Positions 1-40,511 of a stretch of DNA of 40,511 bases are shown here, one piece after another. Origin of the DNA: Parcubacteria group bacterium GW2011_GWF2_45_11 (GTDB taxonomy: Bacteria; Patescibacteriota; Patescibacteriia; UBA1558; UBA10009); the NCBI GenBank assembly GCA_001001205.1, contig LCKE01000002.1, positions 1 to 40,511 on the forward strand. The letters run 5' to 3'. The notes below the pieces were generated by a model. It saw nothing but the letters and a program-made list of their open reading frames with translations. It was not told the DNA's origin and searched no databases. Position 1 is the stretch's first letter; each line of letters opens with the position of its first letter. Both the position numbers and the translations under genes were made by a program.

Positions 1-160
1 ATAATTCCATGATCTCAAACTGGTTGATTTCGGCACAATCGTGAAGAAGCTGGTTTAAACGTTCTTTAATTAAGCCCTCAAGCACCCTTTTGCGGTATTT
101 GGGTATCCAAACGAAGTGATATTGGATGTCGTAAGTGGCGTTGCAAGTCTTTTTTCTCAT
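1..160 (-). mobile_element. tnpA: IS200/IS605-family transposase TnpA, N-terminal part, cut by window edge
   Basis: Reverse complement reads MRKKTCNATYDIQYHFVWIPKYRKRVLEGLIKERLNQLLHDCAEINQFEIMEL, with the HFVWIPKYRKRVL motif typical of TnpA_REP/Y1 transposases. Confidence 0.9.
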
Positions 161-212
161 GACTACATCCTATCATATTGCTCGCTTCGCTCGCAAAAGG
201 TGTCGCATTCAT

Positions 213-234
213 CTCCAGCCTTAAAAGGCTGGAG
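213..234. repeat. Perfect hairpin CTCCAGCCTT-AA-AAGGCTGGAG beside the IS200-like gene, likely an element-end hairpin
   Basis: 10-bp perfect inverted repeat about 50 bp upstream of the tnpA start. IS200/IS605 elements carry subterminal hairpins recognised by TnpA. Confidence 0.65.
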
Positions 235-366
235 TATTCTGCGACTTAAATAAATCAGGCATCTTTTTATAAGTTCAAATACCCTCTAGAAAAGGGGGTG
301 GGAAAAGGGCGGTCTTCAAACTATCAAACATTCATTTTTTTAAACTTAAATTAATTTAATTAAAAC

Positions 367-398
367 AACCCAACCCCCCAGTTCTTGGGAATCGGGTT
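367..398 (-). terminator. Probable rho-independent terminator of the HU gene
   Basis: AACCC/GGGTT and CCC/GGG stem on the minus strand, followed by GTTTTA, just past the HU stop codon. Confidence 0.5.
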
Positions 399-419
399 TT
401 TTAATGCTCAAAATTTAAT

Positions 420-698
420 TTATGATTTTAAGGCGTCTTTTAAGGCTTTGCCAGCCTTGAATTTTGGCACCACCACTTCAGGAATGTGAATTTTTTCTGA
501 AGGATTCTGGGGGTTGACGCCCATTCTGGCCGCTCTTTTCCGCGCCGAAAACGTACCAAAGCCGGTCAGAGTTACTTCGCCGCCCCCTTTGATGGTGGCG
601 GTAATAGTCTCTTCCACGGCGTCGAGAATTTCGGTGGTTTGATTTTTGGTTAAGCCGACTTTATTGGCGATCGCCTCGGCTAATTCAGCTTTATTCAT
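420..698 (-). CDS. hup: HU family DNA-binding protein
   Basis: 92 aa; MNKAELAEAIANKVGLTKNQ...GFGTFSARKRAARMGVNPQNPSEKIHIPEVVVPKFKAGKALKDAL is classic HU. Strong SD (AAGGAGG) upstream of the ATG. Confidence 0.97.
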   Translation of the reverse strand: MNKAELAEAIANKVGLTKNQTTEILDAVEETITATIKGGGEVTLTGFGTFSARKRAARMGVNPQNPSEKIHIPEVVVPKFKAGKALKDALKS

Positions 699-753
699 AG
701 AGCTTGCCTCCTTATAAGCTATTTTAGGAAAATAGCTGGTTTAATTATCTCCC

Positions 754-1551
754 TTAAATATATACCTTTTGATAAATTTTTTCAATTTTTACCGCCCGCC
801 TTTCAGGTGGCGCCGTTTCAATGAATAAAGCATTAACGTCAACTTCGCCCGTTTCCGGAATTTTAAAAACAATCGGCGAGTCATTTAAGAATTTTTCAAT
901 GATGATTTCTTTCTGGACGCCTAAAACTGATTCCGCCGGTCCCACCATGCCCACGTCGGTAATGTAAGCGGCGCCGGCAGGCAGAATTTTATCGTCAGCC
1001 GTGGGGATGTGCGTATGAGTGCCGATTACGGCGGAAACCCGGCCGTCCAGGTACCAGCCTAGCGCCATTTTTTCCGAAGTGGCCTCGGCGTGCATGTCAA
1101 CAATAATGGCCTGCAGATCGTTGAGATTGTGCTTGGCTAAAATATCGTCCGCCACCCTAAACGGGCATCTTAAATCCGTCTCATTCATAAAGACCCGGCC
1201 TAATAAGTTAATGACCAAAAGGTTCTGGCCGTTAACTTTAATGACGGCATAACCTTGATCAGATAAAGTACGCGGGTCGTTGGCCGGCGTGATCAGGAGG
1301 CTCTGGCTTAATTCAACGGCTTCAGCCACGTCTTCTTTTTTCCAGACATGGTTGCCGGAAGTAAAACAGTCAATGCCGATATTTTTCATTTCCGTCAAAG
1401 TTTTGGCCGTGACGCCCTTACCGTGAGCGATATTTTCCACGTTAGCCAGAATAACATCGGGCTGATATTTATTTTTCAGTTCAGGTAATATTTTAACCAT
1501 GGCCTGGCGGCCGATTTTGGCCACAATATCACCGAAGAAGAGAATTTTCAT
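754..1551 (-). CDS. ymdB: YmdB-family metallophosphoesterase
   Basis: 265 aa; starts MKILFFGDIVAKIGRQ, then NVENIAHGKG, SGNHVWKK, GTHTHIPTAD and DVGMVGP. Directly downstream of rny, as in Bacillus. Confidence 0.93.
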   Translation of the reverse strand: MKILFFGDIVAKIGRQAMVKILPELKNKYQPDVILANVENIAHGKGVTAKTLTEMKNIGIDCFTSGNHVWKKEDVAEAVELSQSLLITPANDPRTLSDQGYAVIKVNGQNLLVINLLGRVFMNETDLRCPFRVADDILAKHNLNDLQAIIVDMHAEATSEKMALGWYLDGRVSAVIGTHTHIPTADDKILPAGAAYITDVGMVGPAESVLGVQKEIIIEKFLNDSPIVFKIPETGEVDVNALFIETAPPERRAVKIEKIYQKVYI

Positions 1552-1631
1552 ATTAGGTAATCTGGGGGTAGGCGCTTGGGTCAGTAGTTATCTTAATAAT
1601 CGCAATAATCTGACCTGCCCAGGCTACTTGA

Positions 1632-3158
1632 TTATCTGGCATATTCAGTGATCCGTTTTTCTCTGATGACGTTCACTTTTATTTCGCCGGGGTATTTGAG
1701 CTCCGCTTCTATTTTATCGGCAATATCTCTGGCTAATTTGGTCGCCTGCCAGTCGTCAATTTCGTCGGGCGAAACAAAAACCCTAACTTCGCGTCCAGCC
1801 TGGATGGCAAAGGTTTTTTCCACGCCTTCAAAGGAGTTAGCCAGGGCTTCCAGCTCATCAAGTCTTTGCAGGTAATCTTCATAGCTGTCTTTTCTGGCGC
1901 CCCGCCTGGAACCGGAAATGGCGTCGGCCACTTTAACGATAATGCATTCCAAAGAGCTGGGAGCGTCTTCGTGGTGGCCTAAGGCGATATAAGCCAGTTC
2001 TTCCGGCAGGCCGAATTTTTTAAGAATGTCGTAACCGATTTGCGGGTGACCGCCTTGCACTTCATGGTCAACCGCCTTGCCAATATCATGAAACAGGCCG
2101 CCTTTTTTAGCCAAAGAAACGTCGGCGCCCAGTTCGGCCGCCAGCAAGCCGGAAAGATGAGCCACTTCCAGGGCGTGTTTTAACTGGTTTTGGCCGTAAC
2201 TGGTGCGGTACTTTAAGCGGCCTAAAATTTGAATTAATTTTGGATCCAGTCCGGCGATGCCGATTTCTCTGACGGCGTCTTCGCCAGCCTCTTTAATGTC
2301 TAGCGCCAGCTCCTTTTTAGCTTCCTCCACCGCCTGTTCAATGCGTCCCGGATGAATGCGGCCGTCAGCGATCAGCTTATCCAGGGTCCGTTTGGCCAGA
2401 TGCCTTCTGATGGGAGAAAAGCCGCTGACTAAGATGGCTTCGGGAGTGTCATCCACCACAATTTCCACGCCGGTCAGCTGTTCAATCGTTTTAATGTTTC
2501 TGCCCTCCCGGCCGATAATCCGTCCTTTCATTTCATCGTTCGGCAAATTAACCACCGTGGTGGTGGTTTCGGCGGCGTGGGAAGCGGCACAACGCTGGAT
2601 AACGGTTGAGAGCAAGTTTCTGGTTTTTTCTTCAATGAAATCCGAAGATTCCGCTTCCAGTTTTTTTACCCGTTCAACCAAATCTCCTTTGATTCTCAGT
2701 TCCACATTTTCCAAAAGAACCCTTTTAGCTTCTTCCTGAGTCAAACCGGAAATTTTTTCCAGTTTGGCCAGTTGGGTTTCTTTGATTTTGATGATTTCTT
2801 CTTTAATTTCTTCCGCTTTAGCGATCTTGTCGCGGAGATTTTGTTCTTTGTTTTCCAGCTCTAGCAGTTTTTGATCAAAAGCCGCTTCTCTTTTTTCCAT
2901 CCTGTCCTGCAGGTGCTTGATTTCATTGCGGCGTTCTTCCGTCTCTTTTTTGGCTTCATCTAAAGTAGCCAGAGCTTTGTCTTTGGCTTCCAGCAAAATT
3001 TCTTTTTGCCGGTTTTTGGCCTCACTGATCAGGGCCTCGGCTTTTCTTTCAGCCGAATCAACCTGCCGGACGGCGAATAATTTTCTGAAATAATAACCAA
3101 TAAAACCGCCGATGGCCAATCCGGCGATCAGGATTATAACTAACATGATTCCTTCCAT
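1632..3158 (-). CDS. rny: Ribonuclease Y
   Basis: 508 aa; N-terminal TM, coiled coil, KH domain (GRIIGREGRNIKTIEQLTGVEIVVDDTPEAI) and HD domain (HDIGKAVDHE). Confidence 0.97.
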   Translation of the reverse strand: MEGIMLVIILIAGLAIGGFIGYYFRKLFAVRQVDSAERKAEALISEAKNRQKEILLEAKDKALATLDEAKKETEERRNEIKHLQDRMEKREAAFDQKLLELENKEQNLRDKIAKAEEIKEEIIKIKETQLAKLEKISGLTQEEAKRVLLENVELRIKGDLVERVKKLEAESSDFIEEKTRNLLSTVIQRCAASHAAETTTTVVNLPNDEMKGRIIGREGRNIKTIEQLTGVEIVVDDTPEAILVSGFSPIRRHLAKRTLDKLIADGRIHPGRIEQAVEEAKKELALDIKEAGEDAVREIGIAGLDPKLIQILGRLKYRTSYGQNQLKHALEVAHLSGLLAAELGADVSLAKKGGLFHDIGKAVDHEVQGGHPQIGYDILKKFGLPEELAYIALGHHEDAPSSLECIIVKVADAISGSRRGARKDSYEDYLQRLDELEALANSFEGVEKTFAIQAGREVRVFVSPDEIDDWQATKLARDIADKIEAELKYPGEIKVNVIREKRITEYAR

Positions 3159-3393
3159 ATTGTTTTTCCTTTATCTTTGGAACCGGAATTCAAATTGTGA
3201 GATTAAAAACTGATCTTTAATGTTTTTTAAAGATTTAGCTCAGAAAGACTATTCAAGGTTTGAGTTCTATTTTTACCCACTCTAGGAGAGTAAATTAAGG
3301 TTTAAATAGGAGGAGTATTCTCCGTGCCGTCAGCGGTGATTTTAATCTCGGTCATTCAAAAGTTTCCGGATCATTAATTTTTTAAGTGTTTTG

Positions 3394-3422
3394 ATGATAA
3401 CACTAAATTTATTGATTGTCAA
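3394..3422 (-). promoter_or_regulatory. Sigma70-type promoter for the rny transcript
   Basis: Minus strand TTGACA - 17 nt - TATCAT. Implies a leader of roughly 230 nt before rny. Confidence 0.7.
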
Positions 3423-3762
3423 GTGTGTGGGGTGTCGCGTAGGTAGGTGTCATGTAGGTAGATTCAACCTTCAAGTGCAACACCTTGATTAAATACTTCT
3501 AATGGGGTTCTCAGAACATTCTACACTTTGCTATGGCGCTGGACTCAAAAAATACCTGTTTTACAAACTCAGAAACTCAGGCCACGTCAAAGAAGAAGCG
3601 ACTAGACATTAGTTTAGGGAGTTTAGACGTTACCGCTAATTTTGAATGGCAAGGTTTAAATGGACGAAGCTTACTTCAATAGTCTTTCTCTGTTGTGAGT
3701 GAAACAAGTAGGGACTAAAAAACTAGCTCATCAAATTATCTATAAAAATTCAATTAATAAAG

Positions 3763-4092
3763 GTGAAGCGGCTAACTTTTTTACAGTATAATATTGAGCC
3801 TAAAAGTCAGTTGCAAACAAATGGCGCAGGTATTTACAAGAAACTTGAGCAATGGTGGCCGGTAAAGCACAAGGTCGATATTCACAGAAAATTTCAGTTT
3901 AAACTGACTAGCGAGATTGAGGAAATGTTTGGTAATTTAAGGACATTCATCAGAAGAATGTACCATCATACTACCCCTAAATATCTGCCAGAATATGTGA
4001 GTGAATTTTGTATTAGATTTTTCTTACCGGAAATCTTCATTTCACCCAATAATTATTTGGCTAAAACATTATCTCTTGTACCAATTAGGTAG
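3763..4092 (+). pseudogene. Degraded IS1595/ISXO2-like transposase, C-terminal remnant
   Basis: TSEIEEMFGNLRTFIRRMYHHTTPKYLPEYVSEFCIRFFLPE resembles the C-terminus of IS1595-type DDE transposases. Upstream frames are full of stops. Confidence 0.6.
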
Positions 4093-4127
4093 GTATGCCC
4101 TCGATGGCGATTCGTTTGAGTTTAAGG

Positions 4128-4133
4128 TATAAT
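4128..4133 (+). promoter_or_regulatory. Perfect -10 box TATAAT, 6 nt before an ATG (probably leaderless start)
   Basis: GGTATAATGCCAATATGAGT; ATG at 4140. Confidence 0.5.
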
Positions 4134-4139
4134 GCCAAT

Positions 4140-4736
4140 ATGAGTTATAAAAAACCCATTGAAACAAAGGTGAAAATAGGCAAACTGGATTTTGTGACTG
4201 TTGCTCAAAAAACCGGGGTGGCCGGCGTCACCACCAAACAATTCAGGGATCAGGCAACGGCCGTTCTGCGTCAGGCCGGGTTTAACCCCTCGGATATAAA
4301 GGGCATATTAAACGGTTCCCGGCAGATGGAACACGCTACCTTAAAGAATATTTTTCAGACTTTACATAAGGCAAAAATTACCAGCCGGGGCGGCGGCACG
4401 GTTAAGGAATATGTCACCAAAGAAAAAAATCGTCAGCTGGGCCTGATTAGACTTCACTTAAGGGAAAGGGCCGATGAGAATCAATCGGCAGTTACTGGCG
4501 TCCCAAAGAGTGGCGTTGTGGCAGATCAATCTAAAAATCACCAGCCCGCCTTACCCCAAATATCGTTAGACGGTCCGGGCGGAATTAAAAAGGTTCACGG
4601 GCGACCCGTATCTCAGAATCCCCGGCTCAGCACAACAAAACCTGCTGTATCCGGAAAAATCGCCACGCCCGAAACTGATCAGGAAATCCAGTCTTTATTG
4701 GCTGAGGCGGAAAGCCATGATTTACCCCTAGATTAG
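4140..4736 (+). CDS. Hypothetical protein (track start 4095; 4140 ATG preferred)
   Basis: ORF MSYKKPIETKVKIGKLDFVTVAQKTGV...; the -10 box sits just before 4140, so codons 4095-4139 are probably not translated. Confidence 0.7.
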   Translation: MSYKKPIETKVKIGKLDFVTVAQKTGVAGVTTKQFRDQATAVLRQAGFNPSDIKGILNGSRQMEHATLKNIFQTLHKAKITSRGGGTVKEYVTKEKNRQLGLIRLHLRERADENQSAVTGVPKSGVVADQSKNHQPALPQISLDGPGGIKKVHGRPVSQNPRLSTTKPAVSGKIATPETDQEIQSLLAEAESHDLPLD

Positions 4737-4844
4737 GCCAAAAAACGGGTTGTTTTTACTCATTTAAAGTCTTTACAAGAACTGTTTTTTATGATAAATT
4801 TAGGTCATATAATCCTAATTTTTTTGTAGTTTTTAATTGAATTT

Positions 4845-5453
4845 ATGATTATTCATTATTTTGGTTTAGGCAGTTTTAGATTGCAAAGCAACGGCCTCTC
4901 CATCCTGCTTGATCCGGCGGATTCCAAAACCGGCATTAAAATGCCCCGCATGCAAAATGATCTGGTGCTTTATAGTCATCAGTCCAAAGATCCAGGGAGT
5001 TTAGAGAAAGCTTTGGTGATAAACTGCCCGGGCGAGTATGAAGCTAAAGGCTGTTTCGTTTACGGCATTCCCGTTAATCACGATGATGCGGGGCGGACGA
5101 TGTTTGTCATTGAAGTTGAAGGCATGCGATTGGCTTATTTGGGGGCTTTCACCCAGGCTCAATTTACCGAAGAGCAGTTGGACCGGCTCGAGGGCGTGGA
5201 CATTTTAATGTTGCCGGTTGGCGGCGGCGAATCTTTAAACAGCGAAAAAGCCGTTGAGCTGGTAAATCAAATTGAACCCAGGGTGGTCATCCCGATGTAT
5301 TATCAAATGCCGGGGTTAAAATTAAAGCTGGATCCGGTGGAAAAATTTAAAAAGGATTCCGCCTATAAATCGGAAACAGTTGATAAATATAAAATTGTTA
5401 AGAAAGATTTGCCTCAGGAAGAAACCAGACTGATAATCATTACTCCGTCTTAA
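4845..5453 (+). CDS. Metallo-beta-lactamase-fold protein (Lactamase_B_3-like) with degenerate metal site
   Basis: 202 aa; MIIHYFGLGSFRLQ...LLDP...PGEYEAKGCFVYGI...LMLPVGGGESLNSEKAVELVNQIEPRVVIPMYY follows the family pattern, but the metal-ligand motifs are altered. Confidence 0.75.
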   Translation: MIIHYFGLGSFRLQSNGLSILLDPADSKTGIKMPRMQNDLVLYSHQSKDPGSLEKALVINCPGEYEAKGCFVYGIPVNHDDAGRTMFVIEVEGMRLAYLGAFTQAQFTEEQLDRLEGVDILMLPVGGGESLNSEKAVELVNQIEPRVVIPMYYQMPGLKLKLDPVEKFKKDSAYKSETVDKYKIVKKDLPQEETRLIIITPS

Positions 5454-5458
5454 GTAGT

Positions 5459-6163
5459 ATGCCTCGGCTCACCCCTAAAGAAAAATTTACCATTGGGGCT
5501 TATGTGGCGCTCTTGACCATAGCTATTTTGATTATTTGGGGATTTTTTTTGAAGTATGAATTGAAAGTGGATAAATCTCAAGAGTCAGGCGATACCACCT
5601 GGCGGTCCATTAAAGCCAGTCTGGCGGATTTGCGCCTGGCCAGCGAGGCGGGTTTGGAGGTGTTTAAAAAAAACGTCAGCCTTAATGCCGGCGACAGCCA
5701 GCCAGCTTCAACTTTAGCGGAAAGTTTTGCCTCGTTAGCGCAGTTGGAATTGGCCAAAAAAAGAACTTTGGACTGGCAGAGGTGGTCCGACGACAGCGTG
5801 GATTTTAAATATCCCGCTGACTGGACGGTCGGAACAAGCACTAATCATCTGGTGTTTGATATAGGGTCGACTGTGGACCTAGCGGCGACCATGACCCTGA
5901 GTTTTTTGGAAAATACCGCGGGCTTAACCGCCAGGGAGTGGTGGCAGAGCTCGGGGATTGAGGGTTTGACGGCCTTGCCTTTGGAAAATTTGTGGCTTGA
6001 CGGCCAGCCGGCGGTGAAAATCGTTTTAAGCGATCGTGATCTGGTCTACAGTCCGGCTGGCGGGCAGATGCTGGAAATATCCATCAGCTATTTAAAAAAG
6101 ACCGAAGAATTATCCCAGCAGCTGAATGATTTTATGCTGATTCTAAATTTTTTAAGCGAGTAA
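5459..6163 (+). CDS. Hypothetical membrane-anchored protein
   Basis: 234 aa; one N-terminal TM segment (FTIGAYVALLTIAILIIWGFFL), soluble C-terminal domain with KYPADWTV. Confidence 0.75.
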   Translation: MPRLTPKEKFTIGAYVALLTIAILIIWGFFLKYELKVDKSQESGDTTWRSIKASLADLRLASEAGLEVFKKNVSLNAGDSQPASTLAESFASLAQLELAKKRTLDWQRWSDDSVDFKYPADWTVGTSTNHLVFDIGSTVDLAATMTLSFLENTAGLTAREWWQSSGIEGLTALPLENLWLDGQPAVKIVLSDRDLVYSPAGGQMLEISISYLKKTEELSQQLNDFMLILNFLSE

Positions 6164-6176
6164 TATATTTATATAT

Positions 6177-6272
6177 ATGAAACACAAACATTTGCCGTCA
6201 TTAATTGTTATCGCTTTAAGCGTAGCAAGCTTTGCCGTTCTGGTTTCGGTCTTAGGTTTGTTATTTGCCTAA
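6177..6272 (+). CDS. Putative small membrane peptide (31 aa)
   Basis: MKHKHLPSLIVIALSVASFAVLVSVLGLLFA; basic/His N-terminus plus one TM helix. Not in the supplied ORF track. Confidence 0.45.
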   Translation: MKHKHLPSLIVIALSVASFAVLVSVLGLLFA

Positions 6273-6467
6273 TGATTGAATTTTTTTGTTTTAATTCGGA
6301 CTATGACTGATTCCGTTCTTTTAGTCTTAAGTGAAAATAATAAGCAAAAAAAGTTTTCTGATCATCACGGTCGCGGCCTGGCTAGCTGACGCCGTTAACC
6401 GTTCAATCCGTGATGCAAGGAGCAGGCAACATTCTTTATTTTAAATTAATCGCCGTTTTTATTAAAT

Positions 6468-9098
6468 ATGAAAAAAAATTCCAAAAGCAAGAAACCAACT
6501 CCAGTGACGCCTAAAAAATCAAGTCCAAAAAACAAGGCGGTTTCGGACAAAAGCCTTTTTAGCAAAGACCAAAAATCCGCAGCTGCGCCGGCGCCCGCGG
6601 CTGTTTCAGCCGTGGCCGTCCCGGTCAAGCCCGGCCAGGCCAAAATTTTTGACAATAACCGCGGACAGATAGAAGTCCAGCCGATTGTTGATGAAATGAA
6701 AAGTTCCTACCTTGATTACGCCATGAGCGTTATCGTGGCCCGGGCTTTGCCAGACGTTAGAGACGGTTTAAAGCCTGTGCATCGGCGTATTTTGTATGCC
6801 ATGTGGAATGTCGGTTTAAAAGCCAACGCCAAATTCCGCAAATCGGCCACGGTCGTCGGCGAGGTCTTGGGCAAATACCATCCCCATGGCGACGCCGCTG
6901 TTTATGATTCCATGGTCAGAATGGCTCAGGATTTTGCCATGCGCTATCCCTTGGTTAACGGTCAGGGCAACTTTGGCTCCATGGACGGCGACCGGGCCGC
7001 GGCCATGAGATATACGGAAGCCAAGCTGGCAAAAATTTCCGAGGAGCTTCTGTTTGATTTGGAAAAAGACACGGTTGATTTTGTGCCTAATTATGACGGT
7101 TCGCAAAAAGAACCTCTGGTCTTGCCGGCCAAGCTCCCGAGCCTGCTCTTAAACGGTTCAGTAGGCATTGCCGTGGGCATGGCCACCAATATTCCGCCGC
7201 ATAACTTAAGCGAATTAATCGACGGCACCATTCATTTAATCGACCATCCCGGCGCGACCGTTGATGATTTGATGCAGTTTATCAAAGGCCCTGATTTTCC
7301 CACCGGCGCCACCGTCTTTGACATTAACGAAATCAAGTCCGCCTACGCCACCGGCAAGGGTGCTATTGTCATCAGGGCTAACGCCGAAATCGTTGAGTCC
7401 AAGGGTGGGACTTTTAAAATCATCGTTTCCGAAATTCCCTACCAGGTCAATAAGTCCGTGTTGTTGGAAAAAATCGCCGAGCTGGTTAAAGACAAAAAAC
7501 TGGACGGCATCCGGGATTTAAGGGATGAGTCCGATAAAGATGGCGTGAGAATCGTGGTGGAGCTTAAAAAAGACGCCTATCCCAAGAAAGTTTTGAACGC
7601 TTTATTCAAGCATACCCAGTTGCAGGACACTTTTCACGTGAATCTGTTGGCCTTAATTGACGGTCTCCAGCCGAAAGTTTTAACCTTAAAGATGGTTTTA
7701 GAGGAATACGTCAAACACCGGCAGGTTGTGGTTTTAAGAAGAACCCAGTTTGATTTGGACAAGGCCAAAGACCGGGCCCATATTTTGGAAGGCCTGGCCA
7801 AGGCTTTGGAGCATATAGACAAAATAATCGCCATGATCAAAAAATCCAAGGATAAAGAGGCGGCCAAGGATAATTTGATCAAGCAGTTTAAGTTTAGTGA
7901 ACGCCAGGCCGTGGCTATTTTGGAAATGAAGCTGCAGCAGCTGGCCAATCTGGAAAGATTACGGGTGGAAGAAGAGCTCAAGGAAAAGAGAAAGTTGATT
8001 AAAGAATTAAGCGAAATCATCAGCAGTTCCAAGAAAGTTTTAACCATCATTAAAGCGGAACTTACGGAGATTAAAGAAAAATACGGCGATGAGCGCAAGA
8101 CTAAAGTGGTCAAGTCGGCCGTGGGTCAGTTTACCACCGAAGATTTGATACCCAACGAACAAAGCATCATCATGTCCACCAAGGACGGCTACATCAAGCG
8201 TTTGCCGACAGATACTTTTAAAGTGCAAAGTCGCGGCGGCAAGGGCGTGATCGGCCAGACCACCAAAGAAGAGGATATGGTAGAGTTTATGTTTTCGGCC
8301 ATGACGCACGCCGATATTATGTTTTTTACCTCGCGCGGCCGCTTATTCCAGCTTAAGGCTTACGAAATTCCGCAAACCACTAGAACCGCCAAGGGACAGG
8401 CGATCGTCAATTTTTTACAGCTGGCGCCCGAAGAAAAGGTTTCGGCCATTTTATCCACTGAAGACATTTCCAATTATAAATATCTGGTGATGGTGACCAG
8501 GCAGGGCTTAATTAAAAAAGTCGCCATTGATAAGTTTCAAAACGTCCGACGCTCGGGTCTGATCGCCATTAAGCTAAAAGACGGCGACGCTTTGCAATGG
8601 GTCAAGCCTTCTACCGGCAAAGATAACGTTGTCCTGGTTTCGGCCCAGGGCCAGGCCATCCGATTTAAAGAGGAAGGCGTCAGGGCCATGGGCCGCGGCG
8701 CCGCCGGGGTGCGCGGTATTAAGTTCAAACAAAAGAGCGACGGCGTGGTCGGCATGGACATTTTGTATCAAGGCAAAGCCGGAACCGACGAACAATTGTT
8801 GGTGGTCATGGTCAACGGTTACGGTAAGCGTACGCCGCTCAAGGAATATAAAGTGCAGGGCCGGGGCGGGACCGGCATTAAAACCGCCACCGTGACCGAT
8901 AAAACCGGCAACATTGAATCAGCTTTTATCGTCAAGGCTAAACTGGCAAACGAGGATCTGATTATCATTTCCGACAAGGGCCAGGTCATCCGACTGCCGT
9001 TAAAGTCAGTCAACGTCATCGGCCGGGCCACCCAGGGCGTGAGATTAATGAGGTTTAAGGAAGCGGGTGATAACGTTGCCTCGGTGACTTTCATTTAA
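6468..9098 (+). CDS. gyrA: DNA gyrase subunit A
   Basis: 876 aa; [41 protein letters not shown] active-site region, GyrA-box-like QSRGGKG, C-terminal blades. N-terminal Lys/Pro/Ala-rich extension of about 70 aa. Confidence 0.97.
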
Positions 9099-9120
9099 CT
9101 TAAAGTTTAGGTCAGTCAAA

Positions 9121-9147
9121 CAAGGTCCGGCTCCCGGATCTTGTTTT
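9121..9147 (+). terminator. gyrA terminator
   Basis: CAAGGTCCGG-CTC-CCGGATCTTG stem followed by TTTT. Confidence 0.75.
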
Positions 9148-9214
9148 AATTAAAAACCTTTTAATTAAAAACCTTAATTAAAAACCTTAATTAAAAACCT
9201 TAATTAAAAACCTT
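9144..9214. repeat. Tandem repeat of TTAATTAAAAACC, five copies (two 15 bp, three 13 bp)
   Basis: Direct reading of (TT)TTAATTAAAAACC x5. Confidence 0.95.
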
Positions 9215-9289
9215 GTCAGCCTGCTGATAACATGCTATGCTGAGGTACTATTATTCATCGTTACCCGTAACTTATAATTTATTACACCT

Positions 9290-10255
9290 ATGATGACAAT
9301 CAAGCAAATATACAACCTGGCCATTGAGCTCGGCATTAAAAACGATTTAAGGGGCCAAGCGATCATCAAGCGGAAGTTAAACCGTCTTAAAAAGCAGTAC
9401 GCGGAATTGAGCGAGGCCAAAAAAGCCGAATTTGATGCGGAAAAGCTAGCCAATCCTTTTTCTGATACCCGTTATTTTGGCGATCCTGACCAAAAGATTA
9501 AAAAAGTCATGGCCGGCATTGATATTGATACGGCCGAAATTTTGCTGGCTAAAGGGTTGAGTGATATTGATTTAGTCATCGCCCATCACCCTATCGGTTC
9601 GGCTTTAGCCGGCTTGCACGAAGTCATGGATTTGCAGGTGGAACTGATGGCCAAGTATGGCGTGCCGATCAACGTGGCGGAAAATTTAACTCACATCAGA
9701 ATGAGCGAGGTCAGCCGTGGCATTGCGCCGGTTAATCATTATAAAGTGGTGGACGCGGCCAGGCTGTTGAATCTGCCGGTGATGTGCGTGCATACCCCTT
9801 CGGACAATATGGTGGCCAATTTTCTAGATAAATACCTTAAGGCCAATAGACGTAAAATTGAAACCGTGGGCGACATTTTGGATTTATTGAAAAAGATTCC
9901 CGAATATAAAGAAGCCATCGCGCAAAAATCTGGGCCTCGACTCTTTTGCGGCAAGCCAGATCGTTACGTCGGCAAGATCGCTTTAACCGAAATCACCGGC
10001 GGCACCGAAGGCTCCAAAGAAATTTATCAGCATATCGCTCAGGCCGGCATCGGCACTATTGTGGGCATGCATATGAAAGAAGATAACCGCGAGGAAGCCG
10101 AAAAAGCCCATTTGAATATCGTCATCGCCGGCCACATGTCTTCCGATTCCATCGGTATGAATTTATTTCTGGATGAATTGGTTAAGCGGGGCATTGAGGT
10201 GGTGCCGTGTTCCGGGCTGATCAGGCATCCCCGGGTCAAGGGCCAGAAAAAATAA
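9290..10255 (+). CDS. NIF3-family (NGG1p-interacting factor 3-like) protein
   Basis: 321 aa; VIAHHPIGSALAGLHEVMDLQ, GIAPVNHYKVVDAARLLNLPVMCVHTPSDN, GMHMKEDNREEAEKAHLNIVIAGHMSSD. Confidence 0.8.
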   Translation: MMTIKQIYNLAIELGIKNDLRGQAIIKRKLNRLKKQYAELSEAKKAEFDAEKLANPFSDTRYFGDPDQKIKKVMAGIDIDTAEILLAKGLSDIDLVIAHHPIGSALAGLHEVMDLQVELMAKYGVPINVAENLTHIRMSEVSRGIAPVNHYKVVDAARLLNLPVMCVHTPSDNMVANFLDKYLKANRRKIETVGDILDLLKKIPEYKEAIAQKSGPRLFCGKPDRYVGKIALTEITGGTEGSKEIYQHIAQAGIGTIVGMHMKEDNREEAEKAHLNIVIAGHMSSDSIGMNLFLDELVKRGIEVVPCSGLIRHPRVKGQKK

Positions 10256-10335
10256 TGTCTTCGTTGCGGCAGGCCGGATCGCGTGATCTGGTCTTTTGGT
10301 TTGTCATTTTTTTTAAATAGTGGTAAATTTTGATT

Positions 10336-11403
10336 ATGTCAGACAAAAAAATCATCATCTCTAAAGGTAATAATGCCGCCGCCGCGCCGTCAGCTTCTCT
10401 CAGGGCCGGGGTGGAGAAAGACGATAAGACTTTGGATTTAACCTTAAGGCCGGTAACGTTGTCGGAATATTTTGGCCAGCAAAAAATCAAGGATAATCTG
10501 GAGATTTTTATGAAAGCGGCCAGGCAACGGGGCGAGCCGATTGAACACGTGTTGTTATACGGACCGCCAGGTTTGGGCAAAACCACCTTAGCCCATATTA
10601 TCGCCAAAGAAATGCAGGTTAATATCCGGGTGACTTCCGGACCGGCCATTGAGCGGGCCGGCGATTTGGCGGCCATCCTGACCAATTTGCAGGACGGCGA
10701 GGTTTTATTTATTGATGAAATTCATCGTTTGAACAAAGTCATTGAAGAAGTCCTTTATCCGGCCATGGAAGATTACGCTTTGGACATTATCATCGGCAAA
10801 GGGCCTTCGGCCAGAACTTTGCGGCTGGATTTGCCCAAGTTTACCATCATCGGCGCTACCACCCGTTATAATTTACTGTCTTCGCCTTTAAGGGATCGTT
10901 TCGGCTCCACTTACCGTTTGGATTATTATAATCCCGGGGAAATTGAACAGATTATCAACCGGAGCGCCAAGATTCTGGCGGTTAAACTGGTTGAGGCCGC
11001 CGCTAAAAAGATCGCCCAGCGTTCACGCCTGACCCCCAGAATCGCCAATCGTCTGCTTAAGCGGGTTCGGGATTACGTTCAGGTTAAGGGCGACGGCGTT
11101 ATTAATGACCGGCTGGCTCAGGAAGCGCTGGCGCTGATGGACGTTGATCATCAGGGGCTGGAAGCTTTAGACCGGCGGATTTTGGAAAATATAATTGAAA
11201 AATTCAGCGGCGGCCCGGTCGGGCTGAATTCCATCGCCGCTTCGGTGCAGGAGGAAGAGGGCACGATTGAAGAAATTTATGAGCCTTATTTGCTGCAGTT
11301 GGGATTTTTAACTAGGACCCCCAGGGGCCGCGTGGTGACCGAACTGGGCTATAAGCATTTAGGGCTGGAAGCGCCGAAAGAATGGCAGAGTAAATTGATC
11401 TAA
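10336..11403 (+). CDS. ruvB: Holliday junction branch migration DNA helicase RuvB
   Basis: [75 protein letters not shown] at 10336; track uses TTG at 10330. Confidence 0.97.
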
Positions 11404-11450
11404 CTCTGCGATCTTGGGTCCCGGTTTACCGGGCCGGATAAAAAAACCAC

Positions 11451-11621
11451 CTACCAGACGAAAGTGCGATGTCTGATGGTGGTGTATATAAAATAGGGCG
11501 GTCTGATGACCGCGCGGATGATCATGACTATCATGGAATAGTCACGACCGGCAATCACCAAATCCGCCACCAAGTGCATGGCTGACAGGCCCAAATAAAC
11601 CAGGCCGAATATTGTCAACAT
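11451..11621 (-). CDS. Putative small membrane protein (56 aa)
   Basis: Reverse complement gives GGAGGGAAG-ATG, then MLTIFGLVYLGLSAMHLVADLVIAGRDYSMIVMIIRAVIRPPYFIYTTIRHRTFVW-stop. Excellent SD. Not in the ORF track. Confidence 0.65.
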   Translation of the reverse strand: MLTIFGLVYLGLSAMHLVADLVIAGRDYSMIVMIIRAVIRPPYFIYTTIRHRTFVW

Positions 11622-11699
11622 CTTCCCTCCATTGAATTTTAATCTGGGTTCAAGTTTAAGTCAGCCTAATATATAAAAGCATTTTTGTCAATTGTTTAA

Positions 11700-12248
11700 A
11701 TGAAAAATGTTAAAATGAAAAAGCTGTTATTACATGTTTGCTGCGGGCCCTGCGCCATTTACGCGGCTCAGAAATTAAGAGAGGATTACGTCGTAAGCCT
11801 GTTTTTTTATAACCCCAATATTTATCCGGCGGAGGAGTATTATCAGCGTTTTGCCGCTGTTAAAAAATGGGCCGAGCGCGCCGGCTTGGAATTAATTGAA
11901 GGCCTGTTTAATCAGGCTGACTGGTTTAAGTCGGTTCAGGGCTTAGAAAGGGAGCCGGAAGGCGGCGCCCGCTGTCCCCTGTGTTTTCAGCTACGCCTGA
12001 ATGAAGCCTGCCGCTACGCCCAAAATAATGGCTTTGACGCGGTCGCCTCCACTTTAACTAGCGGCCGGAATAAAAAGGCCGCCATTATAAATCCTATCGG
12101 CGTTCAGGCGGCCAGCCAGCATGGCCTGGCATTTATTGAAGCTGACTGGAAAAAGCAAGGCGGGCAGGAGCAATCCTGCCGTTTGGCCAAAGCAGAAGAA
12201 ATGTATCGCCAGCATTATTGCGGCTGCCAATTTAGCCTTAATCGCTGA
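11700..12248 (+). CDS. queH: Epoxyqueuosine reductase QueH
   Basis: LLLHVCCGPCAIYAAQKL, FYNPNIYPAEEYYQR, CPLCFQLRL, STLTSGRNKK, YCGCQFS. Start may be the ATG at 11715. Confidence 0.92.
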   Translation: MKNVKMKKLLLHVCCGPCAIYAAQKLREDYVVSLFFYNPNIYPAEEYYQRFAAVKKWAERAGLELIEGLFNQADWFKSVQGLEREPEGGARCPLCFQLRLNEACRYAQNNGFDAVASTLTSGRNKKAAIINPIGVQAASQHGLAFIEADWKKQGGQEQSCRLAKAEEMYRQHYCGCQFSLNR

Positions 12249-12278
12249 GATGATGGCCGCGGCCGTTTTTTATTTTTT

Positions 12279-13379
12279 ATGAAATTATCCGACTTTAATT
12301 ATCAATTGCCCCAAGAATTAATCGCTCAACAGCCGGCCAGGCCGAGGGATCATTCTCGACTGATGGTGCTTGACCGGCGGTCAAAAAAAATTGAGCATAA
12401 AGCCTTTTATAATATTGTAGATTATTTACGATCCGGCGATGTTTTGGTGCTGAATGATACCAAAGTTTTTCCGGCGAGATTGATTGGTTATCGTGAAAAA
12501 ACTGGCGGGCGAGTGGAAATATTTCTTTTAAAAAGAAGCAAATTAGAAACACCGGGAACCGGACAGGAACCGAAATTAAAAATAAAAAAGTCAAGGGAGA
12601 CATGGGAAGCACTCATAGGAAATCGCCGGAAAAGGGTTGGTCAAATAATCGTGTTTGCTAAAGGATTGAAATGCGAGATCATCGGGCAGGTTGATCAGTC
12701 GGTCTGGCTGGTGGAATTTAATAAGTCAGGCAGGGTCCTGGAGAGGCTAATTGATGAGTTAGGAGAAGTGCCGACGCCGCCTTACATAAAAGAACCAAAA
12801 AACAAAAGAACCAAAAAATTAAAATCAGATTACCAGACTGTCTACGCCAAGAACACCGGATCGGTGGCGGCGCCCACGGCCGGCTTTCATTTTACCGTCG
12901 CTTTGATTAATAAACTTAAAAAAAGAGGGGTACAATTTGAATTTGTAACACTACATGTTGGCCTGGGAACTTTTGCGCCGGTTAAAATCCAGAATATAAA
13001 GGAGCATAAGATGCACGCCGAATTTGCCGCGCTCTCTGCCTTAACGGCCAAAAGATTGAATCGGGCCAAAAAAGAAGGCCGGCGAATCATTGCGGTGGGC
13101 ACAACCTCCGTTAGAACTTTGGAAGCTTTTTGCGATAAAGCCAACAACCTCAAAGCCGGCCGCCGCTGGGTTGATATTTTTATTTATCCGGGCTATAAGT
13201 TTAAGGCGGTGGACGGATTAGTGACTAATTTTCATCTGCCAGAGTCAACCTTAATGATGCTGGTTTCGGCCTTTGCCCGCCCTCAGGCCGGGCATCAACT
13301 GATCAGCAAAGCGTATCAGTCGGCCGTCAAAGAGCGTTATCGCTTTTATTCTTTCGGCGACGCTATGTTTATTATATAG
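12279..13379 (+). CDS. queA: S-adenosylmethionine:tRNA ribosyltransferase-isomerase QueA
   Basis: 366 aa; LPQELIAQQPARPRDHSRLMVLDR, LVLNDTKVFPARL, GSVAAPTAGFHFT, HVGLGTFAPVK, VTNFHLPESTLMMLVSAFA. Confidence 0.97.
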   Translation: MKLSDFNYQLPQELIAQQPARPRDHSRLMVLDRRSKKIEHKAFYNIVDYLRSGDVLVLNDTKVFPARLIGYREKTGGRVEIFLLKRSKLETPGTGQEPKLKIKKSRETWEALIGNRRKRVGQIIVFAKGLKCEIIGQVDQSVWLVEFNKSGRVLERLIDELGEVPTPPYIKEPKNKRTKKLKSDYQTVYAKNTGSVAAPTAGFHFTVALINKLKKRGVQFEFVTLHVGLGTFAPVKIQNIKEHKMHAEFAALSALTAKRLNRAKKEGRRIIAVGTTSVRTLEAFCDKANNLKAGRRWVDIFIYPGYKFKAVDGLVTNFHLPESTLMMLVSAFARPQAGHQLISKAYQSAVKERYRFYSFGDAMFII

Positions 13380-13439
13380 TAAATCACGCTAGATTTAGCC
13401 AACGGGCCATTAGTCTGACGTGTAAAAGTTAAATAATAT

Positions 13440-13949
13440 ATGGATTTAGGCACACATTTGTTTACCGGAGTGGTGGCCGCCAGTTTTTGGCCCGGCCTGG
13501 ATTTGCGGCAGAAAATTTTGGTGGTTTTATTTGCGATTTTGCCGGACAGCTTTGAATGGCTACATCAGCTGGCCAGAAAGCATTACGATAACGACGGTCA
13601 TTTAGTGGCTGAAGATTATAACCGCTTGTCCAAAAAGATTGAGGGCCATTGGTATTTATGGCCTTATAATTTTTTTCATAATCTTTTTGGACCGTTGATT
13701 TTTTTGGTCTGTTCAGTTTATTATAATTGGACTTTAGCGTACAGCCTGATGTGGTTATCACACTTATTATGGGATTTGCCTTCTCATAAGATTAAACTGG
13801 GTTTAAAATTGTGGTGGCCGTTTTATCAAAAGAGAATTCACGGTTTTTTTGACTGGTGGCTGGTAAAATTTTTTAGGGGCTGGGAACTTTTAGGCTATTG
13901 GGCTATTTTAACGATTATGTCCGTTATTTTAATTAGAAGTTTCTGGTAG
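13440..13949 (+). CDS. Membrane protein, possibly DUF457/YdjM-like
   Basis: 169 aa; MDLGTHLFTGVVAA, LPDSFEW, FHNLFG, SHLLWDLPSH and several TM segments. Confidence 0.55.
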   Translation: MDLGTHLFTGVVAASFWPGLDLRQKILVVLFAILPDSFEWLHQLARKHYDNDGHLVAEDYNRLSKKIEGHWYLWPYNFFHNLFGPLIFLVCSVYYNWTLAYSLMWLSHLLWDLPSHKIKLGLKLWWPFYQKRIHGFFDWWLVKFFRGWELLGYWAILTIMSVILIRSFW

Positions 13950-14035
13950 GCCATTGTTTATTCTAGAAGTTGCCCAGCGCAGGTTGCCTGATATAACAGC
14001 GGTATTTTAATTTTCGTCCGACATATTTTTTATAA

Positions 14036-14400
14036 CAAAAACCCTGCATTAGAAGCAGAGGTTTTTGTTTTTGTTTTTGTCGAGCTTAAGCTCGATGGAG
14101 CAGTCGTTGTTAATGATTCGTTTAATGGATAGTCAAACGAATTTCCAAAGCTTGAAGCGTTTATGCTTTGGAAAAATATTAATCCCTTTTTATCTCCGCA
14201 CCACTTTTTGTCTCCATCAGGGATCATTAGAGACAAAAAGTGGTGCGGGACTTGATTGTTTGTCCTGGTTTTTTAGCCAAGACACAAGGTTGGTCAACGA
14301 GATGCTCGTTTAATTGTGCAAAGAACATTATTTCAAATCGATTTGTCGTTTTGAAATAATCTTTTTTGGCAATCAAAAAAGGCTATTCCATAAGATAGCC
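14036..14400. repeat. Array of about nine consecutive, sequence-unrelated stem-loops
   Basis: Stems at 14036-14067, 14080-14095, 14116-14142, 14142-14174, 14196-14248 (19 bp perfect), 14296-14310, 14327-14360 (11 bp perfect), 14361-14381, 14381-14400; imperfect one at 14261-14284. Confidence 0.85.
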
Positions 14401-14667
14401 ATCCTCTAGCAAATTGGTGGTTTGATTTTGCTTAATCTCTTGCGGCAGTTCAGGCAGAGTTTCCGCTTCAACCCGGTGGGACTGTTCAAATGATTGTGAG
14501 GCTAGAGTCATCAATTCAGCGGCGCCGATAACAATCAGGAAACAGATCACTAGATACAAAAAAATGTGCGTTTTTTTATTTTTCATTTTTATTTTTGTTG
14601 AGCTAAGCTCGATTTGTCTGGCTTTAGCTGGATTTGGCCCAGACAGACTTTTTGTTTTTAGGGGCAT
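14383..14667 (-). CDS. Hypothetical small membrane protein
   Basis: 94 aa with one TM (HIFLYLVICFLIVIGAAELM). Real start may be MKNKKTH at 14586, because the upstream codons contain further inverted repeats. Confidence 0.5.
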   Translation of the reverse strand: MPLKTKSLSGPNPAKARQIELSSTKIKMKNKKTHIFLYLVICFLIVIGAAELMTLASQSFEQSHRVEAETLPELPQEIKQNQTTNLLEDGYLME

Positions 14668-14718
14668 TTTTAATGCCTTCTAAAGATAGTTTAGCATATT
14701 TTTTTAGGTTTGTCAATT

Positions 14719-14754
14719 AAAAAAAGGCCGGTCATTTTCTTGACGGGCCTTTTA
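14719..14754 (-). terminator. Rho-independent terminator of the 14783..17029 gene
   Basis: Minus strand AAAAGGCC-CGTCAAGAAAATGACC-GGCCTTTTTTT. Confidence 0.8.
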
Positions 14755-14782
14755 TGTTTAAATTTTCCCAGTTAAACTCCAT

Positions 14783-17029
14783 TTATTCAATATCGGCGAG
14801 AGTGGAGAGATCGGCATCAGAAACGCCTAAACTTTGGTGGCGCATAATTTCATAAGCTTTATTGCCATCCGGCATATAGGTCACTGTGCCGTTAGGGTTG
14901 ACAAAATAAGCTTCACCATGAGCCTTGACTCTAAGGACAATCCGTCCGGCTAAACGCTGGCGGAGTTCCTGACCTTTTACGGTCCCACTCATTAATTCCA
15001 GAAAATCAGCTTCATTAATGCCCAGGCCTTCTTGTCTCATTAATTCATAGGCCGAAGAACCGTCTTTTAAGTATAAAACCTTTTGGGTTTTAGGCGACAC
15101 GTAAAATGCCTCGCCCTTGCCTTCGGCTTTGAGGATGATTTTGCCTTCCAGACGATCATAAAGGTTTTTGGCTTTCGTATCAGCTTTAGGTTCGTAAACT
15201 TCAATTTTTTCCGTTTTTTCCATTTGTTGGTCGGCAGTATTTTGCTCAACCGGCGTGTCAGTTTGGCAGGCATTAGAAGTATTCTCGCAATAATTTATTG
15301 GCTGATTTGGGCTAACTTCCGTAACTTTGGCGCAGTAATGATCAAAGGTGAATAGATAACCGCGGCCTTCTTCATTATCAATGGCGCAAACTTTTTCAGT
15401 TTCGTTATTGTAGAGTTGATAACTCAGTAAACCTTTTTTGATGTCAAAATAATTAAGATCAGAGCAAGGAGTCAGGTCAACCTGACAGGCCAAATTGGTT
15501 GTCTGGGTGTAAGTGTTATTGGCGTAAATTGTGATGTTGTCGTTATAATTTGTTTCTTTGGCATTAACATTTGGCTGAAGATCAAGCGAAAGATACATGG
15601 TATCCATTTGTGAGGTGGTAGCTTGAAAATTAGCGGTAGAACAGATTTCCTCTTCCACGCTTACGCCCGGTTGATAGGTTAACGTATTGGCGGCAAAGCT
15701 ATGGCCGCAAGCGATGACGCCTAGTTGGTCAGTTGTGGCTTTTCCGTTAGTGTCAAGAGTAAGGTATTTGTTGGTGCTTTGCCAGGTTACATTGAGATAA
15801 GGTTTATCTTGACTGCTGACGGTAACAGGGCCTTGCCCGATATTGGTCACCGTGGCCCAAACTCTGACACGGTCCCCGGCCTGAGGTTTGGCTGGTTCCA
15901 GGCGAACCTTGGAAATAATTAAATTGCCCATTTCAGCATTTACGCTTGAAGACGGTTGAGTGATATTTAACCCTGCAACTTGAAACCAATAAGTATAAGT
16001 AACCTGTCTGGCTACGCCATAAGTTTTGGCGCAATAAGATTTATCCAGACCGCAGTATAAGGAAACCTCCAGGCGATAAAGACCGGTGGTAAAAGGCCCG
16101 ATTGGTCCGGTTGTCCAATAGCCATTGTTATATTCGGTATTGCCTCCGTAAACTGTCTTGGCATCGGTGTAAACCTCTTTTTCCGTGAATTTAGTAACAT
16201 ATGCCTGCATGGAGAATCCTTTAGTCTGCATAGCTAAGGAGCCGTTTTTTTCCAGGGCTTTAATGGTTAAGTTAAAGCTTTCATCAGTGCCATACGTTTG
16301 TTTGACACCTTCAATATTCATGCTGAAGGGTATTTCCGTTTCGCCGTCAGTATCTATTATTTCCGGTTCGTTTTGGCCGGAAGTATCAGACGATTGATTA
16401 TCATTGGCGTTAACAGTTTTACATTCGCCGCGATAGTCAATTACCGCCTGGCGTTGCGAGGCGAGGCAACTATTAGAGTAGGTTTTGCCATCCGTGCCGC
16501 AGACTGGGTCATAATCCGTGGTGCAAGCCGAAGCTTCATTTTGGCTTGCCGTTGGCGCGGTTAATGTTTGATTATTTTCCTTGACCTCCACTTTTTTGAC
16601 TAAACTGTTATTATTTTCATCAGACTCTTTAGTGGCATTATATATGTCCGCGCTGGCGGTTATTTCATAAGATCCGGGTTTAATCAAATCAGTTTTTATG
16701 TATGCCACCTCTCCCGGTTTAAGTCCATTTTTATTAAATAACTGGCCGCCATACCATGTTTTACCGGAGAGTTTATCGATCGCTTTGACCCAGATGGTGC
16801 TATAGGTGGTTTCCGTGCCGATATTTTTCAGAGCAACTTTCAAATAAAACGCGCCTGTAAGATGATCTGTTAGTTCAGTAGCCTGAACATCATAGATAAT
16901 CAAATCGGCTAGGCCCATACTATCATCAGTATCCTCGGCTTGAGTGTTGACAGAAGCCAAAACGTCCCCCGAGATCATAAAAGAAAACATAATGACAGAA
17001 ATAATCAGGAATTTTTTAAGTTTTTTCAT
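14783..17029 (-). CDS. Secreted multidomain protein: signal peptide, CARDB-like domain, Kazal-like domain, BsuPI-like region, second CARDB-like domain, two C-terminal ~60-aa repeats
   Basis: Signal peptide KFLIISVIMFSFMISGDVLAS; Kazal CTTDYDPVCGTDGKTYSNSCLASQRQAVIDYRGEC; LIISKVRLEPAKPQAGDRVRVWATVTNIGQGPV; tandem RLEGKIILKAEGKGEAFYV / RLAGRIVLRVKAHGEAYFV repeats. Confidence 0.75.
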   Translation of the reverse strand: MKKLKKFLIISVIMFSFMISGDVLASVNTQAEDTDDSMGLADLIIYDVQATELTDHLTGAFYLKVALKNIGTETTYSTIWVKAIDKLSGKTWYGGQLFNKNGLKPGEVAYIKTDLIKPGSYEITASADIYNATKESDENNNSLVKKVEVKENNQTLTAPTASQNEASACTTDYDPVCGTDGKTYSNSCLASQRQAVIDYRGECKTVNANDNQSSDTSGQNEPEIIDTDGETEIPFSMNIEGVKQTYGTDESFNLTIKALEKNGSLAMQTKGFSMQAYVTKFTEKEVYTDAKTVYGGNTEYNNGYWTTGPIGPFTTGLYRLEVSLYCGLDKSYCAKTYGVARQVTYTYWFQVAGLNITQPSSSVNAEMGNLIISKVRLEPAKPQAGDRVRVWATVTNIGQGPVTVSSQDKPYLNVTWQSTNKYLTLDTNGKATTDQLGVIACGHSFAANTLTYQPGVSVEEEICSTANFQATTSQMDTMYLSLDLQPNVNAKETNYNDNITIYANNTYTQTTNLACQVDLTPCSDLNYFDIKKGLLSYQLYNNETEKVCAIDNEEGRGYLFTFDHYCAKVTEVSPNQPINYCENTSNACQTDTPVEQNTADQQMEKTEKIEVYEPKADTKAKNLYDRLEGKIILKAEGKGEAFYVSPKTQKVLYLKDGSSAYELMRQEGLGINEADFLELMSGTVKGQELRQRLAGRIVLRVKAHGEAYFVNPNGTVTYMPDGNKAYEIMRHQSLGVSDADLSTLADIE

Positions 17030-17123
17030 AATTTTTTAAATTAATTAAGTTTAACTTTTTTATTAAACCTGTTGCTTAATAATAATTTTATTGAATCATC
17101 CGCTTCCATGAATTCTGTGATTC

Positions 17124-17268
17124 TCAGTTCTTGGAGATATGGTAATTCTAGAGTCCGTTGGAAATGAGCACCGCTTGGCCATCACAATCCTCAAGCTTGT
17201 TGCGGAATACATCGGCGGTGATCCAAAACCTCTTAATTCTGCCGATTGCGTGCTCTACTAATAAATAT
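17124..17268 (-). pseudogene. Remnant of a DDE_Tnp_4/IS5-like transposase C-terminus
   Basis: Reverse complement: YLLVEHAIGRIKRFWITADVFRNKLEDCDGQAVLISNGL-*-NYHISKN-*. VEHAIGRIKRF..ADVFRN is a transposase-like C-terminus; the internal stop probably replaced a Trp codon. Confidence 0.6.
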
Positions 17269-17295
17269 AACGCACGGACAGGAAAAATATTTCAT

Positions 17296-18387
17296 TTATG
17301 ATTTTGGGCTTAACCAGTCAAAAAGCGAGGATTTTTTAAGGACATAAAAAGTGACTTCGGTAGTCTGACAGCCTGATTGTTCGCTTAATACTTTTTTTTC
17401 GTAAGCCAGAGTCGTTTCATCCAATACTAGCATTAATTTTTTATACTGATCTCCGGTAGTGTTGATCTTAATCGTGACTTGTTTGGCCGCCGAGTTGATT
17501 TGTTTTATTTGGATGCCGAGATCGCCGATAATTTTTTCGGACTGTTTTTGGATATTTAAAATATCTTTACCGTAAACAATAATTTCCATTTTATTTTGGC
17601 AGCCGGCGGCGGTAGGCTGGGCGGCTTGTTTCTCCGGCGGAGGGCTAACCAAAGTTTCGGTCGCCCAAACCGGCGTTACTTTAAGTTCCGCGGGCTCTGA
17701 GGCCGAAGGTTGTGGGCTGACCGACAGCTGGTAGTCAGCAGCCGGCCGAGTTGGCGGGACTGTTTCTTTGAGCTTAATTTCAGACTCTGCCGCTTTGGCG
17801 GTTTGGGCAGGTTCAGGTTGCTTAGCCGGTTCATTTTTAAGAAAATTATCATGAGCAAAATCTGCCGATTGTGTTTGGTCCGGCGCAGTCGGTGATAGGT
17901 TTTTTATTTGTGTCTGATAAATGACGGGCTCTTGGCTGGGCGCGGGCTGGGCTGACTGTGTTTCCGCGGCCGGAGTTTTTTTATAGGCTAATTTTGCCGA
18001 TCCCGTAACTTGATTGCCGGTTTTATCTGACGACAAATCGTTGGGTCCCGCGGGGCTCGTTGGTGTTTCCTGAGACAGCAGGTAGTTGACTTCCCAAATC
18101 AGCCGTTGGCGTTCGTCATCCGTCATGGTTTCAAAAACTATTTTTTTAGACTCGAGTTTAACCGAGGCGTCGTCCGGTTGGCCCGCCTGATTGCCTGGAC
18201 GATTATTGGTTTTATCGGCGGCAACCGTTAGGCCGGTTATTTTTTTTACCCCCTCAGTCACGGTTTCGGCCGCCAGTTTAACTTGTTGGCTCACGGCCGG
18301 CACGGCCGTGGTCTTAATATATTGATACGGTTTAATGTCCACGCCAACATATTCAGCGGCTTCAGCCAGCATCACCAGCAATAACAA
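17296..18387 (-). CDS. Putative anti-sigma factor, membrane plus extracytoplasmic part (downstream half of a split gene)
   Basis: Open frame begins upstream of the track start with KIFSLKWLWLTTPATLLLLVMLAEA (TM), then VKLAAETVTEGVKKI and a Pro/Ala/Gln-rich region. Next to an ECF sigma gene. Confidence 0.5.
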   Translation of the reverse strand: MLLLVMLAEAAEYVGVDIKPYQYIKTTAVPAVSQQVKLAAETVTEGVKKITGLTVAADKTNNRPGNQAGQPDDASVKLESKKIVFETMTDDERQRLIWEVNYLLSQETPTSPAGPNDLSSDKTGNQVTGSAKLAYKKTPAAETQSAQPAPSQEPVIYQTQIKNLSPTAPDQTQSADFAHDNFLKNEPAKQPEPAQTAKAAESEIKLKETVPPTRPAADYQLSVSPQPSASEPAELKVTPVWATETLVSPPPEKQAAQPTAAGCQNKMEIIVYGKDILNIQKQSEKIIGDLGIQIKQINSAAKQVTIKINTTGDQYKKLMLVLDETTLAYEKKVLSEQSGCQTTEVTFYVLKKSSLFDWLSPKS

Positions 18388-18416
18388 AGTGGCCGGCGTG
18401 GTCAGCCAGAGCCATT

Positions 18417-18587
18417 TTAAGGAAAAGATTTTTTAGATTTTGGCTCAGGCTTGGCCAAAGCTTGCTGCTTTAATTTCAATGCCAAAGCCAATTTAAAATC
18501 ATCATTCCCGCGGTTAAGCGCCCGGCCGAGTTTGCGGAGGTCATTAATCAAAAGCTGGTTTTTATTTTTTTCGTTGAGCAAATCCAT
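18417..18587 (-). CDS. Putative anti-sigma cytoplasmic segment (upstream half of the split gene), 56 aa
   Basis: MDLLNEKNKNQLLINDLRKLGRALNRGNDDFKLALALKLKQQALAKPEPKSKKSFP-stop; lies between the ECF sigma gene and the TM-encoding frame. Not in the ORF track. Confidence 0.55.
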   Translation of the reverse strand: MDLLNEKNKNQLLINDLRKLGRALNRGNDDFKLALALKLKQQALAKPEPKSKKSFP

Positions 18588-18590
18588 ATT

Positions 18591-19142
18591 TTATAGATTG
18601 ATGATTTTTCTGACCTTTTTTAAGGCGCGGTGCAGTTTAACGCCCACGGCATTAACTGACAGGTTGAGAATTTCCGCAATTTCTTCGTAACTTTTTTCCT
18701 GAAAATATCTTAGGGCCACCAGGTTTTTTTCAAAATCCGGCAGTTGGTCTACCGCTTTTTTTAGTTCCGTGATCCTGATTTGTTCGTCAAAGTCGGCGTA
18801 AGGCTCCAGAGGCGGCAGTTGCTGATCAGCCAGGCTGATCAAGGTTTCCTCTTCGGTTACCACCAGCCTGTTATGTTTGCGGTAATAAGAATTAAGGTTA
18901 TTGATGGCGATGCGGTAAAGCCAGGCGCCAAAGGAAACATTACGCCACCTGAATTTAGCCATGTTTTCCAGGGCGTTTACAAAGGTTTGCGAGGTAATGT
19001 CTTCTGCCAGTTCCACTTGGCCGGCACGGGCTAAAATAAAATGGTATATTTTATCAAAATAGAGCTGATAGAGTTTATTAAAAGCCGCGGGGTTTTTTTG
19101 GGCATTTATGACCAGCTCGCGTTCCTGCGACAAATCCGTCAT
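18591..19142 (-). CDS. RNA polymerase sigma factor, sigma-70/ECF family
   Basis: 183 aa; FNKLYQLYFDKIYHFILARAG, AEDITSQTFVNALENMAKF, FGAWLYRIAINNLNSYYRK, FEKNLVALRYFQEKSYEEIAEILNLSVNAVGVKLHRALKKVRK. Confidence 0.95.
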   Translation of the reverse strand: MTDLSQERELVINAQKNPAAFNKLYQLYFDKIYHFILARAGQVELAEDITSQTFVNALENMAKFRWRNVSFGAWLYRIAINNLNSYYRKHNRLVVTEEETLISLADQQLPPLEPYADFDEQIRITELKKAVDQLPDFEKNLVALRYFQEKSYEEIAEILNLSVNAVGVKLHRALKKVRKIINL

Positions 19143-19276
19143 CTGCGTAAGTACTCCTTTATCATAAGTTATAACGCTTAAGTGTTAAAAATATTTCAAA
19201 ACCCTAAAAGGTTATTTATATGCACCGTGCTACTTTTATTATGATATTAAACATAAAAGTGGCGCTTATGAATACC

Positions 19277-20359
19277 CTATGAAACGGCGCTGGATTTATT
19301 GAACAAAAAGCAGGCCACGTCGCCATCCTGGATTTCGTAGTTTCGGCCTTCGGTTTTAATCAGGCCGACTTCTTTGGCCTTAGTTTCGCCGCCGGCTTCG
19401 AGCAGTTTGGCCCAGTTGACGATTTCCGCCCTAATAAAGCCTTTTTCGAAATCGGTATGAATCCGTCCGGCGGCCTGGGGGGCTTTGGTACCTTTAACAA
19501 TGGTCCAAGCGTGGGCTTCCTTGGGCCCGGCGGTAAAGAAAGTCAGGAGATTTAAAAGGTTATAAGATTGTAAGATCAATTTATCCAAACCGGTTTGGGC
19601 AATGCCGGCGGCTTGAAGATATTCCTTGACTTCATTTTCCGGCAATCCGGCCAGATCGGCTTCCAGTTTGGCACAGACAGTCAAATAAGGCGTTTGGGCT
19701 CCGGCTATGGGTGTGGTTAAATTTTCTTCCGCTACGTTATAAACGTAAAGCAAAGGCTTGTAAGTCAGAAGGTTCAATTCTTTGACGAATTTTTTGTCTT
19801 CTTCGGCCAGGGTTAAATTTATGGCAAATTTTTCGGCCGCCAGAGTATTTTTAAGCTCTTGAATGATTTCAATATTTTTCAGCAAGTTTTTATCGGCTGA
19901 GCCCTTGACCTGTTTTTCCAGATTATTCAGCCTTTTATTGACGGTGTCCAAATCGGCCAAAATCAATTCCCAATTGATGGTTTTGATATCGTCTTCAGGA
20001 TCAATTTTGCCGTGGACATGGATAATATCGTCATTTTTAAAATCTCTGACGACCTCAACAATGGCGTCAACTTCCCGGATGTGGGATAAAAATTTGTTGC
20101 CCAGGCCTTCGCCCTCGGAAGCGCCTTTGACCAGGCCGGCGATGTCCACGAATTCAATGGTGGTGGGCACGGTTTTAGGCGCCTGATAGAGTTGAGTCAG
20201 CCGGTCCAAGCGTTCATCCGGCACGGCCACCACGCCGATATTTGGTTCAATGGTGCAAAAAGGATAATTAGAAGCATCCACCTGTTTTTTGGTTAGGGCG
20301 GTGAAAAGGGTTGATTTGCCGACGTTGGGCAGACCGACAATGCCGATGGAAAAACTCAT
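19277..20359 (-). CDS. ychF: YchF family GTP/ATP-binding protein
   Basis: 360 aa; [74 protein letters not shown]-terminal TGS-like domain. Confidence 0.97.
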
Positions 20360-20505
20360 TTAGGCTGACGTTAATTGATTACTAGTGTAATAGAATAACG
20401 GCGTTTTGGCAATGTCAACCAGCCATTTGTCAATCATGATAAAGGCGGATATAATGAATAAAATATGATTGACGATCTGAGACTGTTGGCTGGCAGATTA
20501 CTTTT

Positions 20506-20616
20506 ATCCAGCACCTTTTCTAATACCCTGCGGTCTTAGCCAACCCTACCCTGAAGTATAGTTAAATATACTTCAGGGGGGTGTTTAGGAATATCCTTAC
20601 CGCAAAGGTGCTGGAT
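20506..20616. repeat. Nested inverted-repeat (cruciform-like) element
   Basis: Outer arms ATCCAGCACCTTT (20506-20518) / AAAGGTGCTGGAT (20604-20616), middle GCGGT/ACCGC, inner CCCTGAAGTATA-gttaaa-TATACTTCAGGG (20549-20578). Confidence 0.85.
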
Positions 20617-20833
20617 TTATTGACGCTGGGAGTTATTACCGACGCTTCCGGCCCGACTCTTATTTTGCCTTTTGCTCCGGTTTTGGCACCGGCGCTGGCT
20701 TAAAAGCAAGTTTAAGGGTAAGATAAAGTCAATTAATTATTATGCTCCCAAAAAATTAATAGCCATCAACCGAATTTATTCCATCATCCTGTAACTGATA
20801 ATTAAAGATTGAGCTAACATTAATCATCCAATT

Positions 20834-21406
20834 ATGATCAAGAAAACATTTTTAGCCAACATCAAAAAAAATCTGGACACCTATCAAAAAGAAAGAAACG
20901 TGATTATCAATCAGTCGCGGCAGATTTTGCAGGCCGCTAAAAAAAGCATTTTCGCCTGGCACCGGCTGGATCAAAAACAGGCCAAAAACGCGCTGGCCGA
21001 AGCTGAAAAGGTTTTAAGCAGTTTGGGTAAAACCTATAATAAAGCCAGCCGTTTGAAATTTGAAGGCAGTTTTAAGGCGGCGGTGGAGGAATACGTGGAA
21101 GCCAAATTGTTCAGTTTGGTGATGAACAAAAAAAATATTGAGGCCATCAAGCTGGATAACATCGGGCCGGAAGAATACATCGGCGGCTTGTGCGATTTAA
21201 CCGGCGAACTGGTGCGGCAGGCGGTTTTGCAGGCAACTAAAGGCAATTTTAAGGAATTGGAAAGGTATCGTTCAATTGCCGAAGAAGTGGTGGGATTTTT
21301 GTTAACTTTATATTTAACCGGCTACCAAAGGCAGAAGTTTGACGACGCCAAGCGTAATCTTAAACGTTTAGAGCAAATTATATACGAAGTGAGATTGCGC
21401 GGTTAA
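20834..21406 (+). CDS. Translin-family protein
   Basis: 190 aa, helical; GGLCDLTGELVRQAVLQATKGNF and C-terminal YQRQKFDDAKRNLKRLEQIIYEVRLRG match translin/TRAX motifs. Confidence 0.8.
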   Translation: MIKKTFLANIKKNLDTYQKERNVIINQSRQILQAAKKSIFAWHRLDQKQAKNALAEAEKVLSSLGKTYNKASRLKFEGSFKAAVEEYVEAKLFSLVMNKKNIEAIKLDNIGPEEYIGGLCDLTGELVRQAVLQATKGNFKELERYRSIAEEVVGFLLTLYLTGYQRQKFDDAKRNLKRLEQIIYEVRLRG

Positions 21407-21461
21407 AAAATCTGACGCGGTTGGCATCTTACTTACGCCAGAGCGCTTTAATATTTAAATT

Positions 21462-21605
21462 ATGAGGAAGCACGTATTATCCAGATCCATCAGAAAATAC
21501 ATCCGCCGGCAGAAAGCCCAAATCCGCCGGAAGTTTTCTGGTAATCAAGAAGCCGAAATGAAGATTAAGGAATTAATGGGTAAGTTTTTTAGTCAGCAAA
21601 CTTAA
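21462..21605 (+). CDS. Putative small basic protein (47 aa)
   Basis: MRKHVLSRSIRKYIRRQKAQIRRKFSGNQEAEMKIKELMGKFFSQQT; its stop overlaps the next ATG at 21605. Not in the ORF track. Confidence 0.45.
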   Translation: MRKHVLSRSIRKYIRRQKAQIRRKFSGNQEAEMKIKELMGKFFSQQT

Positions 21606-22547
21606 TGAGTAAATTTGAACAACCTCAAGCGCCTTTTATTATTGAGCAAGGTCAGCTTGAACATCCAGGCAGAGTTTATATTTGATGAAGGTGAAATGAT
21701 GCGTGAAATCGGTCCGGATATTATGGAAGATTTGGAAACCATTTAAAATCAGGATCTTAAAAAAACAGCTGAAAGGTATGGCGTAGTTTTTGTGCATGCT
21801 ACTCATCCCACATATATTCCGGAAGAAAACTCCCCATTACGCGGACAAAAAAACGTTACCTGGGACCAAAAAGTCAGAATCGTGATGAATACAAAACCGG
21901 AAATTTCATGTTCAGCTATTAAGCCCGGGGATGGAAGATATATGTTTTGGTCGCATGCTGGCGTGGTGCTGTCCGGGGGAACTATTAAATATGCCAGCGT
22001 AAGTGATGGCGGCACCCAAGTAAACAAAGAAGGCAAAAGAACCTTTAATAATAATGGAGACAGTCTTGGACAACAGGTTTCCCAGACTTTTAATTCAGAG
22101 TACGGACATTATAATGAATTTGTGGTGGCGGATCCACATGTAGCAGGTCTGTTTATAGTTTCTTCGGATCCGGAAGATAAAACTTTGCATTATGACGATA
22201 TTGTCAGCTATGATGAACTCATAAAAATGGCGGAAGAATTTAACTTACCGGCTTATGTTTTTTATAAAGGCGAATTATATGAGCTAAAACAAGAAGAAAT
22301 TGAAGTCGAAGTAAGGAGAAGTTATTATTATCAGGATAAGGAGCCCGAGGAGGGAAAATATGAAACTTATCATAAAATTACCAGCCAGCAGCGAAAAGAA
22401 TTATATGATCAGGGATATATACTTAATGACAAAGTGGTTATCTCTGACAATGCTTCATCCGGCTTTGAAAATAAAAAAGTCAGGTTAAAAGTTTTTAAAA
22501 TGGATAAAAAAGCTGATATTTATAAGGAAGAAGACAAGGATGACTAA
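21605..22547 (+). pseudogene. Interrupted hypothetical gene; the 3' open part (21792..22547) is intact
   Basis: The frame of 21792..22547 continues upstream as FDEGEMMREIGPDIMEDLETI-*-NQDLKKTAERYGVVFVHATHP, with a TAA at 21744-21746 and an apparent frameshift near 21680. Confidence 0.55.
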
Positions 22548-24579
22548 AACCTTTGTTTTACAAAATCAGAAAAAATCTGCTGATTTTAAAATTGATTATC
22601 AAAAGGAGCTGAATCAGGAACAATACCGAGCTGTGAGTGAGGGCAATGGCCCTTGTTTAGTCTTAGCCGGAGCAGGTTCGGGCAAAACCAGAACTATTGT
22701 CTACCGGGTGGCTTACTTAATTGAACACGGGATTAAATCGGAAAATATTTTATTAGTCACCTTTACCAATAAGGCGGCCAGGGAAATGCTGGAGCGCGTT
22801 GAAGCCTTATTGGGCCGGTATCCGGATAAGCTGTGGGGTGGCACTTTTCATCATATCGGCAATCGTTTGCTCCGGCAATATGCCGTGAAAGTCGGCTATG
22901 AGCCAAATTTTACTATTTTAGACGAGGAAGACAGCCAGGCCTTAATCAAAGTTTGTCTTAAAGAAGCTGGCATTGATCTCAAGGCGCGCCGTTTTCCTTC
23001 AGCGGCGGTGATTAAAGATCTGATCAGTTTTGCCAAGAATTCCCAGATTCCCCTGATTGAGGTCATAACAACCAAGCATCCCAAGTGGCTGGAGATTGAA
23101 AACCAGATACAAAATATCAGCCGGCAGTACGAAGTCAAAAAACAGAAAAATAATTCCATGGATTTTGACGATTTACTGGTTAACTGGCTTAGGCTGTTAA
23201 AACAGGAGCCGGCCATCAAGGATCGTTTAGGCACCCAGTTCCATTACATTTTGGTTGACGAATATCAGGACACCAATTACATTCAGGCGGAAATTATCAA
23301 AGAACTGTCCTGCGTCCATCATAATGTTTTGGTGGTGGGCGACGACGCCCAGAGCATTTATTCTTTTAGGGCGGCGGACATCGGCAACATCCTGAATTTT
23401 CCCGCAAATTTTCCGCAAACCAAAATTTTTAAACTGGAAACCAATTACCGTTCCACGCCGGAGATTTTAAGCGTGGCCAACAAGGTTATCAGCCAGAACG
23501 TCAATCAATACCCAAAATTGCTGCGACCGATGCTCAAGAGTTTCGTCAAGCCGAATCTGGTGCCGGCAACCTCGGCCGCCGAAGAAGCCCAGTTTATCAG
23601 CCAGATGATTTTGCAGCTTCGGGACGAAGGTCTGGCTTTGAATAAAATGGCGGTTTTGTTTCGGGCGGCTTACCACAGCCAGGAACTGGAATTTGAGCTG
23701 ACCAAGCGCGACATTCCTTATGATTACCGCGGCGGCGTGCGGTTTTTTGAGCGGTCTCATATTAAGGATGCCTGCGCTTTTTTAAAAGTCATAAATAACC
23801 TTAAAGATGAAGTCGCCTGGCTGAGAGTGTTAAATTTACAGACGGGTATAGGCGAGGTCACGGCCGGCAAAATATATCAGAGGCTCAAGGATTTAAAGAC
23901 AATGGCGCAGGTCAGCCGGCTGGATATTTCCGATATTTTAACGCCTAAGTCCGCCATCGGCTGGCGAGGGCTGGCGGGAATTTTTGACGATCTAAAATCC
24001 GTTATTGACGATCAGTCGGTCTCAGAGCTGATCAGAGCCGTGGCTAAGTCCGACTATCAGAATTATTTGGAATCGCAGTTTCCCAACTGGCAGGAGCGTC
24101 TTGAAGACCTGGAGCAATTGGCCAAGTTCGCCGAAAATTACATGTCGCTCAACGCTTTTTTGTCAGAAATCAGCCTGCAGGAAGGCTTTGGCGCCGACCG
24201 CGGCCAGGCCGGCCGGGCCGATGAAGCAAAGTTAGTCTTAACCACCATCCATCAGGCCAAGGGTTTGGAGTGGGAAGTGGTTTTTGTCATTAATTTGATT
24301 GATGCGGCTTTTCCCAACCAGCGCGCATTAAGCGAAGACGGAGGGCTGGAAGAGGAACGGCGGTTGTTTTATGTGGCCATCACCCGGGCAAAACAGCAGC
24401 TGTTTTTTAGCTACCCCGTAACCGGCAGCCACGCTTCTATGTATTTAAATACGCCTTCGCAGTTTTTAGGCGAGATTCCGGCAGAGTTAATGGAGAAAGT
24501 TAAGTTGATTGACGATAGCCGCTGGATTAAAAATGAAGACTTAGACGATGGCGAGGTTCAATATTTGCCCGAAGTTTAG
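22540..24579 (+). CDS. UvrD/Rep/PcrA-family ATP-dependent DNA helicase
   Basis: 679 aa; LNQEQYRAVSEGNGPCLVLAGAGSGKTRTIVYRVAYLI, VDEYQDTNYIQAEI, VVGDDAQSIYSFRAA, LTTIHQAKGLEWEVVFVINL, EERRLFYVAITRAK. Confidence 0.95.
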   Translation: MTKTFVLQNQKKSADFKIDYQKELNQEQYRAVSEGNGPCLVLAGAGSGKTRTIVYRVAYLIEHGIKSENILLVTFTNKAAREMLERVEALLGRYPDKLWGGTFHHIGNRLLRQYAVKVGYEPNFTILDEEDSQALIKVCLKEAGIDLKARRFPSAAVIKDLISFAKNSQIPLIEVITTKHPKWLEIENQIQNISRQYEVKKQKNNSMDFDDLLVNWLRLLKQEPAIKDRLGTQFHYILVDEYQDTNYIQAEIIKELSCVHHNVLVVGDDAQSIYSFRAADIGNILNFPANFPQTKIFKLETNYRSTPEILSVANKVISQNVNQYPKLLRPMLKSFVKPNLVPATSAAEEAQFISQMILQLRDEGLALNKMAVLFRAAYHSQELEFELTKRDIPYDYRGGVRFFERSHIKDACAFLKVINNLKDEVAWLRVLNLQTGIGEVTAGKIYQRLKDLKTMAQVSRLDISDILTPKSAIGWRGLAGIFDDLKSVIDDQSVSELIRAVAKSDYQNYLESQFPNWQERLEDLEQLAKFAENYMSLNAFLSEISLQEGFGADRGQAGRADEAKLVLTTIHQAKGLEWEVVFVINLIDAAFPNQRALSEDGGLEEERRLFYVAITRAKQQLFFSYPVTGSHASMYLNTPSQFLGEIPAELMEKVKLIDDSRWIKNEDLDDGEVQYLPEV

Positions 24580-24628
24580 CGTAGCCATCAAAGAATCAAG
24601 AAAACAAGAAATCAAGAAATCCTTTAGA

Positions 24629-24644
24629 CTTCGCTCAGGGCAGG
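24629..24644. repeat. Dispersed short repeat CTTCGCTCAGGGCAGG
   Basis: 14/16 match to 10394-10409 (CTTCTCTCAGGGCCGG), which lies inside ruvB. Confidence 0.5.
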
Positions 24645-24777
24645 CAAGAAAACAAGAAATTAATAAAACAAGAAAATAAAAGGACAGACTTGATTTTTGA
24701 AGAGTGGTAACGGCAATCAGTGCGTTTCTTTTTTTTGTTTAAATATGTTAAAATATTAAAACTTATGAAAGTTATTT

Positions 24778-25125
24778 ATGAAAATCAGCGGCTTAGTTAT
24801 TAAAGGCAAAGGCGAAGGCGTGACCTTGGGTTTTCCTACGGCTAATCTTAAAATTACCAGCCCTTTAGCTTTAGAAAACGGCGTTTATGCGGCCGTGACT
24901 ACATTGCAGGGTAAAAGTTATCAATCTCTAGCCGTCAGAGGCATGGCCGGCGATTTAGAGGTTTATCTCCTGGGTTTTGTCGGTGATTTATATGATCAAA
25001 AATTAGAGGTGGAGCTGGGAGTTAAAATCAGCGATTTAATTGAAGCCACCGGCCGAGACGAGTTGGTAGCTAAAATTGAAACGGATATTGAGCGGGCAAA
25101 GGCATATTTTAGCCGGCGCGGATAG
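24778..25125 (+). CDS. Stand-alone riboflavin-kinase-like domain protein (RibF C-terminal type)
   Basis: 115 aa; MKISGLVIKGKGEGVTLGFPTANLKI...GVYAAV...LEVYLLGFVGDLYDQKLEVELGVKI...LVAKIETDIERAKAYF. Confidence 0.75.
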   Translation: MKISGLVIKGKGEGVTLGFPTANLKITSPLALENGVYAAVTTLQGKSYQSLAVRGMAGDLEVYLLGFVGDLYDQKLEVELGVKISDLIEATGRDELVAKIETDIERAKAYFSRRG

Positions 25126-25137
25126 TTCACTCGCCTG

Positions 25138-25173
25138 CGCTACCTCCCACGCTACCTCCTACGCTACCTCCTA
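25138..25173. repeat. Tandem repeat CGCTACCTCC(C/T)A, 12 bp x3
   Basis: Direct reading. Confidence 0.9.
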
Positions 25174-25177
25174 CGCT

Positions 25178-25249
25178 AAAGCTTCGGCGGTCAAGAAAGC
25201 TTCGGCGGTCAAGAAAGCTTCGGCGGTCAAGAAAGCTTCGGCGGTCAAG
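25178..25249. repeat. Tandem repeat AAAGCTTCGGCGGTCAAG, 18 bp x4, perfect
   Basis: Four identical consecutive copies, then a decayed fifth (AACGCTTAGG). Confidence 0.97.
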
Positions 25250-25338
25250 AACGCTTAGGCGAAGCCGGCCGATCATCACTGATTAAGCCGTGATGACCGA
25301 TGGGGAAGATTATTTAACCTTATTAACTATTGATCCGG

Positions 25339-26115
25339 ATGAGTGATAAATTAGTTTTGGACCTGGAAACCAAGCAAAGCTTTGATGAAGTCGGTGGCTT
25401 TCATAATACCGCCAAACTGGATGTTTCCTTATGCGGCGTTTATTCTTACGAACATGATCAGTATCGTGCTTTTAAAGAACCTGAATTTGCGGAATTGGGG
25501 GACTGGCTTAAAAGCGCTTCGTTGATTATCGGTTTTAACAGCAAGAGTTTTGATTTTACCGTCTTACAGAAATATTATAAATTTAAACTGTCCAAACTGC
25601 CGCACTTGGATATTTTAGAAGAGATCAGCAGAACTTTAGGCCATCGCTTGAAGCTGGAATCATTGGCTCAGTCAACTTTGGGCGAGGGCAAGTCGGGCAC
25701 GGGCTTAGACGCCATTTGGTATTATAAAAACAACCAGTGGGACAAGCTGGAAAAATATTGTCTGGATGACGTCAGGGTCACCAAGGAGGTTTATGAGTAT
25801 GGCAAGCGCCATGGCCATTTGTGGTACGACAAAATGGGCCACAAAGAGCCGATTCCGGTTCGTTGGGGCAACGGGGAAAACATCAGGGAGCTGCTGGTGA
25901 AATCATTCAAAAACGGCGAGCAGGTAGAGATTGATTATTTAAAAACCGAAACGGAAGAGCGGCAGAAAGTCACCATTGATATCAAGCATATCAGCCAGAA
26001 TCAGGTGCAGGCTTTTTGTCAGCGGCGGCAGGCGATTAAGGTGTTTAACATAGATAAGATAATTAACGTCCAGACGGTGGGGCGGCAGGAGCATTTTCAG
26101 AGCAAATTATTTTAA
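25339..26115 (+). CDS. DEDD 3'-5' exonuclease (RNase H-like) fused to a C-terminal WYL-like domain
   Basis: MSDKLVLDLETK, LIIGFNSKSFDF, KYCLDDVRVTKEVYEYG; C-term LLVKSFKNGEQVEIDYLKTETEERQKVTIDIKHISQNQVQAFCQRRQAIKVFNIDKIINVQTV. Confidence 0.75.
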   Translation: MSDKLVLDLETKQSFDEVGGFHNTAKLDVSLCGVYSYEHDQYRAFKEPEFAELGDWLKSASLIIGFNSKSFDFTVLQKYYKFKLSKLPHLDILEEISRTLGHRLKLESLAQSTLGEGKSGTGLDAIWYYKNNQWDKLEKYCLDDVRVTKEVYEYGKRHGHLWYDKMGHKEPIPVRWGNGENIRELLVKSFKNGEQVEIDYLKTETEERQKVTIDIKHISQNQVQAFCQRRQAIKVFNIDKIINVQTVGRQEHFQSKLF

Positions 26116-26140
26116 GTCGCGAATGACGCGCGAATAACTC

Positions 26141-26542
26141 ATGCATATGTCACGTTTAATTTTTTCATTATTGCTGGCGTTGGTCTTAATCACGGCTTGC
26201 GGCGTGGCACGGCCCAAACCGGAGTTTGACCTTGCCAAGGTGAACATGGGCTTGGAGTCTGGTCTGGCTTTAAATAAGGCCTATGATTTGTATCACCAGG
26301 CAATAGAAAACGGCCAGGATTTGTCCGATGGCCCCTGTTTGTCTAACAGCTTGCATGGCAATCCAGATCATCCTCAAACCATGTGGGTGCTGGATATCGC
26401 ACATAATCCACGAGAGCCGGCCGATAATCAGCCGGTCAATCAATGCCAGGCTTACCGTGAAGGCTTGGCGGAAAATTTTATTGAACTGGATCCCGCCGGC
26501 CAGCTGATTCGTTTATACTCCCCGTCCTTATCAAATAATTAA
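26141..26542 (+). CDS. Putative lipoprotein
   Basis: Signal peptide with lipobox LITAC (LIFSLLLALVLITACG). Confidence 0.7.
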   Translation: MHMSRLIFSLLLALVLITACGVARPKPEFDLAKVNMGLESGLALNKAYDLYHQAIENGQDLSDGPCLSNSLHGNPDHPQTMWVLDIAHNPREPADNQPVNQCQAYREGLAENFIELDPAGQLIRLYSPSLSNN

Positions 26543-26609
26543 TGTTCAATCATTGATTAAATATCGATGAACAATGAGCAATGGTGTTTAATAGTAGGTT
26601 TGATATGAT

Positions 26610-26912
26610 ATTTATACAGTTTGTAAGAATAAAACCGAAGCAAAAAAGATAGCCACAATGTTGCTTAAATTAAAGTTGATTGCTTGCGCTAATTATTGGC
26701 CGGCAGAGTCAGTTTACCGTTGGCAGAATAAAATCGTTAACGGCCGGGAGGTTGTTCTTATTTTAAAAACCAGGAAAAATTATTACAAAAAAATCGAGGG
26801 TTTAATTAAAAAAATGCATAGCGATGAAACGCCGTGCCTCTTAAAAATAATGCCGGCGCAGGTTGAGCCGGACTATTTAGCCTGGCTGAAGCGCGAGACC
26901 CGGATTATTTGA
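26610..26912 (+). CDS. cutA: CutA1-family (divalent cation tolerance) protein; start uncertain
   Basis: IYTVCKNKTEAKKIATMLLKLKLIACANYWPAESVYRWQNKIVNGREVVLILKTRKN...YLAWLKRET. Track ORF starts at 26658, but the CutA match continues upstream to an ATT at 26610. Confidence 0.75.
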   Translation: MYTVCKNKTEAKKIATMLLKLKLIACANYWPAESVYRWQNKIVNGREVVLILKTRKNYYKKIEGLIKKMHSDETPCLLKIMPAQVEPDYLAWLKRETRII

Positions 26913-26930
26913 GCCAGCCAATCATAAATA

Positions 26931-26961
26931 AAAAAAGCCCGCAACTATTTCGCGAGCTTTT
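26931..26961. terminator. Terminator between convergent genes
   Basis: AAAAGCCCGC-aactatttc-GCGAGCTTTT hairpin. Confidence 0.65.
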
Positions 26962-27337
26962 GGTGTTTTCCGAGGAGGCGCATCAATATAGACTGCGCCA
27001 TAATTTTTTTATTATCGGAAGCTGGTCGCCCTCTGCTTATGATCTGGCCATTTTTTTCTATGGTCAGGTCACAAAAACTAAAACTCCCGGGACTCAGGAC
27101 CGTTATCCGGATTTTTTCATGGCTCAGTTCTCTAAGCCAAATCCAAGACTTCATCCCTGACGTGCCGATTTGAAACACGGATTCAAATTTTAAAATGGAG
27201 CCCAGTGAGCCATAGCGCCTAATCAGGCCTGCCATGACTTCTGCTTGGAAAACCCGCTCCGTTAAGGGTTTTATATTATTCGTTAATTCCTTCAGAATTT
27301 TTTCTAACCGGTCTTGATCTGATCCTGGACTGGCCAT
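26945..27337 (-). CDS. Hypothetical protein (start MASPGSDQDRLEK preferred over track start 27409)
   Basis: CAGGGAGCGAAG-ATG gives a good SD on the minus strand. Confidence 0.5.
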   Translation of the reverse strand: MASPGSDQDRLEKILKELTNNIKPLTERVFQAEVMAGLIRRYGSLGSILKFESVFQIGTSGMKSWIWLRELSHEKIRITVLSPGSFSFCDLTIEKNGQIISRGRPASDNKKIMAQSILMRLLGKHQKLAK

Positions 27338-27484
27338 CTTCGCTCCCTGTTGGTTGTTTTTAAAATGGACGAATCGTAAAATTATATACGATAATAGACT
27401 TTTCGGCAACCTCGTGTATTTGAGCGACAGGCCCGCAATGGCAGTTCGGGCAAGCCAGGCAAAATTTGTCCGCCGCCTCTGAAG

Positions 27485-28786
27485 TTATAAATATATTTCT
27501 GGAGCCGGGCGATCATACTGCAGACCAGGATATAAGGGAAATTGGTCCGTTAATTCGCGGACTGTTTTTTTGACCTCATTTTTGACTTTATCATCAGTGA
27601 TATTCTTTAAAGTCTTGGCGATCAGCCGGCCGATAATCTTCATGTCTTTTTCCTTAAAGCCCCTGGAGGTCAGGGCGGGCGTGCCCAGCCGGATGCCGGA
27701 AGGATCAAAGGGGCTGCGAGTGTCAAAGGGCACTGTGTTTTTATTGCAGGTGATGCCTACTTCATCTAAAGTTTTTTCCGCTTCTTTGCCGGCCACCCCT
27801 ATATTGGTCAAATCTACCACCATCAAATGATTGTCGGTTCCGGCAGTAACCAGATCCAAGCCTTCATTCATCAGGCTGTCTGCCAGGGTCTTGGCGTTTA
27901 AGACAATCTGACGGGCGTAGTCTTTAAATGCCGGCTGGGAGGCTTCGTAAAGGGCCACCGCGATGGCTGCGGTGGTATGATTGTGGGGGCCGCCTTGCAG
28001 GCCGGGGATAATGGCCCGGTCAATCAGGGTGGGAATGTTTTCTTTGGTGCGTTCAACTTTTTTAGTTGGCGAGGAAACTGTGCCGTGGGAAAGGATCATG
28101 GCGCCCCGGGGCCCCCTCAAGGTTTTATGGGTGGTGGTTGTTAGCACGTCGGCGATTTCGGCCGGTGAAGGATGCACGCCGCCGATAATCAAGCCGGCGA
28201 TGTGGGCGATGTCGGCCATAAAAAAGGCTCCGACGGCATCCGCGATCTCTTTGAATTTTTGCCAGTCAATAATTCTGGGATAAGCGGTAAAGCCGGCGAT
28301 AATCATTTTGGGCTTGTGCTTGACGGCCAGGCTTTTGATTTCATTAAAATCCAGATAGCCGTTTTTGTCGGCGGTATAATTAATGGCGTTGTATAGACTG
28401 CCGGAAAAATTGACTTTTAAGCCATGGGTCATGTGTCCGCCAAAAGCCAGGTTGGCCCCCAAAACCGTATCGCCAGGATTTAGGAGGGCGAAATAAACAG
28501 CCAGGTTGGCCGGTGAACCGGAATAAGGCTGGACATTGGCGTGGTCCACGCCGAAGAGTTGTTTGGCTCTGTCAATAGCCAGCTGTTCAATCTGATCAAC
28601 GTATTGGCAGCCGCCGTAATACCTGCGGCCGGGGTAGCCTTCCGAATATTTATTGGTGCCGATCGAGCCCAAAGCCCGCAGAACTTCCATGGAAACGAAA
28701 TTTTCCGAAGGAATCATTTCCAGCCCCCTTTGGCTGCGCTCCAGCTCTTTTTGTAAAAGTTGAAATAGTTGCGTGTCGTTATCCAT
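27485..28786 (-). CDS. glyA: Serine hydroxymethyltransferase
   Basis: 433 aa; LEMIPSENFVSMEVLRALGS, TNKYSEGYPGRRYYGGCQYVDQIE, VLTTTTHKTLRGPRGAMIL, GITCNKNTVPFD. Confidence 0.98.
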   Translation of the reverse strand: MDNDTQLFQLLQKELERSQRGLEMIPSENFVSMEVLRALGSIGTNKYSEGYPGRRYYGGCQYVDQIEQLAIDRAKQLFGVDHANVQPYSGSPANLAVYFALLNPGDTVLGANLAFGGHMTHGLKVNFSGSLYNAINYTADKNGYLDFNEIKSLAVKHKPKMIIAGFTAYPRIIDWQKFKEIADAVGAFFMADIAHIAGLIIGGVHPSPAEIADVLTTTTHKTLRGPRGAMILSHGTVSSPTKKVERTKENIPTLIDRAIIPGLQGGPHNHTTAAIAVALYEASQPAFKDYARQIVLNAKTLADSLMNEGLDLVTAGTDNHLMVVDLTNIGVAGKEAEKTLDEVGITCNKNTVPFDTRSPFDPSGIRLGTPALTSRGFKEKDMKIIGRLIAKTLKNITDDKVKNEVKKTVRELTDQFPLYPGLQYDRPAPEIYL

Positions 28787-29210
28787 TTTTGATTTTATTA
28801 ATTATATAATCAACGTTAGGTTGTCTGTCTGCGGGCAGCCGGTCCAAAGGAAACCAGCCCCAGCTTTCTATATCTTCGGCCGGAGTTATTTCGCCGAGGC
28901 GCCGGGCCAGAAAGTGAACCAATATGGCCAGGCCTTTGTCTTTTTTGGGCTGTAAATAAACATCAATGATTTTTTCAATCTCAATGTCAATCCCCATTTC
29001 TTCTTTGGCTTCCCTGCTGGCCGTGGCGGCCACCGTTTGGTCAAAATTCTCCATTTCGCCCCCGCAAAATTGCCATTTAGGCTCGGGTTTGGCGGCGGTC
29101 GGCTTATGCTTGTTTAATAAGGTTTGTAACTGACCGTCGCGGTTTTCGATAATCACCGGCCCGGCCGCAATCAGGGAATTTGGAGGCAGGTTCATAATTT
29201 TAATAATCAA
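28779..29210 (-). CDS. NUDIX hydrolase
   Basis: Nudix box variant: GGEMENFDQTVAATASREAKEEMGIDI. Confidence 0.9.
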   Translation of the reverse strand: MIIKIMNLPPNSLIAAGPVIIENRDGQLQTLLNKHKPTAAKPEPKWQFCGGEMENFDQTVAATASREAKEEMGIDIEIEKIIDVYLQPKKDKGLAILVHFLARRLGEITPAEDIESWGWFPLDRLPADRQPNVDYIINKIKNG

Positions 29211-29300
29211 TCTTGGTTATGATAATCTGATTATAGCACGATAAATGTCAGGCATAAAATTACGGTTTCCCCGGTCCAATCTCCCGGTTAAGCCCAATTA

Positions 29301-30908
29301 TTAACATCCAAAACATTCCAATTTTTGGGATTTGGCGTCAACCTCAAGGTTTTTGATCATGTAGGTGCCCTGCAGTTTATAACCAAGTTTGCGGTAGTAC
29401 GGCCGGACGCCAATGCCGGCAATGACGGCGATTTTACTCAGCTTATTTTTTAGGGCGACTTTTTCGGCAATTTTCATCAGCCGTTTGCCAAAGCCCGTAT
29501 GTTGAATTTGCGCCCGCCGCTGTTTAACCGGCACCAGCGGTCCGTAAGTATGGATTTCCCTGACCAGCAAAGCATTTCTTAGCTCCGGGATAAAATTATT
29601 TTTTAATTCCGCCGGGCCGTTGAGGCGGAGGCGGATAAAGGAGTAGAGTTTTTCGCGTTTGGCGCTTTCGTAAGAAATAAAATATTCCGTGCCGCCGGCC
29701 GCGGAATATTGCTGGGTAAACAGTTTGGCTTTTTTCAGGTCAGCCAGGCTCTCTCTGGCCTCGCGACAACGCATGCATTTGCATTTTAAATTTTTTTTCT
29801 TAAGTTCGGCCTGAAGAAATTCTCTTAAATTGGTAATCTTGTTGCCGCCGGCTATACTTTCTTTGGGAATGTCCCTGATCAGGCGGTTAATTCTGACGTA
29901 GTAGGGCACGGTCAGTTTGATTTTAATCAGCAAGGCGGCAAGTTTTTCCGGCGCATAGGGCCGGTATTGGCCCGAGCTGAACCATTGATAAAGAGGGGCG
30001 TATTCATTGACCACGGTGGGGTAAATTTTAATCTGGTCGGGCTGAAAATTAGGCTCGGTAAAGAGTCGGTGGAACATTTTTAAATCTTTTGCCGGCGTGG
30101 AACCCGGCAGATCCGGCATCAGATGATAGTCAACTTTAAATCCGGCCGTTTTTAACAGTTTGGTGGCCGCTACGGTTTGTTCGGCGGTATGTCCGCGCCG
30201 GACTAGCTTAAGAATTTGATCGTCTAAATGCTGAACGCCGATTTGCACTCTGGTAACGCCCAATTCTCTGAACCGTTTAACCTCCGCTTGATTAATCAGA
30301 TCGGGCCGGGTTTCTATCGTCACGCCGATAATGCGGTGTTCGGCCGTTTCATTTTTTTTAAAAGCCCGTTTAAGGTTGGCGGATTTTTTACCGTTAACCG
30401 CCTCAAAACACCGTTGGATAAATTTTTGCTGATAGTTTTTGGGATAAGCGTTAAAGCTGCCGCCCAGAATCAAGAGTTCAATCTTATCAACCGCATGTCC
30501 GTTGGCGGCCAGCGCCCTTATGCGCATCTCTACTTGTCTGGCCGGATCAAAATCGTTCATTTTGGCGCGCTGGGCCGCGGGCTCCTTGGCTAGATAGCTT
30601 TTGGGCATGCCCGGCTCCTGGGGGCAGTAAAGGCAGCGGCCCGGGCAGGGGTAAGGTTTGGTTAAGACGGTCAGCGGCGTTACTCCGGATAAAGTCCGCG
30701 TTTTCCGTTTGGTCAGCCAGCTGGATAAATTTTGGCGTTTTTTTCCCTGAGGCAAAATTTGACCGTAGGCCTTGATTAAAGTAGCATTGGTTACGGGGGC
30801 GAGATTATACTTGCCGGAAAATTTTTTCTTTAATTTTAAAAATTCTACCTGGTTTTTCGGCCGCGCCTTAAGAATGTCGGAGATGATTTTTTGATGAATG
30901 TTTTTCAT
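29301..30908 (-). CDS. elp3: Elp3-family radical SAM / GNAT tRNA uridine(34) modification enzyme (track start 30956)
   Basis: RTLSGVTPLTVLTKPYPCPGRCLYCPQEPGMPKSYLAKEPAAQRA, ETRPDLINQAEVKRFRELGVTRVQIGVQHLDD, KCKCMRCREARE, C-terminal GNAT (QIQHTGFGKRLMKIAEKVA...GVRPYYRKLGYKLQGTYMIK). MKNIHQKI at 30908 is the likelier start. Confidence 0.92.
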   Translation of the reverse strand: MKNIHQKIISDILKARPKNQVEFLKLKKKFSGKYNLAPVTNATLIKAYGQILPQGKKRQNLSSWLTKRKTRTLSGVTPLTVLTKPYPCPGRCLYCPQEPGMPKSYLAKEPAAQRAKMNDFDPARQVEMRIRALAANGHAVDKIELLILGGSFNAYPKNYQQKFIQRCFEAVNGKKSANLKRAFKKNETAEHRIIGVTIETRPDLINQAEVKRFRELGVTRVQIGVQHLDDQILKLVRRGHTAEQTVAATKLLKTAGFKVDYHLMPDLPGSTPAKDLKMFHRLFTEPNFQPDQIKIYPTVVNEYAPLYQWFSSGQYRPYAPEKLAALLIKIKLTVPYYVRINRLIRDIPKESIAGGNKITNLREFLQAELKKKNLKCKCMRCREARESLADLKKAKLFTQQYSAAGGTEYFISYESAKREKLYSFIRLRLNGPAELKNNFIPELRNALLVREIHTYGPLVPVKQRRAQIQHTGFGKRLMKIAEKVALKNKLSKIAVIAGIGVRPYYRKLGYKLQGTYMIKNLEVDAKSQKLECFGC

Positions 30909-30950
30909 GAAGAGCTCGGATAACCAGCGGATATTGGGGCGTTGTGAGAT

Positions 30951-31676
30951 ATGCAAATTATGAATAAGTCGGAAAAGTTATTAGCGCAAGTTAAGGACGG
31001 CTATAACCAGATCGCCGAACATTTTTCCCGGACCCGTTACGCGCCCTGGAGCGAATTTGGGTTGTTTAAAGAGTATATCAAAGACGGCCAGAGAATTCTA
31101 GATTTAGGCTGCGGCAACGGCCGGCTTTTTTTTAGCTTTTTGCAAGATTCGCATGTTGAATATTACGGCCTTGACAACAGCGAGAAGCTGATAGAGATAG
31201 CCAAAAGCAGAATTCAAGGGTTAAAACAAAGCCCGCAGCCCAAATTCCAAGTAGCGGAAATGACCAAGGCGCCGTTTTCAAATAATTATTTTGATCTGGT
31301 GATTTGCATCGCCGCTTTCCATCACCTGCCCAGTAAAGAGTTGAGGCTTAAGGCTTTACGGGAAATAAGGAGAGTCTTAAAGTCCGGCGGTTATTTGTTG
31401 ATGACCAACTGGCATTTATGGCACCGGCCGTTTTGGCAATATTTTTTTGTTGATTTTTGGAAAAAGAATTCCCTTAAGGATTTTTTCTTCCCCTGGAAAT
31501 CGGCTGACGGCCGGGCGCAGTGTCAGCGGTATTATCACGCTTTCGCTAAAGGAGAACTCAAGCGCTTGCTCCAGAAAGCCGATCTTGCCGGGGGAAAAAT
31601 ATTTCTTCATCATAATGCCGATAAAAAGTCATACGGCCGGGGGATTGACGTTATTGTTATCTCCAAGAAACCGTAA
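30951..31676 (+). CDS. Class I SAM-dependent methyltransferase, Trm9/ALKBH8-MT-like
   Basis: YNQIAEHFSRTRYAPW near the N-terminus, ILDLGCGNGRLFFSF, VICIAAFHHLPSKELRLKALREIRRVLKSGGYLLMTNW, RYYHAFAKGELKRLLQKA; these resemble Trm9 segments (YNEIAPHFSQTRYKPW; HLYKEGEL). Confidence 0.75.
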   Translation: MQIMNKSEKLLAQVKDGYNQIAEHFSRTRYAPWSEFGLFKEYIKDGQRILDLGCGNGRLFFSFLQDSHVEYYGLDNSEKLIEIAKSRIQGLKQSPQPKFQVAEMTKAPFSNNYFDLVICIAAFHHLPSKELRLKALREIRRVLKSGGYLLMTNWHLWHRPFWQYFFVDFWKKNSLKDFFFPWKSADGRAQCQRYYHAFAKGELKRLLQKADLAGGKIFLHHNADKKSYGRGIDVIVISKKP

Positions 31677-31737
31677 AGCTGTTTTTGGCCCTAAAAAACT
31701 TGATTAATAAATTAAGGCAGGGTAAAATCCTAATGGT

Positions 31738-33111
31738 ATGAATTTAGAGCAATCCATTTTTAAATCTTACGACATCCGCGGCCTTTATCCTCAGGAGCTG
31801 AATCAAGAGGCGGCCGGTTTGATCGCCCAAACTTTTTTAAAGATGGTATCGGACAAGCTGGATAAGCCGATTAAATCTTTAAAGATCGTGGTGGGGCGCG
31901 ATATCAGAAAAGCCTCTGAACCGTTGAGCCAAACAGTGATTAAAACTTTCTTGGCCTATGGCGTTCAGGTTGATAATATCGGCCTGGTCTCCATCAATGA
32001 TTATTATTTCGCCTGCGGTTATTACAAGTACGACGCCGGCATTATGGCCACCGCTTCTCATAATCCCCCGGAATACGGCGGTTTTAAAATGGTCATCCGC
32101 GGCCGCTTGCCTGAGGCCATAGAGTTTATTTCCGGCCAAGAGCTTTACGCCCGGCTGCGGAATTTAGATTTTCCCCTGGCGGCCGAAAAAGTTTCGGGCA
32201 AGCTTAATGATAAAGAGGTCTGGGATGACCACTTACGGCATGTTTTGTCTTTTATCGGGCCGACGGAAATTAAACCCTTTAAGGTAGTTGTAGATAACGG
32301 CAACGGCATGAATTCAATATTTTTATCCAAGCTGTTGCCAAAACTTCCGGGTGAATTTGTGCCGATGTTTTTTGAACCCGACGGCCGTTTTCCCAACCGC
32401 CCGCCTAATCCTTTGGCGGCCGGAGCAGCGCAGGCAGCCAGCCAAAAAGTTTTGGCCGCTAAAGCCGATCTGGGTTTTATTTTTGACGTTGACGGCGACC
32501 GCATGTTTTTAGTGGATGAGCGGGGTCATTTTATCACCGGCGATCAGGTGTTATTAATGATGATTAAGCCGATGCTTAAAAAATATCCTGGGGCCGGCAT
32601 AGCTTATAATCTGATTTGTTCCAAAGCGGTGCCGGAGCTTATAGAAAAACTCGGCGGCCGGACTTTAAGAAGCGAAGTTGGATACCGGAACGTAGCCAGA
32701 CACATGATGGAGGAGGGTGGCATAATGAGCGGCGAGGTTTCCGCTCATTTCGCCTTTAAGTATAATTTTTATGCCGACTCCGCCTTTTTGGCTTTAATGC
32801 TGGTGTTAAAGACTTTATCCGACGATGGCCGCCCGCTTTCCCAAATCATCAAGGAAAATTATTTGTATGCCAGAGGCGATGAGATTAATATTATCGTAGA
32901 CGATATTCCGGCTAAACTTGAGAAAATCAGAAAATATTATCAGGCTAATATCAGGGACGAAATTGACGGCATTACCGTGGAATTTGATCGTTGGTGGTTT
33001 AACGTCCGGCCGTCCAATACCGAGCCGCTTTTAAGAATAACGGCGGAAGCGGAGAATCAGGCAGAGTTAAAGAGCAGGCAGGAGGAGATACTTGGTATAC
33101 TTAACAAGTAA
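31738..33111 (+). CDS. Phosphomannomutase/phosphoglucomutase
   Basis: 457 aa; FKSYDIRGLYPQELN, GIMATASHNPPEYGGFKMV, FDVDGDRMFLVDE, GGIMSGEVSAHFAFK, RPSNTEPLLRITAEA. Confidence 0.95.
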   Translation: MNLEQSIFKSYDIRGLYPQELNQEAAGLIAQTFLKMVSDKLDKPIKSLKIVVGRDIRKASEPLSQTVIKTFLAYGVQVDNIGLVSINDYYFACGYYKYDAGIMATASHNPPEYGGFKMVIRGRLPEAIEFISGQELYARLRNLDFPLAAEKVSGKLNDKEVWDDHLRHVLSFIGPTEIKPFKVVVDNGNGMNSIFLSKLLPKLPGEFVPMFFEPDGRFPNRPPNPLAAGAAQAASQKVLAAKADLGFIFDVDGDRMFLVDERGHFITGDQVLLMMIKPMLKKYPGAGIAYNLICSKAVPELIEKLGGRTLRSEVGYRNVARHMMEEGGIMSGEVSAHFAFKYNFYADSAFLALMLVLKTLSDDGRPLSQIIKENYLYARGDEINIIVDDIPAKLEKIRKYYQANIRDEIDGITVEFDRWWFNVRPSNTEPLLRITAEAENQAELKSRQEEILGILNK

Positions 33112-33288
33112 GGTACAAGGAACAAATTTCAAAATACCTGCCCGTCCAGCCGGCGGGTAAAAAATAACCAAATTCTAAATTACAGCCTGAGACATTTGGG
33201 AATGTATGCCGGTGCGCAATCTGATTAAGGTAATTTGAATATTAAATATTTTTTGCAGTTCGTTTCTTGCAACTTGGAGGTTTTTACT

Positions 33289-34092
33289 ATGATTGGTATT
33301 TTTGATTCAGGTTTTGGCGGTTTAACCGTGTTTAAAGAAATCAGGAAGGTTTTGCCGGATTATTCTTATATTTATCTGGGCGATAATCTGCGGGCGCCTT
33401 ACGGCGGCCGTAGTCAGGCATCAATCTATAAATTTACCCAACGGGCCGTTGATTTTTTATTTAAACAGGGCTGTCAGCTGGTTATTATCGCCTGCAATAC
33501 CGCTTCCGCCGAAGCTTTAAGAAAACTTCAGCAAAATTGGCTGAAAGAGCATTATCCGGACCGGCGTATTTTGGGCGTCATCAGGCCGTTGGTGGAAGCC
33601 GCAGCGTTGCTTTCCCGTTTCGGCAGAATAGGCGTGGTCGGCACAACCGCCACGGTCAGTTCAGGAGCGTACATTAAAGAGTTGCAACGCCACAAGAGCG
33701 GGGTGGAGATTTTTCAAAACGCCTGTCCTTTGTTAGTGCCTTTGGTGGAAGAAGGCTGGCTGGATAAGCCTGAAACCAGAATGATTATCAAGCGTTGCCT
33801 GCGCCCGCTTAAAGATCGGCAAATAGACACCCTGATTTTAGGCTGCACTCATTATTCGTTGCTGAAAAAAGAATTCGTTAGGCTGGCAGGCAAGCGAGTT
33901 CAGGTGGTTGACGCGCCGCGGGTGATTGCCGAAAAATTAGCCGATTATCTAGAACGCCATCCGGAGATTAACGCCAAAATAGAGAAACGGAAAACCGTGA
34001 GATATTTAACCACCGATGACCCTCAAAAATTCGCGGCTTTAGGCAGCCGGTTTTTAGGCGCGTTGATGACCGCTGAGAAAATTGAATTATAA
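33289..34092 (+). CDS. murI: Glutamate racemase
   Basis: MIGIFDSGFGGLTVFKEI, IIACNTASA, LGCTHYSLLKKEF; SD TTGGAGG before ATG 33289 (track start 33235). Confidence 0.96.
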   Translation: MIGIFDSGFGGLTVFKEIRKVLPDYSYIYLGDNLRAPYGGRSQASIYKFTQRAVDFLFKQGCQLVIIACNTASAEALRKLQQNWLKEHYPDRRILGVIRPLVEAAALLSRFGRIGVVGTTATVSSGAYIKELQRHKSGVEIFQNACPLLVPLVEEGWLDKPETRMIIKRCLRPLKDRQIDTLILGCTHYSLLKKEFVRLAGKRVQVVDAPRVIAEKLADYLERHPEINAKIEKRKTVRYLTTDDPQKFAALGSRFLGALMTAEKIEL

Positions 34093-34111
34093 AATTAAGT
34101 TATTTAAAAAA

Positions 34112-34145
34112 AGACCACCGGCAAGAGGATCGCCAGGTGGTTTTA
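34112..34145 (+). terminator. murI terminator
   Basis: ACCACC...GGTGGT stem flanked by A- and T-runs. Confidence 0.7.
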
Positions 34146-34493
34146 TAATGCCCCAACGACCGACCGGATGACCTGGCTGATTTCCAGGTAAGTCCGGTTT
34201 CTTTCCGGGGCCGACAAGAGCCCGCCAAGCGAAAGTGGCGGGCTAAAGGTTATACTGACCCTTTTTCTGCCGCGGAAAGCTAACAGAAAGTAGTACCATT
34301 TGGAGCCGATCGGCATGACCTTGCTCCATCCCCGGATTCTAACCGGGATAACCGGGCAACCGGTCGTCCGGGCAATCCGGCCGGCGCCAGGCCCGGCTCT
34401 GCCGATTTTTTCGTTTGGATCCCGAGTTCTCGTTTCTTCAAAGAAGACCAACAGGTTGGCCTTTTGGAGAATTTTTATCTTAAAAAAATAGGG
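34143..34493 (-). pseudogene. Truncated PlsC-like acyltransferase
   Basis: Frame reads PYFFKIKILQKANLLVFFEETRTRD...GAGRIARTTGCPVIPVRIRGWSKVMP...RVSITFSPPL. Resembles the second half of PlsC; the N-terminal HX4D half is missing. Confidence 0.55.
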
Positions 34494-34503
34494 CTAATTT
34501 GTC

Positions 34504-34545
34504 AATCTAAAAAGCCTTGCCCGCGCGGGCAAGGCTTTTTAGATT
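34504..34545. terminator. Perfect 42-bp palindrome, terminator of trpS (overlaps its stop codon)
   Basis: AATCTAAAAAGCCTTGCCCGC|GCGGGCAAGGCTTTTTAGATT. Confidence 0.9.
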
Positions 34546-35522
34546 AAACCCATTCTTTTTTTGATGGCTCGGATATTTTTTTGTGCGATCTGGCGCGCCT
34601 TTTTGGCGCCGTCAGCCAGAATTTTTTGAACTTTCTTTTTATCTTTAACCAGTTGTTTTTTTTTGGCCTGGATTGGTTTTAAATAATTTATAATAACTTC
34701 GGCCAATTCAGTCTTCAATTCAGAATATTTAAGGTTTTTGGCTTCAAAAGCTTTTTGAAATTTTTGAACGGTTTTGGCCTCAGCCAAAAGTTCCAGCATG
34801 GTAAACAGGTTTTTAACGCCAGCTGACATGGTCTGGGCGTCTGGGCCTTCGTCTGTTACGGCTTTCATTATTTTTTTTCTGATTATTTCCGGTTCGTCAG
34901 TCAGGGCGATCAGATTATTCGGGCCGAGCGACTTGCTCATTTTTTTGGCCGGGTCGGTTAAAGACATGATTCGGGCACCCTGGCCGATAATCGGTTCAAT
35001 TTCCTTAAAGTAATTGCCGAATTTATTGTTGAATTTTCTGAGAATGGTATTGGTTAATTCCAAATGCTGCAACTGGTCTTCGCCTACCGGCACGATGTTG
35101 CCATGGTACAGTAAAATGTCAGCCGCTTGCAAAACCGGATAATCAAACAAACCGGCATTAACATTTTTTTGATGCCGGCTGGCTTTATCCTTAAACTGAG
35201 TCATTCGTTCCAGTTCGGCTATCGGCGTTAAAGTATTAAACAGCCAGCACAATTCTGTATGTTCGGGAACGTGCGACTGGACAAAAAGAATTGATTTTTT
35301 AGGATCAACGCCAATGGCCAGCAAATCCATGGCCGTATTTAAAATCTGATCCGGGAATTTTTGAGGATCATAATCAACGGTAATCGCGTGCAAGTCTACA
35401 ATGGCGTAATAGCAATAATATTGATTTTGCAAATCAACCCAGTTTTTGAGGGCGCCCAAGTAGTTGCCTAAATGGATTTCGCCTGTTGGTTGGATGCCGG
35501 AAAATAGAATTTTTTCTGTCAT
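34539..35522 (-). CDS. trpS: Tryptophan--tRNA ligase
   Basis: FSGIQPTGEIHLGNYLGAL, PVGEDQLQHLELT, KKMSKSLGPNN. Confidence 0.98.
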   Translation of the reverse strand: MTEKILFSGIQPTGEIHLGNYLGALKNWVDLQNQYYCYYAIVDLHAITVDYDPQKFPDQILNTAMDLLAIGVDPKKSILFVQSHVPEHTELCWLFNTLTPIAELERMTQFKDKASRHQKNVNAGLFDYPVLQAADILLYHGNIVPVGEDQLQHLELTNTILRKFNNKFGNYFKEIEPIIGQGARIMSLTDPAKKMSKSLGPNNLIALTDEPEIIRKKIMKAVTDEGPDAQTMSAGVKNLFTMLELLAEAKTVQKFQKAFEAKNLKYSELKTELAEVIINYLKPIQAKKKQLVKDKKKVQKILADGAKKARQIAQKNIRAIKKRMGLI

Positions 35523-35555
35523 ATATTCAATTTTAGCACAAAATTCGTAATAACC

Positions 35556-35616
35556 AAAAGCCTTGCCCGCGCAGGCTAAGGACAGAGTATTGGCAAATGC
35601 GGGTAAGGCCTTTTTT
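35556..35616 (-). terminator. Terminator at the rnj 3' end
   Basis: AAAAGCCTTGCCCGC ... GCGGGTAAGGCCTTTTTT; same arm sequence as the trpS terminator with a longer loop. Confidence 0.7.
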
Positions 35617-37498
35617 AGACTTCAATAATTACCGGCAGCACCATAGGGCGCCTTTCGGTTTTTTGGAAGAGGAATTTGCCGATTTCATTCCTGATTTTTT
35701 CCTTTATGTAGGCGTCGTTGGCCGAGGTTTTGGGATTGTAATCTTTTAAGATGGAACGGACTTTTTTCCGGGTGGCTTCAACCAGTTCTTTGTTTTCTTT
35801 CATATAGATAAAGCCGCGCGAAATTAAATCGGGATTTTGCACCAGCTGGCCGGTTTTACCCCTAATGGTGGCGATAACGACAATCATGCCATCGGCCGCC
35901 ATCATTTGTCTGTCCCTAATGACGATATTGGAAACATCGCCCACGCCCAGTCCGTCGACAAAAACATAGTCGCTCGGCACCTTGGTGCTGGTCAGCCGCC
36001 CGCCCTTTTTGGTGAATTCAATGACCTGGCCGTTGTCGGCCACGAAGATTTTTAAGGGGTTGATGCCGGTGGCCTCGGCGATTTTGGCATGCATTCTTAA
36101 GAAGGAGTGGTTGCCTTCAATGGGGACAAAGTATTCCGGCTGAACCAGCTTAAGCAAGAATTTAAGGTCTTCGGCCTTGGCGTGTCCGCCGGCATGGATA
36201 TCCACCATTTGGTAATGAATCACTTCGGCGCCCAGGCGGTAAATGGAATCTTTAAGCCTTTGCACCGAACGTTCGTTGCCGGGGACGACCGAAGAGGAAA
36301 AGACTACCGTGTCGGCCGGTTCAATTTTCAGGCTGCGATGTTCCTGGTTGGCAATGCGCATTAAAACCGCCCGGCCTTCGCCCTGGGCTCCCGTGCACAT
36401 GATGATAATTTTATTTTTGGGATAATCGTCAATTTCTTTGAGGGAGATCAGGGTGCCTTTTTTCATTTTAAGATACCCCAGGGACTGGGCGATCTCAACG
36501 TTGGTTTTCATGGAGTAGCCGTCAAAGGTGATTTTTTTGCCCAGTTTTTCCGCCGCCCAGACAATTTGCTGGATGCGGCTTAAGAGCGAGGCAAAGGTGC
36601 CGATAATCAAACGGCCTTTGGCGTTGCGGATGATTTCATCCAGATTGACCTGAATTTCGCTTTCGCTCAGCTGATGGCCGGGCTGCGAGGCGTTGGTGGA
36701 GTCGGCCAGCAAGGCCAAGACTTTTTGCCCGCTTAAGGCGGCGATTTTATCAATTTCCGAGGGGGTGTCGCCGGAACTCTCCAGGCTGAGTTTAAAGTCG
36801 CCAGTGTGGACTATTTTGCCTAAGGGTGTGTCCACCACTATGCCCATGGAAGTGGGAATATTATGGCTGACGCCAAAAAAGCTGACGGTAAAGACGCCCG
36901 CTTTGATGACGTCGTTGGTCGTCACCGCCTGCAGCCTTAAGTCGCCGTTACTTTTAAAGTCTTCCTGTCTTTTGGAAATCATGGCCAAAGTTAAATCGGA
37001 ACTGTAAATAATGGGATTGTTTAATTGGCCGATGAGGTGAGGAATGGCGCCGATATGGTCGTAGTGTCCGTGGGTGATAAAAACTCCGCGGATTTTTTTT
37101 ACTTTGCCTTTTAAATATTCAATGTTGGGAATGATGTAATCAATGCCGGGCATGTCTTCTTCCGGAAACTGGAGGCCCATGTCAATAATAATAATATCGT
37201 TTTCATATTCCAAAACTGTCATATTGCGGCCGACTTCTTCGTTGCCGCCCAGGACAATAACTTTAAGTTTGCCATCCTGATTAAAGACGGTTTTTTGAGG
37301 CTGGTTAAAATTGTTCGCCGGCCGTCTGTCTTGAGTCCGGCGGCGGTGTGTGCGGTGTCGCGTTCCCTGACCGGCCGGTCTTTGGCTCCGAGTCTCAGAC
37401 TCAAGGAGCGGGCTCGGCGCCAGAGATGGCTGCTTGGACAGGCGGTCACCCTGCGGAAACCGGCGCGGCCGGTTTGATTTAGTTTTTGATTTTACCAT
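35615..37498 (-). CDS. rnj: Ribonuclease J
   Basis: 627 aa; VIVLGGNEEVGRNMTVLEYENDIIIIDMGLQFPEEDMPGIDYIIPN, GVFITHGHYDHIGAIPHL, HTGDFKL, ADSTNASQPG. Basic low-complexity N-terminal extension. Confidence 0.96.
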   Translation of the reverse strand: MVKSKTKSNRPRRFPQGDRLSKQPSLAPSPLLESETRSQRPAGQGTRHRTHRRRTQDRRPANNFNQPQKTVFNQDGKLKVIVLGGNEEVGRNMTVLEYENDIIIIDMGLQFPEEDMPGIDYIIPNIEYLKGKVKKIRGVFITHGHYDHIGAIPHLIGQLNNPIIYSSDLTLAMISKRQEDFKSNGDLRLQAVTTNDVIKAGVFTVSFFGVSHNIPTSMGIVVDTPLGKIVHTGDFKLSLESSGDTPSEIDKIAALSGQKVLALLADSTNASQPGHQLSESEIQVNLDEIIRNAKGRLIIGTFASLLSRIQQIVWAAEKLGKKITFDGYSMKTNVEIAQSLGYLKMKKGTLISLKEIDDYPKNKIIIMCTGAQGEGRAVLMRIANQEHRSLKIEPADTVVFSSSVVPGNERSVQRLKDSIYRLGAEVIHYQMVDIHAGGHAKAEDLKFLLKLVQPEYFVPIEGNHSFLRMHAKIAEATGINPLKIFVADNGQVIEFTKKGGRLTSTKVPSDYVFVDGLGVGDVSNIVIRDRQMMAADGMIVVIATIRGKTGQLVQNPDLISRGFIYMKENKELVEATRKKVRSILKDYNPKTSANDAYIKEKIRNEIGKFLFQKTERRPMVLPVIIEV

Positions 37499-37632
37499 AA
37501 AATTGCGTATCGCCCGTTGCCAGATGGAGTTTTGGTTTTTAACTCAAAGGCAAACAGGCATTTTGAGATACTGTTAGTGTTTAATGAATTAATTTTAGTT
37601 GTTGTTTAATTGAGAATTAAGAATAAGATTTA

Positions 37633-37681
37633 GAGACCGACGGTTTTTGAATTTTACATATATTCAAAAGAACGGGGTCTC
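37633..37681. repeat. Stem-loop in the intergenic region between tRNA-Leu and rnj
   Basis: GAGACC/GGTCTC outer stem with inner TTTTGAAT/ATTCAAAA. Confidence 0.6.
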
Positions 37682-37962
37682 AGGAGTTTAAGAGTTGAAG
37701 ATAAATTGAAGTTGTCGGGCTGGCGCCAGGGCTGATTTTTGATGTCCACTGCCGGAAAATTTTAAGCCAGGTCGTGACAATGCGGTTTAGCCGCCAGATT
37801 GTGCGCGTCATCCAGGCTGGTCGTTTTTTATTATGGCACCTAAGACCCCGCCAAAACTTCCCTGCGCTTAAGCTCGGTCGTTGGCGTGGTAGGGAGGATT
37901 GAGTATTTAATTAGGGAATCAAGGCCGATTCAATAAACCGTGCGCGCCCGCCTGCCAGAGCC

Positions 37963-38048
37963 TGGTGCCAGAGGTGGGACTTGAACCCACAAGCTTTTTA
38001 GGCACACGGCTCTGAACCGTGCGTGTTTGCCAATTTCACCACTCTGGC
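37963..38048 (-). tRNA. tRNA-Leu(CAG), CCA encoded
   Basis: GCCAGAG-TGGTGAAATTGGCAAACACG-CACGG-TTCAGAG-CCGTG-TGCCTAAAAAGCTT-GTGGG-TTCAAGT-CCCAC-CTCTGGC-ACCA; anticodon at 38012-38014. Confidence 0.95.
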
Positions 38049-38142
38049 GCCCGGCACTAGAGGCGAAATTAGTGTCTGAGCGCATGTTATTAATTTAATT
38101 TACGAAAGATAAATGATACGGTGGCGGGCTGGGTTATAATAT

Positions 38143-40002
38143 TTAAGAAGCTGAGTCCGGTTTTTTCCAGGAAAATTGTCGTTCGGTTTTGATGTACCAA
38201 TCGGTGATTTTGTTAAAACGGTCCGCCGGGGTTGTAATTCTGGTGGTGGTTATGCCTTTAATCATTTCGTCTACCGGATAAGTGTGAATGGGGTTGTATA
38301 AAAAGATGGCCGGCACGTATTGCGAAATAATATTTTGAAAGTGAATATATTTTTTATTTATTTCTTCCAGGTTTTCCATGGTTCTGGCTTCTTCCAGAAC
38401 TTGATCAACGTCGCGGTTCGCCCAAACCGCCAGATTGGCGCCCGGGCTGGCCATTTGCGAGGAATGCCAGAAAGGATAGGGATCGGATTTGATGATTTCG
38501 CCGAATAACAGGGCGTCGTAACTGCGCGGTTCAATAATGTCATTTTTGATCCGGTCTTTGCCGATGATTTCTATATTGGTGCTGACGCCGATGTCTCCCC
38601 AGTTTTTTTTAATAATGTTTAAAGCGTTGGTATATTCAATTTTTTCCACCGTGGTTAAAGTCAGCTGCAGGATCTGATCATTTTTTTTTCTGACCATGGC
38701 GCTGGTCCCCTCGTCTTGAACCAGTTTCCAGCCGGCTTCGTCTAAAAGTTTTTTCGCCGTCTCGGGGTCATAAGTGTATTTTTTGATATCTGGATGATAA
38801 CCGATAAAGCCCGGCAAGATTGGGCCGTTAATAATGGCGCCTTTTTGGTCCAGTGATTCCTGGAGAATCAACTGCCGGTTGATGGCATAGGCCAGGGCCT
38901 GCCTGACCTGAACTGCCTGGAGAACATCATTTCTTTTGGTGTTGAAGAAAATCGCCGTGTACTGGGGCAATGATAAAGAATAGTATCTTAAGGATTTGTT
39001 TTTTTCAACTTTAGCCTGAAATTCCTGGGGTAGCAGATTCAAGCCCTGAATATTTTTGTTGGCTAAGGCGTCGGTAGCCGATTCAAAATCGCCGTAAAAT
39101 TTAAAACTGATTTCCTTGAGGTAGGGTTTTTGTCCGTAATAATCATCATTACGTTTCAGGGTGTAGGTTCTGATGTTGCCGTTTTTGTCTTTGGTTAATG
39201 AGGCGAACATGAACGGCCCGGTACCCACCGGTTTTTTATTTAATTCCGCCAAAGTGGCGTTGGCGGCCGGCACGGTTAGCCATTTATGTTTGGGCAGAAT
39301 GCCAAAGGTCAGGCTGTTCAAAAAGTTGGCCAGCGGCTCTTTAAGAATAAAGCGCACAGTGGTTTCGTCTAACTTTTCCATCTGCACGTTGCCCAAAGCG
39401 CTTTTAAGCTGGCTTTGCCATTCGGGGTCTTGGATGTTAGTGACGGTAAAAATAATGTCATCAATGGTCAAAGGCTGGCCGTCGTGCCATTTAACGTTGT
39501 CTTTGATTTTAAAGGTGTAAATTTTGCGGTCAGGGCTGATTTGAAAGCTTTCGGCCAGATCGGGCTCCAACACGCCTTCGTTGTTTATTTTTAACAGGCC
39601 GTTGAAGATTAAATTCGCCAAATCGCGGTCAACGTCATTATAGGAAGCTAAAATAGGGTTGATATACTGAGGAGTACCGACCAGGCCTTCAACGTAACTG
39701 CCGCCGCCGGCCGGAACTATAACCGTGTGTTTAAAGTAAAAGTCTCCGACTAACAGCACCAGGCAAAGGCCGATAACCGCGCTTAATATCTTGATGATCT
39801 GCAATTCTTTTTTAGAAAGAAAGCGGGGCAGCGCTTTTAATTGCGATAAGCTGGGCAGAGTTTTGCGCGAAAGATTAAAAACCAGCTTGCGATCAAGCTT
39901 ATTGGAAGCGTTGAGTGAATTGGCGGCGCTTTTAATCTTGAATTTTAATAATTTGACAAAAAGATTTTGCAATTTTTTTTGCCAATTTTTAATGGAGTCC
40001 AC
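38143..40002 (-). CDS. ABC transporter substrate-binding protein, peptide/oligopeptide (SBP_bac_5) family, membrane anchored
   Basis: GLVGTPQYINPILASYNDVDRDLANLIFNGLLKINNEGVLEPDLAESFQISPDRKIYTFKIKDNVKWHDGQPLTIDDIIFT; N-terminal TM. Confidence 0.93.
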   Translation of the reverse strand: MDSIKNWQKKLQNLFVKLLKFKIKSAANSLNASNKLDRKLVFNLSRKTLPSLSQLKALPRFLSKKELQIIKILSAVIGLCLVLLVGDFYFKHTVIVPAGGGSYVEGLVGTPQYINPILASYNDVDRDLANLIFNGLLKINNEGVLEPDLAESFQISPDRKIYTFKIKDNVKWHDGQPLTIDDIIFTVTNIQDPEWQSQLKSALGNVQMEKLDETTVRFILKEPLANFLNSLTFGILPKHKWLTVPAANATLAELNKKPVGTGPFMFASLTKDKNGNIRTYTLKRNDDYYGQKPYLKEISFKFYGDFESATDALANKNIQGLNLLPQEFQAKVEKNKSLRYYSLSLPQYTAIFFNTKRNDVLQAVQVRQALAYAINRQLILQESLDQKGAIINGPILPGFIGYHPDIKKYTYDPETAKKLLDEAGWKLVQDEGTSAMVRKKNDQILQLTLTTVEKIEYTNALNIIKKNWGDIGVSTNIEIIGKDRIKNDIIEPRSYDALLFGEIIKSDPYPFWHSSQMASPGANLAVWANRDVDQVLEEARTMENLEEINKKYIHFQNIISQYVPAIFLYNPIHTYPVDEMIKGITTTRITTPADRFNKITDWYIKTERQFSWKKPDSAS

Positions 40003-40004
40003 GT

Positions 40005-40226
40005 TTATTTGGATAAGAAAACGTTTACGACGGCCAGTCCCAGAAACAGGACGGCAAGAACAATAGTCGCGATAAAGATAGTTTTTTCAGCGCCACGCTT
40101 GGTGCGGTAAACTCCGCCTTCACCGCCGAAAATACCGCCTAAACCAGCGCCGCGGTTTTGAATCATGATAGCGGCGATTAATAGAACCGCTATAACGAGT
40201 TGTACTATTTGCAGAAGACTTTGCAT
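40005..40226 (-). CDS. secG: Preprotein translocase subunit SecG
   Basis: 73 aa, two TM; QNRGAGLGGIFGGEGGVYRTKRGAEK. Confidence 0.93.
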   Translation of the reverse strand: MQSLLQIVQLVIAVLLIAAIMIQNRGAGLGGIFGGEGGVYRTKRGAEKTIFIATIVLAVLFLGLAVVNVFLSK

Positions 40227-40240
40227 AAAAATCGTTTTTA

Positions 40241-40269
40241 ATAATAGCAGACGGGCGGATAAATGTCAA
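40241..40269 (-). promoter_or_regulatory. Sigma70 promoter of secG
   Basis: Minus strand TTGACA - 17 nt - TATTAT, with TGC extended -10. Confidence 0.8.
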
Positions 40270-40300
40270 GGAAAAATCATAATTTGTCAACGGGAAATAG

Positions 40301-40339
40301 AAATGTCATACTTGGCGGGAAGTTAAAATGTCCTACTTG
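40301..40339. repeat. Direct repeats AAATGTC(A/C)TACTTG, 25-bp period
   Basis: 40301-40314 and 40326-40339, 13/14 identical. Confidence 0.7.
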
Positions 40340-40511
40340 ATTGATTTAAGTTGGCAAGAATTTGAGCTCTGCCAGCCAGTCGCCAGGGATGATTTACAGG
40401 TGGGATATGCGCTTTGGTAGCCGGTAATATCCAAGGCATTTTGACTGGCAAAATCTGTTTTACCGGACGCTGTGGTAGTAGTTCGTAATTTAGGTATTTT
40501 CCTCTAAGGCG

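Follow-up and report, generated by a model that had tools for sequence, protein, structure and literature searches.

A hairpin cluster in a Parcubacteria genome is probably a conserved structured 3' UTR swollen by mobile and other palindromes

The hairpin cluster at 14036-14400 of the window, by which we mean the whole 40.5-kb stretch of DNA analyzed here, is probably a structured 3' UTR, conserved and ending in a terminator, that has been swollen by mobile and other palindromes. An earlier sequence-only reading had described it as about nine back-to-back stem-loops in which structure rather than sequence is repeated, and this interpretation is partly supported. The window belongs to G000, a 1.1-Mb draft genome in 69 contigs. 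We compared it with four genomes of the same family (G001-G004) and two of a sister family (G009 and G015), so that seven sequences in total enter the 3' UTR comparison, while the co-variation rests on the five family genomes. Genomes were sampled as stretches (413 kb of G000 and 315 kb of G004), and G004 is an incomplete genome, at about 72%. Among named genomes, the nearest ychF relative found is a Candidatus Falkowbacteria MAG with 60% identity, and the ychF neighborhoods of named genomes held no additional family members. A search of the available literature found no publication that connects Patescibacteria with SpoIID or with MITEs, a weak sign of novelty.

Results

The array sits between a plus-strand gene (13440-13949) and a small ORF on the minus strand (Table 1). 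Read along the minus strand, a promoter-like sequence is followed by a 5' UTR, the ORF, the array and a terminator-like hairpin. The promoter-like sequence is kept at the same place in G001, G002, G003 and G004, and a similar one (TGTGCTAAAAT/TGTGCTAAGAT) is seen in G009 and G015. All five family genomes carry the small ORF or its orthologue in a shared gene order, flanked by queA and ychF wherever both neighbors were read. In G004 the ORF and its 3' UTR are inverted as a single block between these two genes. Both UTRs of the small ORF, the 5' UTR at 14598-14618 and the 3' UTR at 14060-14095, contain the palindrome TCGAGCTTAAGCTCGA or a near copy of it with an A-rich tract behind. The minus strand also encodes a 748-aa protein (14783-17029) with CARDB and Kazal-type protease-inhibitor domains; a relative of its C-terminal part is encoded at the corresponding locus in G001.

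Table 1. Features of the locus, in window coordinates
Feature	Position	Strand	Remarks
Promoter-like TTGACA-17-TAAACT	14688..14716	-	TATGC before -10; upstream of small ORF
Small ORF, 67 aa	14383..14586	-	one hydrophobic segment; ends ..LLEDGYLME
Hairpin GGCTATCTTATGGAATAGCC-TTTTTT, terminator-like	14375..14400	-	overlaps ORF stop codon; seen in fold
Lineage-specific hairpin ATTATTTCAAA../..TTTGAAATAAT	14327..14360	-	between ORF and RNA core; absent in relatives
11-bp stem	14327-14360		extended: 23 nt, 87% complementarity, 14319-14341/14346-14368
Element 0, TGTTCTTT	14318..14327	-	start of 3' UTR; same or close variant upstream of A arm, 7/7
Arm A of long-range helix, GAGCA-TC-TCGTTG	14292..14311	-	local hairpin possible too
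Lineage-specific hairpin TTGTGTCTTGG../..CCAGGACAA	14260..14287	-	seen in fold; absent in relatives
Inserted MITE-like palindrome, 19-bp terminal inverted repeats CCGCACCACTTTTTGTCTC	14196..14248	.	between A and B
19-bp perfect stem	14196-14214/14230-14248
Element B, GATAAAAAGGGATTAAT, consensus RATAARAAGGGAY	14178..14194	-	in 7/7 3' UTRs; comparable word in 0/200 shuffled sets
Lineage-specific hairpin TTTCCAAAGC../..GCTTTGGAAA	14142..14174	-	B-C linker; other genomes: different or none
Element C, hairpin with loop RCTATCC	14117..14141	-
Arm D of long-range helix, CAACGA-C-TGCTC	14094..14115	-
Palindrome TCGAGCTTAAGCTCGA	14080..14095	-	precedes A-rich tract
A-rich tract CAAAAACAAAAACAAAAACC	14060..14079	-	similar in 7/7; sole such tract in window
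Terminator-like hairpin AACAAAAACC../..GGTTTTTGTT	14034..14069	-	T-tailed toward + strand too
10-bp terminator stem	14034-14069

The small ORF, for which a longer ATG start exists at 14667, is 42-52% identical to its orthologues, including the N-terminus of a 588-aa protein of G003. It matches only the N-terminal membrane anchor of this protein; in G003 the same N-terminus runs on into a SpoIID/LytB domain, and full-length proteins of the same plan occur in G009 and G015. The small ORF is, from these alignments, what remains of the N-terminal part of a SpoIID/LytB-domain protein. The SpoIID domain (PF08486 / TIGR02669) was found neither in the small ORF nor in the G000 genome as searched, and it is missing from G001, G002 and G004 as well. 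It is common in the class, where 227 of 381 genomes have it. The incompleteness of the G004 assembly qualifies the absence in that genome, but the gene at the locus itself is truncated. In a tree built from an 876-aa marker, G009 and G015 fall outside the family, G003 is basal and the four genomes with truncated genes group together at 80/84 support. The truncated ORFs end alike, with ..E[DE]GYL plus 2-12 residues. Since the marker tree groups these four genomes and the end points are similar, the sequences suggest a single truncation in which the leader ORF and the RNA were retained. The substitution pattern indicates that the remaining ORF is still constrained: dN is about 0.35-0.56 and dS above 1, near saturation, in the computable comparisons with G000, and second codon positions change least. 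A stem with a T-run resembling the GGCTATCTTATGGAATAGCC-TTTTTT hairpin is found in G002, and the coding sequence of G003 reads through the equivalent of this hairpin.

The stems named by the sequence-only reading are all present, and the hairpin cluster is real. Folded as a single strand, 14030-14400 reaches -135.5 kcal/mol on the plus and -136.2 kcal/mol on the minus strand, compared with means of -81.7 and -68.0 kcal/mol for dinucleotide shuffles (z = -9.65 and -14.5). None of 100 shuffles folds as well. Among 370-nt segments of the window it has the lowest energy for its G+C on both strands. Within the 413 kb of G000 no other 365-bp stretch has as many perfect stems of 8 bp or longer (five, with four in the runner-up), and the cluster holds one of the two 19-bp stems found. 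A further perfect 19-bp stem, AATCTAAAAAGCCTTGCCCGCGCGGGCAAGGCTTTTTAGATT, lies at 34504-34545 of the window and is probably a bidirectional terminator. About nine hairpins is a fair count, except that CGAGCAT/TCTCG (14292-14311) is better explained as the arm of a long-range helix with 14094-14115. CRISPR had been dismissed rightly, as no regularly spaced direct-repeat family is present in 13500-15000. The array as a whole is not a repeated element; in G000 and its relatives we obtained only self-hits and matches to the terminator. Rfam at gathering score recovers only a tRNA-Leu from the window, and a permissive search likewise gave nothing above threshold in the array or in three orthologous loci.

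Orthologous 3' UTRs are present in all seven genomes. The 12-mer AATAAAAAGGGA recurs in each of them with at most one mismatch, while 200 shuffled sets yielded no shared word of similar make-up, not even a 10-mer. This core follows the SpoIID gene where it is full-length (G003, G009 and G015) and the ORF where it is truncated (G000, G001, G002 and G004). After the stop codon the elements come in the order TGTTCTTT, RATAARAAGGGAY, A-rich tract and terminator-like hairpin. The RCTATCC loop of element C is found in G000, G001, G002 and G004 on a stem of varying sequence and is degenerate in G003, where a hairpin similar to the palindrome TCGAGCTTAAGCTCGA reads GAGTCAAACTC. The hairpin at 14034-14069 consists of a G+C-containing stem followed by a T-run and is a predicted intrinsic terminator; its stem is more stable in the transcript direction in every one of the seven genomes. 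Each of the seven 3' UTRs folds more stably than its shuffled versions, with z from -3.6 to -11.7.

The arms A and D pair across up to about 200 nt in the family genomes. When the arms of the five genomes were swapped, the cognate pairing was the best of 120 permutations, and changes from G-C to A-U and from C-G to U-A are visible. Helix A-D shows the compensatory changes of a structured RNA in this small sample of five genomes, as judged from the swap test. The A-D energies are equally favorable on the antisense strand (-79.3 vs -76.7), so G-U pairs do not tell the strands apart, and the case for the minus strand comes from position and terminators. The two sister-family UTRs have motifs in common with the family, but no A-D helix that is obviously homologous. 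A structured RNA had been one of the proposals for the whole array, and it stands for the conserved core, with its orthologous 3' UTRs in seven genomes and its co-varying long-range helix in five. Independent divergence of arms among relatives had been named as a possible refutation; the arms of the core helix change together, and the lineage-specific hairpins are just missing from the relatives.

Element B followed by element C matches in three fitting genomes out of 36 searched, once per genome and solely at this locus. Behind the SpoIID genes of 26 other loci of the class with 3' ends read, element B is absent. The idea that it is a general SpoIID 3'-end signal in the class was therefore rejected, and the RNA element appears, as far as seen, confined to two families. 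One isolated match to B, between unrelated genes in G008, was taken as chance. By eye, TGTTCTTT can pair with AAAAAGGGAY in several genomes, but the pairing breaks in G002 and G009, and such a pseudoknot is a conjecture.

The 19-bp hairpin has a different origin. Its 14-nt end AAAAGTGGTGCGGG has 50 matches in G004, mostly as inverted pairs, and 20 complete elements of 32-111 bp are present in 315 kb of that genome (on L213-L232 and L139). The family is mostly intergenic and has the ends YCCCGCACCACTTTT / YCCCGCACCACTTTTGTT. Exact 4-bp direct repeats (TAAA, TTTA, TAAG, TTGA) stand two bases outside the core in 14 of the 20 G004 copies; with shuffled partners the mean is 6.2, and none of 2000 trials reaches 14. 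We call the family MITE-like because dispersed inverted-repeat copies have 4-bp target duplications, and by sequence similarity the hairpin at 14196-14248 is a copy of this dispersed mobile palindrome. No target duplication is visible at the window copy itself, which is the only complete copy in 413 kb of G000, and the palindrome is missing at the same place in G001-G004. The copies (32-111 bp) are too short to encode a transposase, and the element was not found in phage records. The claim that the hairpins have unrelated sequences is true inside the window, but this hairpin has many relatives in another genome. The claim that terminators or one IS end do not explain the array was partly wrong, as the last hairpin is terminator-like and the 19-bp one MITE-like. 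Some G004 copies contain the nested palindromes GTAGGGACAGGTTTAAAACCTGTCCCTAC or GTAGAGACGCATAATTATGCGTCTCTAC. A lone MITE end, TTGAATAAAAAAGTGGTGCGGGGTAAAAT, lies just upstream of an ORF start (9058) in G000 contig 14 (L177:9020-9060), as if supplying a promoter.

No convincing copy of the three lineage-specific hairpins (14142-14174, 14260-14287 and 14327-14360) turned up in the 413 kb of G000 or the 315 kb of G004, and a short T-rich hairpin of the array gives many low-grade matches in these stretches. The 3' UTR measures 165-212 nt in G001, G002 and G003, 283 nt in G004 and 351 nt in G000, a difference that is due to hairpins in the linkers. Two hairpins in the G004 version of the array belong to another dispersed family, CCCTGAAGT..ACTTCAGGG. 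Members of this family are also seen at 20549-20578 of the window, at L177:5148 and 5340 and at eight G004 places; the inner stems vary among the G004 copies without losing complementarity, and an inner motif near RAAGYGAG recurs. Tandem palindromic units, TTTTAATTAAAAACC, lie between genes at 9144-9207 of the window.

Discussion

We propose that a minus-strand transcript would start at the conserved promoter (14716-14688), encode a short membrane-anchored leader ORF left from the SpoIID/LytB-domain gene and end at the terminator hairpin (14069-14034). Helix A-D would close a domain that encloses the RATAARAAGGGAY motif and the RCTATCC-loop hairpin, with TGTTCTTT before it, just behind the stop codon, and with the A-rich tract and then the terminator following it. 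Action as RNA from the minus strand is argued from the fixed order and orientation of the elements after the ORF, their inversion together with it and the terminators that are more stable in this direction in all seven genomes. Most likely the core acts in RNA, either as a protective or regulatory mRNA 3' end or as a 3'-UTR-derived RNA trimmed from the message. Protection of the message and a 3'-UTR-derived RNA would be the most ordinary functions, and the role of the RNA could be minimal, comprising only termination and mRNA stability. The extra hairpins would have accreted in the linkers of the core, the 19-bp one by mobility and the others in a lineage-specific manner.

A more skeptical view is that the cluster consists of a terminator and mobile palindromes that have accumulated as debris in a convergent intergenic space, where the only role of the RNA is termination. 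One hairpin is indeed a MITE-like copy, the G004 version holds two hairpins of the CCCTGAAGT..ACTTCAGGG family, most hairpins are not common to the genomes and the plus-strand neighbor is convergent. However, debris does not explain why element B is kept in all seven genomes when no shuffled set of 200 has a comparable word, why the A-D arms co-vary and why the core persists without the MITE in G001, G002 and G003, and we regard this view as unlikely. The RNA might instead be a separate small RNA gene downstream of the ORF, driven from an internal promoter and close to the SpoIID remnant by chance. Its single copy and its survival after loss of the SpoIID domain would suit such a gene, but the sole conserved promoter seen is upstream of the ORF, the RNA was inverted along with the ORF in G004, and it is always found behind the stop codon, which makes an independent gene very unlikely.

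A site that acts at the level of DNA, as a protein-binding or recombination array with cruciforms on either strand, seems to us highly improbable. Strong inverted symmetry, A-D pairing that is equal on both strands and the inverted block in G004 would all be compatible with it. Yet wherever motifs 0, B and C and the terminator occur, their order and orientation behind the ORF are fixed, and no recombinase is found among the neighboring proteins scanned. We found no evidence for the protein-binding array proposed earlier, nor for template switching as the source of the hairpins.

The structured 3' UTR also allows a bolder interpretation, which we consider doubtful: the locus may be a protein gene turned RNA-centered. 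The ancestor of the four genera would have lost the catalytic SpoIID part and kept the promoter, the leader peptide and the 3' UTR RNA. This RNA would now be the main product, dual-function or regulatory, perhaps with a pseudoknot between TGTTCTTT and AAAAAGGGAY crossing helix A-D, and its linkers would tolerate mobile hairpins. If true, selection now keeps the RNA and the leader peptide with the SpoIID domain gone.

In bacteria whose genomes are very small, the locus offers a case open to testing in which the coding part of a gene appears to have been discarded and a leader peptide and an RNA tail kept. It defines a candidate RNA element that Rfam lacks, as well as a MITE-like family marked by target duplications. 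Accretion on a conserved core can apparently produce a strong hairpin array, which calls for caution in scans for hairpin density.

With MITEs the family of 14196-14248 shares terminal inverted repeats common to dispersed copies and, in G004, 4-bp target-site duplications; an autonomous transposon for it was not found in the stretches sampled. REP/REPIN sequences are, in the available text of two reports, short dispersed intergenic palindromes with many copies (PMC3116915, PMC3733652), and the MITE-like family is likewise short, dispersed, intergenic and multi-copy. Set against the same text (PMC3116915, PMC3733652), it differs in having YCCCGCACCAC ends and target duplications instead of GTAG/CGTC tags. 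No tag of this type is present on the element ends, and a crude motif search of 413 kb and 315 kb of the partly covered genomes gave no HUH (REP-associated) transposase. Like an intrinsic terminator, the stem at 14034-14069 has a G+C core flanked by A/T and ends in a T-rich run, and a terminator of this kind would account for one, perhaps two, of the roughly nine hairpins. Closest to the proposed transcript are dual-function RNAs, of which VcdRP is an example in the available text (PMC8672173), together with structured 3' UTRs and the bacterial sRNAs derived from 3' UTRs. The ORF here is a truncated SpoIID gene and the locus is known from sequence alone, which sets it apart from the systems described in that text (PMC8672173); in common with them, one predicted transcript would combine a short ORF and a structured part and end in a terminator-like hairpin (PMC8672173).
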